A stretch of 64,000 bases of DNA, from contig NZ_BONF01000020.1 in NCBI RefSeq assembly GCF_016862575.1, positions 124,001 to 188,000 on the forward strand. Reading direction: 5' to 3'. The notes under the pieces are model-generated. The model was not told the origin of the DNA, did no database searches, and saw only the letters and a list, made by a program, of their open reading frames with translations. Position 1 is the stretch's first letter, and every line of letters begins with the position of its first letter. A program made the translations under genes and the position numbers. Origin of the DNA: Catellatospora bangladeshensis. Lineage in GTDB: Bacteria; Actinomycetota; Actinomycetes; Mycobacteriales; Micromonosporaceae. Below, piece after piece: positions 1-64,000 of this stretch.

Positions 1-619
1 GGGCGTACGCACCCGACGCGATGACACCCGCGTGCTTCACCGTCGCGGTCTGCGTGGTGGCCGAAGCGGTGTGCGGGACGGCGGCCAGCGCGCCCCGGCT
101 GCCGGGCAGCACCTTCGCGTCGACCAGGGACGCGTCGGCCTCACCGGCCGGGCCCTCGGCCTTGCCGCAGCCCATACCCTCGGTCCAGCGGGCGTGCGCG
201 GCGAGGTCGCCGGTGCCGGCCTTGATCAGGCCGAGGTCCAGGGTGAGCGCGTTGTTGCGCACCGGGTTCTGGTGCGAGGGCGGGGCCTGCTGGTAGACCT
301 TCGCGGCCAGCGGGCCGGTGGGCAGTTCGAGCCCGAGCAGGCGTGCGTCGGCGTAGCGGGCCGTCGCGGCGCTGTGCACCGGGTTCGTGGCGGACATGCC
401 GCTGCCTGCGGAGGCGACGGTCAGGTCGGCGACCGTGGGCAGCTTGACGCCCAGCGGGCCCAGGTTCACCGCGCGTACCTTGAGCAGGTCCGCATCGGCG
501 CGCGCGGCGTATCCGGCGGGCCGGTCGCAGACCCCCGCGCTGGCGGGGGCGGACAGGACCGCCAGGGAGCTGAGCGAGACGAGGGCGACCGAGCCGGCCA
601 CGGCGAGTTGGCGACGCAT
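1..619 (-). CDS. secreted protein, N-terminal part (cut by window edge)
   Basis: The reading frame is open from the ATG at 619 to the left edge, so about 206 residues are visible and the C-terminus is missing. The start is set by a strong GGAGGAAG Shine-Dalgarno at 621-628. The N-terminus is a classical Sec signal peptide: an MRRQ basic tip, a hydrophobic stretch and a likely cleavage after APASA. The mature part has few charged clusters and runs of small residues. It loosely resembles actinobacterial surface-anchored proteins of the SCO1860 type, but the sorting-signal end that would prove this lies outside the window. Role unknown; it is probably exported to the wall or the medium. Confidence 0.7.
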   Translation of the reverse strand, partial: MRRQLAVAGSVALVSLSSLAVLSAPASAGVCDRPAGYAARADADLLKVRAVNLGPLGVKLPTVADLTVASAGSGMSATNPVHSAATARYADARLLGLELPTGPLAAKVYQQAPPSHQNPVRNNALTLDLGLIKAGTGDLAAHARWTEGMGCGKAEGPAGEADASLVDAKVLPGSRGALAAVPHTASATTQTATVKHAGVIASGAYA

Positions 620-637
620 GCTTCCTCCGGGGCGACG

Positions 638-657
638 GGCATGCGGGGGTGCATGCC
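638..657. promoter_or_regulatory. inverted repeat in the leader of the secreted-protein gene
   Basis: GGCATGC and GCATGCC are perfect 7-bp arms around a 6-nt GGGGGT spacer, about 10 bp upstream of the Shine-Dalgarno of the minus-strand secreted-protein gene. It could be an operator or a leader hairpin. No regulator is assigned. Confidence 0.35.
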
Positions 658-816
658 TACGACGTGGCCCAACGAAGGCTTTCCGGCCCGGTTACGGCGA
701 ACTCGTGACACCTATCCGGAAGAGCTAACGACGAATCAACCGAAAAGGTACGCAACTCGGGCCGATCTCTCCGTCGGCCCCCTGGCCATCCGGAGGCATA
801 CGAGTAATCTGTGCCG

Positions 817-1674
817 ATGGGCCTGCTGTGTGCCGTGACGTTCAACAAGTACGGGCGGCTGTACTACCTCGACCCCGGCGACTTCCGTCCCCGCGTGGGC
901 GACAAGGTGCTCGTGGGCACCGACGACGGGCCCGAGGTCGCCGAGTGCGTGTGGGCGCCCGAGTGGAGCGACGAGGACACCGCGGGCTTCCCGAAGGTCA
1001 TCGGCCTGGCCGGGGCCGCGGACGTCAGCCGCGACGACCTGATCCGCCAGCGCAAGGCCGAAGCGCGGGTCGCCGCCAACCGGCTCATCCGCGAGCACCA
1101 GCTGCCCATGAAGGTCATCGCGGTTGACCACGTGCCCAGCGGGCCGCCCGACGGCGACGACCCGGGCCCGAGCCCGCGCACCACCGTCTACTTCACCGCC
1201 CCGCACCGGGTCGACTTCCGCTCGCTGGTACGCGATCTCGGCGCGACCCTGAAGTGCCGGGTGGAGCTGCGCCAGCTGTCCGCGCGGGACTCGGCCAAGG
1301 TGCAGGGCGGCATCGGCTCCTGCGGGCGCGATCTGTGCTGCTCGACGTTCCTGACCGAGTTCGAGCCGGTCAGCATCCGCATGGCCAAGGACCAGGACCT
1401 GCCGCTCAACCCGATGCGCATCTCCGGCGCCTGCGGGCGGCTCATGTGCTGTCTGAAGTACGAACATCCTTTGTATCAAGACTTCCAGGCCACGGCTCCG
1501 GCGCTCGGCGAGCAGGTGGTCACCGCCGACGGCGAGGAGGGGCGCGTCGTCGGGCACTCGGTGCCGCGCGACGCCGTGGTCATCCGGCTCGCCGCCGACG
1601 GCTCCCGCACCGTCTGCCCGAAGGCGTCGGTGTGCGGGAGCCGCAAGGCGTACGAGGACCGCTACGCGGTGTGA
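817..1674 (+). CDS. PSP1 domain protein (RicT/YaaT-like)
   Basis: This is a 285-residue PSP1-family protein. It starts in the family-typical way with MGLLCAVTF and carries two conserved cysteine clusters, CGRDLCC near residue 169 and CGRLMCC near residue 206. In Bacillus the family member RicT belongs to the Y-complex, which binds Fe-S clusters and affects RNA maturation; whether that role holds in actinobacteria is unproven. ATG 817 is preferred over GTG 811 because TAATCT lies exactly 6 nt upstream, giving a leaderless start. The gene end overlaps the convergent metallophosphoesterase by 13 bp. RicF and RicA partners are not visible nearby. Confidence 0.85.
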   Translation: MGLLCAVTFNKYGRLYYLDPGDFRPRVGDKVLVGTDDGPEVAECVWAPEWSDEDTAGFPKVIGLAGAADVSRDDLIRQRKAEARVAANRLIREHQLPMKVIAVDHVPSGPPDGDDPGPSPRTTVYFTAPHRVDFRSLVRDLGATLKCRVELRQLSARDSAKVQGGIGSCGRDLCCSTFLTEFEPVSIRMAKDQDLPLNPMRISGACGRLMCCLKYEHPLYQDFQATAPALGEQVVTADGEEGRVVGHSVPRDAVVIRLAADGSRTVCPKASVCGSRKAYEDRYAV

Positions 1675-3431
1675 CTCGGGTCCGGCGCGTCGGCCGGGAT
1701 CACGGCCGGCGGGGCCGCATGCTGCTTCGCCGGGCCGAGCGTGATGACCTCGTCGACCAGCCGCGGCCGCAGCGGCTTCGCCGGAGCGAACCAGCTTCCG
1801 CTCGGCTGGGGCACCCACTTCGTGGAGATGGTGTCCACGCCGACCACGTAGATGCTCAGCTTGCCGTCGGGGGCGAAGCGCATCCGCAGGAAGCACTTGT
1901 AGTCCTCGATGCCCTGCCCGGCGTACAGCTCGTTGACGTTCACCTTGAACGACGCCGCGATCAGCAGGTACAGCGACACCAGCAGCGCCGCTGCCACCCC
2001 GGCCGGGGTCAGGTAGATCACCACGGCCAGCGCCGCCTGCACCGCCGGCTTGTACCCCTCGAACGGCAGTACGTCGCGCCACAGGAACAGCCCGCCCACG
2101 CCCATCGCGAGATGGGCTATGCCGTGCAGCGAGCCGAGGATTATCGGTTTCAGCCGCGCCTCGCCCTCGGTGAGGCCGACCGCGAAGAACACCGTCGAGG
2201 CCATGACCGCCGCCGTCATCAGGAAGATCGGCACGGTGAGGATGCGTCCCGCCGCGTTGTTGAACGACAGCATGAGCATCGTGTGCATGATGCCGAGCAT
2301 CGTGGCGAAGCCCGGGTTGCGCCACGGCAGCCGGGCGAAGACCCCGCCGCCCAGCCAGCGCGAGCGCAGCTGCGTCGGGTACGTCTTCTGCAGCTTGTAC
2401 GGCATACCCGTGCTCTGCCGGCGCACCTGCGAGTGCCGCGGCGGCACCTCGATCTGCTCGGGCAGGTGGTTGGTCGCCGCCATGTACGCGCCGCCGCCGC
2501 CGCAGGTGATCAGCTGCCGGCCGATGTCGGACTGCGCGTACCGCGCGTAGTGGTGCAGGTCGCCGCTCAGCATCACCGCCACGTCCGCGCCGGTCGGGTC
2601 GATCACCGTACGCAGGAAGTAGTCGATGGTGTCGTAGTAGAGCGGGTGCTCCTCGGACTGCACCCAGGCCGGCTGCGGGGTGACCAGGATGATCCGGTCC
2701 CCGGGCTCGATGTTGGCGGCCACGCCCCGGAAGTACTCCAGCTGCGGGTCGTCCATGTACGCCGCGCCCTGCGCGTCCAGCGCCAGCAGCCACCAGCGGT
2801 GCGGCAGCTGAAGCGCGAAGTACGAGCGGGTCTGCTTGGTGCGCCAGCCGCCGATGCGCGAGCCCTCGCGCCGCGCGAACAGGCGCAGGAACGCGGTCAG
2901 GCCGTCGTACCAGTCGTGGTTGCCGGGCAGCGCGAACAGCGTCGGCCCGTTCTCCGCCGGGACCTGCGGCAGCGCGGCCCGGTACGGGCCCTCGAAGCGG
3001 TCCTCGTAGGCCTTGCCGCTCGCGGTGGGATACACCGAGTCGCCGCCGAGCACCAGCACCCGGCCGCGCGGCAGCGTCTCGCCGCCCGCCTCGATCTGCT
3101 CCTGCGCCAGCAGGTACGCCATCGTGTAGGTCGGGTTGAACCCGTCGCCGAGGTCGGCGATGTAGTCCATCCACAGCTCTTCGTCGTTCACGTGGTCGTC
3201 GTGAACCTTGGTGGGGAAGGCGTTCTGCAGCTCGCGCTTGTCCAGATAGGCGCCGAACTGCGCCGCGAACGCGACACGGACACCGGTGGCAGCCAGCTGC
3301 AGCGGGCTGAGCCAGGCCACGGCGCCCTGCGGAGTGAAACCGAGCTGCGCCGGCTCGAGTTTGGTCGGACGGTGCGTCCGGCCGCCGACCGGGGTGGGGT
3401 CGGAGGGGCTGCGCGGAGGGATCACGGTCAC
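1662..3431 (-). CDS. membrane-associated metallophosphoesterase
   Basis: About 589 residues. The first two thirds form a calcineurin-like phosphoesterase domain: a GGDSVY metal-binding block, the GNHDWYDG block and a later SGDLHHY block supply the Asp/Asn/His ligands of a two-metal centre. The remainder contains several hydrophobic segments (for example around residues 375-510) typical of membrane helices, followed by a polar tail. The substrate cannot be read from sequence. GTG 3431 is chosen because TAGGCT lies 8 nt upstream (leaderless); a longer frame to 3476 lacks any start signal. The 3' end overlaps the PSP1 gene tail-to-tail. Confidence 0.8.
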   Translation of the reverse strand: MTVIPPRSPSDPTPVGGRTHRPTKLEPAQLGFTPQGAVAWLSPLQLAATGVRVAFAAQFGAYLDKRELQNAFPTKVHDDHVNDEELWMDYIADLGDGFNPTYTMAYLLAQEQIEAGGETLPRGRVLVLGGDSVYPTASGKAYEDRFEGPYRAALPQVPAENGPTLFALPGNHDWYDGLTAFLRLFARREGSRIGGWRTKQTRSYFALQLPHRWWLLALDAQGAAYMDDPQLEYFRGVAANIEPGDRIILVTPQPAWVQSEEHPLYYDTIDYFLRTVIDPTGADVAVMLSGDLHHYARYAQSDIGRQLITCGGGGAYMAATNHLPEQIEVPPRHSQVRRQSTGMPYKLQKTYPTQLRSRWLGGGVFARLPWRNPGFATMLGIMHTMLMLSFNNAAGRILTVPIFLMTAAVMASTVFFAVGLTEGEARLKPIILGSLHGIAHLAMGVGGLFLWRDVLPFEGYKPAVQAALAVVIYLTPAGVAAALLVSLYLLIAASFKVNVNELYAGQGIEDYKCFLRMRFAPDGKLSIYVVGVDTISTKWVPQPSGSWFAPAKPLRPRLVDEVITLGPAKQHAAPPAVIPADAPDPSHTA

Positions 3432-3546
3432 AGCAGCGCAGCCTAGTCCGCAGTAGACCAGGTCGCACCAGCCCAACGGGCATTACCGGCCCGGTTGCCG
3501 CCAACCGGACACCTCCCGGGTGCCCACTCCCGTCGTCCGGGGACAA

Positions 3547-3607
3547 GATCAGTGTTTCGTGTCAGAACCCGGCGTCAAAGCTGAGGTTTCGACACGAGAT
3601 CGCGATC
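3547..3607. repeat. 61-bp GATC-bounded palindromic repeat, copy A
   Basis: The element begins and ends with GATC, with TCGTGTC at offset 10 and GACACGA at offset 44. Copies at 52601 and 54961 have the same length and the same offsets. It lies between divergent genes, upstream of the metallophosphoesterase and of the DUF2218 gene. Its right arm matches the left arm of the 54961 copy almost base for base. Confidence 0.7.
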
Positions 3608-3637
3608 AACCCCGGCCGGGTGGGCGAGCGGGAGTGG

Positions 3638-3656
3638 TTAGGGTAGCCTTACCCGC
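3638..3656 (+). promoter_or_regulatory. putative IdeR/DmdR1-type iron box overlapping a -10
   Basis: TTAGGGTAGCCTTACC (3638-3653) matches most positions of the DtxR/IdeR consensus TTAGGTTAGSCTAACCTAA. The inner TAGCCT (3644-3649) is a good -10 box 7 nt before the ATG at 3657, so a bound repressor would cover the promoter of the DUF2218 gene directly. Confidence 0.5.
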
Positions 3657-3953
3657 ATGATGATCACTGAGGGGAGTGCCCCCACCGAGCGCGCCGGACG
3701 GTACCTCAAGCAGGTTCTCAGCCACTTCAGCCACAAGATCGAGGTGGAGCTCGCCGAGGACCGCGGCACCGCCGTGTTCGGCGCCGGACGCGCCGAGCTG
3801 ACCGCCACCCCCGAGGCCCTCGTGGTCCGGATCGAGGCCGCCGACGCCGAGCAGGCCGCGACCGTCGAGCGTGTGATCGTCAGCCACGCCGAGCGCTTCG
3901 GTGAGAAGGACGGGCTCAAGTTCGGGCAGTTCACGCCCGTGGTCGCCGCCTGA
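3657..3953 (+). CDS. DUF2218 family protein
   Basis: 98 residues, matching the DUF2218 family in length and pattern (RYLKQVLSHFSHK near the start, then alternating strands and an FGEKDGLKFGQF end). DUF2218 proteins often sit next to siderophore-interacting or siderophore-transport genes, but their biochemical role is not established. The ATG at 3657 appears to be the 5' end of a leaderless mRNA, with TAGCCT 7 nt upstream. An iron-box-like palindrome covers that promoter, which supports iron-dependent expression. No other iron gene is adjacent; the next feature is tRNA-Thr. Confidence 0.8.
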   Translation: MMITEGSAPTERAGRYLKQVLSHFSHKIEVELAEDRGTAVFGAGRAELTATPEALVVRIEAADAEQAATVERVIVSHAERFGEKDGLKFGQFTPVVAA

Positions 3954-3973
3954 TGTGACCCGCCGCCTACCCG

Positions 3974-4004
3974 TTGGCCGTGGGCCGGTCTGATCGCGTA
4001 TAGT
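3974..4004 (+). promoter_or_regulatory. promoter of tRNA-Thr
   Basis: A TTGGCC -35-like hexamer (3974-3979) and a TATAGT -10 (3999-4004) precede the tRNA by about 11 bp. The 19-bp spacer is slightly long, but TATAGT is a good sigma-70-type -10. Confidence 0.5.
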
Positions 4005-4015
4005 GATGCGACGTT

Positions 4016-4088
4016 GCCGCCTTAGCTCAGTCGGTAGAGCGTGTTACTCGTAATAACAAGGTCGACGGTTCGATTCCGTCAGGCGGCT
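4016..4088 (+). tRNA. tRNA-Thr (anticodon CGT)
   Basis: A complete cloverleaf can be drawn: acceptor GCCGCCT/AGGCGGC, D stem GCTC/GAGC, anticodon stem TGTTA/TAACA with loop CTCGTAA (anticodon CGT, reading ACG), T stem GACGG/CCGTC with loop TTCGATT, discriminator T. CCA is not encoded. A strong intrinsic terminator follows within 10 bp. Confidence 0.96.
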
Positions 4089-4094
4089 CGGCAG

Positions 4095-4126
4095 AAACGC
4101 CCTCCACACGCGTGGAGGGCGTTTTT
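4095..4126 (+). terminator. intrinsic terminator of tRNA-Thr
   Basis: Perfect 13-bp arms (AAACGCCCTCCAC and GTGGAGGGCGTTT) with a 4-nt loop, running into five T residues. It is the most canonical terminator in the window. Confidence 0.9.
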
Positions 4127-4141
4127 CGTGGGCGGCCGGAT

Positions 4142-4906
4142 CTAGCGGCGGCGGAACAGGCCGCGCTTCGGCGGCTGGGGCCGCACGAGCTCCTCGATGA
4201 GCGCCCGGACGGTGTCGAACGTGACCAGGCTCGGGTTCCGCCCGGCCGAGGAGAGCAGCCCGAGGCAGCGGAGCACGAGCTCCCGCCCGCCCCGCGGGTC
4301 GGCGACGAAGACCGGACCACCCGCGAACCCGTCCGGCAGCGGTCCCTGCCAGCGCACCACCCCGTCGGGGTCCCGTGCGACGTTCGAGGCGGCGACGGCG
4401 AGCGGCCGCCGCTCACCGGGCTCGCCCAGGTCCCGCGTGACGTGGCCCAGGGCGTACGCCCGGCGCGGCTCGCCCCCGACCGCGCGCACGTGCTCCGCCT
4501 TGGCCGCGACACCCTCGGTGACCTGGGCGGCCGTCCACGACCAGCCCTTCCTCGCCGCGTGCTCGTGGAGGACGTGGGTGCGCATCACCGCCGCACCCGA
4601 GCGCCGCGACCACGACTCGCCGAAGTCCGTCACGGCCAGGTAGTCCGCCGCCGCACCGGCGGGCTCGATCAGATCGGGCCGCAGCCGCACCTCGCCCACC
4701 TTGGTGCGGGTCAGGCGGTCGGCGGTCACCCACCATTCCCGTACGCTGTCGGCCTCGGGGGTGGACTCCACGAGTTCGTTGTAGAAGAACGCCGTTCCGG
4801 CGTCCCTGCCCTGGCCGAGCGGCAGCGTGCAGCCGCTCCAGTGCTCCAGGATCATCTCTTCGAGTGGATCATCGTCGGTCACGGCTGGCATCCTGCCATC
4901 GCGCAC
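4142..4906 (-). CDS. hypothetical protein with a GFAGGPVF motif
   Basis: 254 residues, not recognised with certainty. It is acidic at the N-terminus and ends in a short basic tail (GLFRRR), with no signal peptide or membrane segment. Near residue 215 the string GFAGGPVFV resembles the GxSGGP active-site loop of trypsin-like proteases with the serine replaced, so an inactive protease-like fold is conceivable but unproven. The ATG at 4906 and one at 4891 are both possible starts. The gene lies on the same strand as the MFS and Nudix genes upstream and converges on the tRNA-Thr terminator. Confidence 0.6.
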   Translation of the reverse strand: MRDGRMPAVTDDDPLEEMILEHWSGCTLPLGQGRDAGTAFFYNELVESTPEADSVREWWVTADRLTRTKVGEVRLRPDLIEPAGAAADYLAVTDFGESWSRRSGAAVMRTHVLHEHAARKGWSWTAAQVTEGVAAKAEHVRAVGGEPRRAYALGHVTRDLGEPGERRPLAVAASNVARDPDGVVRWQGPLPDGFAGGPVFVADPRGGRELVLRCLGLLSSAGRNPSLVTFDTVRALIEELVRPQPPKRGLFRRR

Positions 4907-4975
4907 CCGGCCGCGCTGACCGCGACCGGGCCGGCGGTCCAGCGTCGTCGCGCCCTGGATGGGAGGCTCCGGCTC

Positions 4976-6289
4976 CTACGGCGTCGCGGTCTCCAGGGCC
5001 GTGGTGCCGCGGGCGGCGGCGATCTCGGCGGCGCGGGCGGCCTCCTCGGCCTCCTTGCGGGCGAGGCCCTCACGGCCGTCGTACTTGAGGAAGGCGGGCA
5101 GGGCTGCGGCGAGCGCGCCGGTGCCGACGACGCAGAGCACGCCGCCCCAGACGACCGCCCCGGCCGGGCCCCACCAGCGGGCGCTGAGCCCGGCGCGGGT
5201 CTGGCCGAGCATCGGGCCGGTCAGGTACGACAGCATCTCGATCCCGGCGAGCCGCCCGCGCAGGTGGTCGGGGATGGTCTGGTTCCAGATGATGCCCCGG
5301 AACAGCCCGGAGATCATGTCGGACGCGCCCGCGACGACCAGCCCCAGCAGCGCCAGCCACAGCGACCCGGCCATGCCGAACAGCACGATGCCCAGCCCCC
5401 ACGCCCCGGCGGCGACGAGCACGGCGAGGCCGTGCCGGTGCACCCGGGCGGTCCACCCCGAGGTGAGCGTGACCAGCATCGACCCGGCGGCCAGCGCCGC
5501 GTAGAAGAGGCCGAGCACGGACGCGCCGCCGTACCGGTCGGCGACCCACGGGTAGAGGGCGACCGGGAACGCGAAGAACATCGCGTTGATGTCGATGAGG
5601 TACGTGCCGATCAGTTCGGGACGGCTGCGGGCATACCGGATGCCTTCGACGACCGAGCGCAGCGAGGGCCGGTCGGCGGCCTCGGGCGGGGCGATGGACC
5701 GCACCATGGCGAAGCAGGTCAGCGACACCGCGTAGGTGGCCAGGTCGAACGCGAACACCCAGGAGACGTCGAGGTTGGCGATCATGAGACCGGCCAGGGT
5801 GGGCCCGGCGATCTGCGCGATCTGCCAGCGCAGCGAGTTGAGCGCGCCGACCGCCGGCATCTCCTCGGCGGGGGCCAGCCGCGGCATCATCGCGTCCATC
5901 GCGGGCCGGTGGATGCCGTCGATCGCGGCGCCGAGGGCGGCGATGACGAACAGCACCCACACCTTCGGCGTGCCGACGAGCGCGTTGAGCAGCAGCAGCG
6001 CGGCGAGTACGGCGAGCGCGGCCTCGGCCCAGAAGACGAGTTTGCGCCGGTCCACGTAGTCGGCCAGCGCGCCGCCCACGAACGCCATGAACAGCAGCGG
6101 CACCAGTTCGGCCACGCCGAGCAGGCCGACGATGAGCGTGTCGCCGGTCATCTGCTTCAGCTGGAACGGGATGGTGACGTACGTGATCATCGAGCCGAAG
6201 CTGCTGACCCCGGCCGCCGTGTACACCAGGCGGAAGTCACGCCGGCGCAGCGGCCTCACGTCCAGCGCGAAGCGCTTCAAGCTCGTCAC
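4976..6289 (-). CDS. MFS transporter (MFS_3 / EntS-like)
   Basis: About 437 residues with 10-12 predicted hydrophobic helices. Typical MFS_3 features are seen: LRRRDFRLVYTAAGVSSFG at the start, the GGALADYVDRRKL loop-2/3 signature, and a hydrophilic Ala/Glu-rich C-terminal tail. The family includes siderophore and drug exporters; the substrate is unknown here. GTG 6289 is preferred because upstream starts would run into the Nudix gene, which ends 53 bp away on the same strand, so the two may be co-transcribed. Confidence 0.8.
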   Translation of the reverse strand: MTSLKRFALDVRPLRRRDFRLVYTAAGVSSFGSMITYVTIPFQLKQMTGDTLIVGLLGVAELVPLLFMAFVGGALADYVDRRKLVFWAEAALAVLAALLLLNALVGTPKVWVLFVIAALGAAIDGIHRPAMDAMMPRLAPAEEMPAVGALNSLRWQIAQIAGPTLAGLMIANLDVSWVFAFDLATYAVSLTCFAMVRSIAPPEAADRPSLRSVVEGIRYARSRPELIGTYLIDINAMFFAFPVALYPWVADRYGGASVLGLFYAALAAGSMLVTLTSGWTARVHRHGLAVLVAAGAWGLGIVLFGMAGSLWLALLGLVVAGASDMISGLFRGIIWNQTIPDHLRGRLAGIEMLSYLTGPMLGQTRAGLSARWWGPAGAVVWGGVLCVVGTGALAAALPAFLKYDGREGLARKEAEEAARAAEIAAARGTTALETATP

Positions 6290-6342
6290 GGCCGCCGATG
6301 ATGCCTGGTAAGGGGCGGTCCCGGCAAGCCGATTAACCGGGC

Positions 6343-6840
6343 TCAGTCCGAGTAGATCTCGCCGGTGGCCTCGAAGCGGGCGAGGTGGTCCAGCGTCCAC
6401 AGCACCGCGCCGGAGGTCGGCTCGGGCAGGTCGTCCGGGTGGAACCAGCCCGCGTCGGAGGCCTCGTACGGGTCCGGGGTAAGTTCCCCGGAGACCTCGG
6501 TCAGCAGGTAGGAGCCGGAGATGTGCTGGTAGGTGTCGCCGAAGACGTTGGTGAAGGTGTACTGCGGCCCGGACAGGAACGCGAACAGCGTCGCCCGCCC
6601 GGCCTTGAGCCCGGTCTCCTCGAACGTCTCCCGGATGGCGCAGTCCCGCATCGACTCGCCGAGTTCCATCGCGCCCGCGGGGAAGGCCCAGTAGCCGTTG
6701 TCGGTCCGCTTGATCAGGAGGATCCGTCCCTGCTCGTCCCGGATGACGCCGCGCGCTCCGAGGAAGAACAGGGTGGCGTCGCCCATGGCCGCGCGCATCC
6801 TGCCGTGGTACGAGTTGACCCAGCCGTCCTCTGCACCCAT
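6343..6840 (-). CDS. Nudix hydrolase
   Basis: 165 residues with an intact Nudix box, G56-x5-E62-x7-R70-E71-x2-E74-E75-x-G77, so the Mg-binding glutamates are all present. The protein should hydrolyse a nucleoside diphosphate linked to another moiety; the exact substrate is not predictable. ATG 6840 is chosen over GTG 6849 because TAGGGT lies exactly 7 nt upstream, a leaderless arrangement. It is divergent from the Ku gene, with only about 65 bp between the two starts. Confidence 0.88.
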   Translation of the reverse strand: MGAEDGWVNSYHGRMRAAMGDATLFFLGARGVIRDEQGRILLIKRTDNGYWAFPAGAMELGESMRDCAIRETFEETGLKAGRATLFAFLSGPQYTFTNVFGDTYQHISGSYLLTEVSGELTPDPYEASDAGWFHPDDLPEPTSGAVLWTLDHLARFEATGEIYSD

Positions 6841-6905
6841 GGATGCCACCCTAGAACCCCGCTGTTCGCGCAGTACAGGCCGCTCTATCGGGGCATACTT
6901 CCCAT

Positions 6906-7892
6906 ATGAGGGCGATCTGGAAGGGCGCCGTCTCCTTCGGGCTGGTCTCCATCTCGGTGAAGCTCTACTCCGCCACGGAGGAGAAGGACATCCGGTTCCA
7001 CCAGGTGCACAAGGCCGACGGTGGCCGGATCAAGTACCAGCGTGTCTGTGCCATCGACGGCGAGCAGGTCAGCTACGACCAGATCGCCAAGGGGTACGAC
7101 ATGGGCGGCGGCGAGATGGTGGTGCTCACCGACGAGGACTTCAAGAACCTGCCGCTGACCAGCTCGCGGGCGATCGAGGTGCTGGAGTTCGTGCCGAACG
7201 AGCAGATCGACCCGATCCTGTACGACAAGGCGTACTACCTGGAGCCGGACGGGGCGGCCGGGGTGAAGCCGTACCTGCTGCTGCGTGAGGCGCTGGAGCA
7301 CGTGGACCGGGTCGCCGTGGTGAAGGTGGCGCTGCGCCAGCGGGAGACCCTGGCGACGGTACGCGTGCACGAGGGTGTGCTGGTGCTCAACACGATGCTG
7401 TGGCCGGACGAGGTGCGCGAGCCGGCCTTCGACTTCCTCGATGACGCCGTGAAGCTGCGCCCGCAGGAGGTCAAGATGGCCGAGTCGCTGGTCGACTCGA
7501 TGTCGGGCGACTTCAAGCCGGAGGAGTTCACCGACGCCTACCGCGAGGCCCTGCAGCAGGTCATCGACGTGAAGGTCGGCAAGAAGGACACGGTGGTGCA
7601 GCCGACCACCGAGGAGCCGATCGCGCCGACGATCGACCTGATGGCGGCGCTGCGCGAGTCGGTGGAGCGGGCCCGCGCGGCCCGGGGCGGGGCGGAGGAG
7701 AAGCGCACCGGCGGCCACGCCACGGTGACCCCGATCAAGAAGGCGGCGAAGAAGGCCGAGCCGGAAGAGACCGCGCCCAAGAAGAGCACGGCCAAGAAGG
7801 CGGCGCTGGCGAAGGCCGCGGCAAAGAAGACCACCACGGCGAAGAAGACGACCGCGAAGAAGGCCCCGGCGAAGAAGGCCAAGGCAGCTTGA
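6906..7892 (+). CDS. ku: Ku protein, non-homologous end joining
   Basis: 328 residues, with the bacterial Ku opening MRAIWKGAVSFGLV and the beta-barrel core up to about residue 255. Ku forms a homodimer that threads onto double-strand DNA ends and recruits LigD. The last 70 or so residues are a lysine/alanine-rich tail (repeats of AKKTTAKK type), as in the C-terminal extensions that modulate DNA binding and ligase stimulation in actinobacteria. CATACT 6 nt upstream of the ATG may be a -10 (leaderless). The TGA stop overlaps the TTG start of the ligase gene by 4 bp. Confidence 0.95.
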   Translation: MRAIWKGAVSFGLVSISVKLYSATEEKDIRFHQVHKADGGRIKYQRVCAIDGEQVSYDQIAKGYDMGGGEMVVLTDEDFKNLPLTSSRAIEVLEFVPNEQIDPILYDKAYYLEPDGAAGVKPYLLLREALEHVDRVAVVKVALRQRETLATVRVHEGVLVLNTMLWPDEVREPAFDFLDDAVKLRPQEVKMAESLVDSMSGDFKPEEFTDAYREALQQVIDVKVGKKDTVVQPTTEEPIAPTIDLMAALRESVERARAARGGAEEKRTGGHATVTPIKKAAKKAEPEETAPKKSTAKKAALAKAAAKKTTTAKKTTAKKAPAKKAKAA

Positions 7893-8707
7893 TCCGGTAC
7901 GCGCCGATGCTAGCGACGGCCGGCCCGCTGCCCAGTGGCCCGCAGTGGGCGTACGAGGTGAAGTGGGACGGGTTCCGGGCCGTCTACGCCGCCGGGCGCT
8001 TCCACGGCCGATCCGGGCGGCAGCTGGCCGGGCCGCGGATGCCGGAGCTGGCCGAGATGCTCGACGGCGAGCTGGTCGCCTTCGACGCGCACGGCAGGCC
8101 CAGCTTCCAGGCCCTCCAGCAGGGCGTGCCCCCGGTGTACGTGGCGTTCGACGTGATCCGGCTCGATCTCGCCTACGACGAGCGCCGCGCGGTGCTGGAC
8201 GGGCTCGGCCTGGCCACGGTCTCGCCCAGCTTCGAGGACGGCCAGGCAGTCGTCGCCGCCGCGCGGGAGCTGGGCCTGGAGGGGGTGGTCGCCAAGCGGC
8301 GGGCCTCCCGCTACCAGCCCGGGGTGCGCTCGCCGGACTGGGTCAAGTGGAAGTTCGTACGCACCGGCGAGTTCGTGATCGGCGGCTGGCGGCCCGGTGC
8401 CCGCCCGCTCGGTGCGCTGCTCATCGGCACCCCGCTGCCGGACGGCACGCTGCGCTATCGGGGGCGCGTCGGCGGCGGCCTGACCGTGCGGGTCGAGCGG
8501 GCGCTGCTGCCGGTGCTGCGGGAGCTGGCCCGGGAGGCGTCGCCGTTCACCGGCCCGGCCGAGGCCGGCACCTGGGTGGAGCCGCTGCTCGTGGTGGAGG
8601 TCCGCTACAGCGAGGTCACCACCGACGGGCGGCTGCGGTTCCCGGTGTTCCTGCGGCTGCGACCGGACAAGCTGCCCGGCGACTGCGTGGGTGAGGACTG
8701 CGGGTGA
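7889..8707 (+). CDS. ligD: ATP-dependent DNA ligase (LigD ligase domain, stand-alone)
   Basis: 272 residues forming only the ligase module. Motif I EVKWDGFR gives nucleotidyl-lysine K25; motif III-like FDVIRLD, motif IV LEGVVAKR and motif V WVKWKF follow, then an OB-fold with a VEVRYSE-type segment. It seals ends in NHEJ. The TTG start is fixed by the TTGA overlap with the ku stop, which indicates translational coupling. The polymerase module follows as a separate gene through a GTGA overlap, and no phosphoesterase domain is present, so the classical three-domain LigD is split. Confidence 0.92.
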   Translation: MIRYAPMLATAGPLPSGPQWAYEVKWDGFRAVYAAGRFHGRSGRQLAGPRMPELAEMLDGELVAFDAHGRPSFQALQQGVPPVYVAFDVIRLDLAYDERRAVLDGLGLATVSPSFEDGQAVVAAARELGLEGVVAKRRASRYQPGVRSPDWVKWKFVRTGEFVIGGWRPGARPLGALLIGTPLPDGTLRYRGRVGGGLTVRVERALLPVLRELAREASPFTGPAEAGTWVEPLLVVEVRYSEVTTDGRLRFPVFLRLRPDKLPGDCVGEDCG

Positions 8708-9525
8708 AGGTCAGGGTCGACGCACGTGAGCTGACGCTCTCCAACCTGGACAAGCCGCTCTACCCGGACGGCACCACCAAGGCGGAGGTGATCGACTACT
8801 ACCACCGGATCGCCTCGGTGATCCTGCCGCACCTGCACGATCGCGCGCTGACCCGCGTCCGCTTCCCCGACGGCGCCGACCGGCCCGGCTTCTTCGAGAA
8901 GAATGAGCCGGCCAAGAAGCCCGCGTGGATCCCGACCTCGCCCGACGGCCTGATCATCTGCAACGAGACCGCCGCCCTGGTCTGGCTGGCCAACCTCGCC
9001 GCGCTCGAACTGCACACCCACCAGTGGCTCGTCGGCGCCCCCGGCCCCGACCGGGTCGTCTTCGACCTGGATCCGGGCCCGCCCGCCGGTCTCGACGAGT
9101 GCCGCGCGGTGGCGCTGGCCCTGCGCGACCGCCTCGCCGTCGACGGCCGCCCGGCCTTCCCGAAGACCTCGGGCCGGAAAGGCATGCAGGTCAGCAGCAC
9201 CTTCTCGGGCACCTTCGAGGAGGTCTCCGAGTACGCCCGCGGCATCGCGGCCGAGTTCGCCGCCGCGGCGAAAGACCTGATCACCGACCAGATGGCCAAG
9301 GAACTTCGCCCCGGCAAGGTCTTCATCGACTGGAGCCAGAACAACCAGGCCAAGACGACGGTATGCGTCTACTCCCTGCGCGCCGGTCTGGTGCCCACCG
9401 TCTCCACCCCGTTGACCTGGGACGAGGTCGCCCAGGGTGACTTCACCGCCGTCTCCTTCGGCCCCGCCGAGGTCCTCGACCGCGTCGCCCACCTCGGTGA
9501 CCTCCACGCCGGCCTGCTGAGCTGA
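8704..9525 (+). CDS. ligD: LigD-type polymerase/primase (stand-alone)
   Basis: 273 residues of the archaeo-eukaryotic primase-like LigD polymerase family. Seen directly: the LTLSNLDKPLYP opening, GFFEKNEPAKKPAW, the catalytic acid pair in FDLDPG (D121, D123), KTSGRKGMQV and FIDWSQNNQAKTT. It fills gaps and adds nucleotides, often ribonucleotides, at ends before ligation. It is the third gene of a tightly coupled ku-ligase-polymerase operon. It is slightly shorter than many relatives but has all the core motifs. Confidence 0.92.
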   Translation: MKVRVDARELTLSNLDKPLYPDGTTKAEVIDYYHRIASVILPHLHDRALTRVRFPDGADRPGFFEKNEPAKKPAWIPTSPDGLIICNETAALVWLANLAALELHTHQWLVGAPGPDRVVFDLDPGPPAGLDECRAVALALRDRLAVDGRPAFPKTSGRKGMQVSSTFSGTFEEVSEYARGIAAEFAAAAKDLITDQMAKELRPGKVFIDWSQNNQAKTTVCVYSLRAGLVPTVSTPLTWDEVAQGDFTAVSFGPAEVLDRVAHLGDLHAGLLS

Positions 9526-9688
9526 CGGCCCGGTCTGCTGAGCAGCGGGATGGCACTTCTTGCGGCCGGTCCGACACCCGAACGGCGCCACTGACCTCTG
9601 CGGTCTGTGCTCGCCGGGATCTCCAAGCGCTGTGCCGCCGTGAGTGTCGCCACGTCGGCTGGCTCGGGAGGTGTTTGCTGCCGCGTTC

Positions 9689-9725
9689 GGCAACTTCTGG
9701 GTTGCTTTGGCAACACGAGGGTTGC
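9689..9725. promoter_or_regulatory. tandem palindromes (putative operator)
   Basis: GCAAC-N6-GTTGC occurs twice, at 9690-9705 and 9710-9725, exactly 20 bp apart, so both sites face the same side of the helix. They lie about 85-120 bp upstream of the HTH gene that starts at 9808. Autoregulation by that HTH protein is the obvious hypothesis. Confidence 0.5.
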
Positions 9726-9726
9726 C

Positions 9727-9766
9727 TCATCCACAGGCATGCTGTCCCATCGCCGGGTTATCCACA
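9727..9766 (+). promoter_or_regulatory. pair of DnaA-box-like sites
   Basis: A perfect TTATCCACA (9758-9766) and a one-mismatch TCATCCACA (9727-9735) lie 31 bp apart in the leader region of the HTH gene. Two boxes do not make an origin; they could let DnaA influence this promoter or be chance. Confidence 0.35.
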
Positions 9767-9807
9767 GCCCCTACCGGAGCGGCCTGTCGGCGATGAGGAT
9801 CGGCGTC

Positions 9808-10524
9808 ATGGACGACGAAGCACGCCTGGAACGGCAGCTCGGGTCGCTGCTCCAGCACGAGAGGGTGCGGCGGGGCATGAGCCAGGAGCAGCTCGCCGCC
9901 CGATCCGGTGTGCCGAGGCAGCAGATCACCCGCTTCGAGGGAGGGCGGCGGGCGGTGACGTCGACGCTGGCGGATCGGCTGTTCGGCGAGCTGGGGTTGC
10001 AGCTGCGGGTGGCGGTGGAGGCGGCGGGCAGCGGGCTGGACGCGGAGATCGAGAAGGTGCGGGCGGGCCTGTCCGGGCGGCAGAGCATGGTGCTCGCGGA
10101 CCTGAGGCTGTTGAGCACGCGGCACCGGCCGGGGTTCGCCTACCTGTTGGACGGTGAGGGGGCGGCGCTGCTGCAGGGGGTGCCGGTGGCGGCGCGGCGG
10201 CTCGATCTGCTGGTGGCGGAGGTCGAGGTGGACGCGCTGGCCGAGTGGATCCTGCGGGTGGGGCTGCGGCGATACGACGAGCGGTGGCGGGAGCTCGGAT
10301 GGGGTGATCCGGATCCGCGGACGGCGGGGCCGCTGTGGTGGGGCAACGGGTTGGTGGAGCTGGCGGTGCGGCTCGTCGCGGAGCTGCCGCCGCCGGTGCT
10401 CGTCACCGTGCCCGGGTTCGGGGCGGGTGAGGAGCACCGGGCGGCGGTGCGGGCGCTGCCCGAGGTGGAGGCCGACTTCCCGGCGGTGGCGCGGGTGCTC
10501 AGCCGGCTGCGGGCGGCTCGGTGA
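9808..10524 (+). CDS. XRE-family HTH protein with extra C-terminal domain
   Basis: 238 residues. Residues about 10-65 form a lambda-repressor-like helix-turn-helix (RRGMSQEQLAARSGVPRQQI). The rest, from about residue 110, has DGEGAALLQGVPVAARRLDLLVAE, which looks like a degenerate nucleotidyltransferase-like or AbiEi-like module; this is a weak resemblance only. ATG 9808 is chosen for the GAGGAT Shine-Dalgarno at 9795-9800; ATG 9793 is in frame upstream. Tandem GCAAC-N6-GTTGC palindromes upstream suggest self-regulation. The gene end overlaps the convergent helicase gene by 26 bp. Confidence 0.75.
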   Translation: MDDEARLERQLGSLLQHERVRRGMSQEQLAARSGVPRQQITRFEGGRRAVTSTLADRLFGELGLQLRVAVEAAGSGLDAEIEKVRAGLSGRQSMVLADLRLLSTRHRPGFAYLLDGEGAALLQGVPVAARRLDLLVAEVEVDALAEWILRVGLRRYDERWRELGWGDPDPRTAGPLWWGNGLVELAVRLVAELPPPVLVTVPGFGAGEEHRAAVRALPEVEADFPAVARVLSRLRAAR

Positions 10525-12172
10525 GCACGTCGTCGGCGTCCACGATGGTGTAGGCGTACCCCTGCTCGGCGAGGAAGCGCTGGCGGTGGGCGGCGTACTC
10601 GGTGTCGATGGTGTCGCGGGAGACGACCGTGTAGAAGTGCGCCTGGCGGCCGTCGCCCTTGGGCCGCAGCACCCGGCCCAGGCGCTGCGCCTCCTCCTGG
10701 CGCGAGCCGAACGTGCCCGACACCTGCACCGCCACCGCCGCCTCGGGCAGGTCGATGGAGAAGTTGCCGACCTTGGACAGGATCAGCGCGCGCAGCTCGC
10801 CCGCGCGGAACGCGTCGAACAGCCGCTCGCGCTCCTTGGTGGTGGTGCCGCCGTGCACGATCGGCGCGGGCACCCCCTCCTCGTCCAGGAACCGGCCGAT
10901 GTCGTGCAGCTGCTCCAGGTACGCCCCGATGACCAGCACCTGCTCGTCGCCGTGCCGCTCGATCAGCGCCTTGATCACCGGCAGCTTCGCGTCGGCGGTC
11001 GCCGCGAACTTGTACTTCTCCTCCGGCTCGGCCGCCGCGTAGGCCAGCCGGTCCCGGTCGGGCAGGGTCACCCGGACCTCGGTGCAGTCGGCGGGCGCGA
11101 TCCAGCCCTGCGACTCGATGTCCTTCCACGGCGCGTCGTAGCGCTTCGGCCCGATCAGGCTGAAGACGTCGCCCTCCTTGCCGTCCTCGCGGACCAGGGT
11201 GGCGGTCAGGCCCAGCCGGCGGCGGGCCTGCAGGTCCGCGGTGAACCGGAACATCGGCGCGGGCAGCAGGTGCACCTCGTCGTACACGATCAGCCCCCAG
11301 TCGCGCGCGTCGAACACGTTGAGGTGCGGGAACGTGCCGTTGCGGCGCGTGGTGAGCACCTGGTACGTGGCGATGGTGACCGGGCGGATCTCCTTGCGCT
11401 CGCCGGAGTACTCGCCGATCTCGTCCTCGGTGAGGGTGGTGCGGGCCAGCAGCTCGCGGCGCCACTGGCGGCCCGCGACCGTGTTCGTCACCAGGATCAG
11501 CGTGGTCGCGCTGACGTCGGCCATGGCCGCCGCGCCGACCAGGGTCTTGCCCGCGCCGCAGGGCAGCACGACGACGCCCGAGCCGCCCGCGGTGAAGTGC
11601 TCCACCGCCTCCCGCTGGTACGAGCGCAGGTGCCAGCCGTCCTCGCGGAGCGCGATCGGGTGCGCCTCGCCGTCGACGTACCCGGCGAGGTCCTCGGCGG
11701 GCCAGCCGAGCTTCAGCAGGACCTGCTTGAGGTGGCCGCGCTCGGAGCCGTGCACGGCGATGGTGTCGGCGTCGAGCTGCGCGCCGAGCATCCCGGCGAG
11801 CTTCTTCGACTTGGCCACCTCGACCAGCACCGCGCGGTCCAGGCCGCGCAGCACCAGGCCGTGTGCGGGGTCGTTGAGCAGCTGGAGCCGGCCGTAGCGG
11901 TCCATCGTCTCGGCGACGTCCACCAGCAGGGAGTGCGGCACGGGGTAGCGGGAGAAGCGCAGCAGCGCGTCCACCACGCTCTCCGCGTCGTGGCCGGCCG
12001 CGCGCGCGTTCCACAGGCCCAGCGGCGTCAGCCGATAGGTGTGCATGTGCTCCGGTGAGCGTTCCAGCTCGGCGAACGGGGCGATCGCCATCCGGCAGGC
12101 GGTGGCGTCGGGGTGGTCGACCTCGAGCAGCAGGGTCTTGTCGGACTGGACGATCAGCGGCCCGTTCGTCAT
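10499..12172 (-). CDS. XPB/Ssl2-type DNA repair helicase
   Basis: About 557 residues. An N-terminal helicase-associated domain precedes an SF2 core with Walker A GAGKT near residue 205, DEVH near 297, motif III TATLVRED and motif VI QRLGRVLRPKG. This is the bacterial XPB family, in mycobacteria a 3'-5' DNA helicase (Rv0861c type). The ATG at 12172 has a GAGGTGAGC Shine-Dalgarno immediately upstream. A companion protein with an XPB-associated domain is encoded at 13667-16063, as in mycobacteria where the two are neighbours; here a lipoprotein gene and a small membrane gene lie between them. Confidence 0.92.
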   Translation of the reverse strand: MTNGPLIVQSDKTLLLEVDHPDATACRMAIAPFAELERSPEHMHTYRLTPLGLWNARAAGHDAESVVDALLRFSRYPVPHSLLVDVAETMDRYGRLQLLNDPAHGLVLRGLDRAVLVEVAKSKKLAGMLGAQLDADTIAVHGSERGHLKQVLLKLGWPAEDLAGYVDGEAHPIALREDGWHLRSYQREAVEHFTAGGSGVVVLPCGAGKTLVGAAAMADVSATTLILVTNTVAGRQWRRELLARTTLTEDEIGEYSGERKEIRPVTIATYQVLTTRRNGTFPHLNVFDARDWGLIVYDEVHLLPAPMFRFTADLQARRRLGLTATLVREDGKEGDVFSLIGPKRYDAPWKDIESQGWIAPADCTEVRVTLPDRDRLAYAAAEPEEKYKFAATADAKLPVIKALIERHGDEQVLVIGAYLEQLHDIGRFLDEEGVPAPIVHGGTTTKERERLFDAFRAGELRALILSKVGNFSIDLPEAAVAVQVSGTFGSRQEEAQRLGRVLRPKGDGRQAHFYTVVSRDTIDTEYAAHRQRFLAEQGYAYTIVDADDVLTEPPAAG

Positions 12173-12307
12173 GCTCACCTCACGCTGGGGCTTTGCCGGG
12201 ACAACACTCCAGTCTCCCACGTCGTGGCCGATCGGCCGACAACCCGCGGACGAACATGAGCGTCTATCATGCCGTCACCGGCGGATCGTTCACCTGGGGA
12301 GGCTTTG

Positions 12308-13138
12308 GTGCGTCGTACCCTCACGTGCCTGCTGGCGGTCGCGACACTGACCCTGGCGGCCGGCTGCGGCCCGGACGGGAAGGCCGAGGCCCAGCGGCCC
12401 GGTTTCGTGTCCGCCACCGACGGCCTGCCCAGCCCGGAGCCCACGGCGTCGGCGACGCCGGACGTGGCGCCCTCGCCGACGGCGGCCGTCTCCCCGAAGC
12501 CGGCCAAGTCGCCCACCGCCAAGCCGACGAAGAGCCCGACGGCCGTCTCCTGCCCGCAGGGGGAGTACCAGAAAGAGGTCGAGCAGGCGCTGGCCACGCT
12601 CGGCGGCTACGGCACGGTGACGGTGGACGGCAAGCAGTCCGCCGCGGACTGCTCCGCGATCAAGAAGTTCCAGAAGCGGTTCGACATCCGGCCGTACAAC
12701 GGCAAGGCCGGCCCGATGACCCGCAGCGTCTCGCAGCGGCTGCTGAAGAGCACGGCGAGCCGGTGCGGCGCGGGGACGGGCCTGACCGCGTGCGTGGACC
12801 TCACCAACCAGACCGTCTGGATCATGAACGGCGGGAAGATCGTCTACGGGCCGACCGTGACGCGCACCGGCATGGCCGGCTACGCCACCGACACCGGCAC
12901 CTTCAAGATCCATGACCGGCAACTGAAGAACTGGTCCGAGGAGTGGGACGTCTGGCTGCCGTACTGGCAGCGGGTGGTGGGTGGAAGCGGTTTCCACCAG
13001 ACCACGACCTATATCCACAACGGCGCCATCGGCTCGCACGGCTGCATCAACCTGCTGCCCACCGACGCCGTGAAGTTCTGGAACACGCTCAAGACGGGCA
13101 CCACCGTCAAGATCTTCGGGCGCCGCTCGGGCACCTGA
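12308..13138 (+). CDS. L,D-transpeptidase (YkuD) lipoprotein with peptidoglycan-binding domain
   Basis: 276 residues. A lipoprotein signal ends at LTLAAGC with acylated C20. A Pro/Thr/Ser/Lys linker (about 45-85), a peptidoglycan-binding-1-like domain (about 90-155) and a YkuD catalytic domain follow, with the HNGAIGSHGCIN active site (S243, H244, catalytic C246). It probably forms 3-3 cross-links or attaches proteins to peptidoglycan outside the membrane. GTG 12308 is preferred over the in-frame ATG 12269 because GGGGAGG lies 5 nt upstream and because it yields a proper signal peptide. Confidence 0.9.
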   Translation: MRRTLTCLLAVATLTLAAGCGPDGKAEAQRPGFVSATDGLPSPEPTASATPDVAPSPTAAVSPKPAKSPTAKPTKSPTAVSCPQGEYQKEVEQALATLGGYGTVTVDGKQSAADCSAIKKFQKRFDIRPYNGKAGPMTRSVSQRLLKSTASRCGAGTGLTACVDLTNQTVWIMNGGKIVYGPTVTRTGMAGYATDTGTFKIHDRQLKNWSEEWDVWLPYWQRVVGGSGFHQTTTYIHNGAIGSHGCINLLPTDAVKFWNTLKTGTTVKIFGRRSGT

Positions 13139-13278
13139 GCCGACTCAGCCGGATGGTCGAAGCCTGTCGTTCTTTCGGCTGAATCCGGCGTGAAGTCGCA
13201 ACCGCTTACCACCCGCCATGCGTAATCCGATTGCCGTGCGCGTTCGGGGCGCCAAACGGGGGCGAGCGCAACGCGTCG

Positions 13279-13316
13279 GATGGGCCGTGGCAGTCAGGGG
13301 GCAGCCACGGCCCATC
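13279..13316. terminator. hairpin terminator between convergent genes
   Basis: Perfect 13-bp arms (GATGGGCCGTGGC and GCCACGGCCCATC) with a 12-nt loop between the L,D-transpeptidase gene (plus) and the small membrane gene (minus). There is no T tract, as is common for actinobacterial bidirectional terminators. Confidence 0.7.
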
Positions 13317-13333
13317 ATCGTCTCCGGGCCGGT

Positions 13334-13579
13334 TCAGCGGCGGCTGCGCTGGGTGGCTCCGGCGATCGAGAACAGCAGCAGCAGCAGGATGCCGCTGCCG
13401 ATCGACTCGCCCGCGGCGTCCACGATGTTGCGCTTGAGGCCGAGCCAGGCGAAGAAGAACCAGGCGACCAGGCCCCCGCCGATGCCACCGATGATCACTT
13501 TCGCGCGCCGGGAGAGGCCGCCCGCCGGTACGGGGACCGGCTCGGCCTGCTCGTGCGCCGCCTCCTGATCAGTCGTCAT
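13334..13579 (-). CDS. small two-helix membrane protein
   Basis: 81 residues starting at the ATG 13579, which follows a GAGGGGGACG Shine-Dalgarno. A short polar N-terminus is followed by two hydrophobic segments (about 28-50 and 60-75) and a basic RSRR end. Not recognised; membrane location is all that can be said. It sits just downstream of the helicase-associated gene on the same strand and may be transcribed with it. Confidence 0.6.
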   Translation of the reverse strand: MTTDQEAAHEQAEPVPVPAGGLSRRAKVIIGGIGGGLVAWFFFAWLGLKRNIVDAAGESIGSGILLLLLFSIAGATQRSRR

Positions 13580-13666
13580 CGTCCCCCTCATCCCTTCCCT
13601 GCCTCCAGCGTGCCATCCGGCGCCCGCTTGCGGCTGAATTGCCAGGCATTAGGGGGATACGAGGGT

Positions 13667-16063
13667 TCACTCGGCCGGCGCCGCCGCGGTGATCCGGTGC
13701 AGCGCGAAGGTGTGCAGGGTCTGCGTACGGTCGTCCTCGGCGCGCAGGTAACCGGCCCCGATGGACACCGGGCGGACCAGCCGGGATGCGTTCGCGCCGT
13801 GCGCGTCCACATACCCCACCCAGACCTTGGCCTTGTCCCGGACCGCCTGCTGCAGCACGGCCAGCGCGTGGCTGTGCGCCTGCACGGCGGTGAGGCTGGA
13901 CATGGGCTGCCCGGCGGCGGCGCGGACGGCGTCCGGGGCGCGGCGGGCGGCCCGCGCGCGGGCGTCCCCACGCCGGATCTCCTCCACGATGCCGAGCAGC
14001 CGCGGCTCGGTCAGGCCGGGCGCGTCCAGCGCGTCCGGCTGTGCCTGCAGCGGCGTGCGCGCGGCGGCCCGGCGCGCCCTGGGCTTGGTCAGCACGGCCG
14101 CCCCGGTCGCGTCCTCGGGCACGGGGGCGTATCCGGCGTCGCGCAGCGCGGTCAGCAGCCGCCCCGACGTGAACGGGGTGATCAGCACGGTCGGCGCGAG
14201 CCGCCGCAGCTGCAGCCCCGACAGCCGCCGGTCGGCCAGCGCGGCGGACACCAGGCCCTCGTCGTCGCTGCGCAGGTACGCCCCCGCGCTGCCGGTGCGC
14301 AGCCCGCCGTGGGTCCGCGACACGTCGTCCACCAGGTAGGTCAGCGCCTGCGGCACCGTGGTCTTCGAGCGGAGCGCGAACAGCGCGTGCAGGTCCGGCG
14401 CGGCGTATCCGGCGTCCAGCGCCCGGCGCAGGCTCGCCGCGGTCACCCGGTACACGCTCGCGCCGCCGCCGGACTCGTGCTCGGCGACCAGGTCCAGCTC
14501 GGCGGCCAGCGCAGGCTCGGGCGGGCCGGGCACCACCACGGTCAGGTCGGCCTGGACCAGCACGTGGTCGACGGGCGGCGGCAGCAGCTCGGCCAGCGCG
14601 AGGACCAGCGGGGTCTGCTCCCGGGGCAGCACCGCCTCGGGCCGCTGCCCGAGCGGATCCTCGTCGGACGGCACCGACTCGGTCAGCGCCACCAGCTCCC
14701 GCCCGTACCCGGTGAGCGCGCCGAGGCCGGTGACGCCCAGGTCGGCGGCCTCGGACAGCGCCTCGCGGTGCAGCTCCTCGCGCCCGCGCATGCGGCGCGG
14801 AGCCTGCCAGCGCAGCCACTCCAGCAGCTCGTCGGCGTCCGGCCCTGTACCGGGCACCAGCGCGCCCAGTGCCGCGAGCACCGCGCGCCGGGCGGCCGGC
14901 GTGCCCGCCCGCTCCAGCTGTGGCGACAGCACGGTCAGCGGCTTGTCCTTCAGGTCGCGCTGCCCGGCCAGCGCGGGCTGGCGGGGCATGGCCAGCCACG
15001 CCTCGGCCAGCCGCGCCCAGCGCTGGGCCAGCGGCGCGACGCGCCAGTCGTCGTACCCGGCGGCGGGCAGGAACACCGTCTCGCTGCCCAGCTCCACCTC
15101 GCCCAGCAGCCCGGCCGCGTACGCCGTCTCCAGCAGCAGCCCGGCGAGCTGCTCGGTGATCCCGGCGGCCTTGGCCAGCCGCCGCAGCGGCAGCACGCCC
15201 ATGCCGCCGCCGCGCAGCACGGTCGGCGGCTCCTCACCCAGCGCCTCCAGCAGGTCCTCGGTGTGCCGTACGGCGGTCATCGCCTGCCCCGCCCCGGCCC
15301 GGTCCACCGTGGTCACGGCGCGCGGCCCGGCGCCGATCGCGGGCGGCAGCGGGTGCAGCGGGCCGAGCGGCCCGGCGTCGCGGCGCAGCAGCAGGCCCAG
15401 CTCGCGGGGCAGCTCGACGGCGCCCTCCGTGGTCTCGACCAGCAGGTGGTGCTCCAGCAGCCAGGTCACCGGCTCGGTGCGGTTGACCGTGGTGCCCACG
15501 GGCGGCCCCTCGGCGAGCCGGTCCAGCACGGCGCGCGCGGCGGGCGGCGCGGCGAGCAGCGTACGCCGCAGCCGGGCCGGGTCGTTGACCAGCGCGATCA
15601 CCGCACCCTGCAGCTCGGCCGCGGTGTCCAGCTCGACGGCGGGACGGCCCAGGCCGGCCAGGTACGGCGAGCAGACCTCGTCGACCGTGGCCACCAGCCG
15701 CAGGCTGTCCTCGCCGGGGCGGGCCGGGTAGAGCAGCGCGCGGTCGCGCAGCCGCTGCAGCGCCTCGGTGACCCGGGCCGGTTCCGGGCCGCCGACCGGG
15801 GCGCAGGCCATCGCGACGACCGCGGCGGCGGAGGTGGTGCCGTCCGAAGGCGACCGGGTGAGCCGGACCGCGTCCAGGATCTCCAGCGTGAACCGGTCGA
15901 GCGTGTCGAGCGTACGGGCCACCGACACCCGGGTCTGGGCCCGCGCGGCCAGCACCGTCAGGTCCGTGGGCACGGGCGTGATCAGGTCGGGGCGCAGGCG
16001 CAGCAGCGCGCCGAGGGTGTCGTCGGACAGCGCGCGAAGGTGGTCGGCGAACTCGATGCTCAT
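13667..16063 (-). CDS. helicase-associated (XPB N-terminal-like) protein with C-terminal WYL-type domain
   Basis: 798 residues. An XPB/Ssl2-N-like helicase-associated domain occupies the C-terminal half (about 495-640), after a long, mostly helical N-terminal region, and a WYL-like module closes the protein (VWVGYVDAHGANASRLVRPV followed by an RAEDD-type strand and the FALHRI end). It has no helicase motor motifs of its own. In mycobacteria the equivalent gene (Rv0862c type) neighbours the XPB helicase, which suggests a partner or regulator. WYL modules bind nucleic-acid ligands in other systems. The ATG has a GGAGGCACG Shine-Dalgarno. Confidence 0.85.
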   Translation of the reverse strand: MSIEFADHLRALSDDTLGALLRLRPDLITPVPTDLTVLAARAQTRVSVARTLDTLDRFTLEILDAVRLTRSPSDGTTSAAAVVAMACAPVGGPEPARVTEALQRLRDRALLYPARPGEDSLRLVATVDEVCSPYLAGLGRPAVELDTAAELQGAVIALVNDPARLRRTLLAAPPAARAVLDRLAEGPPVGTTVNRTEPVTWLLEHHLLVETTEGAVELPRELGLLLRRDAGPLGPLHPLPPAIGAGPRAVTTVDRAGAGQAMTAVRHTEDLLEALGEEPPTVLRGGGMGVLPLRRLAKAAGITEQLAGLLLETAYAAGLLGEVELGSETVFLPAAGYDDWRVAPLAQRWARLAEAWLAMPRQPALAGQRDLKDKPLTVLSPQLERAGTPAARRAVLAALGALVPGTGPDADELLEWLRWQAPRRMRGREELHREALSEAADLGVTGLGALTGYGRELVALTESVPSDEDPLGQRPEAVLPREQTPLVLALAELLPPPVDHVLVQADLTVVVPGPPEPALAAELDLVAEHESGGGASVYRVTAASLRRALDAGYAAPDLHALFALRSKTTVPQALTYLVDDVSRTHGGLRTGSAGAYLRSDDEGLVSAALADRRLSGLQLRRLAPTVLITPFTSGRLLTALRDAGYAPVPEDATGAAVLTKPRARRAAARTPLQAQPDALDAPGLTEPRLLGIVEEIRRGDARARAARRAPDAVRAAAGQPMSSLTAVQAHSHALAVLQQAVRDKAKVWVGYVDAHGANASRLVRPVSIGAGYLRAEDDRTQTLHTFALHRITAAAPAE

Positions 16064-16253
16064 CGTGCCTCCACGCTAGCCGGTTCCGGGGGTGCGCGCG
16101 GCAGTCGGAAGGACGGTACGGCGGCGCGGAAGCGGGGATTCCAGTTGGGCCCCCGGATCACGATCGCTAGCCTTGTCAGCGGGCCACCGTCGGCGTGGCC
16201 AATCAGACGTGGCGGGCGCCGGCCGCCCGCGGGGAAGAAGCAGGTGTGCAGCG

Positions 16254-16640
16254 GTGCCTACGGGTCGCGTGAAGTGGTACGACACGGAGAAGGGATTCGG
16301 TTTCCTGACCCGGGACGATGGTGGGGACGTCTTCGTGCACAAGGCCGCGCTGCCCAACGGCGTCGGTGAGCTCAAGCCCGGCCAGAAGGTCGAGTTCGGC
16401 GTCGCGGCGGGCCGCAAGGGCGACCAGGCGCTGCAGGTGCAGCTGATCGACGCGCCGCCGTCGCTGCAGGAGCTGCGCCGCCGCCCGGCCGAGGACCTGA
16501 ACGACATGATCGAGGACATGATCAAGGTCCTGGAGGCCCGCATCCTCCCCGACCTCAAGCGCGGCCGCTACCCGGAGAAGAAGGGCGCGCAGAAGATCGC
16601 CGAGGCCCTCCACGCCATCGCCCGCGAACTCGAGATCTGA
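16254..16640 (+). CDS. cold-shock domain protein with C-terminal extension
   Basis: 128 residues. Residues 1-65 form a cold-shock OB-fold with the RNP motifs GFGFL and DVFVH. A charged helical extension (about 75-128, DLNDMIEDMIKVLEARI) follows, as in the longer actinobacterial CspB type (Rv0871-like) rather than the 67-residue CspA type. It probably binds single-stranded nucleic acid as an RNA chaperone. GTG 16254 begins VPTGRVKWYD, matching relatives; longer in-frame starts (16092) would add unrelated sequence. It is divergent from the helicase-associated gene. Confidence 0.88.
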   Translation: MPTGRVKWYDTEKGFGFLTRDDGGDVFVHKAALPNGVGELKPGQKVEFGVAAGRKGDQALQVQLIDAPPSLQELRRRPAEDLNDMIEDMIKVLEARILPDLKRGRYPEKKGAQKIAEALHAIARELEI

Positions 16641-16667
16641 CCCTCAAGACCGTCCGAAAGATCGTCC

Positions 16668-16726
16668 GACTTGCCTGGCACATGGGCACTCCGGGGCTCC
16701 GGATAGGCCCGAGTGCCAGGCAAGTC
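16668..16726. terminator. large inverted repeat, bidirectional terminator
   Basis: Two 20-nt arms (16668-16687 and 16707-16726) pair at 18 positions, 14 of them consecutive (GACTTGCCTGGCAC with GTGCCAGGCAAGTC). It lies between the convergent cold-shock gene and mqnD. Confidence 0.7.
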
Positions 16727-16739
16727 CGCTGATCAAGGG

Positions 16740-17543
16740 CTAAAGGTCGACCGGTGGGACCAGGCCCTCGGCGGCGGCGCGGTGGAGGAGGGCGCGGGCG
16801 GCGGCGAGGCCGTCGGCGCCGAGGTCCTCGGTGAAGTCGTTGACGTAGAGCTTGATGTGCTGGTCGACGACGGCCGGCTCCATCTCCTGGGCGTGCGCGA
16901 GCACGTAGGCGCGGCTCGCCTCGGGGTCCGCCCAGGCGGCGCGCACAGACGTCCGGATCCACTCCGTCGCCGCGGCGGCGTCGACGGTGCCGCGCTTGGC
17001 CAGGATGGCGCCGAGCGGGATGGGCAGCCCGGTGTCGCCCTCCCACCACTGGCCGAGGTCGACGAGGCTGGTCAGGCCGAAGCGCTGGTAGGTGAAGCGG
17101 GCCTCGTGGATGACCAGGCCGGCGTCGTAGCGGCCCGCGGCGACCCCGGGCATGATCTCGTGGAACGGCACCACCTCGATGCGGCCCGGGACCTGCCCGG
17201 TCTGCGCGGCCCACAGCCGAAAGAGCAGATACGCCGTGGTGCGGTCGCCGGGCACGGCCACGGTCGCGCCGGAGATGTCGCCCCGTCCCGCCGTGAGCAG
17301 CAGCGGACCGCAACCGCGGCCCAGCGCGCCGCCGCAGGGCAGCAGCTCGTACGCGTCCAGCAGCCACGGCAGCGCCGCATAGCTGACCTTGACCAGGTCG
17401 AACCGCCCGTCGAGCGCGGCGGTGTTGGTGACGTCGACGTCCGCGAAGGTGACGTCCAGCTCCGGCGCGCCCGGCACCAGGCCGTGCACCAGCGCGTGGA
17501 AGACGAACGTGTCGTTCGGGCAGGGCGAGAAGGCGATCCTCAC
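16740..17543 (-). CDS. mqnD: 1,4-dihydroxy-6-naphthoate synthase (menaquinone, futalosine pathway)
   Basis: 267 residues. The opening MRIAFSPCPNDTFVFHALVHG is characteristic of MqnD, with a periplasmic-binding-protein-like fold throughout. MqnD converts cyclic dehypoxanthinyl futalosine to 1,4-dihydroxy-6-naphthoate in the cytoplasm. The GTG start overlaps the TGA of the DUF2530 gene by 4 bp (GTGA), so the two are translationally coupled. The futalosine hydrolase gene mqnB lies divergently about 1.2 kb away, which supports the pathway. Readings of this frame beyond the GTG are not coding. Confidence 0.92.
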   Translation of the reverse strand: MRIAFSPCPNDTFVFHALVHGLVPGAPELDVTFADVDVTNTAALDGRFDLVKVSYAALPWLLDAYELLPCGGALGRGCGPLLLTAGRGDISGATVAVPGDRTTAYLLFRLWAAQTGQVPGRIEVVPFHEIMPGVAAGRYDAGLVIHEARFTYQRFGLTSLVDLGQWWEGDTGLPIPLGAILAKRGTVDAAAATEWIRTSVRAAWADPEASRAYVLAHAQEMEPAVVDQHIKLYVNDFTEDLGADGLAAARALLHRAAAEGLVPPVDL

Positions 17544-17770
17544 GAGCGGCGGGCCTTCCGGTGCCGGTCGTGCACGATCATCGTGAGCAGCCCGGGGATG
17601 CCCCACACCACGCCCGCGACGCAGATGGACAGCCAGCTCTCGTGGCCGTTGGCGGTCAGCCAGTCCTTGTTGAGCAGCAGCACGAGGCCGGCCAGCGCGA
17701 ACGCGGCCATCCCGGCGAGGGCGAAGGGCACCGTCGGCGGGTCCAGCGGTTTGGGTGGTTCCAGAGGCAC
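17540..17770 (-). CDS. DUF2530 family small membrane protein
   Basis: 76 residues with two hydrophobic helices (about 15-34 and 46-64), a Pro-rich N-terminus (PLEPPKPLDPPTVPF) and a basic end, as in the actinobacterial DUF2530 family. Function unknown. The GTG at 17770 has TACCCT 6 nt upstream, so it is probably leaderless. It is the first gene of a two-gene unit with mqnD. Only 32 bp separate it from the divergent membrane-protein gene at 17803, so both promoters overlap. Confidence 0.8.
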   Translation of the reverse strand: MPLEPPKPLDPPTVPFALAGMAAFALAGLVLLLNKDWLTANGHESWLSICVAGVVWGIPGLLTMIVHDRHRKARRS

Positions 17771-17802
17771 GCTGACAGGGTACGCGCTGGCAGGATGTCA
17801 CC

Positions 17803-18756
17803 ATGCCCCTGCTGCAAACCCTCCAGCGCCTCGCGGACGTGCTGGTCCGGATCGTCCGGGTGCTCATCGCCACGGTCAGCCGCTCGGTCGTCGGCATCCG
17901 CTGGCTGACCCGCACCGCGCTGCGGGTCCGGGTGCAGGGCTCGAACGGGGTCACCGGCGTGGCCCGCCTGTTCGACCTGCACGCCGTGGTCGTCGCCGCG
18001 GACCTGTCGCTGCTGGCGGGACTGCTCTGGCTGGTGGACGCGCCCGCCCCGGCACAGGTGTGGGCGGCGGCCCTGCTCGGGCTGGGCCTGGCCATCCCGG
18101 CCGCGCTGCTGATCGGACACCGCCCGGCGGCGGGCCGCGCGGTGATCGGCCTCACCCTCGTGGGCCGGGGCGTGGCCACGATCCTGGCCGCGCAGTGGCT
18201 CGGCAGCGCCGGGCTGCTGGTGCTGGCACTGGTGGCGCTGATCCTGCCGCAGTGGGCCGTGCACCTGACCCTGCTGCGCCGCCTGCTCGCCCCCGGCGTG
18301 CGCCCGTGGGCCACGCTGTGGCACGCGAGCCAGTACGCCCTGATCGCAGGCCTGGTGACCGGGGTGACCGGCGTCGTCATCGGCGCGTTCGTGAACGGCT
18401 GGCCGATGTGGGTGGCCGCCGTCCTGCTCACGGTCGGCGCCCTGCTCGCGCTGCGCCTGCCCGCGCCGGGCGGTGCGGCGGGCGCGGTCGGGGGCGGTGG
18501 TCTCGGCTCGGGCAGTGCGGGGTCGGGCGGCACGACTGCTCCCGGTTCGGGCCGCGCCGGTTCGGGCCGCGTCGGTTCGGGTGGCGCCGGTTCCGGCGGC
18601 TCGGGGCCGGGCGCGTCCGGCCGGAGCGGTGACGGCACGGCCACGCCGCCGCCGGCTCAGCGGCAGCCGCGGCAGGACCAGCCGACCCTCCCCGAGGGCT
18701 TCCACGTGTACCGTCCGTCGTCGCTGGAGTCCGGCGACGAGGGGAGGCAGAAGTGA
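17803..18756 (+). CDS. multi-pass membrane protein with Gly/Ser-rich C-terminal region
   Basis: 317 residues. After an amphipathic N-terminus there are about five to six hydrophobic segments (residues 62-80, 85-105, 112-150, 175-200, 205-225). A low-complexity stretch of Gly, Ser and Ala (about 228-285) and a soluble tail ending PEGFHVYRPSSLE follow. Family not recognised. Its TGA overlaps the GTG of mqnB by 4 bp, so it is translationally coupled to menaquinone synthesis. A membrane role linked to quinones is a guess. CAGGAT lies 6 nt before the ATG and may be a -10. Confidence 0.7.
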   Translation: MPLLQTLQRLADVLVRIVRVLIATVSRSVVGIRWLTRTALRVRVQGSNGVTGVARLFDLHAVVVAADLSLLAGLLWLVDAPAPAQVWAAALLGLGLAIPAALLIGHRPAAGRAVIGLTLVGRGVATILAAQWLGSAGLLVLALVALILPQWAVHLTLLRRLLAPGVRPWATLWHASQYALIAGLVTGVTGVVIGAFVNGWPMWVAAVLLTVGALLALRLPAPGGAAGAVGGGGLGSGSAGSGGTTAPGSGRAGSGRVGSGGAGSGGSGPGASGRSGDGTATPPPAQRQPRQDQPTLPEGFHVYRPSSLESGDEGRQK

Positions 18757-19382
18757 CGCTGCTGGTGGTGACGGCGGTCGACGCCGAGGCGCAGGCGGTC
18801 GCGCGAGGGCTGCCCGCGGGCGCGGACGTGCTGACGGCGCCGGTCGGGGTGGGGCCCGCCGCGGCGGCCGCGGGCACGGCCCGGCTGCTGGCGCTGGCCG
18901 GGGGCCGCTACCGGGCGGTGGTGTCGGCGGGCATCGGCGGTGGCATCGGCCTGGCGCCGGGCGCGACCGTCCTGGCGAGCCGTAGCATCGCGGCCGACCT
19001 CGGCGCGGACTCGCCGGACGGCTTCCTCAGCCTGGACGAGCTGGGCTTCGGCAGCGCGCTCGCGCCGGTGGACGCCGGGCTGCTGGACCGGCTGCGCGCG
19101 GCGCTCCCCGGCGCGGCGGTCGGCGACGTGCTGACCGTGTCCACGGTCACCGGCACGGTTGCGGGCACCGCCGAGCTGCTGCGCCGCCATCCCGACGCGC
19201 TCGCCGAGGCGATGGAGGGCTACGGGGTGGCCTGCGCCGCGCAGGGAGCCGGGCTGCCCTTCGCGGAGCTGCGTACCATCTCGAACCCGGTCGGCCCGCG
19301 GGACCGCGCCGCCTGGCGCATCGGCGACGCCCTGGCCGCGCTCACGCACGCGGCCCCGGCCTTCGCCACCCTGCTGGGCTGA
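18753..19382 (+). CDS. mqnB: futalosine hydrolase (menaquinone, futalosine pathway)
   Basis: 209 residues of the PNP/MTAN nucleosidase fold, with VVTAVDAEAQAV at the start, a GIGGGIGL phosphate-loop-like segment, a MEGYGVACAA substrate block and a SNPVGPRD block, as expected for MqnB. It releases hypoxanthine from futalosine. The start is fixed by the GTGA overlap with the preceding membrane-protein gene. With mqnD on the opposite strand it marks the futalosine route in this organism; MqnA, MqnC and MqnE are not in the window. Confidence 0.92.
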   Translation: MTLLVVTAVDAEAQAVARGLPAGADVLTAPVGVGPAAAAAGTARLLALAGGRYRAVVSAGIGGGIGLAPGATVLASRSIAADLGADSPDGFLSLDELGFGSALAPVDAGLLDRLRAALPGAAVGDVLTVSTVTGTVAGTAELLRRHPDALAEAMEGYGVACAAQGAGLPFAELRTISNPVGPRDRAAWRIGDALAALTHAAPAFATLLG

Positions 19383-19386
19383 GCGG

Positions 19387-20148
19387 TCAGACCTCGACCT
19401 CTTCGACGCCGCCGTCGTCGTAGATGGTGGGCGGGGCCGGGATGACGGTCTCGTCGATCAGCACCTCGGAGTGGCCGCCGCAGCCGTGGTCCAGCGAGAC
19501 CACCCGGCCGTCGTCGGGGGCGTACACATTGGTGCAGGCACCGAACATGCGCCCGAGCGTGCCGCCCAGCCGCACGTAGAACGCGCAGGACACGCAGCGC
19601 GCGGTGCGCGGCGCGGCGACCGAGATGGGCGCGTCGGGGCCGGACTCGCCGTCGTACCAGCGCTGGGCGGCCTCCTCGCGGCCGAGCGGCGAGAGGATGC
19701 GCGGGCGGCCCAGGCCCAGCTCCCAGGCGACGTCGTCGACCTCGGGGTCGCCGCCGAGCATGTAGCCGGGGGTGAGCCGGTCGTCGTCCTCCGGCGTGGG
19801 CAGCAGGTCGCCGACGCCCAGGTCGCCGGGGTGCAGCCGCTCGTGCCAGGGCACCCAGCCGGGGGCGAGCAGCGCGTCGCCGCCGGGCAGCAGCACCGTC
19901 TCGCACACGGTGACGTGCTTGCTGCGCGGGGCCCGGGTCACCGTCACGGCCCACTGCCAGCCGCGGTATCCGGGCAGGTCGCAGGAGAAGTAGTGGGTCA
20001 CCACCCGGTCGCCCTCGGCGGTCACGTTCAGATGCTCGCCGACGTGGCCGGGATCCTCGGTGATCGCGGCACGGGCGATCTCGACGGCCTCGGCGCAGGC
20101 CTGGTCGACTTTCGGGGCGCGGGTGGCGGTCCTGGTCACGTCCCCCAT
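19387..20148 (-). CDS. DUF3027 family protein
   Basis: 253 residues matching the actinobacterial DUF3027 family: a GYRGWQWAV block, an APGWVPWHERLHPGDLGVGD block and C-terminal cysteines in RCVSCAFYVRLGG and FGACTNVYAPDDG that look like metal ligands. Function unknown. The gene ends 4 bp beyond mqnB in a convergent arrangement. The start may be ATG 20148 or GTG 20139. Confidence 0.85.
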   Translation of the reverse strand: MGDVTRTATRAPKVDQACAEAVEIARAAITEDPGHVGEHLNVTAEGDRVVTHYFSCDLPGYRGWQWAVTVTRAPRSKHVTVCETVLLPGGDALLAPGWVPWHERLHPGDLGVGDLLPTPEDDDRLTPGYMLGGDPEVDDVAWELGLGRPRILSPLGREEAAQRWYDGESGPDAPISVAAPRTARCVSCAFYVRLGGTLGRMFGACTNVYAPDDGRVVSLDHGCGGHSEVLIDETVIPAPPTIYDDGGVEEVEV

Positions 20149-20277
20149 TCTTGCCTATCGCTGACACGGCGCTTCGCGGACCCGGCTGTCCCGCCCCCTG
20201 TATCACCGTTGTTTCGCTCCCATACCGGTTCCGTGGGTCGGTACACAATCCGCCGTCGATCTGGAACGATGCGGCCC

Positions 20278-21732
20278 ATGAGCACAGCAGGCGGTGCGGT
20301 CGGCGGGATCGACCGTTACTTCGAGATCTCCGCCCGCGGGTCGACGATGTCCCGCGAGGTGCGTGGTGGCCTGGCCACTTTCTTCACGATGGCCTACATC
20401 GTGGTCCTCAACCCGCTCATCCTCGGCGGGGGCACGGACAAGAACGGGCAGCCCCTGGCCCCGGAGAGCATGGGCGGTCTGGCGGCGATCGCCGCGGTGA
20501 CCGCGCTGATGGCGGGCATTCTGACCATCCTGATGGGCGTGGTGGGCCGGTTCCCGCTCGCGCTGGCGGCGGGTCTCGGCGTCAACGCCCTCGTGGCGTA
20601 CGAGATCGCACCGCAGATGACCTGGGCCGACGCGATGGGCCTGGTGGTCATCGAGGGCGTGCTGATCGGCATCCTGGTGCTGACCGGCCTGCGGCAGGCG
20701 GTCTTCCACAGCGTGCCGATGCAGCTGAAGACCGCGATCGGCGTCGGCATCGGCCTCTTCCTGACCATCATCGGCCTCGTCGACGCGGGCTTCGTCCGCT
20801 CGACCGGCCAGGGCTCGCCCCCGATCGGCCTGGGCATCGGCGGCAAGATCGTGACCTGGCCGGGCCTGGTCTTCGTGATCGGCCTGCTGGCGACGATCGT
20901 GCTGGTGGTACGGAAGGTCAAGGGCGCGATCCTGATCGGCATCATCGGCTCCACCGTGCTGGCGATCATCGTGGAGGCGATCGCCAAGGTGGGCCCGATG
21001 GGCGGCCCGAACGGCACCCCGGCCGGCTGGAGCCTGAACGTCCCGGTCATCCCGGACAAGTGGATCAGCACCCCGGACCTGTCGCTGCTCGGCAACTTCA
21101 ACGTGCTCGGCGGCTGGGAGACCGCGGGCCCGGTGGTGGCCGCGATGTTCGTGTTCACCCTGCTGCTCACGGACTTCTTCGACACGATGGGCACCATGGT
21201 CGCCGTCGCCCAGGAGGGGGACATGCTCGGCGAGGACGGCATGGTGCCGCGGACCCGGGAGATCCTGCTGGTCGACTCGATCGCGGCCGCGGCCGGCGGC
21301 GCGGCGAGCACGTCGAGCAACACGTCGTACATCGAGAGCGCGGCGGGTGTGGCCGAGGGGGCGCGGACCGGTTTCGCCAACCTCGTCACCGGTGCCCTGT
21401 TCCTGCTGGCGATGTTCCTGTCGCCGCTGGTCACGGTGGTGCCGTTCGAGGCCGCCTCGGTGGCGTTGATCATCGTGGGCTTCCTGATGATGACCGCGGT
21501 GCGCAACATCGACTGGACCGACTACGAGATCGGCATCCCGGCGTTCCTGGCGATCGTGCTGATGCCGTTCACGTACTCCATCTCCAACGGCATCGGCGCC
21601 GGTGTGATCACGTACGTGCTGATCAAGCTGGTCAAGGGCAAGCTGCGGGACGTGCACCCGCTGCTGTGGATCGTGGCGCTCCTCTTCGTGGTCTATTTCT
21701 GCGTGGGCGCGCTCGAGAAGCTGGTTTTCTGA
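20278..21732 (+). CDS. purine (adenine/guanine/hypoxanthine) permease, AzgA/NCS2-like
   Basis: 484 residues with about 12-14 membrane segments. Family marks seen: RGGLATFFTMAYIVVLNP near the start, GLGVNALVAY, TDFFDTMGTMVAVAQ, and the STSSNTSYIESAAG loop that is diagnostic of the AzgA/PbuG branch of nucleobase permeases. It imports purine bases, probably by proton symport. ATG 20278 (MSTAGG) is preferred by comparison with the family; ATG 20269 is an alternative. No purine riboswitch is visible in the 130-bp leader. Confidence 0.9.
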   Translation: MSTAGGAVGGIDRYFEISARGSTMSREVRGGLATFFTMAYIVVLNPLILGGGTDKNGQPLAPESMGGLAAIAAVTALMAGILTILMGVVGRFPLALAAGLGVNALVAYEIAPQMTWADAMGLVVIEGVLIGILVLTGLRQAVFHSVPMQLKTAIGVGIGLFLTIIGLVDAGFVRSTGQGSPPIGLGIGGKIVTWPGLVFVIGLLATIVLVVRKVKGAILIGIIGSTVLAIIVEAIAKVGPMGGPNGTPAGWSLNVPVIPDKWISTPDLSLLGNFNVLGGWETAGPVVAAMFVFTLLLTDFFDTMGTMVAVAQEGDMLGEDGMVPRTREILLVDSIAAAAGGAASTSSNTSYIESAAGVAEGARTGFANLVTGALFLLAMFLSPLVTVVPFEAASVALIIVGFLMMTAVRNIDWTDYEIGIPAFLAIVLMPFTYSISNGIGAGVITYVLIKLVKGKLRDVHPLLWIVALLFVVYFCVGALEKLVF

Positions 21733-21777
21733 GAGCGTGACCGCGCTCACCTCGGCAAAGGCATATCGTTAGCCAGG

Positions 21778-21798
21778 CTTATTAGCTAAGCTAATAAG
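21778..21798. promoter_or_regulatory. palindromic operator over the MarR-gene -10
   Basis: CTTATTAGCT, one A, then AGCTAATAAG is a perfect 10+1+10 palindrome. TAAGCT (21787-21792), inside it, is a -10 box 7 nt before the GTG at 21800. The geometry fits autorepression by the MarR protein. Confidence 0.7.
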
Positions 21799-21799
21799 C

Positions 21800-22249
21800 G
21801 TGACGGAGCAGGTGGTGATGGTGGCGCAGGCTACTCCCGAGGAGCTGACCGAGCGGCTCCGCGACGCCATCACCCGGCTCAACCGGCGGTTGCGCCAGGA
21901 GCGCCCGGTCGGCGATCTCACCGTTACCCAGCTGTCGGCCCTCACCAGCCTTCGTATCGGCGGCGCGCTCACCCCCCGCGAGCTGTCCGAGGCGGAGCGG
22001 GTGCAGCCGCCCACGATGACCAAGATCGTGGCCAAGCTGGAGGAGCGCGGTCTGATCAGCCGGACCCCGCACCCCACCGACGGGCGGCAGGTGTTGCTGT
22101 CGCCCAGCGACCAGGGGCTCGCGGTGCTCGAGGACTACCAACGGGTCCGCGACGAGTGGCTGGCCGGGAAACTGGCCGAGCTGACCGCCGTGGAACGGGA
22201 GACCGTGGCCCGCGCCGCGGCCCTGCTGGAGCGGCTCGCCCGCGACTGA
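21800..22249 (+). CDS. MarR-family transcriptional regulator
   Basis: 149 residues with a winged HTH (LTVTQLSALTSLRIGGALTPRELSEAERV, then the wing HPTDGRQVLL) between dimerisation helices. Such proteins usually repress themselves and a neighbouring exporter. GTG 21800 is chosen because the transcript is probably leaderless; ATG 21818 with GGAG upstream is an alternative. The MFS transporter starts 22 bp after the stop codon, so the pair looks like a regulated efflux unit. An arrangement of this kind (MarR plus MFS near serC) recurs in actinobacteria. Confidence 0.88.
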   Translation: MTEQVVMVAQATPEELTERLRDAITRLNRRLRQERPVGDLTVTQLSALTSLRIGGALTPRELSEAERVQPPTMTKIVAKLEERGLISRTPHPTDGRQVLLSPSDQGLAVLEDYQRVRDEWLAGKLAELTAVERETVARAAALLERLARD

Positions 22250-22271
22250 CGCCCCCGCGTCAGCCCAGGAG

Positions 22272-23642
22272 ATGCCTGATCCGTCCGAACCGACCGGGAC
22301 CCCCGGCCGGCGAGCGGCGAAGGCTATCCGAGGAGGCGCACTCCGCGTGCGGGCACGACTGAGCACCACCTTCCGTTCCCTGACGGTTCGTAACTACCGG
22401 CTCTTCGCGGGCGGTCAGCTGATCAAGCTGATCGGCGTGTGGATGATGTATGTCGCCCAGGACTGGCTGGTCCTGGAGCTGAGTGACGACTCCCCGACCG
22501 CGCTGGGCCTGGTCACCGCACTGCAGTTCGTGCCGGTCATGCTGCTCACCCTGTACGCCGGCACGCTCGCCGACCGCTTCGACAAGCGCACCCTGCTGAT
22601 GATCTCCAACGGCGCGTGGGCGGTGCTGGCCATCGTGCAGGCCGTGCTGGTGGCCACCGGCGCCATCCAGCTCTGGCACATCATGATCTTCGCGCTGCTG
22701 CTCGGCATCGCCCAGGCCGTCGAGACCCCGGTGCGCCAGGCGTTCGTCTCCGAGCTGGTCGGCAAGCCGCTGCTGCCCAACGCGCTGTCGCTGTCCGCGG
22801 CCACCTTCCAGGCCGCCCGCATCACCGGCCCGGCCCTGGCCGGTGTCGCCATCGCGGTGCTGGGCACCGGCACCGTGTTCCTGGTCAGCACCGTCATGGC
22901 GATCGCCCCGGTGATCATGCAGGCCCGCATGGTCCCGGCCGAGCTGCACCGGCCCGAGCTGCCCCCGCTGGGCGAGCGGGAGAAGGCGAAGGTCGGCGAC
23001 GGCCTGCGCTACGTGCGCACCCGGCACGACCTGCTGCTGCCCATGGCGATGATGTTCGTGATCGCGATGTTCGGCTACAACTTCCAGCTCACCCTGGCGC
23101 TGCTGGCCAAGACCGTCTTCGCGACCGGCGCGGCCACCTTCGGCCTGTTCAACACGGCGCTGGCGGTCGGCTCGCTGGCCGGTGCGCTCGCCGGCACCGC
23201 CCGCAAGGGGCGCCCGTCGGTGTACCTGCTGCTCGCCGCCGCCGTCGCGTTCGGGCTGCTCGCGGTCGCGGTCGGGTTCGCGCCGTACAAGTGGCTGGTG
23301 CTGGCGCTGCTGGTGCCGACCGGCTTCAGCACCGTGTTCCTGGCCCAGGCCGCCAACCAGCGGGTCCAGCTGGGCGTGGACGGCGCGTTCCGGGGCCGGG
23401 TGATGGCGCTGTACGTGCTGATCTTCCTGGGCACCGCGCCCATCGGCTCGATGATCATCAGCTGGATCGCGGAGACCTTCGGGGCGGCGGCCGCCATCTG
23501 GCTGGGCGGGGCCGTCTCGCTGGTGGCCGCGGTCGCGGCGCTGATCTGGCAGCTGCGGCACGCCGGTGACCGGCTCGCCTTCCAGGCCCGCCCCACCCCG
23601 CGGGTCCGCGTAGTACACGCCGAGCCGGTGGGGGCGGCGTGA
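22272..23642 (+). CDS. MFS transporter (MFS_3 family)
   Basis: Up to 456 residues with about 10-12 helices. The FRSLTVRNYRLFAGGQLIKLIG opening and the YAGTLADRFDKRTLL loop signature place it in the MFS_3 group of exporters. Substrate unknown. The ATG at 22272 has AGGAG directly abutting it (no spacer); GTG 22347 with GAGGAGG about 12 nt upstream is a reasonable alternative and matches the length of relatives. It lies downstream of the MarR gene and is probably controlled by it. Confidence 0.85.
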   Translation: MPDPSEPTGTPGRRAAKAIRGGALRVRARLSTTFRSLTVRNYRLFAGGQLIKLIGVWMMYVAQDWLVLELSDDSPTALGLVTALQFVPVMLLTLYAGTLADRFDKRTLLMISNGAWAVLAIVQAVLVATGAIQLWHIMIFALLLGIAQAVETPVRQAFVSELVGKPLLPNALSLSAATFQAARITGPALAGVAIAVLGTGTVFLVSTVMAIAPVIMQARMVPAELHRPELPPLGEREKAKVGDGLRYVRTRHDLLLPMAMMFVIAMFGYNFQLTLALLAKTVFATGAATFGLFNTALAVGSLAGALAGTARKGRPSVYLLLAAAVAFGLLAVAVGFAPYKWLVLALLVPTGFSTVFLAQAANQRVQLGVDGAFRGRVMALYVLIFLGTAPIGSMIISWIAETFGAAAAIWLGGAVSLVAAVAALIWQLRHAGDRLAFQARPTPRVRVVHAEPVGAA

Positions 23643-23726
23643 CAAGTACACGGACGGGTGTGGTCGCGGTGGCGACACCGTATCCAGGTGGCGTCGTAAG
23701 CACCGTAGGGCATAAGGTCGGTTGAT

Positions 23727-24275
23727 GTGACGACTGAAAGCGCCCTTCCGCTCACGCTCGGCGTGATGGCGCTGGTCGGCATGCCCGCCGCCATCGCCGC
23801 GGCCATCTGTGCCGACGACGTCGTCGCGCACGTACGCAGCCGGGCCGGCCAGGTCCGCGACTCGTGGCACGAGCAGCGCACCCTCGACCGGCTGGAGCGC
23901 GCGTTCGCCCCCGCCCCGCCCGCCGGCCCGCCGTGGGTCGCCGCGGCCCGGGTGGCTGGGGTCGCCATCGTCGCCGCCCGCGAGGGCATGGTGCAGTTCG
24001 CCGCGCAGCGGCTCAACGCCGTCGGCCTCGCGCCGGACTGGCTGCCGCAGCCCGCCTCGGCGGGCCCGGCCCCGGTGCCGTTCGAGGAGATCGTGGACCG
24101 GCTGCGTGAGCTGGACCGCGACGACGTCCGCTACGACCAGGCGCTGCGCGACGCCTGCCAGTGCCTGGGCATCGCCGAGCACCTGACCGAGGTGGACGGC
24201 CTGGATCTGCAGATCGAGCGGGTACGCGTCGAGGGCGCGCTCATCGGCGCGGGAGTGGTCCTCACGGAGGACTGA
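23727..24275 (+). CDS. hypothetical protein with N-terminal membrane segment
   Basis: 182 residues, not recognised. Residues about 8-28 form a hydrophobic segment (LGVMALVGMPAAIAAAICA), followed by a helical, charged region and a C-terminal block with a QALRDACQCLGIAEHL pattern. The GTG at 23727 has TAAGGT 8 nt upstream, a leaderless start. Its TGA shares the A of the thpR ATG (TGATG), so the two genes are coupled. Confidence 0.7.
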   Translation: MTTESALPLTLGVMALVGMPAAIAAAICADDVVAHVRSRAGQVRDSWHEQRTLDRLERAFAPAPPAGPPWVAAARVAGVAIVAAREGMVQFAAQRLNAVGLAPDWLPQPASAGPAPVPFEEIVDRLRELDRDDVRYDQALRDACQCLGIAEHLTEVDGLDLQIERVRVEGALIGAGVVLTED

Positions 24276-24817
24276 TGCGCCTGTTCGCCGCCGTCTTCCC
24301 GCCGCCGGAGGCGGTGGACCACCTGGCCGCCGTGGTACGCGGCCTGGCGGTCGGCCGGGCCGGGGCACGGGTCGGCGCGACGGACCGCTGGCACCTCACC
24401 CTGGCCTTCCTGGGCGACGTCCCCGAGGAGTCCACGGGCGCCGCCGCACTGGCCCTGTCCGCCGTGGACGGCCCCCTCGGCGAACTGCGCTTCCAGGGCG
24501 GCGGAAAGTTCGGCCACGGCCGCTCCACGGTCCTGTGGGCGGGCGTCGCAGGTGACGTCGAGGGCCTGTCCCGCATCACCCGTGCCCTGCGCCGCGAGCT
24601 GCGCGCCCGCCGCCTGCACCCCGACGACAAGCGCTTCAACCCGCACCTGACCATCGCCCGCCCCGGCGACCGCGTCCCCCGCGCCGACCTGGCCGCCGAC
24701 ATCGAGACGCTGCACGGCTACGCGGGGCCCGCCTGGCCGGTGACCGAGCTGGTCCTCATCAGTTCGCAACTCGGCCCCAGCCCGGTCTACACCGCGCTCG
24801 CTCACCACCCGCTCTGA
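24275..24817 (+). CDS. thpR: RNA 2',3'-cyclic phosphodiesterase / 2'-5' RNA ligase family
   Basis: 180 residues of the 2H phosphoesterase superfamily. Both HxTx motifs are present (HLTL near residue 45 and HLTI near 128), and the N-terminus MRLFAAVFPP is typical of ThpR. It opens 2',3'-cyclic phosphates on RNA in vitro; its cellular job is unsettled. GGAGG 4 nt before the ATG and the TGATG overlap fix the start. A 24-bp inverted repeat follows the gene. Confidence 0.9.
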   Translation: MRLFAAVFPPPEAVDHLAAVVRGLAVGRAGARVGATDRWHLTLAFLGDVPEESTGAAALALSAVDGPLGELRFQGGGKFGHGRSTVLWAGVAGDVEGLSRITRALRRELRARRLHPDDKRFNPHLTIARPGDRVPRADLAADIETLHGYAGPAWPVTELVLISSQLGPSPVYTALAHHPL

Positions 24818-24875
24818 CGCCCACCGTCGGGCCACCGCGCCGCTCAGGGCCGCGGGTGGGGCCGCACAGGGTCGG

Positions 24876-24956
24876 TGGCGTCGATCTTGCGCGAACTGTT
24901 GCCTTTTTGTCGGGATGGTGCGTGTCGTCCCCACAGTTCGCGCAAGATCGACGCCA
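24876..24956. repeat. 24-bp perfect inverted repeat (GATC-containing), terminator-like
   Basis: The arms 24876-24899 and 24933-24956 are perfectly complementary and contain GATCTTGCGCGAACTGT and its complement. The 33-nt loop includes a T5 run. The element lies between the convergent thpR and aldo/keto reductase genes. Its form (GATC near both ends, long perfect arms) resembles the 61-bp family, but the sequence is different. It may act as a bidirectional terminator. Confidence 0.75.
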
Positions 24957-24967
24957 GAGGGCGGGGG

Positions 24968-25954
24968 TTACCAGGCCCAGGCCTCCGGGCCGGGGCCGCC
25001 CTTGCCGACGGGCGGGAAGAGTTCGTCGAGGCGGGTCAGGGTGTCCTCGTCGAGGGTGACGGTGAGGGCGCCGAGGGTGCGGTCGAGCTGGTCGGCGGTG
25101 CGGGGGCCGATGATGGGAGCGGTGACGCCGGGGCGGGACAGGAGCCAGGCCAGGGCGACGTCGGCGGGGTCGGCGCCGAGGGACTCGCAGAGTTTCTCGT
25201 AGGCCTCGATGGTGCCGCGGTGCTCGGCGAGCGCGTCGTTGGAGCGGCCCTCCGCGCCGCGCGCCGCCGTGCCGTCCTTGAGCTTGCGCAGCACGCCCGC
25301 GAGCAGGCCGCCGTGCAGCGGCGACCACGGGATGATGCCCACGCCGTACTGCTGCGCCGCCGGGACCACCTCCAGCTCGACGTGCCTCGTCATCAGGTTG
25401 TAGATGCACTGCTCGGCGACCAGGCCGAGGAAGTGGCGGCGGCGGGCGGCCTCCTGGGCGGCGGCGATGTGCCAGCCGGCGAAGTTGGACGAGCCGACGT
25501 AGAGCACCTTGCCCTGCGCGACCAGCGTCTCCATCGCCTGCCAGATCTCTTCCCACGGCGTCTTACGGTCCACGTGGTGCATCTGGTAGAGGTCGATGTA
25601 GTCGGTCTGCAGGCGGCGCAGCGAGGCGTCGGCGGCCTTGACGATGTGCCGGGCGGACAGGCCCTGCTCGTTGGGCCAGTCGCCCATGTTGCCGTACACC
25701 TTGGTGGCCAGCACGACCTTGTCGCGGCGGCCGCCGCCCTGCGCGAACCAGTCGCCGATGATGTGCTCGGTGACGCCCTCGCCGAGCTTCCAGCCGTACA
25801 CGTCGGCGGTGTCGAAGAAGTTGATCCCGTGCTCCAGCGCGCGGTCCATGATCGCGTGACTGTCCGCTGCGGACGTCTGGGGACCGAAGTTCATGGTGCC
25901 CAGGCAGAGCCTGCTGACGGTCAGGCCGGTACGGCCCAAAGTGGTGAACTCCAT
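24968..25954 (-). CDS. aldo/keto reductase
   Basis: 328 residues, a complete AKR barrel. The catalytic tetrad is visible as D49 and Y54 (FFDTADVYG), the lysine in LATKVYG and the histidine in LYQMHHVD. The NADPH-binding end carries a SRPGVTAPIIGPRT block. It resembles the YghZ/Kv-beta-like branch; the substrate is unknown. The ATG at 25954 is leaderless, with TAGGGT 8 nt upstream. It is a single-gene unit between two hairpins. Confidence 0.9.
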   Translation of the reverse strand: MEFTTLGRTGLTVSRLCLGTMNFGPQTSAADSHAIMDRALEHGINFFDTADVYGWKLGEGVTEHIIGDWFAQGGGRRDKVVLATKVYGNMGDWPNEQGLSARHIVKAADASLRRLQTDYIDLYQMHHVDRKTPWEEIWQAMETLVAQGKVLYVGSSNFAGWHIAAAQEAARRRHFLGLVAEQCIYNLMTRHVELEVVPAAQQYGVGIIPWSPLHGGLLAGVLRKLKDGTAARGAEGRSNDALAEHRGTIEAYEKLCESLGADPADVALAWLLSRPGVTAPIIGPRTADQLDRTLGALTVTLDEDTLTRLDELFPPVGKGGPGPEAWAW

Positions 25955-25998
25955 GAGTCCCGACCCTATCCCGCGGATCTCCGGGATAGATGAACAAA

Positions 25999-26034
25999 GC
26001 TCCCGCGGCGCTGTCGCGACAGCACGGCGGGAGC
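25999..26034. terminator. terminator of sepH
   Basis: GCTCCCGC and GCGGGAGC form the outer stem and CTGTCGCGACAG a perfect inner 12-nt palindrome, just beyond the sepH stop codon on the minus strand. An AACAAAG stretch on the plus strand gives a weak U-rich tail. Confidence 0.65.
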
Positions 26035-26052
26035 CTCGCTACGTGGCGGCGG

Positions 26053-27063
26053 TCAGTTCTCGCGGGCCGCGGGTGCGCCGCCGAAGAGGACGTCGTCCCA
26101 GCTGGGCAGGCGCTTGCGCGGCTTCTCGGTGTTGCCGGCCGCCGTGGTGTCGGTGGCCTGGCGGCGCGGGCGCAGCACGGCCAGCGACGGCACCGCGGGC
26201 ACTTCCTTCGGCGCGTCGGCGTCCTCGTCGAAGGCGCTGCCCTGGCCGCCGATGACGGCGCTGGCGGGACGCTGCCGCGGGGTGTCCGAGGGCACGTCGA
26301 GGCCGCGGCCGGGGCCGCTGCCCAGGGGCCGGTCCATCGCGGCGACGAGCGCGTCGCGCCCGGCCCGGATCGGGTCGCGGCCGGGACGGCGCGTGGCGTC
26401 CGACGGGGTCGGCAGCCCGTGCCCGCTGCGGCTGGGGGCCGGGGTCTGGCCCGCGGTCGGGTCCTGGCCCAGGATCTGGGTCGGCCGCTCGGCGCACAGG
26501 TACTGCGCCATGTCGTCGTGCGGCGACACGGACTGCCGGTTGCGGTCCAGCTCCCAGATCGCCTGCGCGGTGGCCTTGCCCGACGGCCAGGTGGCGACCA
26601 CGCGCCAGGTGCCGTCGTCGCGCCGGTACGCGTCCCAGGAGATCTTCTCGGTGTCGATGCCGTGCTGGGCCAGCCGGCCGTCCACGACGTCGGCGAGGGT
26701 CGCGCCCTTGTCGGACGTCTTCAGCCGGGTCCGGCGCGCGTGCTGGGCCAGCATGGCCCGCTCCTGCAGCACCGGGCCGGCGTAGCGCAGCACGCGGTCC
26801 ACCGGCACGCCCGCGATGCGGGCGACGTCCTCGGCGCTCTCACCGGAGCGGATGCGCGACTGGATGTCGCGTGGGGACAGCACGGTGGCGTGGTCGAACG
26901 GCGCCGCGGTGATGGTCATCGTGTGCGGGCCGGAGCCGCGGTCCGGGTGCGTCGCCGAGCTGACGCGGTCGTCGATGGGCAGCGCGAGCAGACGGCCGAC
27001 CTCGTCCGCGAGGACGAGCGCCTGGCCGTCTTCGGAGAGGGCGACGAACCTTACGGGTCGCAT
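26053..27063 (-). CDS. sepH: septation protein SepH (DUF3071)
   Basis: 336 residues. The DUF3071 N-terminus MRPVRFVALSEDGQALVLADEVG includes an HTH-like segment (SPRDIQSRIRSGESAEDVARIAGV); the C-terminal half is disordered and Pro/Arg-rich and ends with a KRLPSWDDVLFG motif typical of the family. In Streptomyces, SepH binds FtsZ and promotes its assembly at division sites. The start is fixed by GGAGG 6 nt upstream of ATG 27063; upstream sequence in frame is not coding. Confidence 0.9.
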   Translation of the reverse strand: MRPVRFVALSEDGQALVLADEVGRLLALPIDDRVSSATHPDRGSGPHTMTITAAPFDHATVLSPRDIQSRIRSGESAEDVARIAGVPVDRVLRYAGPVLQERAMLAQHARRTRLKTSDKGATLADVVDGRLAQHGIDTEKISWDAYRRDDGTWRVVATWPSGKATAQAIWELDRNRQSVSPHDDMAQYLCAERPTQILGQDPTAGQTPAPSRSGHGLPTPSDATRRPGRDPIRAGRDALVAAMDRPLGSGPGRGLDVPSDTPRQRPASAVIGGQGSAFDEDADAPKEVPAVPSLAVLRPRRQATDTTAAGNTEKPRKRLPSWDDVLFGGAPAAREN

Positions 27064-27225
27064 CGCTAGCCTCCGTCCCCTGTGCCGGTCCATACCAGGG
27101 CTGCCGGGGGGAGTGCCCGGCCACGGTATGACGTTCCCAAGAGAACACCGTACGCGGTGATGCCACACCCGCGCACCCGCCACGCCGAGTCTGACGACAC
27201 GCTCACATTCGTGTCGCGTTATACG

Positions 27226-28566
27226 TCATCCTTTGCGGACCTCCGCGAGGGAGGATTTGAGGCCGGTCCGGAGCCGTTTTCCGGCCGGGCGCTCGATGTA
27301 GCGGTGGATGAGCCAGGACGCGCCGAGCATCACCGCGACGATCCCGCCGAGCAGGATCCAGTGCGGCAGGTGGCCGCGCAGCCCGCGGATGAGCGTCTGC
27401 CCGACGGCCTGATGGATCAGGTACAGCGGGTAGGTCAGCGCGCCCGCCACCACCAGCCACCGCCCGCCCACGCGGGCGAACGCGCCCAGCGCGATCGCCG
27501 TCATCAGCGCGAAGCAGCAGGTCACCAGCGCGGCGACGCTCCACCAGCTCAGGTGGAAGTGCTCCAGCGCGGGATAACCCTGCAGCCGGTAGAGGGCCAG
27601 CAGCCAGTTCGCCCCGACCAGGCCCCACAGCAGCAGGTTGCCGCCGAACCGGTGCACCAGGAACAGCGCGGTGCCCGCGACGAAGTACGGCGCGAACTCC
27701 GGCACGATCAGGTTGTCCACCCAGCGCAGGTCCCAGGTGGACGAGAACGCGGCGGCCAGCGTCCACAGCGCGCAGAAGTACACCACCCGGCGGTAGGTCA
27801 CCCCGAGCCACACCACGACCGCGAACAGCAGGTAGAAGCGCAGTTCCGCGCCGAGCGACCAGTACGACCAGTCCTGGTCGGTCACGCCCAGCCCGCTCTG
27901 CAGCATGGTCAGGTTGACCAGCGACTCGGCCGGGGGCAGCGGCTCGCGCAGGATCGGCCAGGCGGCGAGCACCGCCGTGGTCAGCACGACACCCACCCAG
28001 TACGCCGGGAACAGCCGGACCACCCGGGACACCGCGAACTCGCCGAGGCCGCGACCCCAGCTGCTGAGGCAGATCACGAAGCCGCTGATCAGGAAGAAGA
28101 AGTTGACCCCGAGCCAGCCGTAGGAGGCCACCGCCGCCAGCGGCCCGAACAGCGCGCCGGGCTCGGCGCCCCACGGCCCGCGTACCAGGTGATGGGCCAC
28201 CACCAGCAGGGCCGCGGCCAGGCGCAGCCCGTCGAGGACCAGCAGCCGCGGCTCGCGCGGACCCCGGGGTTCGGGGGCCGGGGTGCCGTCCACCGCCGGG
28301 TCCGGCGCGGGCCGGGTCGGGGCGGTGCTCGCGGAGACTCCCGGCGCGGCGGCGCGGACCTCCGGGGCGGCGGGGGCCGCTGCGGGCGGCGCGACCCGCG
28401 ACTCGGGGGGTGCCGCGACCACCCGCACGGTGCGCGGGTGCGTGCCGTCCGGTGCGCCCGGTGCGGCGGGCCGCGTCCCGGCCGGGGGCTGGGCCGCCCT
28501 GGTCCCGGGCCGGGCCGGGACGCCCCGGGCGGCGTGCGACGTGGTCGCGTCGTGCTGCGTGGTCAC
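27226..28566 (-). CDS. acyltransferase family 3 (OafA-like) membrane protein
   Basis: 446 residues. The first 105 or so are Pro/Ala-rich and probably cytosolic. A ten-helix acyltransferase-3 domain follows, with LLVLDGLRLAAALLVVAHH (the catalytic-type histidine) and FFFLISGFVICLS, plus a final YPLYLIHQ block. Such enzymes O-acetylate or acylate cell-surface sugars or lipids. The target is unknown; a wall polymer is plausible given the glycan locus 11 kb away, but there is no direct link. Confidence 0.88.
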   Translation of the reverse strand: MTTQHDATTSHAARGVPARPGTRAAQPPAGTRPAAPGAPDGTHPRTVRVVAAPPESRVAPPAAAPAAPEVRAAAPGVSASTAPTRPAPDPAVDGTPAPEPRGPREPRLLVLDGLRLAAALLVVAHHLVRGPWGAEPGALFGPLAAVASYGWLGVNFFFLISGFVICLSSWGRGLGEFAVSRVVRLFPAYWVGVVLTTAVLAAWPILREPLPPAESLVNLTMLQSGLGVTDQDWSYWSLGAELRFYLLFAVVVWLGVTYRRVVYFCALWTLAAAFSSTWDLRWVDNLIVPEFAPYFVAGTALFLVHRFGGNLLLWGLVGANWLLALYRLQGYPALEHFHLSWWSVAALVTCCFALMTAIALGAFARVGGRWLVVAGALTYPLYLIHQAVGQTLIRGLRGHLPHWILLGGIVAVMLGASWLIHRYIERPAGKRLRTGLKSSLAEVRKG

Positions 28567-28677
28567 GGAGGTCCCCCTGCGCTGGTCGGGCGGGCTCGCT
28601 CCGTAGCAGTTGCCCAGCCCTGTAGCGGTCTACACGCTTATGGTCCGAAAAACCACGACCCGGCGGGGGTACACAGC

Positions 28678-28709
28678 AAAAAGCGGCGGGACCCTACGGG
28701 CCCCGCCGC
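28678..28709 (-). terminator. intrinsic terminator of serC
   Basis: On the minus strand GCGGCGGGG (28709-28701) and CCCGCCGC (28690-28683) form the stem and T5 (28682-28678) follows. It begins 18 bp after the serC stop codon. Confidence 0.85.
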
Positions 28710-28727
28710 ATACCGTTCGTCAGCCGA

Positions 28728-29852
28728 TCAGAGCTGCTCGATGACGTAGTCGATGCTCGCGGTCAGCGCCTGCACGTCGGCCGGGTCGATCGCCGGGTAG
28801 AGCGCGACGCGCAGCTGGTTGCGGCCGAGCTTGCGGTAGGGCTCGGTGTCGACCACGCCGTTGGCGCGCAGCGTCTTGGCGATCACGGCGGCGTCCACGT
28901 CGTCGGTGAAGTCGATCGTGGCGACGACGTTGGAGCGCAGCCCCGGGTCGGTCACGAACGGCGTCGCCACCGGCGACTTCTCCGCCCAGCGGTAGATGAT
29001 CTCGGCGCTCTCCGCGGTGCGCTGGGTCGCCCAGGACAGGCCGCCCTGCGCGTTCATCCAGTCGGTCTGCTCGGCGGCCAGGAACACCGTGGCCAGCGCC
29101 GGGGTGTTCAGGGTCTGCTCCAGGCGCGAGTTCTCGATCGCGGTGACCAGGTCGAGGAAGGCCGGGATGTAGCGGCCGCCGGCCTTGATCTCCTCGGCGC
29201 GCGCGATGGCGGCCGGGGACAGGATCGCGATCCACAGGCCGCCGTCCGAGGCGAAGCACTTCTGCGGGGCGAAGTAGTACACGTCGCTCTGGGTCAGGTC
29301 GACCGGCAGGCCGCCCGCGGCCGAGGTGGCGTCGTGCAGGATCAGCGCACCCGCGTCGGCGCCCTCGACCCGCGACACCGGCACCGCGACACCCGTCGAG
29401 GTCTCGTTCTGCGGGATGCCGTACGCGTCCACGCCCGCCTCGGCGACCAGGAACGCGGCGCTGCCCGGCTCGCCCTTGTGGACCGTCGGCGCACCCAGGA
29501 ACGGGGCGTCCTTGACGGCCTTGGCGAACTTCGCGCCGAACTCGCCGAAGGTGGCGAACTGCGCGCGGTCCTTGATCAGCGAGAACGCGGCCACCTCCCA
29601 GAACGCGGTGGTGCCGCCGTTGCCGATGATCACCTCGTAGCCCTCGGGCAGCCCGAAGAAGTCGGCCAGGCCCTGCCGGAAGCGCGCGACCTGGTTCTTC
29701 ACCGTCTTCTGCCGGTGCGAGGTGCCGAGGAAGGAGCCGGCGACCGAGCTGAGCGCCTCCACCGCCTGGGGCCGGACCTTGGACGGGCCGCAGCAGAACC
29801 GGCCGTCTGCGGGCAGGAGTTCGGCGGGGATGGTGATCGGCGTCTCGGCCAT
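28728..29852 (-). CDS. serC: phosphoserine transaminase
   Basis: 374 residues, the actinobacterial SerC type (FCCGPSKVRPQAVEAL opening). The PLP lysine is in YYFAPQKCFASDGG, and the GNGGTTAFWE phosphate-binding turn is present. It makes 3-phosphoserine from 3-phosphohydroxypyruvate for serine and indirectly glycine synthesis. GAAGGA about 8 nt upstream supports ATG 29852. It has its own terminator and is probably monocistronic. Confidence 0.95.
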   Translation of the reverse strand: MAETPITIPAELLPADGRFCCGPSKVRPQAVEALSSVAGSFLGTSHRQKTVKNQVARFRQGLADFFGLPEGYEVIIGNGGTTAFWEVAAFSLIKDRAQFATFGEFGAKFAKAVKDAPFLGAPTVHKGEPGSAAFLVAEAGVDAYGIPQNETSTGVAVPVSRVEGADAGALILHDATSAAGGLPVDLTQSDVYYFAPQKCFASDGGLWIAILSPAAIARAEEIKAGGRYIPAFLDLVTAIENSRLEQTLNTPALATVFLAAEQTDWMNAQGGLSWATQRTAESAEIIYRWAEKSPVATPFVTDPGLRSNVVATIDFTDDVDAAVIAKTLRANGVVDTEPYRKLGRNQLRVALYPAIDPADVQALTASIDYVIEQL

Positions 29853-29991
29853 GACATCAGTCCTTCAGGCGTGTCAGTACGTACGAGATTCAGCGGTCCC
29901 GGCGACGCTGCCGTATGCCGCATTCTCCCACGTCAACGACCCGCCTCCGGGCACCGTCCCACCCCTTTCCCCGTGACGGTCCTCACGCGCG

Positions 29992-30025
29992 AAGGAGGGC
30001 GCCCGTGAGATCGGGCGCCCTCCTT
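29992..30025. terminator. terminator downstream of citrate synthase
   Basis: Perfect 13-bp arms AAGGAGGGCGCCC and GGGCGCCCTCCTT with an 8-nt loop, 15 bp beyond the citrate synthase stop (minus strand). Confidence 0.75.
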
Positions 30026-30040
30026 GACGGCGGTACGGGG

Positions 30041-31144
30041 TCAGCTGTGGCTGATGGCGTCCCAGCCCTCGACGTCGGAGGGCTTGCGGGTGCCGGGGCC
30101 GACGTAGCGGGCCGACGGGCGTACCAGGCGGCCCAGCTTCTTCTGCTCCAGGATGTGCGCGGACCAGCCGGCCACCCGGGCGCAGGTGAACATCGAGGTG
30201 AACATGTGCGCCGGGACCTCGGCGAAGTCCAGCACGACCGCGGACCAGAACTCGACGTTGGTCTCCAGCACCCGGTCGGGGCGGCGGGCGCGCAGCTCGG
30301 CCAGGGCCGCCTTCTCCAGCGCCTCGGCCACCTCGAAGCGGGCCGCGCCCAGCTCCTTGGCGGTGCGGCGCAGCACGCGGGCGCGCGGGTCCTCGGCGCG
30401 GTAGACGCGGTGGCCGAAGCCCATCAGGCGCTCGCCGCGGTCCAGCGCGCCCTTGACGTAGCCCTCGGCGTCGCCGGAGCGCTCCACGGACTCGATCATG
30501 TGCAGCACGCGGGACGGCGCGCCGCCGTGCAGCGGGCCGGACAGCGCGCCGATGCCGGAGGAGATGCAGGCCGCGGCGTCGGCGCCGGTGGAGGCCACGA
30601 CGCGGGCGGTGAACGTGGAGGCGTTCATGCCGTGCTCGGCGGCGGAGATGAAGTACGCGTCGACGGCCTTGACGTGCCGCGGGTCGGGCTCGCCGCGCCA
30701 GCGCTTCATGAAGCGCTCGACGATGGTCTGCGCCTTGTCGATCTCCTTCTGCGGCACCGCGGGCAGGCCGAGGCCGCGGGCGGACTGCGCGACGAAGGAC
30801 AGCGCCGTCACCGACACCCGGGCGAGGTCCTCGCGGGCCTGCTCGTCGGAGATGTCGAGCAGCTGGCCCAGGCCCCAGTACGGCGCGAGCATGGCTACCG
30901 CGGACTGCACGTCGACGCGGATGTCGCCGGAGTGCACCGGCACCGGGAACGGCTCCGCGGGAGGCAGGCCGGGGCCGAACTTGCCGTCGGCCAGCAGCGC
31001 CCAGACGTTGCCGAAGGAGACCTGACCGATCAGATCCTCGATGTCGACGCCCCGGTAGCGAAGCGAGCCGCCCTCCTTGTCAGGCTCGGCGATCTCGGTC
31101 TCGAAGGCGATCACGCCCTCCAGGCCCGGCTTGAAGTCGGACAT
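30041..31144 (-). CDS. citA: citrate synthase 2-type
   Basis: 367 residues. The conserved blocks are seen: LRYRGVDIEDLIG, AEHGMNASTFTARV (catalytic His), GPLHGGAPSRV, MGFGHRVYR and a late VEFWSAVVLDF. The length and opening match the short actinobacterial CitA type (Rv0889c-like) rather than the main 430-residue GltA. It condenses acetyl-CoA and oxaloacetate. GGGAGAACGAG before the ATG is the Shine-Dalgarno; TAGCCT upstream on the minus strand is a candidate -10. Confidence 0.93.
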   Translation of the reverse strand: MSDFKPGLEGVIAFETEIAEPDKEGGSLRYRGVDIEDLIGQVSFGNVWALLADGKFGPGLPPAEPFPVPVHSGDIRVDVQSAVAMLAPYWGLGQLLDISDEQAREDLARVSVTALSFVAQSARGLGLPAVPQKEIDKAQTIVERFMKRWRGEPDPRHVKAVDAYFISAAEHGMNASTFTARVVASTGADAAACISSGIGALSGPLHGGAPSRVLHMIESVERSGDAEGYVKGALDRGERLMGFGHRVYRAEDPRARVLRRTAKELGAARFEVAEALEKAALAELRARRPDRVLETNVEFWSAVVLDFAEVPAHMFTSMFTCARVAGWSAHILEQKKLGRLVRPSARYVGPGTRKPSDVEGWDAISHS

Positions 31145-31364
31145 CTCGTTCTCCCGATCTGTGACCTGAGGCTAGGTTCAGTTCGAGCAACATCTTGCCC
31201 CGCGGGTAACGGTTTGGCGACCCGCCCCGCACGCGCCGGGAGCCACATCTTCCCGCGCGGGCGGGGCGCGGGCGGCCGATCCGCGCCCGCGGCGCCGGTG
31301 GACCGCAGGATTTCCGCTGCTGACGAACAGTGCGTCAGGATGACTACGTGAGTTGGAGCACACC
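31145..31364. other. intergenic region between divergent citA and pdxH
   Basis: About 220 bp containing the citA promoter (minus-strand TAGCCT inside CTGAACCTAGCCTCAG) and, near 31341-31358, the pdxH leader. A GC-rich stretch at 31220-31300 shows no gene or strong hairpin. Confidence 0.5.
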
Positions 31365-32069
31365 TTGAGCACCGGGCACCCCGCCACCCCCGATCTGGCC
31401 CGGATGCGGCGCGAGTACGACGCCGCCGAGCCGCACCGCCCCGCCGTACGCGAGGAGCCGCTGGTCGAGGAGTACCTCGCCGGGGACTGGCCGACGCAGT
31501 TCGGCCGCTGGTTCGCCGAGGCCGTGGCCGCCGGGCTGCCCGAGCCGAACGCGATGATCGTGTCCACGGCCGCGCCGGACGGGCGCCCCAGCTCCCGCAC
31601 GGTGCTGCTCAAGGGCTACGACGAGCGCGGGTTCGTGTTCTTCACCAACTACGGCTCGCGCAAGGGGCGGGAGGCGCTGGCCAACCCGTACGCGAGCCTG
31701 CTCTTCCCGTGGTTTCCGATGGGCCGCCAGGTGGTGGTCTGCGGCCGGATCGCCCCGGTGGACCGGCACGTCAGCGAGGAGTACTTCCACCAGCGCCCGC
31801 GCGGCGCGCAGCTCGGCGCGTGGGCCAGCGAGCAGTCCGCGGTGCTGCCCGGCCGCCAGGCGCTGGACGAGGCGTACGCCCGCGCCGAGCAGTCGTTCCC
31901 GGCCGACACGGAGGTGCCGCTGCCGGACCACTGGGGCGGGCTGCGGGTGGAGCCGGAGACCGTCGAGTTCTGGCAGGGCAGGCGCAGCCGGCTGCATGAT
32001 CGCCTCCGTTTCCGCAGGACCGGCGAGCCCGGCGCGGACAGGTGGATCGTGGAGCGCCTCGCACCGTAG
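31365..32069 (+). CDS. pdxH: pyridoxamine 5'-phosphate oxidase
   Basis: 234 residues with the PdxH hallmarks: PNAMIVSTAAPDGRPSSRTVLLKGYDE, FFTNYGSRKGREL-like FMN/PLP-binding segments, SxQSAVLPGR and the C-terminal EFWQGRRSRLHDRL block ending RLAP. It oxidises PNP/PMP to PLP with FMN. TTG 31365 is chosen because GGAG lies 6 nt upstream; TTG 31353 is in frame. Its PLP product serves enzymes such as SerC and PseC nearby, though that is a general link only. Confidence 0.93.
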   Translation: MSTGHPATPDLARMRREYDAAEPHRPAVREEPLVEEYLAGDWPTQFGRWFAEAVAAGLPEPNAMIVSTAAPDGRPSSRTVLLKGYDERGFVFFTNYGSRKGREALANPYASLLFPWFPMGRQVVVCGRIAPVDRHVSEEYFHQRPRGAQLGAWASEQSAVLPGRQALDEAYARAEQSFPADTEVPLPDHWGGLRVEPETVEFWQGRRSRLHDRLRFRRTGEPGADRWIVERLAP

Positions 32070-32092
32070 AAAAGCATGTAGGGTGCGGGATC

Positions 32093-33016
32093 GTGACTGA
32101 TTTTCGCCCGTCCGGCACCCAGTGGACGCTGACGTACGGCGCCCAGACCGCCACCGTCGTCGAGGTCGGTGGCGGCCTGCGTGACTACGCGGTGGACGGG
32201 AACGAGATCCTGGACGGCTACGCCGAGGACGAGCTGTGCCCGGCCGGCGCCGGGCAGGTGCTGATGCCCTGGCCCAACCGCATCCGGGACGGGCACTACC
32301 GCTTCGGCGGGTCTGCCCACCAGCTGCCGCTGAGCGAGGTGGCGCTGCACAACGCGATCCACGGCCTGGTGCGCTGGCTGCCCTGGCAGGTGGTGGACCG
32401 CAGCGACGCGGCCATCACCGTGGAGTGCGGCCTGGAGCCGCAGGTGGGCTACCCGTGGCGGCTGAGCCTGCGGGTCGCGTACACCCTGGGCGAGGACGGC
32501 CTGACCGTCACCCACAGCGCGGTGAACCGCTCGGCCGACCCGGCGCCGTTCGGCGTGGGCACCCACCCCTACCTGCGGGTTCCGGGCGCGGCCATCGACG
32601 ACCTGACGCTGACCGTGCCCGCCCGCACCCGGCTGCTGGTCGACGGCCGCATGCTGCCGATCGGCGCGGCCAAGGTGGCGGGCGGGGAGTTCGACTTCAC
32701 CGAGCCGCGCCGCCTCGGCGCCCTGGAGCTGGACACCGCCTTCGGCGACCTGGTCCGGGACGAGGCCGGGGGCTCGGCGGTCAGCCTGGTCGCGCCGGAC
32801 GGCCGCGCGGTGGAGGTCTGGGCCGACGAGAAGTTCCACTGGTGGCAGCTGTTCACCGCGCACACGCTGACCGGCGAGCGGCACCGCCGTGCGATCGCGG
32901 TCGAGCCGATGACCTGCCCGCCCGACGCGATGCGCTCCGGCCGCGACCTGATCGAGCTGGCCCCGGGCGAGACCTGGACCGGCACCTGGGGCATCCGGCA
33001 CCGGCTGGGGGCCTGA
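32093..33016 (+). CDS. aldose 1-epimerase family protein
   Basis: 307 residues with the galactose mutarotase fold: MPWPNRIRDGHYRF, NAIHGLVRWLPW (catalytic His), GVGTHPYLRVPG (second His) and AVEPMTCPPDA (catalytic Glu). It interconverts alpha and beta hexoses or a related sugar. The GTG at 32093 is leaderless, with TAGGGT 8 nt upstream. The nitroreductase gene begins 2 bp after its stop, so the two form an operon. Confidence 0.9.
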   Translation: MTDFRPSGTQWTLTYGAQTATVVEVGGGLRDYAVDGNEILDGYAEDELCPAGAGQVLMPWPNRIRDGHYRFGGSAHQLPLSEVALHNAIHGLVRWLPWQVVDRSDAAITVECGLEPQVGYPWRLSLRVAYTLGEDGLTVTHSAVNRSADPAPFGVGTHPYLRVPGAAIDDLTLTVPARTRLLVDGRMLPIGAAKVAGGEFDFTEPRRLGALELDTAFGDLVRDEAGGSAVSLVAPDGRAVEVWADEKFHWWQLFTAHTLTGERHRRAIAVEPMTCPPDAMRSGRDLIELAPGETWTGTWGIRHRLGA

Positions 33017-33018
33017 GC

Positions 33019-33678
33019 GTGGAGTTCGCCGACGTCGTGCGGCGGCGCCGGATGGTGCGCAACTACGACCCCGACCGGCCGGTGCCGGCCGAGGTGGTCG
33101 AGCGCATCCTGCGGCACGCCACGCACGCGCCGTCGGCGGGCTTCGCCCAGGGCTGGGCGTTCCTCGTGCTGGAGACGCCCGCGGAGCGCGAGCTGTTCTG
33201 GACCGCGACGTCCCCGGAGGGCGCGGCCCCGTCGCGCTGGCTGGCCGGGATGCGCAGCGCGCCGCTGCTGGTGGTGCCGCTGTCGCACAAGGCGGCCTAC
33301 CTGGACCGGTACGCCGAGGCGGACAAGGGCTGGACGGACCGCGACGAGGCGCGCTGGCCGGTGCCGTACTGGCACGTCGACACCGGCATGGCGGCGCTGC
33401 TGATGCTGCTCACCGCGGTCGACGAGGGGCTGGGCGCGTGCTTCTTCGGCATCCCGCCGCAGCGGCTGGGCGCGTTCCGGGAGGCGTTCGGCGTGCCGGA
33501 GGCGTACACCCCGATCGGGGCGGTGAGCGTGGGCTACCGTGCGCCGGACCACCGCTCCGCCTCGCTGCGGCGCGGCCGCAGGTCACTCGGCGAGGTGGTC
33601 CACCGCGGGCGCTGGGCGGGCACCCTGGGAACGGGCGGGGCGTCGGCGGGTGCGCCGGTGCTCGCCACCGACGGTTAG
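33019..33678 (+). CDS. nitroreductase family protein
   Basis: 219 residues. MEFADVVRRRRMVRNYDPDRPVP and HAPSAGFAQGWAFLVLE give the FMN-binding arginines and the glycine loop; WHVDTGMAALLMLLTAVDEGLGACFFGIP is the typical dimer/FMN helix. It is an NAD(P)H-dependent flavin reductase type; the substrate is unknown. The GTG start follows the epimerase stop by 2 bp. The last 25 residues are low-complexity. Confidence 0.88.
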   Translation: MEFADVVRRRRMVRNYDPDRPVPAEVVERILRHATHAPSAGFAQGWAFLVLETPAERELFWTATSPEGAAPSRWLAGMRSAPLLVVPLSHKAAYLDRYAEADKGWTDRDEARWPVPYWHVDTGMAALLMLLTAVDEGLGACFFGIPPQRLGAFREAFGVPEAYTPIGAVSVGYRAPDHRSASLRRGRRSLGEVVHRGRWAGTLGTGGASAGAPVLATDG

Positions 33679-33714
33679 TCTGGGCGCACTCGGTTTCAGA
33701 GGGGAGGGCAGAGC

Positions 33715-34008
33715 GTGATCTTCAAGGCGGTGCGAGACGGGCGGCCGTACCCGGACCACGGGTACACCCTCAAGCAGTGGGCGGACATCCCGCCCCGGCA
33801 GGTGTCGCTCAACCAGCTCGTCACGATCAAGCTCGAGATGGCGCTGGACCGGGTCCTGGCGGACGACTCGACCTTCTACGGCGACCTGTTCCCGCACGTC
33901 GTGCAGTGGCAGGGCGAGCTGTACCTGGAGGACGGCCTGCACCGCGCCCTGCGCGCCGCGCTGCAGCAGCGCCACCAGATCCACGCCCGCGTCCTAGTGC
34001 TGAGTTAG
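33715..34008 (+). CDS. VapB-like antitoxin-family protein (orphan)
   Basis: 97 residues of a conserved actinobacterial family commonly labelled VapB-type antitoxin (MIFKAVRDGRPYPDHGYTLKQWADIPPRQV; FYGDLFPHVVQWQGELYLEDGLHRALRAALQ). No PIN-domain toxin is encoded on either side, and no ribbon-helix-helix is obvious, so the antitoxin label is doubtful. A GGGGAGGG Shine-Dalgarno supports the GTG at 33715. Confidence 0.7.
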   Translation: MIFKAVRDGRPYPDHGYTLKQWADIPPRQVSLNQLVTIKLEMALDRVLADDSTFYGDLFPHVVQWQGELYLEDGLHRALRAALQQRHQIHARVLVLS

Positions 34009-34052
34009 CTTCCGGCTTCACCGGCGTGCTTAGTCGCCGTTAAGGTGGGCCG

Positions 34053-35225
34053 GTGACGACTCCGGTGCTTCCGCTCGATCTGCTCGACCTGGATTCGCTG
34101 CTCACCGACGAGGAGCGGGAGATCCGCGCCGTGGTGCGGCGCCTGGTCGACGACAAGGTACGCCCGCACGTGGCCGGCTGGTACGAGACCGGTCACGCCC
34201 CGGTGCGCGAACTCGCCCGGGACTTCGGCGCGCTCGGCCTGCTCGGCATGCACCTGGACGGCTACGGCTGCGCCGGGTCCTCCGCGGTGGCGTACGGGCT
34301 GGCCTGCATGGAGCTGGAGGCGGCCGACTCGGGCGTGCGCTCGCTGGTCAGCGTGCAGGGCTCGCTGGCCATGTACGCGATCTGGAAGTACGGCTCCGAG
34401 GAGCAGAAGCAGCGGTGGCTGCCCGGCATGGCCAAGGGCGAGCTGATCGGCTGCTTCGGGCTCACCGAACCCGACCACGGCTCCGACCCGGCCGCCATGG
34501 CCACGCGCGCGCGCCGTGACGGCGACGGCTGGGTGCTGCACGGCGGCAAGATGTGGATCACGAACGCGCCGGTGGCCGACGTCGCCGTGATCTGGGCGCG
34601 CACCGACGACGGCGTACGCGGCTTCGCGGTGCCGACGGACACCCCCGGCGTGAGCGCGCGGGAGATCACCGGAAAGCTGTCGCTGCGGGCCAGCTCGACC
34701 GGTGAGCTGACGCTCGACGAGGTGCGGCTGCCCGACTCCGCCCGGCTGCCCGCCGCGGAGGGCCTGCGCGCCCCGCTCAGCTGCCTCACCGAGGCCCGCT
34801 ACGGCATCGTCTGGGGCGCGCTCGGGGCTGCCCGGGACTGCCTGCACACGGCGCTGGCGTACGCCGCCACCCGGACCCAGTTCGGCAAGCCGATCGCCGG
34901 ATTCCAGCTGACCCAGGCCAAGGTCGCCGACATGGCGCTGGAGCTGCAGAAGGGCTTCCTGCTGGCGCTGCACCTGGGCCGCACCGCCGACCGCGGCGCG
35001 CTGCGCCCGGAGATGGTCAGCGCGGGCAAGCTGAACAACGTGCGCGAGGCGATCGCGATCGCCCGGCAGTGCCGCACCATCCTCGGCGCGAACGGCGTGT
35101 CCGGGGAGTATCCGGTGCTCCGCCACGCCAACAACCTGGAGAGCGTGCTGACCTACGAGGGCACCTCGGAGATCCACCAGCTCGTGCTGGGCCAGCGCCT
35201 CACCGGCCTCGCCGCCTTCAGCTGA
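34053..35225 (+). CDS. gcdH: acyl-CoA dehydrogenase, glutaryl-CoA dehydrogenase-like
   Basis: 390 residues. The family blocks are seen: SVQGSLAMYAIWKYGSEEQK, CFGLTEPDHGSDPAAM, GKMWITNAP, RYGIVWGALGAARDCLHTAL, and the catalytic glutamate in TYEGTSEIHQLVLG. The RSLVSVQ and RYGIVWG segments fit the glutaryl-CoA branch, which oxidises and decarboxylates glutaryl-CoA to crotonyl-CoA with FAD. The GTG at 34053 has TAAGGT 6 nt upstream (leaderless). It ends in a strong terminator. Confidence 0.87.
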   Translation: MTTPVLPLDLLDLDSLLTDEEREIRAVVRRLVDDKVRPHVAGWYETGHAPVRELARDFGALGLLGMHLDGYGCAGSSAVAYGLACMELEAADSGVRSLVSVQGSLAMYAIWKYGSEEQKQRWLPGMAKGELIGCFGLTEPDHGSDPAAMATRARRDGDGWVLHGGKMWITNAPVADVAVIWARTDDGVRGFAVPTDTPGVSAREITGKLSLRASSTGELTLDEVRLPDSARLPAAEGLRAPLSCLTEARYGIVWGALGAARDCLHTALAYAATRTQFGKPIAGFQLTQAKVADMALELQKGFLLALHLGRTADRGALRPEMVSAGKLNNVREAIAIARQCRTILGANGVSGEYPVLRHANNLESVLTYEGTSEIHQLVLGQRLTGLAAFS

Positions 35226-35240
35226 GCCGCCCTGCGAACG

Positions 35241-35276
35241 GCGAAGCCCCCGCCGAGATGCCGGCGGGGGCTTCGC
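35241..35276. terminator. bidirectional terminator
   Basis: Perfect 14-bp arms GCGAAGCCCCCGCC and GGCGGGGGCTTCGC with an 8-nt loop, between the convergent acyl-CoA dehydrogenase and CDP-alcohol phosphatidyltransferase genes. Confidence 0.85.
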
Positions 35277-35291
35277 TGTCGCAGGACGGGG

Positions 35292-36227
35292 TCAGTGCGC
35301 GGAGACCGTGGCCGGCTCGCCGGAGCGCGGGGCCGGGATGCGGGCCTCGGCCTGCGCCTGCAGCGCCTTGATCTGGCGGCCGGCGCCCTTGGTCGAGCGG
35401 TACAGCATGTAGATGATCGCCAGCTCGAACAGCAGCACCAGGCCGGTGGAGGCGGCGGTCACCCAGATGAGGGCGTCCACGGTGCCCGCGAGCGCGGCGA
35501 CGATCGGGCCGACGATGAACACGAACATCTGGTACTCGATACCGCTGACCAGGTGCGGGCGGATGCGGCCGTTGCGCAGCCAGGTGCGGAAGCGCATGAA
35601 CGAGCTGATCGCCCTGTTCTGCTCGCCGCCGCCCAGCACCAGCATGGAGCGGTCGCCCGCGTTCGCGGCGGCCTCGTCCGGGTTGTCCGGGTCCACCACG
35701 GTCACGATGCCCGCGGCCTCCCGGGCCGCCTGCAGCTTCTCCCGGGTCTCCGTGTTCACCCGGTACACCTGCAGCGCGTTCAGGTAGCGGAACATGTCCA
35801 TGAAGTTGACCGCGAAACCGGCCGCGAGGAACCACAGGTTGTCGGTGAGCGCGTACGCGGCGATGAACAGCGCCAGCGAGCAGGCCAGCACGCGCAGCCG
35901 GTCGAACACGTAGTCGAGCCACGAGCCGAACATCGAGCCGGTGCCGTTCAGGCGGGCGATCTTGCCGTCGATGCAGTCCAGGATGAAGCTGATGTGGAAG
36001 AGCAGGGCGCCGACGAGCAGGCCCGTCGCGGTCAGCGTGGAGAAGCCGTAGGCGGCGCCGCAGCCGAAGAGGAAGGCCGTGGTCGTGATCTTGTTCGGCG
36101 TGATCCACCGGTACGGCGCGATGAGCCGGACCAGGTGCACCGCGACCGGGTCGACCAGCAGAACCGTCCACCAGGCATCCCGTGCCTTGTAGGTGCGGGT
36201 CCTGATTTCGGCGACAGAGGGGCGCAC
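35292..36227 (-). CDS. CDP-alcohol phosphatidyltransferase
   Basis: 311 residues with several membrane helices. The CDP-OH signature DxxDGxxAR...G...D...D is intact (DCIDGKIAR followed by GSWLDYVFD). It transfers a phosphatidyl or related group from a CDP-activated donor to an alcohol; the acceptor is not predictable. It is longer than PgsA, with a soluble insertion at about 165-215. GTG 36227 is chosen for GGAG 6 nt upstream; TTG 36254 is in frame but lacks a site. Confidence 0.87.
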   Translation of the reverse strand: MRPSVAEIRTRTYKARDAWWTVLLVDPVAVHLVRLIAPYRWITPNKITTTAFLFGCGAAYGFSTLTATGLLVGALLFHISFILDCIDGKIARLNGTGSMFGSWLDYVFDRLRVLACSLALFIAAYALTDNLWFLAAGFAVNFMDMFRYLNALQVYRVNTETREKLQAAREAAGIVTVVDPDNPDEAAANAGDRSMLVLGGGEQNRAISSFMRFRTWLRNGRIRPHLVSGIEYQMFVFIVGPIVAALAGTVDALIWVTAASTGLVLLFELAIIYMLYRSTKGAGRQIKALQAQAEARIPAPRSGEPATVSAH

Positions 36228-36442
36228 GCGTGCTCCATGGGGGGTGTGGCGCAACAGAGGGCTGCTCGCAGGTTACCGCAGCAGCGACGGAACATGAACG
36301 GCGATCATCAGCGAGGGTGCTTGAACCGGACATGTTCCCAGTTGTCGGGGTGGGGTAAGACAATGGTCGGCAGGCACGACCGCACCAGGTAGCACGAGGG
36401 CAACAGTGAGCACAGTAACGGCCGGTCTTTGGGGAGGACGCC

Positions 36443-37228
36443 ATGGGCGCCGCTGACGAACCAACTCGCAACCTGCCCGAGGTCGGCAAGCCGCAGTACG
36501 CGGCGGGCCGGGCCAGGCCCACCGAGCCGCTGCCCCGGCAGCGCCCCGAGGACGACGACGACCTCGACGAGGCGCCCGAGCGCCGCCCGCGCCGCGGCCG
36601 CGGGCTGCTGATCCTCGTGCTCGTGCTGGCCGTGCTCGGCGGGGCCGTGGCCAGCCTCAATTTCGCCGGGCTGCTGCCGCAGTGGCGCAACCCGTTCGCG
36701 GTCGAGAAGACCGACAACAGCGGGCCGCCCCTGCTCCTGTCGATCAAGGACCTGAGCCGCTACGTGGCCGCCGAGGGCAACTTCGAGGTGATCATCGACC
36801 TCAAGGAGGACCGGCGCTTCATCCCCGACTGGCTGATCAACCAGCGCACCCTGTTCGTCGCGTCCGGCAACGTCGAGGCGTACGTCGACTTCAGCTCGCT
36901 GGGCGACGGCGCGATCGTCGAATCGCCCGACCGCAAGTCGGTCACCATCACCCTGCCGTCGCCGCAGCTCGCCGAGCCCAAGCTCGACCTGGACCGCAGC
37001 TACGTCTACGCGGAGGAGCGCGGCCTGATCAACCGGGTCGGCGACTTCTTCAACGGCGACCCCAACCGGCAGCAGGAGACGCTGCAGGTGGCCGAGCAGA
37101 AGCTGGCCGAGGCGGGCGCCAAGAGCACGCTGGTGGACCGCGCCGAGGAGAACACCCGCAAGATGCTGGAGGGCATGCTCCGCTCGCTCGGCTACACCAG
37201 CGTGACGGTGGTGTTCACCGGCGACTGA
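36443..37228 (+). CDS. DUF4230 membrane-anchored protein
   Basis: 261 residues. A charged, Pro-rich N-terminus (1-52), one transmembrane helix (about 54-75, GLLILVLVLAVLGGAVASL) and an extracytoplasmic DUF4230 domain (about 90-261) with a coiled-coil-like helix near QQETLQVAEQKLAEAG. Function unknown. GGGGAGG 5 nt before the ATG is a strong Shine-Dalgarno. It is divergent from the CDP-alcohol phosphatidyltransferase. Confidence 0.85.
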   Translation: MGAADEPTRNLPEVGKPQYAAGRARPTEPLPRQRPEDDDDLDEAPERRPRRGRGLLILVLVLAVLGGAVASLNFAGLLPQWRNPFAVEKTDNSGPPLLLSIKDLSRYVAAEGNFEVIIDLKEDRRFIPDWLINQRTLFVASGNVEAYVDFSSLGDGAIVESPDRKSVTITLPSPQLAEPKLDLDRSYVYAEERGLINRVGDFFNGDPNRQQETLQVAEQKLAEAGAKSTLVDRAEENTRKMLEGMLRSLGYTSVTVVFTGD

Positions 37229-37300
37229 GCGGGCCGGTGGCCGGCGAGATCGCGCCACGGCGCGGGCTAGGCTTGGGCGTCCGCGACGAGGGGGATGTCA

Positions 37301-38659
37301 GTGATCAGCGTATTCGACCTGTTCAAGATCGGTATCGGGCCGTCGAGCTCGCACACGGTCGGGCCGATGCGCGCAGCGCAGATCTTCGCGTCCGGGCTGA
37401 AAGCGGATGGAAAGCTGCACGAGGTCGCCTCGGTGCGCGCCGAGCTGTTCGGCTCGCTGGGCGCCACCGGCCACGGCCACGGCAGCGACAAGGCGGTGCT
37501 GCTCGGCCTGTCCGGCGAGGACCCGGAGACGGTCGACACGGCCACCGCCGACGCCCGCTTCACGGCGATCAAGGATGCCGGACGGGTGTGCCTGGTGGGC
37601 GTGCACGACGCGGCCTTCGAGCTGACCCTGCACCGCCGCCGCTCGCTGCCGTACCACCCGAACGGGATGACCTTCGCCGCCTTCGACGCGGCGGGCACGA
37701 CGCTGCGCGAGCGCACCTACTACTCGGTGGGCGGCGGCTTCGTGGTGGACGAGAACGCGGCCGGCGCCGACCGGATCAAGGCCGACGACACCCCGGTGCG
37801 CTTCCCGTACCGCACCGGCGCCGAGCTGCTGGCGCTGACCCGGGACACCGGCCTGCGGATCAGTGACATCGTGCTGGCCAACGAGCTGTCCTGGCGCTCG
37901 GAGGCCGACGTGCGGGCGGGGCTGCTGCGCATCTGGCAGGTCATGCAGGACTGCGTCGAGGCCGGCTGCTCCAACGAGGGCACCCTGCCGGGCGGCCTGA
38001 AGGTGCGCCGCCGGGCCGCCGAGCTGCAGCGCACGCTGTCGAAGGAGCACTTCGCGACCGACCCGCTGCGGGTCATGGACTGGATCACCCTGTTCGCGCT
38101 GGCCGTGAACGAGGAGAACGCGGCCGGCGGCCGGGTGGTCACCGCGCCGACCAACGGCGCGGCCGGCATCGTGCCCGCGGTGCTGCACTACTACGCCCGC
38201 TTCGTGCCCGGCGCGAACGAGGACGGCGTGGTGCGCTTCCTGCTCACCGCCGCCGCCATCGGCGTGCTGTTCAAGGAGAACGCCTCCATCTCCGGCGCGG
38301 AGGTCGGCTGCCAGGGCGAGGTCGGCTCGGCGTGCTCGATGGCGGCTGCCGGCCTGGCCGAGGTGCTGGGCGGCAACCCGGCGCAGGTGGAGAACGCCGC
38401 GGAGATCGCGATGGAGCACAACCTGGGGCTGACCTGCGACCCGGTCGGCGGCCTGGTGCAGATCCCGTGCATCGAGCGCAACGCCGTCGCGAGTGTGAAA
38501 GCGATCACCGCGGCCCGGATGGCGCTGCGTGGTGACGGTAATCACTTCGTCTCCCTGGACAAGGTGATCAAGACCATGCGGGAGACCGGTGCGGACATGA
38601 AGATCAAGTACAAAGAGACCGCGCGGGGCGGTCTCGCCGTAAATGTGATCGAATGTTGA
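37301..38659 (+). CDS. sdaA: L-serine ammonia-lyase, single-chain Fe-S type
   Basis: About 452 residues. The beta domain opens with [21 protein letters not shown]. The alpha domain has the cysteines expected for the 4Fe-4S cluster in [13 protein letters not shown] and [18 protein letters not shown]. It deaminates serine to pyruvate. GTG 37301 is preferred since GAGGGGG lies 6 nt upstream; ATG 37295 directly abuts that site. TAGGCT (37268-37273) is a candidate -10. Confidence 0.94.
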
Positions 38660-38677
38660 GCCGTTCGGCGGGGTGTC

Positions 38678-38697
38678 ACAGCGCGCGGGGGCGCTGT
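38678..38697. terminator. short hairpin after sdaA
   Basis: ACAGCGC and GCGCTGT pair around a 6-nt loop about 20 bp after the sdaA stop. There is no T tract. It is followed at once by TAGCCT (38698-38703), a candidate -10 for the exporter operon. Confidence 0.5.
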
Positions 38698-38818
38698 TAG
38701 CCTTGTGCCCGCCACGTCCGGACCACGCAGCCGGGCGTAGGACCCTATGACCCCGTGTGCGCGGCGTCCGTCGACTACCGTGATCGGGAATTGGCTTGTG
38801 AGCAGCAGGGAGGCCGGG

Positions 38819-39628
38819 TTGACCTCGAGTATCGCGGCGGTGTGGAGTCATCGCAGCGTGCTTCGCCTGCTGGTGCAGCGCGACCTGACCGTCAAGTACC
38901 AGCAGTCCGTGCTGGGCTACCTGTGGTCGCTGATCGAGCCGCTGACCATGGCGGCGATCTACTACTTCATCTTCGGCGTGCTGTACGGCGGTGGCCGCGA
39001 CGGCATGAGCGGCACCGACTACATCATGTTCATCCTCTCCGGCATCTTCGCCTGGATGTGGGCGAACAGCGCGATCAGCGAGTCGACCAGCGCCCTCGTG
39101 TCGCAGGCCCGCATGATCACCACGATCAAGGTGCCCCGGGAGATCTTCCCGCTCGGCCGGGTCATCGGCCGCTTCGCCGAGTACGTCGCCGGCCTGCCGA
39201 TCCTGATCCTCGGCGCGGTGATCTTCAAGGCCGACTTCGGCTGGCACACGCTCTACGCGCTGCCGCTGGCCGTCATCGTGCAGGCGATCTTCCTGGTCGG
39301 CATCTCGCTGATGCTGTCCGCGCTGAACGTGATGCTGCGCGACGTGGAGCGGTTCATGCGGCTGGCACTGCGGATCCTGTTCTACGCCGCGCCGATCATC
39401 TACCCGCTGAGCCAGGTCACCAACTCGGACATGCCGCAGTGGGTCAAGATCGTCTATCAGGCGGACCCGCTGGTGGGCATCTTCCAGCTGCACCACGCCG
39501 CCTGGTTCGCCAACGAATGGCCGTCGCCGGCGCTGCTGGCCACCTCGATCGGCGGGAGCCTGCTGGTCTTCCTGTTCGGGTGGCTGATGTTCCGCAAGCT
39601 TGAGCCGTCGGTGCTGAAGGAGCTGTGA
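38819..39628 (+). CDS. ABC-2 type polysaccharide exporter permease (Wzm/TagG-like)
   Basis: 269 residues with six hydrophobic segments. The N-terminus VWSHRSVLRLLVQRDLTVKYQQSVLGYLWS is diagnostic of ABC-2 permeases exporting O-antigen or teichoic acid chains. TTG 38819 is chosen because GGGAGG lies 5 nt upstream and the start then matches relatives; ATG 38747 and GTG 38798 are in frame. The ATPase gene overlaps its stop by 4 bp. It begins the glycan locus and should carry the finished undecaprenyl-linked polymer across the membrane. Confidence 0.9.
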   Translation: MTSSIAAVWSHRSVLRLLVQRDLTVKYQQSVLGYLWSLIEPLTMAAIYYFIFGVLYGGGRDGMSGTDYIMFILSGIFAWMWANSAISESTSALVSQARMITTIKVPREIFPLGRVIGRFAEYVAGLPILILGAVIFKADFGWHTLYALPLAVIVQAIFLVGISLMLSALNVMLRDVERFMRLALRILFYAAPIIYPLSQVTNSDMPQWVKIVYQADPLVGIFQLHHAAWFANEWPSPALLATSIGGSLLVFLFGWLMFRKLEPSVLKEL

Positions 39629-40383
39629 CCGTGTCCGACCCCATCATCAGCGCCCGCGGCCTCGGGGTCCGCTTCAACAAGGGCCGCCGCCGCAACCTGC
39701 GGGTGCGCGAGATGCTCTTCTTCGGCAGCAAGCGCGACCCCAACAAGACCGAGGACAGCTTCTGGCCGCTGCGCGACCTGTCCTTCGACATCCGCCCGGG
39801 TGAGGCCGTCGGCATCATCGGCAAGAACGGCACCGGCAAGAGCACGCTGCTCAAGATGATCGCGGGCGTGCTCATCCCGGACGAGGGCACCGTCGAGGTG
39901 CACGGCAAGGTCGCCCCGCTGCTGGAGCTGTCGGCCGGCTTCTCCGGCGACCTGACCGGCCGCGAGAACGTCATGCTGGTCGGCGCCCTGCACGGGATGA
40001 GCCAGAAGACGCTCAAGGCGAAGTTCGACGAGATCGTCGACTTCGCGGGCGAGCAGGTGGCGCGCTCCATCGACTCGCCGGTGCGGCACTACTCCTCCGG
40101 CATGAAGGTGCGGCTCGGCTTCGCTGTGATCGCGCAGCTGTCCCACCCCATCCTGCTGGTGGACGAGGTGATGGCCGTCGGCGACGCCGAGTTCCGCAAA
40201 AAGTGCTACGGCACGATGGAGAAACTGCTGGCAGAAGGCCGCACGCTCGTCCTCGTGTCGCACAATGAAGGGGACCTCACCCGCTTCTGCACGCGCGGGC
40301 TGTACATCAACGGCGGTCGGCTGACCGTCGACGGCACGGTGCAGGAAGCGCTCGACGCCTACAAGGGACTGGTTCGTACGTGA
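39625..40383 (+). CDS. ABC exporter ATPase for a polysaccharide (Wzt/TagH-like)
   Basis: 252 residues. Walker A GKNGTGKST, signature YSSGMKVRL (the non-LSGGQ form typical of Wzt/TagH), Walker B ILLVDEVMAVGD and the switch histidine in LVSHNEGD. There is no C-terminal carbohydrate-binding domain like that in chain-length-sensing Wzt proteins. It is coupled by GTGA overlaps to the permease upstream and to the polymerase gene downstream (40380). Confidence 0.92.
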   Translation: MTVSDPIISARGLGVRFNKGRRRNLRVREMLFFGSKRDPNKTEDSFWPLRDLSFDIRPGEAVGIIGKNGTGKSTLLKMIAGVLIPDEGTVEVHGKVAPLLELSAGFSGDLTGRENVMLVGALHGMSQKTLKAKFDEIVDFAGEQVARSIDSPVRHYSSGMKVRLGFAVIAQLSHPILLVDEVMAVGDAEFRKKCYGTMEKLLAEGRTLVLVSHNEGDLTRFCTRGLYINGGRLTVDGTVQEALDAYKGLVRT

Positions 40384-42554
40384 CACTGCTGAGCGTGGTC
40401 CTGCCCGCCTACCGCGTGCAGGGCTACCTCAGGCAGTGCCTCGATTCCATCCTCGACCAGGGCTTCGACGACGTCGAGGTGATCGCGGTCGACGACCGCT
40501 CACCCGATCACTGCGGCGAGATCCTCGACGAGTACGCCGCCCGCGACCCCCGCGTCACCGTGCTGCACCTGCCCGAGAACGTGGGCCTGGGCCACGCCCG
40601 CAACGCGGGGCTGGAGCGGGCCACGGGCGAGTACGTCTGGTTCGTGGACAGCGACGACGCGCTCAAGCCGGGCTCGCTGGCGGCGATCGCGGCGCGGCTG
40701 CGGGTGGACCAGCCCGACGTGCTGATCGTCGACTTCGAGCGGCTCTGGCCGGTCGGCAAGGGGCGGCGCAGCGGCATGCGGCGCCAGCTCGCCCGCCAGC
40801 CCGGACCCGACGGCGTGGACATCACCGCCCGGCCGGTGCTGATCAAGACCATCCACACCGTGTGGAACAAGATCGTCCGCCGCAACCTGCTGGTCAAGCT
40901 GGACCTGCGGTTCGGCACCGGCTGGTACGAGGACGTCTCCTGGACGTACCCGCTCATGGCCGCCGCCGAGCGGATCTGCGTGCTGGAACGCAACTGCTAC
41001 TCGTACCGGCAGCGCCGGGTCGGCGCGATCACCCGCACCCAGGACGCCCGGCACTTCGAGCTGTTCGACCACTGGGAACGGGCCTGGCAGCTCATCGACG
41101 GGCTCGGGCCGCGCGCCGACGAGGTCCGTCCGCTGATCTTCGAGCGCATGATCTGGCACTGCATGACCGTGGTCGGCAACGACCACCGGCTGCCCCGGCG
41201 GCTGCGCCGGCGCTGCTTCCTGCGCATCGCCGACATGTTCGACCGCTACCTGCCGCCCGGCGGGTACGCCGAGCCGCCCGGCAAGGACGGCCTGCGCTAC
41301 CGGCTCGTCGCGCGGCGGGCGTGGGCGCCGTACTGGCTGATGCGCTCGCTGACCCGCCTCGGGCGGCGCACGGCGGCGACGGCCCGGACGGTGCGCGCGG
41401 CGGTGCCCAAGGTCGCCGGGCGGCTGCGCAAGGGACCTTCCGGCCTGCTCGGGCGCGCCTACTACGAACTCCAGCGGCTGCTCCCGGTCGACGACAAGCT
41501 CGCCCTGTACGCGGCGTACTGGTATCGCGGGGTGTCCTGCAACCCGGCCGCCGTCTACCACGAGGCGCGGCGGCTGGCGCCGGACGTGCGCGGGGTGTGG
41601 CTGGTCCGGCGGGAGTCGGCGGACCGGATCACCGACGGCACGCCGGTGCTGCACGACGGCTCGCGGGCCGCGTTCCGGGCGCTCGCCCGCGCCCGCTACC
41701 TGGTCAACAACGTGAACTTCCCGAACTACGTACGCAAGCGCCGCGGCCAGGTCTACCTGCAGACCCACCACGGCACGCCGATCAAGACGATGGGCCTGGA
41801 CCAGCAGTACCACCCGGCCGGCGCGGGCATGGACTTCGAGGCGATGCTGCGCCGCTGCGACGCGTGGGACTACAGCGTCAGCGCGAACGCGTTCAGCACC
41901 GAGATGTGGGAGCGGTCGTACCCGTGCCGCTTCGAGGCGCTGGAGACCGGCTACCCGCGCAACGACCGGCTGGCCCGCGCCGACGCGGCGGACGCGGCGG
42001 CGGCCCGCGCGGCGCTGGGCATCGCCCCGGACCGGGTGGTGGCGCTCTACGTGCCGACGTTCCGGCCGGAGCCCATGACGCTGCCCGCGTTCGACCCCCG
42101 GGCGGTGGCCGACGCGCTCGGCCCGCACGGGCTGGTGCTGGTGCGCGGGCACTACCTCACCGACGACCGCTTCCCCGGCGGCGACCAGGTGCGCGACGTG
42201 TACGACCACCCGGTGGTCGAGGACCTCTACCTCGCCGCCGACGTGCTGATCAGCGACTACTCCTCGGCGGTGTTCGACTTCGCGGTGCTGGACCGGCCGA
42301 TCGTGCTCTACACCCCCGACTGGGACGAGTACCGCCGCAACCGGGGCGTGGTGTTCGACGTGGTCGCCCAGCCGCCGGGCCCGGTCGTCCGGGACCTCGG
42401 CGAACTGGTGACGCTGCTGCGGGAGGGCCGCCAGGGCGAGGACGCCGAGCTGCGCCGCGCGTTCCGGGAGCGGTTCTGCGCCTGGGAGGACGGGCACGCC
42501 GCCGAGCGGGTGGTGCGCCGGGTGTTCCTGGGCGAGCGGGCGAACACCCGGTGA
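40380..42554 (+). CDS. two-domain GT2 glycosyltransferase / CDP-glycerol glycerophosphotransferase (TagF-like)
   Basis: 724 residues. The N-terminal GT-A family 2 domain (1 to about 240) has SVVLPAYRVQGYLRQCLDSI and the metal-binding DSDD (D90-D93). The C-terminal Glyphos_transf domain (about 360-720) has YLQTHHGTPIKTMG, the ETGYPRNDRL block and the SDYSSAVFDFAVL donor-binding block that defines TagF-type polymerases. It probably adds sugar and polyol-phosphate units to a teichoic-acid-like chain. It is the third gene of the exporter operon. The donor (CDP-glycerol or other) is not provable from sequence. Confidence 0.87.
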   Translation: MTLLSVVLPAYRVQGYLRQCLDSILDQGFDDVEVIAVDDRSPDHCGEILDEYAARDPRVTVLHLPENVGLGHARNAGLERATGEYVWFVDSDDALKPGSLAAIAARLRVDQPDVLIVDFERLWPVGKGRRSGMRRQLARQPGPDGVDITARPVLIKTIHTVWNKIVRRNLLVKLDLRFGTGWYEDVSWTYPLMAAAERICVLERNCYSYRQRRVGAITRTQDARHFELFDHWERAWQLIDGLGPRADEVRPLIFERMIWHCMTVVGNDHRLPRRLRRRCFLRIADMFDRYLPPGGYAEPPGKDGLRYRLVARRAWAPYWLMRSLTRLGRRTAATARTVRAAVPKVAGRLRKGPSGLLGRAYYELQRLLPVDDKLALYAAYWYRGVSCNPAAVYHEARRLAPDVRGVWLVRRESADRITDGTPVLHDGSRAAFRALARARYLVNNVNFPNYVRKRRGQVYLQTHHGTPIKTMGLDQQYHPAGAGMDFEAMLRRCDAWDYSVSANAFSTEMWERSYPCRFEALETGYPRNDRLARADAADAAAARAALGIAPDRVVALYVPTFRPEPMTLPAFDPRAVADALGPHGLVLVRGHYLTDDRFPGGDQVRDVYDHPVVEDLYLAADVLISDYSSAVFDFAVLDRPIVLYTPDWDEYRRNRGVVFDVVAQPPGPVVRDLGELVTLLREGRQGEDAELRRAFRERFCAWEDGHAAERVVRRVFLGERANTR

Positions 42555-42605
42555 ACGTTTCCGAACGTGCCCTCTAGGGGCGTTTGTGCTGGGTAGGGTG
42601 TCCGC

Positions 42606-43157
42606 GTGCTCCGTTACGCGACACCTGAGGATCGTGACGAGGTGTTGCGCTGGCGCAACCACCCCCAGGTCCGCCGGGCCAGCCTGACCACCCACGTGAT
42701 CGAGCCCGCCGAGCACGCCGCCTGGTGGGACGCGGTCGCCCTGGACCCGCTGCGCCACGTGCTGGTCTTCGAGTGGCGCGGCCGCCCGTCCGGCGTGGTC
42801 ATGTTCGACGGCCGCCGCTCGGCCGAACGCGGCGTGATCTGGGGCTTCTACCTCGACGTCGACGGCCTCACCGGGCGCGGCGAGCTGCTCCCCGCGTGGC
42901 TTGAGCTGGAGCGGGAGGCGGTGGACTTCGCCTTCGACACCCTCGGCGTGGACCGGCTCGGCGGCGAGACGCTGGCCTGGAACACCCCCGTGCTGCAGCT
43001 GCACCGCCGGTTCGGGTTCACCGCGACGCGCCGGTACGAGTGCGTGATCGACGGCGAGCCGCAGGAGGTCGTCTGGACGGAGCTGGCCGCCGCCGACCGG
43101 CGCGGCCCTCGTGGAACGGAACGGAGTGCGGCGCATGCCCACCATCAAGATCGGTGA
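42606..43157 (+). CDS. pseH: GNAT N-acetyltransferase, probable PseH (pseudaminic acid pathway)
   Basis: 183 residues of the GNAT fold in the PseH style: LRYATPEDRDEVLRWRNHPQVRRASL at the start and FDTLGVDRLGGETLAWNTPVLQLHRRFGF near the end. PseH acetylates the 4-amino group of UDP-4-amino-4,6-dideoxy-AltNAc. The adjacent pseI and nearby pseB, pseC and pseG support this call. The GTG is leaderless, with TAGGGT 6 nt upstream, so pseH-pseI has its own promoter. The last 20 residues are low-complexity and overlap the pseI start. Confidence 0.85.
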   Translation: MLRYATPEDRDEVLRWRNHPQVRRASLTTHVIEPAEHAAWWDAVALDPLRHVLVFEWRGRPSGVVMFDGRRSAERGVIWGFYLDVDGLTGRGELLPAWLELEREAVDFAFDTLGVDRLGGETLAWNTPVLQLHRRFGFTATRRYECVIDGEPQEVVWTELAAADRRGPRGTERSAAHAHHQDR

Positions 43158-44184
43158 TCACCTCGTCGGGCCGGAGCACCGCCCCTTCGTCATCGCGGAG
43201 ATGTCGGGCAACCACAACGGTTCGCTCGACCGCGCCCTGCAGATCGTGGACGCGGTCGCCGCGAGCGGCGCGCAGGCGCTCAAGCTGCAGACGTACACGC
43301 CGGACACGATCACCATCGACGTGGACGCGCCCGCGTTCCGCATCTCCGACGAGCACGGCCTGTGGGGCGGAGAGAACCTCTACGCCCTCTTCCAGCGCGC
43401 GCACACGCCGTACGAGTGGCACCCGGCGATCTTCGAGCGGGCCCGGCGGCAGGGGCTGACGGTGTTCTCCTCGCCGTTCGACCACACCGCGATCGAGCTG
43501 CTGGAGTCGCTGCAGACGCCCGCCTACAAGATCGCCTCTTCGGAGCTGGTGGACCTGCCGCTGATCCGCCTGGCGGCGAGCACCGGAAAACCGATGATCA
43601 TTTCAACGGGTATGGCCTCCGTCGGCGACATCCACGCCGCCGTCGAGACCGCGCGCGCGGCGGGCAACGACCAGATCGTCCTGCTCGCCTGCACCGCGTC
43701 CTACCCGTCGCCGCCGCAGGACAGCAACCTGCGCCGCATCCCGGTGCTGGCGGAGGCGTTCGGGACCCAGGTCGGCCTGTCCGACCACACCATGGGCATC
43801 GGCGTGCCGGTGGCCGCGGTGGCGCTGGGCGCGACCGTCATCGAGAAGCACGTGACCCTGGACCGGGCCGACGGCGGCGTCGACTCGGCGTTCTCTCTCG
43901 ACCCCGGCGAGCTGGCCGCGCTGGTCGCCGAGAGCGAGCGGGCCTGGCAGGCGCTCGGCGGCACCCGGATCGGCCCGACCGACAGCGAGAAGGAGGGGCT
44001 GCGCTTCCGCCGCTCCCTCTACGTGGTCGCTGACGTGCAAGCCGGTGACCTGGTCAGCGCCGACAACGTGCGCTCCATCCGCCCCGCCGGCGGCCTGCCC
44101 CCCGCCGAGATCGACAACGTCCTGGGCCGCCACTTCACCCGCCCCGCCACCAAGGGCACCCCCCTCACCTGGGACCTGGTGTAG
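43135..44184 (+). CDS. pseI: pseudaminic acid synthase
   Basis: 349 residues. The NeuB barrel opens with FVIAEMSGNHNGSLDRALQIVDA and KLQTYTPDTITID, wording typical of PseI rather than of NeuB or LegI; SDHTMGIGVPVAAVALGA and EKHVTLDR follow. A C-terminal SAF (antifreeze-like) domain spans about 290-349. It condenses 6-deoxy-AltdiNAc with phosphoenolpyruvate. ATG 43135 (MPTIKIGDH) is preferred; GTG 43111 is in frame. It overlaps the pseH tail by 23 bp, and a hairpin follows the gene. Confidence 0.92.
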   Translation: MPTIKIGDHLVGPEHRPFVIAEMSGNHNGSLDRALQIVDAVAASGAQALKLQTYTPDTITIDVDAPAFRISDEHGLWGGENLYALFQRAHTPYEWHPAIFERARRQGLTVFSSPFDHTAIELLESLQTPAYKIASSELVDLPLIRLAASTGKPMIISTGMASVGDIHAAVETARAAGNDQIVLLACTASYPSPPQDSNLRRIPVLAEAFGTQVGLSDHTMGIGVPVAAVALGATVIEKHVTLDRADGGVDSAFSLDPGELAALVAESERAWQALGGTRIGPTDSEKEGLRFRRSLYVVADVQAGDLVSADNVRSIRPAGGLPPAEIDNVLGRHFTRPATKGTPLTWDLV

Positions 44185-44557
44185 CCCCAGCGCCCGCCAC
44201 GGCTTCGCCGCCGCGGCCCGCCCCTCGCGCGGCGGCGGGGGATCGTCGGACGGATTCTGGGCTTTTCGCGGCGGGGAGGCCGGGAAAGGCCCAGAATTCT
44301 TTGTATCGCGTCTCTCGGGGGCGCCATTCGCCGGTCTCGTTAACCGGTTCTATAAGCGCGCGGCGCGTGCTGTTAACGCGCTGTTCGGCATCGTGGAAAC
44401 GATCCTCGATCGTCCGTGTTGAACACTGGGGAAACTTCGCATTGCAAGCGTATCCAGGCGCTGGATCTGCGATTATGTTGGCACGGCACCGGATTCTCAC
44501 CGGCCGCCTGGCACCTTTCTCGTCGGGCGATTTCCATTGACGTGCAAGGAGCGACAA
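44185..44557 (+). promoter_or_regulatory. 370-bp intergenic region: pseI terminator and pseB leader
   Basis: The left part holds the pseI hairpin; from about 44290 the base composition is clearly lower in GC than the flanks, as expected of a promoter/5'UTR. Candidate elements: GTTAACCGGTT (44339-44349), TTGAAC (44419-44424) and TATGTT (44474-44479). No -35/-10 pair with correct spacing stands out. AGGAG at 44547-44551 is the pseB Shine-Dalgarno. No convincing small gene is seen. Confidence 0.5.
44252..44304 (+). terminator. terminator of the pseI unit
   Basis: ATTCTGGGC (44254-44262) pairs with GCCCAGAAT (44289-44297), extended by CTTTT/GAAAG-type pairs, and is followed by a T-rich TTCTTTGTAT tail. 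Confidence 0.6.
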
Positions 44558-45541
44558 GTGAGTGTGCTGCGGGGTTCGTCCATTCTGATCACCGGTGGCA
44601 CGGGTTCGTTCGGCAAGGCGTTCCTGCGGTACGCGCTGGAGCACCTGGACCCGAAGCGGCTCGTGGTCATCTCGCGGGACGAGCTGAAGCAGTACGAGGT
44701 CCGCCAGATGTTCGGCAACGACGAGCGGCTGCGCTGGTTCATCGGGGACGTGCGCGACCGCGAGCGGCTGACCCGGGCGATGCACAACGTCGACTACGTG
44801 GTGCACGCGGCGGCGCTCAAGCAGGTGGACACGGCCGAGTACAACCCGTTCGAGTTCGTGCGCACCAACGTCGGCGGCTCGCAGAACGTCATCGAGGCCG
44901 CGATCGACAACGGGGTGCAGAAGGTCGTCGCCCTGTCCACCGACAAGGCGTCCAGCCCGATCAACCTGTACGGCGCGACCAAGCTCGTCGCCGACAAGCT
45001 GTTCATCTCGGCCAACCACTACGCCGCCAACCACCCGACCCGCTTCTCGGTGGTGCGCTACGGCAACGTGATGGGCAGCCGCGGCTCGGTGGTGCCGCTG
45101 TTCAAGCAGCTCCAGGCCGAGGGCCAGAGCCTGCCGGTGACCGACAAGCGGATGACGCGCTTCTGGATCACGCTGGAGGCGGCGGTGAAGTTCGTCGTCG
45201 ACTCGTTCGACCTGATGAACGGCGGTGAGCTGTACGTGCCGCGCATCCCCAGCATGCGCATCCTGGACCTGGTCGAGGCGGTCGCGCCCGGCGCGCCGAT
45301 CCACGAGATCGGCATCCGCCCCGGCGAGAAGCTGCACGAGGAGATGATCGCCCTCGGCGACGCCCACCGGACCCTGCGCCTGGCCGACCGGTACGTGGTG
45401 CAGCCGACCATCGCCGAGTGGGGTTACGTGCCGCCGGCCGACGGGGCGACGGTGCCGGAGGACTTCAACTACCGCTCCGACAACAACGACATGTGGCTCG
45501 GCGTCGACGAGATGCGCGACCTGCTCGGCGCCGACGCCTGA
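44558..45541 (+). CDS. pseB: UDP-GlcNAc 4,6-dehydratase (5-inverting)
   Basis: 327 residues of the extended SDR family in the PseB/FlaA1 style: ITGGTGSFGKAFLRYAL nucleotide-binding loop, VISRDELKQYEVRQMF, AAALKQVDTAEYNPFE, the LSTDKASSPINLYGATKL active-site block and RYGNVMGSRGSVVPLF. It makes UDP-2-acetamido-2,6-dideoxy-beta-L-arabino-hexos-4-ulose, the first step to pseudaminic acid. GTG 44558 is fixed by AGGAG 6 nt upstream. It is the first gene of the second pse unit. Confidence 0.94.
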   Translation: MSVLRGSSILITGGTGSFGKAFLRYALEHLDPKRLVVISRDELKQYEVRQMFGNDERLRWFIGDVRDRERLTRAMHNVDYVVHAAALKQVDTAEYNPFEFVRTNVGGSQNVIEAAIDNGVQKVVALSTDKASSPINLYGATKLVADKLFISANHYAANHPTRFSVVRYGNVMGSRGSVVPLFKQLQAEGQSLPVTDKRMTRFWITLEAAVKFVVDSFDLMNGGELYVPRIPSMRILDLVEAVAPGAPIHEIGIRPGEKLHEEMIALGDAHRTLRLADRYVVQPTIAEWGYVPPADGATVPEDFNYRSDNNDMWLGVDEMRDLLGADA

Positions 45542-45570
45542 CGGCCGCCCTCGGGCGAGAGGAAGGAACC

Positions 45571-46695
45571 ATGCTTCCCTACGGACGGCAGTCGATCACC
45601 GACGCGGACGTGGCCGCGGTCGCCGAGGTGCTGCGCGGTGACTGGCTCACCACCGGCCCGCAGGTCACCGGGTTCGAGGAGGATCTGGCCGGGTGGACCG
45701 GCGGGGTGCCCTGCGCGGTGGTCAGCAACGGCACGGCGGCGCTGCACACGGCGTACGCGGCGGCGGGCATCGGCCCCGGCCACGAGGTGGTCACCACACC
45801 GATGACCTTCGTGGCGACCGCCTCCACCGCGATCGCGCAGGGCGCCACCGTGGTCTTCGCCGACGTGGAGGAGGACACCGCCAACCTGGACGCGGCCGCG
45901 GCCGCCGCCGCGGTGACCTCGCGCACCCGGGTGATCACCGCGGTGGACTACGCCGGGCACCCCGCCGAGTACGACGACCTGCGCAAGGTCGCCGACGACG
46001 CGGACGCGCTGCTGATCGCCGACGCGGCGCATGCCATCGGCTCGGTGTACCGGGAGCGCCCGGTCGGCTCGCTGGCCGACCTGACCACGTTCTCGTTCTT
46101 CCCGACCAAGAACCTGACCACGGCCGAGGGCGGTGCGGTCGCCGCGGCCGACCCGGCCCGGCTCACCGCCGCGAAGCGGTTCCGCGGCATCGGCATGGTG
46201 CGCGAGCGCGACGAGCTGCGCGAGCCCGACGAGGGCGGCTGGCACCAGGAGGTGCACACGTTCGGGCTGAACTACCGGCTGCCCGACGTGCTGTGCGCGC
46301 TGGGCCGCAGCCAGCTGCGGCGGCTCGCCGCGTTCAAGGCGCGCCGGGCGGAGCTGACCGCCCGCTACAACGAGGCCCTGGCCGGGGTGCCCGGCCTGCG
46401 GGTGCCGGTGCAGCGGGCCTGGGTCGACCCGGCCTGGCACCTCTACCCGGTGCGGGTGCTGGACGGCCGCCGCCGCGAGGTCTACGACGAGCTGCGCGCC
46501 GCGGGCATCGGGGTGCAGGTCAACTACATCCCGGTGTACTGGCACCCGGTCTTCGCCGACCTCGGCTACCGCCGGGGCATGTGCCCCAATGCCGAGCGCT
46601 TCTACGCCGAGGAGCTGTCGCTCCCGCTGTTCCCGGACCTCACCGACGCCGACCAGGACCGCGTGATCGACGCGCTGGTCACGGCGCTGCGCTAG
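45571..46695 (+). CDS. pseC: UDP-4-amino-4,6-dideoxy-N-acetyl-beta-L-altrosamine transaminase
   Basis: 374 residues of the DegT/DnrJ/EryC1 PLP aminotransferase family. LPYGRQSITDADVAAVAEVLRGDWLTTGP is the PseC-type opening. The PLP lysine is in FFPTKNLTTAEGG, and DAAHAIGS supplies the cofactor aspartate. VNYIPVYWHPVFADLGY near the C-terminus is a PseC-like substrate loop. It aminates the C4 keto group of the PseB product. It lies 29 bp after pseB with a GAGGAAGG Shine-Dalgarno. Confidence 0.93.
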   Translation: MLPYGRQSITDADVAAVAEVLRGDWLTTGPQVTGFEEDLAGWTGGVPCAVVSNGTAALHTAYAAAGIGPGHEVVTTPMTFVATASTAIAQGATVVFADVEEDTANLDAAAAAAAVTSRTRVITAVDYAGHPAEYDDLRKVADDADALLIADAAHAIGSVYRERPVGSLADLTTFSFFPTKNLTTAEGGAVAAADPARLTAAKRFRGIGMVRERDELREPDEGGWHQEVHTFGLNYRLPDVLCALGRSQLRRLAAFKARRAELTARYNEALAGVPGLRVPVQRAWVDPAWHLYPVRVLDGRRREVYDELRAAGIGVQVNYIPVYWHPVFADLGYRRGMCPNAERFYAEELSLPLFPDLTDADQDRVIDALVTALR

Positions 46696-46726
46696 GCCGA
46701 TCCGACCCCTCTCCTCAGGACGACTC

Positions 46727-47575
46727 GTGCATCACGCGAACCACTTCTACGGCCACGCGCAGGTGCTCGCCCGGTACTGCGACCTCGGCGAGCTGGACGC
46801 GCCGCCGCGCATGCTCGGCTACCTGCAGCACGGCTGGAACATCGGCGACGGGCTCGCGCCCGGCACGCCGTACGTCGAGGGCGCCCCGATCTTCGTGTGG
46901 TCCGAGCAGACGCGCCGCCGGGCGTGGTCGCTGGGCCGCCGCAACGTGACCGTGGTCGGCGCCCCCTGGATCTACCTGCTGGCCCTGGAGCCGGAGGCGC
47001 CGGACGCGCCGCCCCGCGAGGGCACCGTCTGGTACCCGTTCCACGGCTGGGAGGGGCAGGAGGTCAAGGGCGACCACCGCCGCCTCATCGCCACCATCAA
47101 GGACGTCGAGGAGGGGCCGGTCACCGTCTGCCTGTACTGGGCGGAGTTCCAGACCCGGCGCATCCGCCGCCTCTACGAGCGGGCCGGCTTCCGCGTCATC
47201 TGCCACGGCTACCGGGGGCACTGGTGGCGGCAGACCAACCCGGACTTCCTGCTCGGCCAGCTCACCGAGCTGCGTAAGCACAAACGCGTGGCGTCCAACC
47301 GGGTCAGCAGCGCGCTGTTCTACGGCCTGGCCGCAGGCTGCGAGTCGGCCGTGTACGGCGACCCGATGGTGCTGCACGCCGAGGACCCGACGTTCGGCGG
47401 CGTGGCCCGCATCCGGCGGCAGTGGCCGGAGCTGCACGGCACCCACGTCGACCACGCCGTGGCCCGCGCCATCGCCGACGACGAACTCGGCACGGCCTAT
47501 CTCACCTCACCCGCGTCCCTGCGCCGCCTGTTCGGCTGGGAGCACCTCCACACCCCCGCAGGAGCAGGCCGATGA
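46727..47575 (+). CDS. uncharacterised glycan-locus protein, possible GT-B-like transferase
   Basis: 282 residues, not assigned to a family with confidence. It has no signal peptide or membrane helix and looks like two alternating alpha/beta lobes. It contains LGYLQHGWNIGDGL and VWSEQTRRRAWSLGRRNVTVVGAPW in the first half and ASNRVSSALFYGLAAGCESAVYGDPM in the second. The last is reminiscent of the Ser-rich donor-binding helix turn in GT-B glycosyltransferases. Its position between pseC and the cytidylyltransferase gene makes it a candidate pseudaminyltransferase. A GTG start with AGGA upstream; it overlaps the next gene by 4 bp. Confidence 0.6.
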   Translation: MHHANHFYGHAQVLARYCDLGELDAPPRMLGYLQHGWNIGDGLAPGTPYVEGAPIFVWSEQTRRRAWSLGRRNVTVVGAPWIYLLALEPEAPDAPPREGTVWYPFHGWEGQEVKGDHRRLIATIKDVEEGPVTVCLYWAEFQTRRIRRLYERAGFRVICHGYRGHWWRQTNPDFLLGQLTELRKHKRVASNRVSSALFYGLAAGCESAVYGDPMVLHAEDPTFGGVARIRRQWPELHGTHVDHAVARAIADDELGTAYLTSPASLRRLFGWEHLHTPAGAGR

Positions 47576-49338
47576 GCCCGTCGACCACCACCGTGCCGCA
47601 GAACCTCCGCCTGATCGGCGGCGAGATGCTGGTCTGGACCGATGACGAGCCGGCCGCCGACCGGCGCCCCGCGAGCGGCCCGGCGCTGCAGGAGGTGCTG
47701 CGCGACCTGGTCCGGCCCGGCGGCCGGGCGCTGGTGGCCGGACCGCACGAGCAGGCGCTGATCGGCCTGCTCGCCGACGCGCCGATGCAGGTCACCTGCC
47801 TGGTCCGGGCGTATCCGGACGCCGAGGCGCTGGCCCGGCGGCTGCCCGGGGTGACGGTCCTGTGCGGCAGTGTCGCCAAGCTCGACCCGTCCGACACGTA
47901 CGACCTGGTCGTCGCGTGCGACGGGCTGGACCGGCTGCCCTCGGTCGAGGGGGCCGCGCTGAGCTGGGCGGAGACCGCGGACCTGGTCGCGGCCGCGGTG
48001 CGCCCCGGCGGCACCCTGCTGCTGGCCCAGGAGAACCTGCTCGGCGTGCACCGCCTGGTCCGCATGTCCCCCTGGTACGGCGAGCGCACCGACGCGGACT
48101 GGACGCCGCTCGGCGACTACGACGCCACCCGCCCCGCCTCACCCGGCGAGCTGGTGTCGAGCCTGGCCGGGCGTGGCCTGACCGTCGCCGAGCCGATGGC
48201 GGGCTTCCCGACCGCGCACGAGCCGTCGGTGCTCGCGCCGCTGGATCGGCTGGCCGATCCGCACCTGGCCGGGTTCGTCCGCATCGCGGTGTCCGCCGCG
48301 TACGGCGCCCAGCTCGCCGGCCGCCCGGTGCTCAGCGACCCGCGCGCGCTGGCGGGCAGCGCGCTGCGCGCCGGGTCCGCCGCCGAGTTCGCGCCGGTCT
48401 GGCTGGTGGCCGCGACCCGCGCCGGGGCGCTCATCCCGCGCCAGCGCGTGGTCGTCGCCGACGCGGCCACGGTGCCCCACCCGGTGCGCTACGAGGTGGT
48501 CCGCGCCGAGCACGGCTGGTCCCGCCACGTCCTCGGCGACACGGCGCTGCGCAGCCGCGACGGGGTGTACCGGGACCCGGCGGCGCTGGCCGGGCCGCTG
48601 CCGCGGGGCAGGCTGCTGGAGGAGCAGCTGATCGAGCTGTGCCTGCGCCGTGACCTGCCCGAGCTGGCCCGGGTGCTGACCCGCTACGCCGCCTGGCTGG
48701 CCGAGGGCGCGGGCGAGGACGGCACGGTCGGCGGTGTGTCGCTCTGGGCGAGTCCCGGCGACCTGCTGCTGGACGGCGACGGCTTCACCCCGTGGGACCC
48801 GACCTGGTCCACCACCGTGCGCGCCCCGCTGGACGTGGCGCTGGCCCGGTCGCTGCGGACGTTCGCGGTACGCCTGATCACCGGCGGCTACTCGCACCCG
48901 TGGCCGATGCTGGTCGACGCGGACTCCCTGGTGGTGATCCTCGCGGGCATGGCGGGGCACACCCTGGAGCGGCCCGTGCTGGCCGCCGCCGTCGACCTGG
49001 AGGCGCGCCTGCGCGCCGCCGCGCACGGCCTCGACGAGGCCGGCCGCGAGCGGCTGCGCGACCGGCTGGCCGCGGTCACCCCCGGCACCCCGCCGCTCGA
49101 CCTGGACAGCCACCGGGAGCTGCACGCCGCCAACGACCGGCTGCGCGAGGAGCTGGCCCACGCCGTGTCGCGGGTGGCGTGGGCCGAGGAGCTGCTGGAA
49201 TCACGGGAGAAGGCGCTCCGGCACGCCGAGGACAAGCTCGACATCCTCAGCGGCTCGTTCAGCTTCCGGCTGGGCAAGCTGCTGATCTACCCGCTGCGCA
49301 AGGCCAAGGGCCTGGCCAAGCGGCTGCTGCGGCGCTGA
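47572..49338 (+). CDS. methyltransferase-like protein with C-terminal coiled coil, glycan locus
   Basis: 588 residues. The N-terminal third (about 40-165) has a Rossmann-like SAM methyltransferase layout (LVRPGGRALVAGP glycine region, DLVVACDGLDRLP, VRPGGTLLLAQENLLG). The glycine-rich motif I is degenerate, so activity is uncertain. The middle is unrecognised. The C-terminus has a heptad-like helix (about 535-565) followed by SGSFSFRLGKLLIYPLRKAKG, an amphipathic basic tail common on actinobacterial wall-glycan enzymes that probably touches the membrane. ATGA overlap with the preceding gene fixes the start. Confidence 0.65.
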   Translation: MSPSTTTVPQNLRLIGGEMLVWTDDEPAADRRPASGPALQEVLRDLVRPGGRALVAGPHEQALIGLLADAPMQVTCLVRAYPDAEALARRLPGVTVLCGSVAKLDPSDTYDLVVACDGLDRLPSVEGAALSWAETADLVAAAVRPGGTLLLAQENLLGVHRLVRMSPWYGERTDADWTPLGDYDATRPASPGELVSSLAGRGLTVAEPMAGFPTAHEPSVLAPLDRLADPHLAGFVRIAVSAAYGAQLAGRPVLSDPRALAGSALRAGSAAEFAPVWLVAATRAGALIPRQRVVVADAATVPHPVRYEVVRAEHGWSRHVLGDTALRSRDGVYRDPAALAGPLPRGRLLEEQLIELCLRRDLPELARVLTRYAAWLAEGAGEDGTVGGVSLWASPGDLLLDGDGFTPWDPTWSTTVRAPLDVALARSLRTFAVRLITGGYSHPWPMLVDADSLVVILAGMAGHTLERPVLAAAVDLEARLRAAAHGLDEAGRERLRDRLAAVTPGTPPLDLDSHRELHAANDRLREELAHAVSRVAWAEELLESREKALRHAEDKLDILSGSFSFRLGKLLIYPLRKAKGLAKRLLRR

Positions 49339-49351
49339 AGGGGGACCTCGC

Positions 49352-50080
49352 ATGCGGATGCTCGGCGTGATCCAGGCCCGGATGGGCTCCACCCGGCTGC
49401 CCGGCAAGGTGCTGCGGCCGCTGGCGGGCAGCACCGTGCTGGGCCGGGTGGTCCGCGCCGCCCGGGAGAGCGGCGCGGTCGACGAGCTGGTGGTGGCGAC
49501 CACGACCGAGGAGGCCGACGACGCGGTCGTGGCCGAGTGCGCGCGGCTGGGCGTGGCCTGGCACCGCGGCCCGGTCGACGACGTGCTGACCCGCTTCCTG
49601 GGCGCGCTCGACGCCCACCCGGCCGACGCGGTCATGCGGTTCACCGCGGACTGCCCGCTGCTGGACCCGGACATCGTCGCGCTGGGCGGGCGGGTGTTCC
49701 GCGCCGTGCCGGGGCTGGACTACCTGAGCACGTCGCTGGCCCGGATGCTGCCGCGCGGGCTGGACGTCGAGGTGATCCGGGCGGACACGCTGCGCACGCT
49801 GGACACACTCGCCACGGAGCACCACCGGGTGCATGTGACGTCGTACGCGTACACCCATCCGGACCGGTTCCGGGTGCTGGGCCTGACCCTGCCGCCGGAC
49901 CGCACCGGCCTGCGGCTGACCCTGGACACGCCGGAGGACTGGCTGCTGGTCGAGGCGGTGGTGGCGGAGTTCGGCGACAGCAGCGTGCCGCTGGCCAAGC
50001 TCGCTGAGTGGCTGTCGGCGCACCCGGAGGTGGTGGCGTACAACGCACATGTGGAGCAGAAGGCGCTGGAGCGGGGATGA
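49352..50080 (+). CDS. pseF: SpsF/PseF-like cytidylyltransferase
   Basis: 242 residues of the NTP-transferase fold: IQARMGSTRLPGKVLRPLAG (the SpsF-type nucleotide-binding opening), VVATTTEEADDAVV, MRFTADCPLLDPDIV and LTLDTPEDW. In this context it most likely activates pseudaminic acid to CMP-Pse. It belongs to the SpsF branch rather than to the classical NeuA/PseF branch, so the assignment relies on neighbours. GGGGGACC precedes ATG 49352; ATG 49358 is also possible. It overlaps pseG by 4 bp (ATGA). Confidence 0.8.
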   Translation: MRMLGVIQARMGSTRLPGKVLRPLAGSTVLGRVVRAARESGAVDELVVATTTEEADDAVVAECARLGVAWHRGPVDDVLTRFLGALDAHPADAVMRFTADCPLLDPDIVALGGRVFRAVPGLDYLSTSLARMLPRGLDVEVIRADTLRTLDTLATEHHRVHVTSYAYTHPDRFRVLGLTLPPDRTGLRLTLDTPEDWLLVEAVVAEFGDSSVPLAKLAEWLSAHPEVVAYNAHVEQKALERG

Positions 50081-51141
50081 CGCCGGTCCGCGTCGGGCTG
50101 CGCTGCGACGCCGGGGCCACCCGGGGCGTCGGCCACCTGGTGCGCTGCGTCGCGCTGGCCGAGGAGCTGGCGGGCCGGGGCGTGCGGCCGGTGTTCCTCG
50201 GCGACACCGGCGGCCTGCCCTGGGCAGAGGAGCAGCTGGCCAGGCGGGGGTTCGCGCGGGTGCCCGGACCGGACACACCGGACGGTGCCGTCGCGGCCGT
50301 CAAGGAGCACGGGCTGGCCGCGATGGTGCTCGACTCCTACACCCTCGATCCGGCCTGTGCCGGCGCCCTGCGGGAGCGGGGCGTGCCGGTGCTGGCCGTG
50401 GTCGACGGCGACCTGCGCGGCCAGGACGCCGACCTCTACCTTGACCAGAACCTCGACGCCGAGCTGGCCGCGCCCCCGCTGCCGCCGGACGCGGTCCGCC
50501 TGGCCGGCCTGCGCTACGTGCTGCTGCGCGACGACGTGCTGCGCCTGCGGCCCAGGGCGCCGGTCCGCCATCCGGGCGCGGCCCGGCCGAAGGTGCTCGC
50601 CTTCTTCGGCGGCACGGACGCGTTCAGCGCGGCGCCGCCGCTGTGCCGCTTGGTGCTGGGCACCGGCCTGCCGCTGGAGCTGACCGTGGTGGCGGGCACC
50701 CCCGCGCTGCACCGGCAGCTGCTGTCCCTGCCGGTGGGTGCTGATCAGGCGATGCACGTGCTGGCGCCGACGGACCGGCTGCCCACGCTGGTCGCGCAGG
50801 CCGATCTCGTGGTGAGCGCGTCGGGCACCTCGACCTGGGAGCTGCTGTGCCTCGGCGCGGCGGCCGCGCTGGTGTGGGTCGTCGACAACCAGGAACTCGG
50901 TTATGAACGGGTTGTTGCCCGGGGACTGTCCGCGGGGTTGGGCCATCTGTCCGACCTGACCGATCCGGACGGTTCGCATGCCGTTGCCGCCCGTGACACA
51001 TTGCGACGGCTTCTGTCTTCCCCGAACGCCCGCGCCGCGGCCTCCGCGCGGGCTCTTGGCGCAGTAGACGGGCTTGGTCGGGCCCGTGTGGCGGATGAGC
51101 TGCTCGCTCTCGTCGCCTCCCGCCGCCATCACTCAGCGTGA
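50077..51141 (+). CDS. pseG: UDP-2,4-diacetamido-2,4,6-trideoxy-beta-L-altropyranose hydrolase
   Basis: 354 residues with a GT-B (GT28/MurG-like) fold: RCDAGATRGVGHLVRCVALAEEL (PseG opening with the catalytic-type His), VDGDLRGQDADLYLDQN, a FFGGTDAFSAAP donor loop and ASGTSTWELLCLGAAAALV. PseG releases UDP to give 6-deoxy-AltdiNAc for PseI. ATG 50077 is fixed by the ATGA overlap with the cytidylyltransferase gene. Last gene of the pse locus. Confidence 0.9.
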   Translation: MTPVRVGLRCDAGATRGVGHLVRCVALAEELAGRGVRPVFLGDTGGLPWAEEQLARRGFARVPGPDTPDGAVAAVKEHGLAAMVLDSYTLDPACAGALRERGVPVLAVVDGDLRGQDADLYLDQNLDAELAAPPLPPDAVRLAGLRYVLLRDDVLRLRPRAPVRHPGAARPKVLAFFGGTDAFSAAPPLCRLVLGTGLPLELTVVAGTPALHRQLLSLPVGADQAMHVLAPTDRLPTLVAQADLVVSASGTSTWELLCLGAAAALVWVVDNQELGYERVVARGLSAGLGHLSDLTDPDGSHAVAARDTLRRLLSSPNARAAASARALGAVDGLGRARVADELLALVASRRHHSA

Positions 51142-51271
51142 CGATTGTTACGTGATCGAGTAATCCTGTTGTTACGCAGGGAACATGGAACGTTTACCCG
51201 ATATGACGTGGGGTTATTTTCCGTGAGAGTAGCCACTTTCGGGGCCGGATCGAGGGCTGTGGGAGGAGACG
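51142..51271 (+). promoter_or_regulatory. AT-richer promoter region with TTGTTACG direct repeats
   Basis: TTGTTACG occurs at 51145-51152 and 51169-51176, 24 bp apart, in a stretch of markedly lower GC than its surroundings, upstream of the orphan transporter ATPase. It may be a regulator site; no matching regulator is visible here. Confidence 0.4.
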
Positions 51272-52576
51272 GTGACTACCGTCGCGCTCAAAGACGTCAC
51301 CAAGGTGTTCCCTGATGGGACGGTGGCGGTGGACAACGTCAGCCTCGATGTGGCTGACGGTGAATTCATGGTTCTCCTGGGACCCTCCGGCTGTGGCAAG
51401 TCCACTGTGCTACGGATGATCGCTGGACTGGAGGATCCCACCACTGGTGCGATCATGCTCGACGGCCAGCTGGCCAACCAGCTGCCGCCGCGTGATCGCC
51501 GGATTGCGATGGTCTTCCAGGACTTCGCGCTCTACCCCCACATGACCGTGGGCGAGAACATCGGCTTCCCGCTGCGGCTGTCCGGCGTCGAGCCGGAGCC
51601 GCGGGCGGAGCGGGTCGCCGACGTGGCCAGCGCCCTGGGCATCGGCGACGTGCTGGGCCGCAAGCCCAGCCAGCTGTCCGGCGGCCAGCGCCAGCGGGTG
51701 GCCATGGGCCGCGCCATCGTGCGCCGCCCCGGGCTCTTCCTGATGGACGAGCCGCTGTCCAACCTGGACAGCGGTCTGCGCGCCGAGCTGCGCGCCGAGA
51801 TCTCCGGCCTGGTCCGCGAGCTGGGCGTCAGCACCGTGTACGTCACGCACGACCAGGCCGAGGCGCTGACCATGGCCGACCGCGTGGCCATCATGCGCAA
51901 GGGCGTCCTGCAGGACGTGGGCACCCCGACGCAGGTGTACGGCAAGCCGGCCACCCTCTACGTCGCCGCGTTCCTCGGCAGCCCGCGCATGAACCTGCTG
52001 GAGGCGTCGGTCTACGTGCACCTCGACCGCTACGTCCAGCTCAACCTGGGCGAGCAGTCGCTGTACCTCAAGTGGGACGACATCCGCGCCCGCGCCGTGT
52101 CGCACTTCCACGGCGAGCGCATCGTCATCGGCGTACGCGCCGAGGCGATCACGCCCGTGGCGCCCGACACCCCGGGCGACGTGCTGCAGGGCCGCATCCG
52201 CTACCTGGAGCACCACGGCCACGAGTCGCTGGCCTTCGTCGACATCGGCGCGACCGCCGTCGTCGTCGACGAGATCGGCCGCTCCGCCGCCGAGGCCGAG
52301 GAGCATGGCTCCCGGCTGCGCCGCTTCGGCCACGTCATCAACCGGATGAAGGGCCGGAGCAACGGTGGCGCGACCACCGTCGCCGAGCGCCCTGCCCAGC
52401 GGGAGAGCGTTCTCTCCGACCCGGGCCGCCACCACCGGCGCGCCGCCGAGCTCGCGGTGCGGCTCGCGCCGTACCCGCAGATCAGCTCCGGGCACCCGCT
52501 GTCCATCGCGGTCCGCATGGACGCGCTGCACTTCTTCGACGAGCGGGGCGACCGGATCGACGTCGGGTGGCGTTGA
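51272..52576 (+). CDS. sugar-type ABC transporter ATPase (MalK/MsiK/UgpC-like), orphan
   Basis: 434 residues. Walker A GPSGCGKST, Q-loop VFQDFALYPHMTVGEN, signature LSGGQRQR, Walker B LFLMDEPLSNLD and switch His in VTHDQAEAL. The C-terminal regulatory (TOBE/MOP) region (about 240-434) is longer than in MalK and divergent. No permease or binding protein is adjacent, so it may energise several sugar importers, as MsiK does in Streptomyces. GGGAGGAG 5 nt upstream supports GTG 51272. A 61-bp palindrome follows it. Confidence 0.88.
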   Translation: MTTVALKDVTKVFPDGTVAVDNVSLDVADGEFMVLLGPSGCGKSTVLRMIAGLEDPTTGAIMLDGQLANQLPPRDRRIAMVFQDFALYPHMTVGENIGFPLRLSGVEPEPRAERVADVASALGIGDVLGRKPSQLSGGQRQRVAMGRAIVRRPGLFLMDEPLSNLDSGLRAELRAEISGLVRELGVSTVYVTHDQAEALTMADRVAIMRKGVLQDVGTPTQVYGKPATLYVAAFLGSPRMNLLEASVYVHLDRYVQLNLGEQSLYLKWDDIRARAVSHFHGERIVIGVRAEAITPVAPDTPGDVLQGRIRYLEHHGHESLAFVDIGATAVVVDEIGRSAAEAEEHGSRLRRFGHVINRMKGRSNGGATTVAERPAQRESVLSDPGRHHRRAAELAVRLAPYPQISSGHPLSIAVRMDALHFFDERGDRIDVGWR

Positions 52577-52600
52577 TCTGCTTTAGGCCTCCACGGCCAT

Positions 52601-52661
52601 GATCGCCGTCTCGTGTCGAAAAGTGTGGTCCTACCGCACTTCTCGACACGAGGCGGCGATC
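52601..52661. repeat. 61-bp GATC-bounded palindromic repeat, copy B
   Basis: The arms 52601-52625 and 52637-52661 pair at 23 of 25 positions, ends GATC, with TCGTGTC at offset 10 and GACACGA at offset 44. It lies between the ATPase gene and the sigma-factor gene, both plus strand, and could fold into a long hairpin that acts as a terminator. Confidence 0.8.
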
Positions 52662-52710
52662 TTTCTTGGGGCGGTGCAACCTGGTGCGGGTCCGGGAAGT
52701 GTGACAGGGC

Positions 52711-53799
52711 ATGACGACCGCGACGGCCGTGTCCGCCGACGACTTCGAAGGCTTCTACCAGGCCTGCTTCGCACCGACCGTGCTGCTGGTGTACTCCTTC
52801 ACCGCCGACATGGGCGCCGCCCAGGACGTGACCCAGGAGGCGTTCGCGCGAGCCTGGCAGCGCTGGCAGACCGTGTCGGAGTACAACGACCCGCTCGCCT
52901 GGGTCCGGCGCGTCGCGATCAACCTGGCCAACTCCCGCTGGCGCCGCATCCGCACCGCCCGCAAGTACCTCGACCGGCAACGCGAGGAGTTCGCCCCCGA
53001 CGTCAACCCCGACCACGTCATGGTCGTCGCGGCGCTGCGCCGGCTGCCCAAGGGCCAGCGCGAGGCGCTCGTGCTGCACTACCTGGCGGACATGGCCGTC
53101 GAGGACGTGGCCGTGCAGCTGCAGGTGCCGTCCGGCACGGTGAAGTCGTGGCTGTCCCGGGGCCGGACCGCGCTCGCGGCCATCCTGGAGATCGAGGCGC
53201 CGAAGGTCGCCACCCCGGCCACGCAGCAGATCGTGGCGCGCGGCCAGGCCCGCCGCCGGACGCAGCTCGCCGTCACCACGGCCGCCTGCCTGCTCGCCGC
53301 CGCCCTCGTGCTGACCGTGGTCACCTCATGGCGCCCGTTCGCCGCCCCCGACCCGCTCGGGCCCACGCCCAGCCCGTCGCTTCCCGCCGGATGCGCTCCG
53401 GGCCAGGTCCCGGCCGACCTCAGGCTGCCCGACTCCGAGTCGGAGGTGACGGTCAACGTATTCAACGGGACCGACGTCGTCGACCTGGCCGCCAACGTCC
53501 GTGCGGACCTGACGAACCGCCGATTCGCTGTCAAGACCATCGGCGACATCCGCGGTGCGTACGCCGACGAGGTCGCGGTTCTCCGCTACGGCCCGAAGGC
53601 GGTCGGGGACGCCCGGCTGGTGGAGGCATACCTGCTGAACGGGGCTACCACCGAGTTCGATCTGCAGCGGCAGACCGACGACGTGGACATCGTGCTGGGC
53701 GGCCAGTTCAAGCAGCTGGCGACGCCGACCGAGATGCGGCAGGCGATGGCGATCCTCGGTGCACCACAACTTCCGCCCGGCACCTGCCGCATGCAGTAG
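52711..53799 (+). CDS. ECF sigma factor fused to a transmembrane helix and a LytR_C-like domain
   Basis: 362 residues. Sigma-2 (about 12-85, DVTQEAFARAWQRW) and sigma-4 (about 108-160, ALRRLPKGQREALVLHYLADM and VPSGTVKSWLSRGR) are complete. One transmembrane helix follows (about 188-208). After a Pro-rich linker, residues about 245-335 (VTVNVFNGTDVVDLAANVRADL; AVLRYGPKAVGDARLVEAYL) resemble the LytR C-terminal domain of wall-ligase proteins. The sigma part would be cytoplasmic and the LytR_C part outside, so the protein may sense the envelope directly. No separate anti-sigma gene is adjacent. Confidence 0.82.
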   Translation: MTTATAVSADDFEGFYQACFAPTVLLVYSFTADMGAAQDVTQEAFARAWQRWQTVSEYNDPLAWVRRVAINLANSRWRRIRTARKYLDRQREEFAPDVNPDHVMVVAALRRLPKGQREALVLHYLADMAVEDVAVQLQVPSGTVKSWLSRGRTALAAILEIEAPKVATPATQQIVARGQARRRTQLAVTTAACLLAAALVLTVVTSWRPFAAPDPLGPTPSPSLPAGCAPGQVPADLRLPDSESEVTVNVFNGTDVVDLAANVRADLTNRRFAVKTIGDIRGAYADEVAVLRYGPKAVGDARLVEAYLLNGATTEFDLQRQTDDVDIVLGGQFKQLATPTEMRQAMAILGAPQLPPGTCRMQ

Positions 53800-53810
53800 C
53801 ACCGACCGGT

Positions 53811-53840
53811 GTGGCTCCGCTCGACAGCGATCGGAGCCAC
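53811..53840 (+). terminator. hairpin after the sigma-factor gene
   Basis: GTGGCTCCG (53811-53819) and CGGAGCCAC (53832-53840) form a 9-bp stem with a 12-nt loop, 11 bp after the stop codon. No T tract. Confidence 0.55.
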
Positions 53841-53896
53841 GCTGGGCTTGCCGGTCCAGAGCCGTCGGCCCGGCGGCGCACGGCCGCCGGCCCGGA

Positions 53897-54184
53897 CTAG
53901 AGAGCCGCCGCACGCTGCTCGTCAGCGGCCACGCGGAGATCGCGGAAGTCCTGGACGGCCGCGAGTGAGAGCCGGACCAGCCGCGCGAGATCGCCCCGTG
54001 CGAGCAGCAGGACGTCGTCGAGGACGTCCGGCGGGATCTCCAGCTGATGAGGGCCGTAGCAGTCGTGCCACGCCATGTCCGTCAGGTGGAGCAGGTCGAG
54101 CACGGTCTCCACGTCACGCGCCCGGAACTCCTGCGCGATCCGGGACTTCCGCTCGTCACGGCGTTGCATGCTGCCGATGGCCAT
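53897..54184 (-). CDS. hypothetical small protein
   Basis: 95 residues (80-90 if a later ATG at 54169 is used), charged and helical, with a RDVETVLDLLHLTDMAWHDCYG segment and no membrane helix. Not recognised. It stands alone on the minus strand between a hairpin and tRNA-Arg. Codon positions look coding (GC-rich third positions). Confidence 0.55.
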   Translation of the reverse strand: MAIGSMQRRDERKSRIAQEFRARDVETVLDLLHLTDMAWHDCYGPHQLEIPPDVLDDVLLLARGDLARLVRLSLAAVQDFRDLRVAADEQRAAAL

Positions 54185-54281
54185 GCAGCGCAGTATCCGT
54201 CTTCAACGCGGCGGCGGGGGACCGGGCGGGATCGCACGGCTACGCCGACACGGCGCGGAGCATCGTGAGAGTGGTCTGACG

Positions 54282-54357
54282 TGGTGCCCCCGGCAGGAAT
54301 CGAACCTGCGACCTGCGGTTTAGGAAACCGTCGCTCTATCCCCTGAGCTACGAGGGC
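54282..54357 (-). tRNA. tRNA-Arg (anticodon CCT), CCA encoded
   Basis: On the minus strand: acceptor GCCCTCG/CGGGGGC, D stem GCTC/GAGC, anticodon loop TTCCTAA (anticodon CCT, reading AGG), T stem CAGG/CCTG with TTCGATT loop, discriminator A and an encoded CCA at 54284-54282. Confidence 0.95.
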
Positions 54358-54402
54358 GCGGAGTCAGACTACCTGGCCTCCGCGCGGATTTTCGCACAGG
54401 CC

Positions 54403-54867
54403 TCAGCGGTTCGGGCGCAGCGTCCAGGTGATGGTCATCTCGCCCGTGGTCACGCCCGCGGCGTCGGCGACCGTGACCAGCACGTCGAACTCCGGCCGCT
54501 GCCCCGCGTCCAGCTCGGCGACGACGTCGGCGGCCGCCCGGTCGAGCGTCGCGGTCGCGCTGACCACGCCCATCGCGAGCTTCTGGTACGCGATCGTGGC
54601 GCGCACCGCGAGCGGCGTGGCCCGGTGCAGCTGGTCGCCGAACGCGGCGAGCACGATCGCGCCGGAGGCCGTCTCGGCCAGCGTGAACATGGCGCCGGCG
54701 TGCGGGCCGCCCACGTGGTTGTGCAGCGCGGGATCGTCGGGCAGCTCGACGACGGCGACCGCGCCGTCCGCGTCCGCGGTGACCTTGGTGAAGCGGATGC
54801 CGAGCGTACGGGCGAACGGAACGCGGGCGAGCATGCCCTCGGCGACGGCAGCGGTGTCGATCGTCAT
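54403..54867 (-). CDS. hotdog-fold thioesterase (PaaI/DUF4442-like)
   Basis: 154 residues of the hotdog fold: ARTLGIRFTKVTADADG, then LHNHVGGPHAGAMFTLAETASG (the typical thioesterase helix with HNHVGG and His-Ala-Gly), VRATIAYQKLAMG and a last strand. The acyl-CoA substrate is unknown. ATG 54867 has TAACAT 7 nt upstream (leaderless). A palindrome overlapping that -10 suggests repression by an unlinked regulator. Confidence 0.82.
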   Translation of the reverse strand: MTIDTAAVAEGMLARVPFARTLGIRFTKVTADADGAVAVVELPDDPALHNHVGGPHAGAMFTLAETASGAIVLAAFGDQLHRATPLAVRATIAYQKLAMGVVSATATLDRAAADVVAELDAGQRPEFDVLVTVADAAGVTTGEMTITWTLRPNR

Positions 54868-54874
54868 GGACGTG

Positions 54875-54892
54875 ATGTTACTGACCGGTAAC
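54875..54892. promoter_or_regulatory. palindrome over the thioesterase -10
   Basis: GTTAC-TGACCG-GTAAC (54877-54892, plus strand) overlaps the minus-strand -10 TAACAT (54880-54875). The form is like TetR/GntR-type operators. Regulator not identified. Confidence 0.45.
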
Positions 54893-54960
54893 GTCCTCGG
54901 GCAAGGTCGGCCCGCCGCCCGGAGCCCGACGGTGTGGTTCGGCGACGGCTCGCCGTGCAA

Positions 54961-55021
54961 GATCGCGAGTTCGTGTCCAAACCTGGGGCGTGACCGCACT
55001 TTCCGACACAAGACGCCGATC
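54961..55021. repeat. 61-bp GATC-bounded palindromic repeat, copy C
   Basis: Same length and offsets as the copies at 3547 and 52601 (TCGTGTC at offset 10, GACACAA at offset 44). The right arm is 22/25 identical to the left arm of the 52601 copy when reversed. It lies between the exporter gene end and the thioesterase start. Confidence 0.75.
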
Positions 55022-55059
55022 ATGCGCGCGGGCGGTGCCGGGTGGGGAGCTGTCCGGCG

Positions 55060-56655
55060 TCAGGGCGTGTGCTCGAAGCCCAGGTCGTGGCCGGTGGGGG
55101 CGATCGGCCCACCGTCCCCTGGCACCGCGGGCCGCAGCCGCCGCGTGGTGTCGTCGGAACCGGAACCGGAACCGGAACCGGGAGCGGCCTGCGACGCGCG
55201 ATGGGCGCCGGATACGCGGACGGCGGCCGCGCGGCGGCTCGCGCGTACGTCGGCCAGTGCGATGACCAGGGAGACCAGCACGAACGCGATGGTCACCCAC
55301 AGCCCGTGCCGGAACGCCGTGGCGAAGTCGCCGTGGCTGGCCGCGATCGAGTCGAAGAAGACGGCTCCCACCACCGCGATGCCCACCGCGGCCCCGATGC
55401 GCTGCCCGGTCTGCAGCACCCCGCCCGCGCTGCCCGCCCCCGCGACGGGCACCTCGGCCAGGGTCAGCGTCTGGTTCGGCGCGATCACAAGCCCGCTGCC
55501 GACGCCCGCGATGAGCAGCGGCAGCGCCGTGGCGAACCCGTCGTTGCGCCCCGGCACCAGCTCCACGGCCAATTCCACCCCGACCAGCCCGATCAGCACC
55601 AGGACCAGCCCGATCGCGATGAGCCCGCGCCCGACGCGGGTCACGATCGGTCCGCCGAGGCTCGCCGACACCGCCGAGCCCAGCGCGAACGGCAGCGTCG
55701 CGATGCCCGCCTGCAGCGCGGTGTAGTGCAGACCCTGCTGGAGGTACAGCGTGAAGATGAAGAAGATCGCGGTGAACCCGGCGAAGTAGGCCAGGCTCAG
55801 CAGCGCGCCCAGGCTGTACGACCGCCGCCGGAACAGGCCCAGGTCGACCATCGGGTGCCGCCCGGTGCGCGCGTACTTCCGCTCCCACGCGATGAACCCG
55901 GCCAGCACGGCGACCCCGGCCACCAGCAGCAGCCACTTGCTGCGCCCGACCCACGTCTGCTCCTGGATCAGCGGCAGCAGCACCAGCACCACGCCGAGCG
56001 CGAGCAGCACCACCCCCACCGGGTCGAAGCTCTCCCGGCGGCGCTGCTCGTCGCAGCTCTTCGGGATGAAGCGGTACGCCAGGAAGATCGCCAGCGCGCC
56101 CACCGGGATGTTGACGTAGAAGACCCAGCGCCAGCCCTCGGTGACCCCGGCGGCCTGGATCAGCAGCCCGCCGATGAGCGGCCCGACGGCCGTGGAGATG
56201 CCGACCGTCGCGCCGAGCATGCCGAACGCGCGACCGCGCTCGGCGCCCCGGAACAGCTGCTGGATCAGGCCGCTGATCTGCGGGTTGATGATGCCGCCCG
56301 CCGCACCCTGGATCACCCTGGCGACGACCAGCCACAGCGCGCCCCGGGCCAGTCCGGCCGCGGCGCTGGCGAGGGTGAACAGGGCGACCCCGGCCACGAA
56401 CGCGTTGCGCCGGCCGTGCATGTCGCCGAACCGCCCGGCCGGCACGAGCAGCAGTCCGAACGCGAGCGCGTACCCCGAGACGACCCACTGCAGGGCGCTG
56501 TCGGAGGCGTGCAGGCCCTCCCGGATGGACGGCAGCGCGACGTTGACGATGCTGACGTCGAGCAGGGCCATGAACCCGCCCACGAGGCACACGGACAGCG
56601 CCCGCCAGCGACGCGGATCGGGTGTGTAGCCGTCCCCGCCGCCGCTCGTTCGCAC
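55060..56655 (-). CDS. DHA2-family MFS drug exporter (EmrB/QacA-like, 14 TMS)
   Basis: 531 residues with about 14 helices. FMALLDVSIVNVALPSI (motif D1 of the 14-TMS class), GRFGDMHGRRN (motif A) and the GGLLIQAAGVTEGWRWVFYVNIPVG motif-C region are seen. It probably expels toxic compounds. The C-terminal tail includes a (Gly-Ser) run coded by four tandem GGAACC units (55156-55179). GTG 56655 has TACGCT 7 nt upstream, a leaderless start. No regulator is adjacent. Confidence 0.9.
   Translation of the reverse strand: MRTSGGGDGYTPDPRRWRALSVCLVGGFMALLDVSIVNVALPSIREGLHASDSALQWVVSGYALAFGLLLVPAGRFGDMHGRRNAFVAGVALFTLASAAAGLARGALWLVVARVIQGAAGGIINPQISGLIQQLFRGAERGRAFGMLGATVGISTAVGPLIGGLLIQAAGVTEGWRWVFYVNIPVGALAIFLAYRFIPKSCDEQRRRESFDPVGVVLLALGVVLVLLPLIQEQTWVGRSKWLLLVAGVAVLAGFIAWERKYARTGRHPMVDLGLFRRRSYSLGALLSLAYFAGFTAIFFIFTLYLQQGLHYTALQAGIATLPFALGSAVSASLGGPIVTRVGRGLIAIGLVLVLIGLVGVELAVELVPGRNDGFATALPLLIAGVGSGLVIAPNQTLTLAEVPVAGAGSAGGVLQTGQRIGAAVGIAVVGAVFFDSIAASHGDFATAFRHGLWVTIAFVLVSLVIALADVRASRRAAAVRVSGAHRASQAAPGSGSGSGSDDTTRRLRPAVPGDGGPIAPTGHDLGFEHTP
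55156..55179. repeat. hexanucleotide tandem repeat (GGAACC)4
   Basis: Four perfect copies on the plus strand, within the C-terminal coding region of the DHA2 exporter, encoding alternating Gly-Ser on the minus strand. In-frame length change would not disrupt the gene. Confidence 0.85.
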
Positions 56656-56713
56656 AGGTCAGAGCGTATCCACCGGGTGGGCGGTCGCGTCGGGTTTCGA
56701 CCACCCCGGCCCG

Positions 56714-57034
56714 TTACGGCAGCGTCTGGTCGGTGATCCAGGCGAGGTAGGCCGGGTTGCCCGCGAGGATCGGGACGCAGAGGACCTCAGGCGTGTCGTA
56801 CGGGTGCGCGTCGAGCAGGTGCCGCTCCAGGGCGGCGTACCCGGCGGCGGTGGTCTTCAGCACGATCACCCACTCCTCGGCCTCCTCGACCGCGCCCTGC
56901 CAGCGGTAGGTGCTCGTGATCGGCCCGCCGACCTGCGCGCACGCGGCGAGCCTCGCCGTGACCGCGGAACGCGCCAGCTCCTGCGCCGCCGCCCGGCCGT
57001 CCACGGTCGTGACCACCTGTACGAACTCGCCCAT
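56714..57034 (-). CDS. cutA: CutA1 family protein
   Basis: 106 residues matching CutA1: FVQVVTTVDGRAAAQELARSAVTARLAACAQV, then GPITSTYRWQGAVEEAEEWVIVLKTT and HPYDTPEVLCVPILAGNPAYLAWI. CutA forms a trimer linked to divalent metal tolerance in some bacteria; its exact role is unclear. ATG 57034 has TAGCGT 7 nt upstream (leaderless), which excludes the longer frame starting at 57055. Confidence 0.92.
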   Translation of the reverse strand: MGEFVQVVTTVDGRAAAQELARSAVTARLAACAQVGGPITSTYRWQGAVEEAEEWVIVLKTTAAGYAALERHLLDAHPYDTPEVLCVPILAGNPAYLAWITDQTLP

Positions 57035-57120
57035 GCCCGTCACGCTAGTGCGCATCGCGGGGCGGGCTCCACCCGTGGCGGCGGTGGCGTGCGTGTACCC
57101 GTCGAGGAGGCGTCGACGCC

Positions 57121-57180
57121 GCAGTTTCCCCGAAAGTGCAGCCTCTTCGACCGTCGAGGCTGCAGTCTCCCCGAAGCTGC
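57121..57180. repeat. direct repeat with central hairpin
   Basis: Two 19-nt copies (57121-57139 and 57162-57180, 16/19 identical, sharing TCCCCGAA) flank a hairpin with arms TGCAGCCTC (57137-57145) and GAGGCTGCA (57156-57164). It sits between the lipoprotein gene end and cutA. It may be a terminator or a small dispersed repeat. Confidence 0.55.
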
Positions 57181-57203
57181 GGCTGCCGCAGGAGCGGCGC
57201 GGG

Positions 57204-57548
57204 TCAGCTGGCCGCGCGGGAGATCTCGACGACGACCTGGCTGTCGGTGACCGAGGTGACCTTGGCGCTGAAGTCGCCTACGTTGACGCCGTCGCCGCGC
57301 TGGATGGTGACCTGCTGGCCGCCCACCTTCAGGGTGGCCGACGTGTCGTCGGCGCTGACCAGCTGCACCTCGATGCCGAGGATCGAGATCTTCGCGTTGG
57401 TCACGTTTCGCTCGAACGTGATGGTGCAGGTGCTGGTGCTGCAGCTGGCCGTCGCGCCCTCGCCGCTGCACCCCGCCAGCGCGCCGCCGGTGAGCGCCGC
57501 CACGAGCGCAGCGGTCGCGGTGAGCCGGGCCATCCTCCGTGCGAACAT
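57204..57548 (-). CDS. small lipoprotein
   Basis: 114 residues. The signal peptide ends in the lipobox LAGC (near residue 26), followed by a Ser/Thr/Cys-rich stretch and a beta-rich domain (FERNVTNAKISILGIEVQLV; VTSVTDSQVVVEI). Family not recognised. ATG 57548 is chosen because TATGAT lies 7 nt upstream, making it leaderless; the frame extends to 57560 without signals. It is divergent from the inositol-phosphatase gene, 38 bp away. Confidence 0.72.
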   Translation of the reverse strand: MFARRMARLTATAALVAALTGGALAGCSGEGATASCSTSTCTITFERNVTNAKISILGIEVQLVSADDTSATLKVGGQQVTIQRGDGVNVGDFSAKVTSVTDSQVVVEISRAAS

Positions 57549-57586
57549 GTACGCGATCATAGACCGCCGGTGATAGGGATGTGACG

Positions 57587-58381
57587 ATGATCGACCAGGT
57601 CGTGAGCGTGTTGCGGGAGACCGCGGAGACGGTGGTCCTGCCGAGGTTCCGCAACCTGGCCGACGGGGAGATCGTCGAGAAGAGCCCGGGTGACCTGGTC
57701 ACCGTCGCCGACCGCGAGGCCGAGGTGGTGCTGTCGGCGCGGCTCGCGGCGCTGCTGCCGGGCTCGCTGGTGGTGGGCGAGGAGGCGGTCGCGGCGGACC
57801 CGTCGGTGCTGGCCCGGATGAGCGACGACGGCCCGGTATGGGTGATCGACCCGATCGACGGCACCGGCAACTTCGCCGCGGGGCGGGAGCCGTTCGGGAT
57901 GATGGTGGCGCTGATGCGGGGCGGCGTGCCGGTGCTCGCGGTGATCTACGAGCCGGTGCCGGACATGGTGACGGTCGCCGAGTCCGGGTCGGGCTCCTAT
58001 ATAGACGGCGCGCGCATGGTGCTGGACCACACCCCGCTCGGCCCGGACGAGCTGCGCGGCGCGGTGATGACGAAGTACCTGCCGCCGCAGGTGCGGGAGC
58101 AGGTGGAGGCGCGCCTGCCGAAGCTGTCGGAGGCGATCCCGGGGCTGCGCTGCGCCGCGCGGGAGTATCCGGAGCTGCTGCGCCAGACCCGGCACTTCGC
58201 CATGTTCTGGCGGGCCAAGCCGTGGGACCACGCGCCGGGCACGCTGGTGATCCGCGAGGCGGGCGGGGTGGTCAAGCACTTCGACGGGGCTGATTACGAC
58301 CCGGTGCATCCGCGCGAGGGGCTCGTCGTCTGTCGTGACGATGCGGTGTTTGGGCTGGTACGGAGCGTGTTGCTGGCGTGA
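57587..58381 (+). CDS. inositol monophosphatase family protein
   Basis: 264 residues with the IMPase metal sites: GEEAV (near 65), WVIDPIDGTGNFAAG (near 85-98) and the C-terminal WDHAPGTLVIREAGG. The substrate could be inositol phosphate, histidinol phosphate or PAP. ATG 57587 has TAGGGA 7 nt upstream; GTG 57581 is an alternative start two codons earlier. Confidence 0.9.
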   Translation: MIDQVVSVLRETAETVVLPRFRNLADGEIVEKSPGDLVTVADREAEVVLSARLAALLPGSLVVGEEAVAADPSVLARMSDDGPVWVIDPIDGTGNFAAGREPFGMMVALMRGGVPVLAVIYEPVPDMVTVAESGSGSYIDGARMVLDHTPLGPDELRGAVMTKYLPPQVREQVEARLPKLSEAIPGLRCAAREYPELLRQTRHFAMFWRAKPWDHAPGTLVIREAGGVVKHFDGADYDPVHPREGLVVCRDDAVFGLVRSVLLA

Positions 58382-58518
58382 ACAACTTTTCAGTCCCGGC
58401 GACGCTGCGGTAATCTGCGACGCGGCCGCGCGTCTGCGGGTGCCCCCGACTCCCGTGGCGGCCGCCGCCGCGTGCACCCCGCTCCCTCCTTCGCGGCGTG
58501 AGACGGAAGGATCCATCC

Positions 58519-59565
58519 GTGACCCTGACGGTGCGCCCCCGCCGACGGTTCAGGTCCGTTCCCGCGTTCCTCGTTTCGGCGCTCGCCGCCGCCGTGCTGG
58601 TGACGGGCGTGCCGTCCGCCGCGATGGCCGAGCCCAACGAGGTCGGCTCCAGCAAGGTCGCGCAGATGCGCAAGACCCTCGACAGCGCCGCGGCGCAGTA
58701 CCTGGAGGCCGAGGGCCTGCTGGAGGCGTCCAAGACGCAGCAGCGGGAGCTCAACCAGAAGCTGGCCGCCGCGGAGAACCGCTACGCGCGCTCCCGGGCG
58801 AGCATCGTGAAGTACGCCGCGGAGGCGTACAAGAGCGGGCGCCTCGGGGTCGTCGGGGTCATGCTGAACGCGACCTCGCCGGACGAGTTCATGAGCCGGA
58901 CGGCGGCGCTGGAGCGGATGACCGCCCGCGACGAGGCCCGGATCAGCGAGTTCGTCGCCGCGCGCACAGAGATCGACCAGACCAAGGGCGCGATCGACGC
59001 CCAGGTCAAGGAGCAGTCGAAGCAGCTGGCGGAGATGACGAAGCTGCGCAAGGCGACCGAGCGGGCGCTGTCGGCGGTGGGCGGCTACGCCGTCGACGGC
59101 TGGGTGGACCCGTACGCGCCGACCGCCGCGGCGGCCAAGCGCAACCGGGACGGCAGCTGGCCGAAGGAGAGCTGCTCGGTCGACGACCCCACGCCGGCGA
59201 ACGGCTGCATCACCCCGCGTACGAAGCACGCGCTCCTGCAGGCGCAGCGGTGGTACCACTACTACGTCTCCTGCTACCGCCCCGGTGACATGTACGAGCA
59301 CCCCAAGGGCCGGGCCTGCGACTTCTCCTCGGAGCCGAACGGCTTCAAGAACTTCTCCTCCAGGGGTGAGAACAAGCTCTACGGCGACAAGCTGGCGTCG
59401 TTCTTCGTGAAGAACGCGAACCGGCTGGGCGTGATGTACGTGATCTGGTACTGCAAGGTCTGGGTGGCCGGTTCCGGGTGGAAGCACTACTCGGCGGCGG
59501 GCGGCAACTGCGGCGACTCACCGGCCGGCGACCACACCAACCACGTGCACGTGTCCATCCTCTAG
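58519..59565 (+). CDS. secreted coiled-coil protein
   Basis: About 348 residues. The Sec signal peptide (basic tip, hydrophobic core) probably ends after AAMA. A long coiled coil (about 45-185) resembles those of NlpC/P60-type wall hydrolases or their activators. The C-terminal domain (about 215-348) has cysteines and a YHYYVSCYRPGDMYEHPKGRACDFS block, plus a HTNHVHVSIL end with His residues that may bind metal; it does not carry an NlpC/P60 or M23 signature I can verify. GTG 58519 follows GGAAGGA by 8 nt; GTG 58498 is in frame. Confidence 0.78.
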   Translation: MTLTVRPRRRFRSVPAFLVSALAAAVLVTGVPSAAMAEPNEVGSSKVAQMRKTLDSAAAQYLEAEGLLEASKTQQRELNQKLAAAENRYARSRASIVKYAAEAYKSGRLGVVGVMLNATSPDEFMSRTAALERMTARDEARISEFVAARTEIDQTKGAIDAQVKEQSKQLAEMTKLRKATERALSAVGGYAVDGWVDPYAPTAAAAKRNRDGSWPKESCSVDDPTPANGCITPRTKHALLQAQRWYHYYVSCYRPGDMYEHPKGRACDFSSEPNGFKNFSSRGENKLYGDKLASFFVKNANRLGVMYVIWYCKVWVAGSGWKHYSAAGGNCGDSPAGDHTNHVHVSIL

Positions 59566-59727
59566 CTGTTCACGACATCACTTCGGCGGCTGTTGTGGGT
59601 CCGGCCCACATGGCTGCGTGTGAGGTGTCTCTCTAGCGTGGTCCGCGACCACGAGGTTGACCCACTCCGGCAACGCTGCGGAAACGAACCTCGCGGCATC
59701 GGCAGGACCACTCAATGAGGAGATGCA
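59566..59727. other. intergenic leader of the amino-acid ABC operon
   Basis: About 160 bp with no gene. It contains a TTGACC -35-like box (59656-59661) and the CCGGCAACGCTGCGG string (59667-59681), which is similar to strings at 29896 and 58394. No clear hairpin. Confidence 0.4.
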
Positions 59728-60954
59728 GTGAGCGAGCGCAGCAGACTGCACATTTTTGCGCAGAATGTCGGATTGTCCCGGCGGGTACTCGTCGCGTCCA
59801 CGGTCGCCGCCGCCCTGCTGGCCGCGGCCGGTTGCAGCAGCCCGCAGGAGGCGGCGCAGGGCGGGGAGGACGCGCCGGTCAAGGTCGGCCTGGTCTACTC
59901 CCAGTCCGGCGCCCTGGCCAGCTACGGCAAGCAGTACATCGACGGCTTCAAGGCCGGGCTGGCGCAGGCCACCAACGGCACCAACAAGGTCAACGGGCGC
60001 ACGATCGAGCTGCTGGAGGCCGACGACGCCGGTGACCCGGCCAAGGCGGTCACCGCGGCGAAGGACATGCTCGGCAAGGGCGTCAAGATCCTGGCCGGCT
60101 CGGCGTCCTCCGGGGTCGCGCTGCAGGTCGCGCCGATCGCCGCGCAGAACAAGACGCTGTTCATCTCCGGCCCCGCCGCCACCGACGGCGTCACCGGCGT
60201 GAACCGCTACACGTTCCGCTCGGGCCGCCAGTCGTACCAGGACGTGCTCGCCGCGAAGTCGTTCATCGGCGACGCGGCCGGCAAGAAGGTCGTGGTGTTC
60301 GCGCAGGACAGCGCGTTCGGCAAGGCCAACGAGGCCGCGGTCACCGCCGTCATCGGCGGCGCGGGCGCCAAGGTCTCCTCGATCCTGGTGCCGGCCAGCG
60401 CGACCGACTTCACCCCGTTCGCCGACCAGGTCAACACGGCCAAGCCGGACCTGCTCTTCGTGGCCTGGGCGGGCACCACCGCCACCGCCATGTGGGGCGC
60501 GCTGGACCAGCAGGGCGTGCTCACCAGCACCACCGTGGTGACCGGCCTGGACCAGAAGGCGTCGTACCCGGTGTTCGGCGCGGCGGGCGAGAAGATCTCG
60601 TTCCTGTCGCACTACTTCGACGGCGCGACCAGCAACGAGGCCGCCAAGGCGGCGTCGGCGAAGATCACCGGCGGGCTGGACCTGTTCTCGCCGGACGGCT
60701 TCAACGCCGCGCAGATGGTGGTGCGGGCGATCGCCGAGGGCGGCGACGACGTGGAGAAGATGATCACCGCGCTGGAGGGCTGGAGCTTCGACGGGGTCAA
60801 GGGCAAGATGACCATCCGCAAGGACGACCACGCCATGCTCCAGCCGATGTTCCAGGTCAAGCTCGTGGGCTCCGGCGCCGCGGCCAAGCCGCAGCTGGTC
60901 AAGGAGCTGGCCCCGGAAGAGGTCACCCCGCCCGCCGTGGCGATGAAGAGCTGA
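59728..60954 (+). CDS. branched-chain amino acid-type ABC substrate-binding lipoprotein
   Basis: 408 residues. The signal peptide ends in LLAAAGC, so it is a lipoprotein. The mature protein is a type I periplasmic-binding fold: VKVGLVYSQSGALASYGKQYIDGFKAGL, ELLEADDAGDP, GSASSGVALQVAPIAAQNKTLFI. It belongs to the LivJ/UrtA-like group; the ligand may be a branched-chain amino acid, urea, an amide or an aromatic acid. GAGGAG before GTG 59728 fixes the start. It is followed immediately by both ATPases and both permeases. Confidence 0.9.
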   Translation: MSERSRLHIFAQNVGLSRRVLVASTVAAALLAAAGCSSPQEAAQGGEDAPVKVGLVYSQSGALASYGKQYIDGFKAGLAQATNGTNKVNGRTIELLEADDAGDPAKAVTAAKDMLGKGVKILAGSASSGVALQVAPIAAQNKTLFISGPAATDGVTGVNRYTFRSGRQSYQDVLAAKSFIGDAAGKKVVVFAQDSAFGKANEAAVTAVIGGAGAKVSSILVPASATDFTPFADQVNTAKPDLLFVAWAGTTATAMWGALDQQGVLTSTTVVTGLDQKASYPVFGAAGEKISFLSHYFDGATSNEAAKAASAKITGGLDLFSPDGFNAAQMVVRAIAEGGDDVEKMITALEGWSFDGVKGKMTIRKDDHAMLQPMFQVKLVGSGAAAKPQLVKELAPEEVTPPAVAMKS

Positions 60955-60957
60955 CCT

Positions 60958-61797
60958 GTGGACCACCCCTCCCCGGGTCTCGCCGAGGCTGTGTCCCTGC
61001 CCGAACAGCGGCAGGGGCACGGCCTCGGCCCCGCTGAGACCCAAGATGAAGCGGTACTGGCGACCGAGGGCCTGACCTGGCGCATCGGTGAGGTCGCCAT
61101 CGTCGACGGCGTGAGCCTGCGGCTGCGGGCCGGGGAGTTCCTCGGCGTGATCGGCCCCAACGGCGCGGGCAAGACCTCGCTGTTCAACCTGATCTCGGGC
61201 CTGCGTGCGGTGACCGCCGGCCGGGTGCTGCTGCACGGCGCGGACATCACCGCGCTGCCGCCGCACCGCCGCGCCCGCCGCGGCCTCGGCCGCACCTTCC
61301 AGTCCTCGTCGGTGTTCGGCGGCCTGTCCGTACGCGAGAACGTCCGGCTGGCCGTGCAGGCGCAGCGTGGTGGCTCGATGGCCCTGTGGCGGCGCGCCTC
61401 GGCATACCGCGAGGTCGCCGAGCGGGCCGACGAGTGCCTGGCCACGGTAGGGCTGGCCGGTCGCGGCGAGGTGCTCGCGGGCACCCTGGCGCACGGCGAG
61501 AAGCGCAAGCTGGAGATCGCGCTGCTGCTCGCGGGCGAGCCGTCGGTGCTGCTGCTCGACGAGCCCATGGCCGGCGTGTCCGCGGAGGACGTGCCGGAGC
61601 TGGTCGAGGTGATCCGGGGCCTGACCGCCCACAGCGACCGCAGCGTGCTCATGGTGGAGCACCACATGGACGTGATCCTCGGGCTGGCCGACCGCCTCGC
61701 GGTGATGCACCACGGCGCGCTGCTGGCCTGCGACACCCCGGACGCGGTGATGGCCGACGCCACCGTGCAGGAGGCATACCTGGGGGAGGGCCTGTGA
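60958..61797 (+). CDS. livG: ABC transporter ATPase, LivG type
   Basis: 279 residues. A non-homologous 30-residue N-terminal extension precedes Walker A GPNGAGKTS, the LivG-type signature LAHGEKRKLEIA, Walker B VLLLDEPMAGV and the His switch in MVEHHMDV. The GTG follows the binding-protein stop by 3 bp. A GTGA overlap links it to livF. Confidence 0.92.
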   Translation: MDHPSPGLAEAVSLPEQRQGHGLGPAETQDEAVLATEGLTWRIGEVAIVDGVSLRLRAGEFLGVIGPNGAGKTSLFNLISGLRAVTAGRVLLHGADITALPPHRRARRGLGRTFQSSSVFGGLSVRENVRLAVQAQRGGSMALWRRASAYREVAERADECLATVGLAGRGEVLAGTLAHGEKRKLEIALLLAGEPSVLLLDEPMAGVSAEDVPELVEVIRGLTAHSDRSVLMVEHHMDVILGLADRLAVMHHGALLACDTPDAVMADATVQEAYLGEGL

Positions 61798-62513
61798 GCG
61801 CGCTCCTGGAAGTGAACGATCTCTCTGTCCGCATCGCGGGCCTGCACATCCTGCAGGGCGTGTCCTTCTCGGTGGCGCCGTCCGGGGTGACCGTGCTGCT
61901 CGGGCGCAACGGCGTGGGCAAGTCGACCACGCTGCGCGCGATCCTCGGGCTGACCCCGCGCAACGGCGCGGCCACCGGCTCGGTGCGGCTGGGTGGCGAG
62001 GAGATCCTCGGCCGCCCCACGCACGGCCTGGTCAAGGCGGGTCTGGGCTTCGTGCCGGAGGACCGGTGTGTGTTCGCCGGGCTCACCGTCGCGGAGAACC
62101 TTCGGCTGGCCGAGCGCACCTCGACCCCGGACTACGACCTGGTGTTCAAGCTGTTCCCGGAGCTGTCCAAGCGCTCCCGGCAGCGGGCCGGGTCGCTGTC
62201 CGGCGGCCAGCAGCAGATGCTGTCGCTGGGCCGGGTGCTGCTCAACGACAACCGCCTGCTGCTCATCGACGAGCCGACCAAGGGCCTGGCGCCCAAGGTC
62301 GTCACCGAGGTGGCCGAGGCACTGGAGCGGGCCGCGTCGGCCGTGCCGGTGCTGCTGGTCGAGCAGAACCTGGCGGTGGTACGCAGGCTCGCCGGTGACG
62401 CCGTGGTGATCGCCGCGGGCCAGGTGGCCTGGACCGGCCGGGGCGGCGAGCTGCTGGCCGACCCGGAGCTGACCAGATCGCTGCTGTCCGTCAACGCCGC
62501 CGGGGGGCACTGA
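61794..62513 (+). CDS. livF: ABC transporter ATPase, LivF type
   Basis: 239 residues. Walker A GRNGVGKST, LSGGQQQMLSLGRVLL signature, Walker B LLLIDEPTKGLAPKVV and VEQNLAVVRRLA, as in LivF. The start is fixed by the GTGA overlap at 61794. The stop overlaps the permease ATG (TGATG). Confidence 0.93.
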   Translation: MSALLEVNDLSVRIAGLHILQGVSFSVAPSGVTVLLGRNGVGKSTTLRAILGLTPRNGAATGSVRLGGEEILGRPTHGLVKAGLGFVPEDRCVFAGLTVAENLRLAERTSTPDYDLVFKLFPELSKRSRQRAGSLSGGQQQMLSLGRVLLNDNRLLLIDEPTKGLAPKVVTEVAEALERAASAVPVLLVEQNLAVVRRLAGDAVVIAAGQVAWTGRGGELLADPELTRSLLSVNAAGGH

Positions 62514-63400
62514 TGTCGACCGTCATCCTGATGACCGTCACCGGCCTCGGCCTGGCGGCGCTGTACTTCCTCGTCGCCTCGGGCCTGTCGCTCGTGTTCG
62601 GCCTGGCCGACGTGCTCAACTTCGCGCACGGGCTGTTCCTGTCCGTCGGCGCGTACGCCACCTGGTGGGCGGCGGGCAACCTGCCCGGCGCGGGCGCCGA
62701 GGGCTGGGGCTTCGTGCTCGCGGTCGCGTTCGGCGTGCTCGCGGGCACGGTCGTGGCGTCCCTCGTCGAGCTGGTCATGATCAGGCCGCTCTACTCGCGC
62801 ACCATCGAGCAGGTGCTGGTCACGGTCGGACTGTCGCTGGCCGGGGTGGCCGCGCTGCAGGCCGGGTTCGGCGCGGACCCGCGCCCGTTCCCGCGCCCGG
62901 CGTGGACGCAGCAGGTGGTGACCATCGCGGGTGCCCGGGTGCCCATGGACCGGCTGCTGCTCATCGTCGCGGCGCTGGTGGTGCTCGGCGCGCTGCTGGC
63001 CTTCCTGCGCTGGACCCGGTACGGCCTGATCATCCGGGCGGGCGTGGAGAACCGGGAGATGGTCACCGCGCTCGGCATCGACGTGCGCAAGGCGTTCACG
63101 CTGGTCTTCGCGATCGGCGGGGCCGCCGCGGCGCTGGCCGGCGCGCTGGCCGGGGTCTACTCCGGCAGCGTCTCGCCGACCAGCGGCTCCTCCCTGCTGA
63201 TCTTCGCGTTCATCGTGGTGGTGATCGGCGGCATGGGCTCGGTGCTGGGCTCGGCGGCCGCCGCCGTCGCGGTGGGCCTGCTCCAGCAGTTCGTCAACTA
63301 CTACGGCGGCTCGGGCGCCGGAGACGTCTGCGTGGTCGCCCTGCTGGCCCTCGTGCTGCTGTGGCGTCCCGCGGGCCTGGCCGGGAAGGCGGCGGCATGA
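62513..63400 (+). CDS. livH: ABC transporter permease, LivH type
   Basis: 295 residues with about eight helices: GLSLVFGLADVLNFAHGLFLSVGAYATWW is the LivH signature, GVENREMVTALGIDVRKAF the cytoplasmic coupling segment. It overlaps livF by 1 bp and the next permease by 4 bp (ATGA). Confidence 0.92.
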   Translation: MSTVILMTVTGLGLAALYFLVASGLSLVFGLADVLNFAHGLFLSVGAYATWWAAGNLPGAGAEGWGFVLAVAFGVLAGTVVASLVELVMIRPLYSRTIEQVLVTVGLSLAGVAALQAGFGADPRPFPRPAWTQQVVTIAGARVPMDRLLLIVAALVVLGALLAFLRWTRYGLIIRAGVENREMVTALGIDVRKAFTLVFAIGGAAAALAGALAGVYSGSVSPTSGSSLLIFAFIVVVIGGMGSVLGSAAAAVAVGLLQQFVNYYGGSGAGDVCVVALLALVLLWRPAGLAGKAAA

Positions 63401-64000
63401 GCTACCTGAAGAGGTTCTGGCCGGTGGGCGCGTTCGTCGCGCTGGCGCTGCTGCCGTACAGCGGGATCACGATCCCCGGGCTGTTCGACGGGCCGCTCAA
63501 CTCGCCCGGCGCGCTGCAGGTGCTGGCGCTGTGCCTGGTCTTCGGCGGCCTGGCCGCCGGGTACGACCTGCTGTTCGGGCGGACCGGCCTGCTGTCGTTC
63601 GGCCACGCGCTCTACTTCGCGCTCGGCGTGTACGGCACGGACATCCTGATCACCAAGTTCGGCTACCCGCTGCCGCTGGCCGCGCTGCTGGCGGTGCTGT
63701 TCGCGACCACGGTCGCGGTGGCGCTGGGCGCGGTGGCGCTGCGCGTGCACGGCATCGCCTTCTCCATGGTCACGCTGGCCTTCGCCCAGGTCGGCGCGAT
63801 CCTGGTGGCGCGCGACCCGAACGGGCTGACCGGCGGCGAGGAGGGCCTGGCGCTGGACGCGTCCCGGCTGCCCGCGGCGCTGGTCGGGGTGGTGAACACG
63901 GTCAACCTGTACTGGCTGGCGCTGGCCTACCTGGGCCTGGTGCTGACGGTGCTGCACCGGGTGGCGCAGTCGCCGACCGGGCGGGTCTTCGCGGGCCTGC
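63397..64000 (+). CDS. livM: ABC transporter permease, LivM type (cut by window edge)
   Basis: About 201 residues are visible from ATG 63397; the gene continues past the window. Multiple helices and GYDLLFGRTGLLSFGHALYFALGVYG, the LivM-type counterpart of the LivH signature, are present. With the four genes upstream it completes a five-component importer. Confidence 0.9.
   Translation, partial: MSYLKRFWPVGAFVALALLPYSGITIPGLFDGPLNSPGALQVLALCLVFGGLAAGYDLLFGRTGLLSFGHALYFALGVYGTDILITKFGYPLPLAALLAVLFATTVAVALGAVALRVHGIAFSMVTLAFAQVGAILVARDPNGLTGGEEGLALDASRLPAALVGVVNTVNLYWLALAYLGLVLTVLHRVAQSPTGRVFAGL

What the first reader, a model, noticed from the sequence alone, without database searches (positions are those of the whole stretch)
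38819..51141. Complete CMP-pseudaminic acid pathway beside a polysaccharide exporter and a TagF-like polymerase in an actinomycete
Seen: pseH, pseI, pseB, pseC, an SpsF/PseF-like cytidylyltransferase and pseG, with a Wzm/Wzt-type exporter and a GT2-TagF fusion, all on one strand in two tightly packed units. Known: this enzyme set makes CMP-Pse in Gram-negatives and some Bacillus, and nonulosonic-acid wall polymers (teichulosonic acids) have been described chemically in some actinomycetes. Inference: this locus makes and exports such a polymer. Gene order and the two unknown embedded proteins look unlike the flagellin-modification clusters, where no exporter is expected.
Basis: partly seen in the sequence, partly recalled or inferred. 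Interest (0 to 1): 0.8.

Follow-up and report, generated by a model that had tools for sequence, protein, structure and literature searches.

The report
Pseudaminic-acid wall-polymer locus in an actinomycete
An actinomycete carries a gene set for making a rare sialic-acid-like sugar beside wall-polymer genes, and the set travels with an undescribed protein that may be the missing enzyme attaching this sugar to the cell surface.

Summary
The genes are real and in the stated order. PseB and PseI pass curated cut-offs; PseC, PseH and PseG are best matches below theirs; the cytidylyltransferase fails the PseF model. "CMP-Pse made for an exported wall glycan" stands, with two changes. (1) The GT2-TagF protein is not Pse-specific: all 9 sampled congeners lacking the pathway keep it between the same flanking genes, while Wzm, Wzt, the pse genes and both unknown proteins are missing there. 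TagF is better read as backbone polymerase, with Pse added. (2) The unknown Unk1 (46727-47575) is the most interesting part. Among 300 family genomes (Micromonosporaceae), all 135 with PseI have it; 2 more have it without a full PseI, both in fragmented assemblies. It has no significant Pfam, NCBIfam or PDB match and comes in up to 5 copies against 1-2 of PseI, so a new pseudaminyltransferase is the best guess; no structure could be predicted. In the genus, Pse-less species carry a teichuronic-acid-like locus with its own exporter (6 of 6 regions read, of 9 genomes): the packages look interchangeable. No flagellin was found. All functions are inferred.

The parts
38747..39628 (+). Wzm-type ABC-2 permease (start uncertain, possibly near 38858)
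   Evidence: PF01061 4.2e-11
39625..40383 (+). Wzt-type ATPase, 252 aa, 4-base overlap with Wzm
   Evidence: PF00005 1.9e-20
40380..42554 (+). GT2-TagF fusion, 724 aa; kept in Pse-less congeners
   Evidence: PF00535 1.2e-35, PF04464 2e-113
42606..43157 (+). PseH-like N-acyltransferase
   Evidence: TIGR03585 78.7 bits, cut-off 93.1
43135..44184 (+). PseI, pseudaminic acid synthase
   Evidence: TIGR03586 468.8 bits, over cut-off; PDB 8h2c 1.4e-78
44185..44557 (.). 373-bp gap between the two units; extra genes sit between PseI and PseB in many Micromonospora loci
44558..45541 (+). PseB, inverting UDP-GlcNAc 4,6-dehydratase
   Evidence: TIGR03589 493.1 bits, over cut-off; PDB 2gn4 1e-109; T-x9-Y-x3-K
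45571..46695 (+). PseC-like aminotransferase
   Evidence: TIGR03588 398.2 bits, cut-off 423.5
46727..47575 (+). Unk1, 282 aa, candidate pseudaminyltransferase
   Evidence: co-occurrence with PseI; no family match
47572..49338 (+). Unk2, 588 aa, partner of Unk1, weakly methyltransferase-like
   Evidence: follows Unk1 in 69 of 78 called Unk1 ORFs; PF13489 weak match in 9 of 44 relatives
49352..50080 (+). SpsF/PseF-like cytidylyltransferase
   Evidence: PF02348 1.6e-25; fails the PseF model
50077..51141 (+). PseG-like UDP-sugar hydrolase
   Evidence: TIGR03590 124.2 bits, cut-off 153.55

Best explanation
The locus makes CMP-pseudaminic acid (PseB, PseC, PseH, PseG, PseI and an SpsF-like CMP transferase). 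Unk1, with its partner Unk2, uses CMP-Pse to put Pse on a wall-polymer precursor whose backbone is made by the neighbouring GT2-TagF protein, possibly with CDP-ribitol from a separate locus of the genome. The Wzm/Wzt pair exports the Pse-bearing polymer. Exporter, pathway and Unk1/Unk2 form one accessory package that stands in place of a teichuronic-acid-like package found in sister species. Shown: gene content, presence/absence pattern, co-occurrence. Inferred: every enzyme activity, the transferase role of Unk1, the acceptor, the export step and attachment to the wall.
For: Pse rather than Leg or Neu pathway by model scores and PDB matches. Locus with the same flanks in G341 (96-100%) and, without PseH/PseF, in another genus, G302 (41-87%). 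PseB-PseC-Unk1 consecutive in 54 and the order PseB-PseC-Unk1-Unk2-PseF-PseG in 46 of 80 named genome loci. Unk1 in 135 of 135 genomes with PseI over cut-off, of 300; 1-5 Unk1 matches against 1-2 PseI matches per genome, as expected of a transferase. A TagF-like ORF directly upstream of PseI/PseH in 40 of 57 loci with PseI. 9 of 9 Pse-less congeners keep TagF and lack the rest at that site; they have a different Wzm elsewhere (25-32% identical), with aminotransferase and oxidoreductase genes like utrA/utrB in 6 of 6 regions read. A ribitol-phosphate-cytidylyltransferase-type fusion plus a TagF-like gene at G000:C30 (name from its Micromonospora homologue). No flagellin found.
Against: Unk1 shows no detectable similarity to a glycosyltransferase and its fold is unknown. 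Unk1 also stands away from pse genes: 16 of 80 loci have no recognised pse gene, and a second copy in this genome lies near a penicillin-binding-protein gene. Outside the family most PseI genomes lack Unk1: in the phylum sample 9 of 13 over cut-off lack it. One Unk1 genome, G763, has no PseI over cut-off, only a divergent NeuB far away, and the G878 match is partial and weak (1.5e-11). The exporter pair is absent from 17 of 19 other family regions, and was not called in any of the 80 loci, although their flanks are limited to 10 kb. G302 lacks PseH and PseF at the locus. PseC, PseH, PseG and PseF miss their curated cut-offs.
Confidence: 0.6

Rival explanations
1. True teichulosonic acid: Pse is a main-chain residue of a separate polymer made by the locus, with Unk1 as the polymerising transferase and TagF only a neighbour from the ancestral site.
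For: A Kdn-containing main-chain polymer is described for Streptomyces coelicolor (passages of PMC7831098 and PMC11481543). Exporter and pse genes are absent together in 9 of 9 congeners while TagF stays, as if they made a polymer independent of TagF.
Against: A TagF-like ORF is directly upstream of PseI/PseH in 40 of 57 loci with PseI, which points to a functional link with TagF. Apart from the GT2 domain of TagF and possibly Unk1, the locus has no other recognisable sugar transferase.
Confidence: 0.22
2. The Pse goes on surface proteins or another glycoconjugate, and the exporter neighbours by chance; Unk1 is then a protein Pse transferase.
For: Unk1 copies occur far from polymer genes; exporter linkage is missing in 17 of 19 other family regions.
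Against: No flagellin in this genome; exporter and pse genes present or absent together at the site in 11 of 11 genomes of the genus (with the window); Wzm/Wzt beside pse genes in 9 of 12 regions outside the family.
Confidence: 0.1
3. Unk1 is not a transferase but a Pse-modifying or quality-control enzyme, and an ordinary glycosyltransferase (for example the GT2 domain of TagF) uses CMP-Pse.
For: No glycosyltransferase similarity in Unk1.
Against: TagF with its GT2 domain is kept in 9 of 9 Pse-less congeners; more copies of Unk1 than of PseI in many genomes fit a transferase better than a step in making the sugar.
Confidence: 0.2

Closest known systems
CMP-Pse pathway of Helicobacter pylori / Campylobacter (PseB, C, H, G, I, F)
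   Same: Five of six steps have their best named match in the Pse models; PseB is nearest to H. pylori 2gn4 in PDB
   Different: The cytidylyltransferase is SpsF-like and fails the PseF model; the genes sit with wall-polymer genes, not flagellar genes
Teichulosonic acid of Streptomyces coelicolor (passages of PMC7831098 and PMC11481543)
   Same: Nonulosonic acid expected in an actinomycete wall glycan
   Different: Pse instead of Kdn; polymer chemistry unknown here
utr teichuronic-acid-on-teichoic-acid locus of Streptomyces griseus (passages of PMC13274773)
   Same: Variable anionic glycan package in a genome with TagF/TarIJ teichoic-acid genes; the alternative package of Pse-less congeners resembles utrA/utrB
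   Different: Nonulosonic acid rather than diacetamido-uronic acid; the word Wzm does not occur in that paper's text
KpsS1 pseudaminyltransferase of Acinetobacter baumannii, GT118 (one passage of PMC12887879)
   Same: Would use the same donor, CMP-Pse
   Different: No direct comparison made (no KpsS1 sequence at hand); Unk1 has no significant match in Pfam or PDB
sps legionaminic-acid locus of Bacillus subtilis (passages of PMC7439481)
   Same: SpsF/SpsG-type enzymes with a PseB-like dehydratase
   Different: SpsM has T-x9-M-x3-K and leads to Leg; the window enzyme has Y there, as the H. pylori enzyme does

Membership tests
CMP-pseudaminic acid biosynthesis pathway | PseB inverting dehydratase and PseI synthase over curated cut-off | tested here: met
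   493.1/407.75 and 468.8/340.25 bits
CMP-pseudaminic acid biosynthesis pathway | PseC, PseH and PseG present | tested here: inconclusive
   best named match but below cut-off in all three; gene context conserved
CMP-pseudaminic acid biosynthesis pathway | PseF-type CMP-Pse synthetase | tested here: not met
   29.9 vs 205.7 bits; an SpsF-like CTP_transf_3 protein stands in its place
CMP-pseudaminic acid biosynthesis pathway | the product is CMP-Pse | not testable with these tools
   needs enzyme assay or mass spectrometry
Legionaminic / neuraminic pathways (rival) | better match to LegB, LegC or NeuB models | tested here: not met
   57.5, 165.6 and 280.1 bits, under the Pse models and under their own cut-offs
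Flagellin-glycosylation cluster | flagellin gene in the genome | tested here: not met
   0 matches to PF00669 in the own genome; control genomes rang in 4 of 14
Teichulosonic acid locus | nonulosonic acid in the main chain of a wall-bound polymer | not testable with these tools
   no chemistry available
ABC-transporter-dependent polysaccharide export (Wzm/Wzt) | adjacent ABC-2 permease and ATPase | tested here: met
   polysaccharide as substrate not tested
Glycosyltransferase (for Unk1) | similarity to a known GT family or a GT fold | tested here: inconclusive

The most novel reading that the evidence does not exclude
Unk1 founds a new family of pseudaminyltransferases, tied to Pse synthesis in Micromonosporaceae, and with Unk2, exporter and pse genes it forms an antigen-like cassette that is exchanged with a teichuronic-acid-type cassette on an unchanged teichoic-acid backbone, so that species of one genus differ in surface polymer much as Gram-negatives differ in O-antigen.
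Probability: 0.45. Interest if true: 0.75.

Novelty: new variant of a known kind. Interest (0 to 1): 0.62.

Why it matters
The papers I could search gave little genetics for nonulosonic-acid wall polymers of actinomycetes. The locus gives a compact, testable gene set, points to an unnamed protein family as the possible Pse transferase, and offers a natural experiment: sister species with and without the package at the same chromosomal site. Exchange of surface-polymer packages would bear on how phages and lectin-bearing toxins recognise filamentous actinomycetes.

Tried and rejected
TagF as the Pse polymerase: rejected as the leading idea, because it stays in 9 of 9 Pse-less congeners.

Flagellin modification: rejected for this organism.

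Legionaminic acid by a B. subtilis-like route: disfavoured.

Unk2 as a WbdD-like methyltransferase-kinase chain terminator: an idea from reading the sequence by eye (recalled family); the A2 profile lists no WbdD chain in PDB at E 10 and the glycine motif looks non-canonical, so I do not claim it.

Remote homology of Unk1 or Unk2 to TagF, PseG, PseF and other cluster proteins by hhalign: none, probabilities 1.2 or less (some alignments were thin, TagF domain 4 rows, one unknown 3 rows).

Promoter and terminator scan: 1 promoter-like site against a mean of 0.4 in shuffles, 2 terminator-like sites against 2.6. Repeats: only diverged or distant copies that I could not interpret (no shuffle control). 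Rfam at gathering score: two tRNAs in the window.

Literature: nine searches, some with capped lists, showed me no paper on pse genes or Pse in Micromonosporaceae. The library is open-access only, so this is not a claim that none exists.
Full report
What is there. The window lies in an 8.8-Mb, 115-contig genome. Eleven + strand ORFs fill 38747-51141 between a gene that I read by eye as a serine deaminase (sdaA, 37295-38659) and one that I read as a sugar-type ABC ATPase (ugpC-like, 51272-52576). Unit one is Wzm, Wzt, GT2-TagF fusion, PseH, PseI; unit two is PseB, PseC, Unk1, Unk2, an SpsF/PseF-like cytidylyltransferase and PseG; 373 bp separate them.

Which sugar. For the steps where NCBIfam has both, Pse models outscore Leg and Neu models. 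PseB and PseI exceed curated cut-offs; PseC, PseH and PseG do not, and the cytidylyltransferase fails the PseF model. PseB aligns with the H. pylori dehydratase 2gn4 (1e-109) and carries T-x9-Y-x3-K; B. subtilis SpsM, which leads to Leg, carries M at that place (passages of PMC7439481). PseI is nearest in PDB to 8h2c, named pseudaminic acid synthase. PseC is nearer in PDB to ArnB-type enzymes than to 2fn6 (that 2fn6 is H. pylori PseC is recalled), though the PseC model scores above the ArnB model (398.2 vs 247.0 bits). PseG had no PDB match at 0.01. CMP-Pse is the likely product (my estimate about 0.9); its acyl groups are not determined.

Conservation. A scan of named genomes with an Unk1 alignment matched 350 stretches, 323 confirmed, of which the best 80 were kept, mostly Micromonospora, Actinoplanes/Paractinoplanes, Salinispora and Hamadaea. 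PseB-PseC-Unk1 are consecutive in 54 of 80; the order PseB-PseC-Unk1-Unk2-PseF-PseG holds in 46 of 80; 64 of 80 contain some pse gene and 16 contain none (several loci are cut by contig ends). No Wzm or Wzt relative was called in those 80. In five Micromonospora-group genomes (g2) whose upstream DNA I fetched, a Wzm/Wzt pair lies about 10-12 kb upstream of TagF on the same strand (5 of 5), followed in the one examined (L142) by an IspD-SDR fusion whose first half is a D-ribitol-5-phosphate cytidylyltransferase by NCBIfam (174.5 bits, cut-off 166). Of 12 pse regions fetched outside the family, 9 have Wzm and Wzt, 2 do not and 1 could not be read. Of 19 further pse regions of the family, only those of G341 and G302 have the pair.

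Presence and absence in the genus. Of 11 genomes of the window's genus, 2 (the window's and G341) have PseI and Unk1 and 9 have neither. In all 9 the same flanking genes enclose the TagF gene alone, 66-68% identical to the window's; no Wzm, Wzt, pse gene, Unk1 or Unk2 was found in the fetched stretch. TagF differs more between Pse-positive and Pse-less species (65-68%) than the flanks do (91-97%), but the Pse-less species also differ among themselves in TagF (68-94%), so I draw nothing from that. All 9 have a Wzm elsewhere (25-32% identical), while the window genome and G341 show only one each at 1e-5. In 6 of 6 such regions read (6 of the 9 genomes), that Wzm stands with a Wzt, a DegT aminotransferase and a GFO/IDH/MocA oxidoreductase (Pfam on L205 and L206); L205 and L206 also have a UDP-sugar dehydrogenase relative close by (L222 one of only 34% identity), and L205 a TarS-linker GT2. 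This resembles the utrA-D genes that make the teichuronic-acid-like glycan on teichoic acid in Streptomyces griseus (passages of PMC13274773). The 40 kb after the window in the window's genome show none of these genes, although they hold the homologues of genes that flank that locus in the congeners. The Pse locus with the same flanks in a second genus, G302, suggests that the Pse arrangement is old and was lost or replaced, but I did not reconstruct this on a tree.

Unk1. In 300 genomes of the family, the Unk1 profile matched 137 and PseI over cut-off 135; 135 had both, none PseI alone, 163 neither by these criteria (Fisher p 4e-85, not corrected for shared ancestry). The two Unk1-only genomes are G380 (87% complete, PseI seen only as 63-base pieces at contig ends) and G498 (590 contigs). 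Five genomes with only sub-cut-off NeuB-type matches (G301, G318, G322, G369, G405) have no Unk1. An order-wide sample agrees: 28 of 298 have Unk1, all 28 with PseI; 42 of 298 have PseI over cut-off. In a phylum sample 5 of 376 have Unk1 (one, G878, a weak partial match); 4 of the 5 have PseI over cut-off and G763 has only a divergent NeuB; 9 of 13 PseI genomes lack Unk1. So in these samples Unk1 nearly always means Pse, while outside the family Pse does not mean Unk1. Unk1 has no membrane segment by hydropathy, is 60-73% identical across the 80 loci, has many invariant residues, and has no significant Pfam or NCBIfam match and no convincing PDB match (the two PDB matches listed have E 0.14 and 0.82). 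Copies per genome (1-5) exceed PseI copies (1-2) in many genomes. A donor-specific transferase acting on several acceptors fits best; it remains inference.

Unk2 directly follows Unk1 in 69 of 78 called Unk1 ORFs (two of the nine exceptions are at a contig end) and is much more variable (27-46%). Nine of 44 relatives match a methyltransferase model weakly (best 0.0024). Its role is open; acceptor recognition or polymer modification are the options I would test.

Model. CMP-Pse made in the cytosol is used by Unk1/Unk2 on a wall-polymer precursor built with TagF, and Wzm/Wzt exports it. Gene content and presence/absence are shown; activities, acceptor and export are inferred.

Noticed in passing
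L033:14551-17440 and similar loci: In 34 of the 55 sampled loci with a called PseH, an AMP-ligase gene (in L033 with an acyl-carrier-protein-like gene and a short-chain reductase gene) stands in the locus; PseH there is 48-55% identical to the window's, against 50-65% in the other 21, one of them cut by a contig end. This hints at a longer, perhaps hydroxyacyl, N-acyl group on Pse in those species; the window has no such genes in the locus.
   Followed up: partly
L205, L206, L207, L222, L223, L224: Pse-less congeners carry a different exporter with WbpE/WbpB-like genes, a teichuronic-acid-like locus not seen in the 40 kb after the window in the Pse-positive genome.
   Followed up: yes
G000:C32:150310-151116 (L032:9311-12090): A second Unk1-Unk2 pair of this genome lies next to a transglycosylase-transpeptidase (penicillin-binding protein) gene; no pse gene was recognised in the 15 kb read.
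   Followed up: partly
L149:14706-16241, L150:14832-16382: Pse clusters of another family (f15) mostly lack Unk1; after PseG these two have a 511-516-aa protein without Pfam match, perhaps a different Pse transferase.
   Followed up: no
L174: The syntenic locus of G302 has no room for PseH and PseF; G302 has a second PseI elsewhere, whose region showed no PseH or PseF either.
   Followed up: partly
L218: A genome of another family in the same class (G840) has PseB, PseC, Unk1-Unk2, PseI, PseH and an acyl-carrier/ligase/reductase set within 20 kb, with a second, diverged Unk1.
   Followed up: partly

Follow-up and report, generated by a model that had tools for sequence, protein, structure and literature searches.

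The element at positions 57121 to 57180 of the window, the complete stretch of 64,000 nucleotides of Catellatospora bangladeshensis DNA analyzed here, is a member of a dispersed palindromic repeat family, named U. The copies of this repeat are dispersed, keep a strict spacing, are located at the 3′ ends of genes, have conserved units and bracket the gene of an enzyme, and the palindrome type agrees with the enzyme clade. The element is interpreted as a non-autonomous palindrome repeat with an AbiEi-endonuclease, presumed to copy it, as its likely partner, a reading that is held to be somewhat more likely than not. Palindrome-endonuclease pairs are a candidate class, with the association being well supported and the mechanism inferred.

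The features of the element and its setting are the following:

57121 to 57139, + strand: palindromic unit U1, GCAGTTTCCCCGAAAGTGC, with the centre CCC, flipped in comparison to the ortholog in G007
57140 to 57161, no strand assigned: spacer of 22 nt, with 6-bp complementary ends AGCCTC/GAGGCT in the window copy
57162 to 57180, + strand: palindromic unit U2, GCAGTCTCCCCGAAGCTGC
57118 to 57183, no strand assigned: long imperfect hairpin of U1, spacer and U2, with the arms 57118-57145 and 57156-57183
57204 to 57560, − strand: gene for a lipoprotein-like product of 118 aa, with the stop codon 23 bp from the element, which lies behind the gene
56714 to 57055, − strand: cutA (CutA1 family), with its start at 57055 or closer to 57034, and the element upstream

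The two units are 19-bp near-palindromes, 41 bp apart from centre to centre. Aligned as direct repeats, they were 81% identical over 32 nt at the spacing of 41; aligned as inverted repeats, they gave 28-nt arms that were 79% complementary. The RNA fold of the element reached −50.1 kcal/mol, with z values of −3.29 for the + strand and −2.49 for the − strand. The orthologous copy in G007 possesses the common form GGG...CCC and the window copy CCC/CCC, so that one centre of the window copy was probably flipped, and the units resemble direct repeats because of this flipped CCC centre of U1. The sequence-only reading had claimed a 19-nt direct repeat flanking a hairpin between cutA and a lipoprotein gene. 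Two related 19-bp units were confirmed; the direct repeat around a hairpin held in part, and a doublet of near-palindromes forming a single long hairpin is the better description. CutA1 was also confirmed (PF03091, E 4.6e-33), and the assignment as lipoprotein rests on a lipobox-like LAGC after a hydrophobic stretch, read from the sequence, with no Pfam match for this 118-aa gene at E 0.001. Rfam at gathering scores reported two tRNAs in the window and nothing else. Within the window, only U1 and U2 matched GCAGTYTCCCCGAA exactly and one more place matched with 1 mismatch; the chance expectation for up to 2 mismatches was 0.77. Evidence for a repeat from the window alone is weak, since 3 of 100 shuffles also reached 3 matches. 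The copy in the window stands alone and has decayed in part.

The consensus of the U unit is GCAGTTTC-SSS-GAAACTGC, 19 bp in length, with the core TTTC-SSS-GAAA. The 14-mer GCAGTNTCCCCGAA occurred 103 times in the 8.83-Mb genome from which the window was taken (G000), compared to 0 for the reversed control, and this genome contained 73 strict U doublets. The full unit GCAGTTTCSSSGAAACTGC was present in all 11 genomes of the soil bacterium Catellatospora (4 to 120 units each, 65 in G000) and in none of 50 relatives outside this genus. A scan of named genome contigs returned at least 101 stretches, 97 of them from Catellatospora. Of the 4 remaining ones, L144 from a Micromonospora looked like a real doublet; Thalassomonas and two proteobacterial bins contributed one place each, and the unit was isolated in the 2 of these 3 places that were read. 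The core doublet TTTCSSSGAAA-N28..32-TTTCSSSGAAA was found in 27 of 300 Micromonosporaceae genomes (control, 0), which were the 11 Catellatospora genomes with 10 to 186 copies, G019 of another genus with 27 copies and 15 genomes with 1 to 4 copies. In these 15 genomes the arms differ, and the centres of the two cores were complementary at 11 of 15 loci read. The guess of the earlier reading that this may be another small dispersed repeat, to be checked by a search for copies in the genome and its relatives and refuted if there were none, is supported by the exact 14-mers and strict doublets in G000; the search yielded 10 to 186 doublets in each Catellatospora genome, and the refuting outcome did not occur. 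The strictly spaced palindrome doublet, its location at gene 3′ ends and the endonuclease gene bracketed by this palindrome go beyond that reading. Four 15-mers of the unit and four fragments of a neighboring repeat appeared in no paper of the open-access literature searched.

Nearest-neighbor units were 41 bp apart in 138 of 144 pairs, and the usual order of the centres, GGG in the first and CCC in the second unit, was present in 143 of 184 distinct doublets. Some loci contained three or four units, with numbers that differed between G000 and G007, which indicates local gain or loss of units, about 36 to 44 bp at a time. As an observation between close species, L044 and L016 compared to G007 contained 2 versus 4 and 3 versus 2 units, respectively. 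The palindrome of the high-copy genomes G008 and G009 (15 loci read each) is longer and more uniform, approximately ggTTCGTGCAG...CTGCACGAAcc and clearest in G008, and the element of G019 has a length of about 86 bp and TGATCGCG ends (21 matches at 15 loci, some elements being in more than one locus).

Ten orthologous element pairs of G000 and G007 were compared, not including L012 and L063, which have no element in G007, and L016 with its array change. The units were identical at 361 of 380 positions (95%), the spacers at 178 of 220 (81%) and the 50-bp flanks at 666 of 948 aligned positions (70%), with 104 additional gap columns. These pairs were selected for a recognizable doublet in both genomes, and this selection favors the units. 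Scanning the positions of G000 in G007 revealed 18 doublets, 2 single units and 2 absent elements. Positions were shared from G000 to vulcania in 6 of 6 cases, from G000 to sichuanensis in 5 of 6, from vulcania to G007 in 2 of 6, from G000 to KI3 in 0 of 3, from KI3 to G007 in 0 of 6, and from KI3 to tritici in 7 of 8. These counts indicate that U positions are mostly common to close species but different between clades. Clean empty sites or target duplications were not found, and wherever an orthologous site had no element, the intergenic DNA had diverged. At two sites without U, the G007 ortholog of L012 and L099, a different hairpin repeat of the TGATCATGAACTTATGG... type was located at the same position; intergenic 3′ ends possibly behave as shared slots for several palindrome families.

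The arms of the spacer did not covary within genomes (z 2.0 when pooled, −1.6 to 1.3 in single genomes), and a full-length hairpin under selection is therefore not proven; position-wise covariation signals in the pooled set are confounded by differences between species. No signal for complementary flanks beyond the element was obtained in the pooled set (duplex −36.30 versus −35.97), and single copies in G008 and G009 look extended beyond the element. Unit positions 16/45 apparently excluded each other, and the orientation looked asymmetric; both were rejected as an artefact of search patterns that demanded at least one perfect unit.

The doublets are located behind genes. Convergent and tandem gene pairs each enclosed 30 of the 68 doublets read in G000, a number in which arrays were counted more than once, and a divergent pair enclosed 1, so that 60 of the 61 classified copies adjoin the 3′ end of a gene. 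Of the other 7 doublets, 5 were located within a called gene and 2 were unclassified. The genes were called with our own caller based on codon usage, and the 5 doublets inside genes may represent false calls or real exceptions. The background, intergenic regions of at least 62 bp in 1.6 Mb of G007, comprised 130 convergent, 437 tandem and 228 divergent regions. In the same 1.6 Mb, 16 U elements were distributed as 6 tandem, 6 convergent, 4 inside a called gene and 0 divergent, 19 elements of a second palindrome, “type C,” as 7, 10, 0 and 2, and 24 copies of a third, GATCTTGCG, as 10, 12, 0 and 2. The median distance of the U doublets read in G000 was 31.5 bp to the nearest 3′ end versus 111 bp to a 5′ end. 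A stable hairpin behind stop codons meets the criterion for an intrinsic bidirectional terminator, with termination itself being inferred.

A gene for an endonuclease is bracketed by U. Two U doublets, 1 kb apart, enclose a frameshifted gene in G000, and two doublets in G019 enclose an intact homologue of this gene. With the G019 protein as query, 135 matches were found in 22 of 25 genomes, up to 14 in a single one. In G002, G003, G004, G007, G008 and G009, the best homologue is flanked left and right by U doublets at distances of up to about 220 bp, one side in G007 being a single strict core with a decayed partner. The gene of G010 is truncated and likewise bracketed by U. Together with G000, these are eight Catellatospora genomes with a U-bracketed gene. 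In a control stretch of G007, 1.6 Mb without this locus, none of the 1303 called genes was bracketed by U doublets at distances of up to 250 bp, and 21 had one on one side. The outer flanks are orthologous at all eight loci, which indicates that the U-type gene is one inherited locus; movement of the bracketed gene within the genus was rejected for these eight genomes. Genomes with a complete U-type gene contained 33, 45, 70, 126, 169 and 186 copies of U, and those with a broken gene or none found 10, 16, 21, 50 and 73 (one-sided p 0.041). This tendency is weak and confounded by phylogeny, with the three genomes of highest copy number being close relatives. G006 has 50 U copies and no U-bracketed gene among the loci read.

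The bracketed protein of about 300 aa is a fusion of an AbiEi-like part with a Vsr/homing-endonuclease-like (DUF559/MTES_1575) domain. In an alignment of 30 members, E196, D228 and D254 were invariant and E239, D241, H245 and R257 nearly so; Pfam assigned MTES_1575 to 29 of 30, DUF559 to 26 of 30 and AbiEi models to 6, 3 and 2 members. PADLOC AbiEi models matched the G019 protein with E 5e-11. The AlphaFold model (pLDDT 95.2, pTM 0.90) was closest in the PDB to Rv2827c (1zel, E 4.4e-4, TM 0.41), an AbiEi antitoxin, and to the catalytic domain of I-Bth0305I (3r3p, E 1.2e-3), an EDxHD enzyme related to Vsr; a profile search also matched 3r3p and 3hrl. The fold of the catalytic core and the acidic/His/Arg motif meet the criteria for an EDxHD/Vsr-like enzyme, with nuclease activity being inferred. 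In the enzyme tree, the palindrome type follows the clade. Both lineages with TTTC-SSS-GAAA, that of G019 and that of U, are placed together, and a G013 protein without a clear bracket is located between them.

Paralogues of the enzyme are bracketed by other palindromes: type C in G000, G002, G003, G005, G007 and G010; GATCTTGCG in G000, G002, G005, G007 and G010; TTAAAGAG in G001 and G006; GTTGCCGGGCAA in G004 and G008; and CAGGTACCTCA in G011. Distinct bracketing palindromes also occurred in other families of the order, at 5 of 10 loci tested in G043, 2 of 2 in G041 and 1 of 1 in G037. Matching flanks were absent at the other 5 loci of G043, at both loci tested in G040, at the single one in G045 and at all those tested in G012. 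Several of these palindromes are themselves dispersed. Type C doublets were counted in 61 genomes, with 43 in G000, 46 in G007 and 0 in G009 and 58 others; GATCTTGCG occurred at 24 places in 1.6 Mb of G007; and the arms of the G011 palindrome, with at most 1 mismatch allowed, matched 20 times at 11 places, compared to 2 matches for the reversed control.

A uniform test for a match between the left and the right flank with a threshold of E<=1e-6 was positive at 14 of 25 loci and at 34 of 63 loci, the latter compared to 4 of 393 control genes of G007 (Fisher p 1.7e-29); 29 of the 63 enzyme loci had no matching flanks. The 63 loci were drawn from the 135 matches by similarity and spread over the genomes, without G038, G039 and two G015 loci at contig ends, and the two discovery loci are not among them. 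Since many of these loci are orthologues, the p value overstates independence. More than a dozen palindrome types were distinguished by eye among the positives. A crude measure without gaps classified 20 of the 34 matched stretches as clearly palindromic (fraction >=0.6, a value reached by 5% of random 70-mers), and L418, L421 and L450 are weak or possibly other repeats. In the case of L418 (G000:C31), an identical 31-nt inverted pair, AAAGGAAGGGCACCTTCTTAACGCTATGCGT, surrounds the AbiEi-endonuclease gene and may represent another repeat family. Three of the four control positives were ordinary genes with the GATCTTGCG palindrome on either side, which means that abundance of a palindrome alone yields some bracketing. 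A clade of the enzyme with a degraded nuclease motif had matching flanks at 0 of 11 loci, three of which possessed U on one side, and may have a different, perhaps regulatory, role. This clade (MPKPPLRP...) comprises L374-L376, L386-L388, L393, L419, L420 and L425; sequences were read for 10 of the 11 loci, and the eleventh (G007A_2026913) was assigned from its match range.

In the preferred explanation, the N-terminal part of the enzyme would read the palindrome core TTTC-SSS-GAAA, which is present as two sites 41 bp, or about four helical turns, apart, and the nuclease would nick or cut at the element. Copies of the hairpin would pass at low frequency into the intergenic DNA behind genes and may persist there, since strong hairpins that work in both directions would do no harm behind a stop codon, or would be useful as terminators. 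Binding, cutting and copying of the palindrome by the enzyme are inferred and not shown, and termination is likewise inferred. A bolder reading, for which acceptance and rejection seem equally justified, is an order-wide undescribed class of AbiEi-DUF559/Vsr-like endonucleases, each of them bracketed by and propagating its own 3′-end palindrome, with several pairs in one genome, such as U, type C and GATCTTGCG in Catellatospora.

Alternatively, the palindromes may be bidirectional terminators owned by the host, which spread passively by recombination or template switching, with the pairs at the nuclease gene insulating a risky gene. The nearly exclusive 3′-end location, convergent pairs separated by little beyond the element, a hairpin stable in both strands and the local multiplication of units agree with this possibility, but a stem would suffice for a terminator, in contrast to a nearly fixed 19-bp sequence at a fixed 41-bp spacing, and the palindrome type tracks the enzyme clade with bracketing far above that of control genes, making this explanation unlikely. 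Homing-like gene conversion is likewise unlikely. Here, the nuclease would cut the palindromes and repair would homogenize them or restore the bracketed gene without true transposition, in agreement with a catalytic domain resembling that of a homing endonuclease, units more alike than their surroundings and a gene that stays at one locus. Gene conversion alone, however, leaves unexplained the positions not shared between clades, as for KI3 with 0 of 6 in G007 and 7 of 8 in tritici.

Binding sites of a host protein, belonging to a regulon or the nucleoid and unrelated to the enzyme, would fit the palindromic core, the spacing of about four helical turns and the conservation. The copies are behind genes, however, and not in promoters, 10 to 186 of them occur within one genus, and their positions differ between clades, so that this is very unlikely. 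The same grade was given to a MITE of an ordinary (DDE) insertion sequence: the elements are short, palindromic, dispersed and variable in copy number, but no target duplications or clean empty sites were found and no insertion sequence carrying such ends was encountered, albeit without a dedicated search. REPINs in the strict sense, mobilized by a RAYT (Y1) transposase, would have the same layout of conserved inverted ends and a variable spacer of set length. This possibility is practically ruled out: Y1_Tnp (PF01797) had no match in G000, G004, G006, G008 and G009 with their 50 to 186 doublets, and the TTTCSSSGAAA core was near none of the 9 Y1_Tnp loci read in the genus. The Y1 transposase was thus rejected as the partner of U, since it is absent from five copy-rich genomes and no core is near its loci.

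REP-like palindromes are common in bacteria, and to our knowledge no partner enzyme of them other than the RAYT transposase has been identified. REP doublets have a set spacing and less conserved spacers, RAYT genes are single copy and vertically inherited, and more REPINs exist where a RAYT is present (PMC3116915, PMC8049555). Similarly, U is an extragenic inverted doublet in which a conserved palindrome recurs at a set distance around a variable spacer, its partner gene is at one inherited locus bracketed by repeats dispersed elsewhere, and more U copies exist where the partner is complete, albeit weakly so (p 0.041, related genomes). Unlike REPIN-RAYT, the partner is an AbiEi-DUF559/Vsr-like nuclease instead of a Y1 transposase, and the units are self-palindromic with a 41-bp spacing. 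A GTAG/CGTC-type tag is located at the foot of REP (PMC3733652); no such tag was visible by eye in the U consensus ends GCAG...CTGC. The U system is consequently REPIN-RAYT-like in genome architecture but not a member. The enzyme shares the catalytic-domain sequence profile and fold with EDxHD/Vsr-like homing endonucleases such as I-Bth0305I but is fused to an AbiEi-like N-terminal part, and its gene is not in an intron but between two palindromes, which elsewhere in the genome also occur without it. Its N-terminal part resembles AbiEi antitoxins of type IV toxin-antitoxin systems (Rv2827c), which differ by the lack of the nuclease domain. Like MITEs and other small bacterial palindromic repeats, U is short, non-coding, palindromic and dispersed, but neither an insertion sequence that shares its ends nor a target duplication was observed. 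The open-access literature searched contained no title on a pair of a palindrome and DUF559-AbiEi, and the actinobacterial terms looked for were absent from PMC3733652.

If AbiEi-DUF559 nucleases are indeed a second kind of partner, the REP-RAYT way of life would have been invented twice, with unrelated enzymes. This would provide a role for many DUF559/AbiEi genes, the family being present in 22 of 25 genomes searched, explain how palindromes spread where RAYTs are missing, and connect nucleases of the homing type with settled populations of repeats. A gain of the host from such repeats would also become testable, since one cell contains several independent pairs that differ in their palindromes.

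Two minor observations concern the other palindromes. TGATC/GATCA or AAGATC/GATCTT are frequent ends of otherwise differing palindromes (L367, L368, L389, L415 and the G019 loci) and may be a shared cut or target signal. The window itself also contains a type C copy at 16660-16734, GATCGTCCGACTTGCCTGGCA...TGCCAGGCAAGTCCGCTGATC, from a dispersed family with its own endonuclease paralogue, and at 24877-24955 a copy of the GATCTTGCGCGAA palindrome, a third dispersed family that brackets an endonuclease paralogue.
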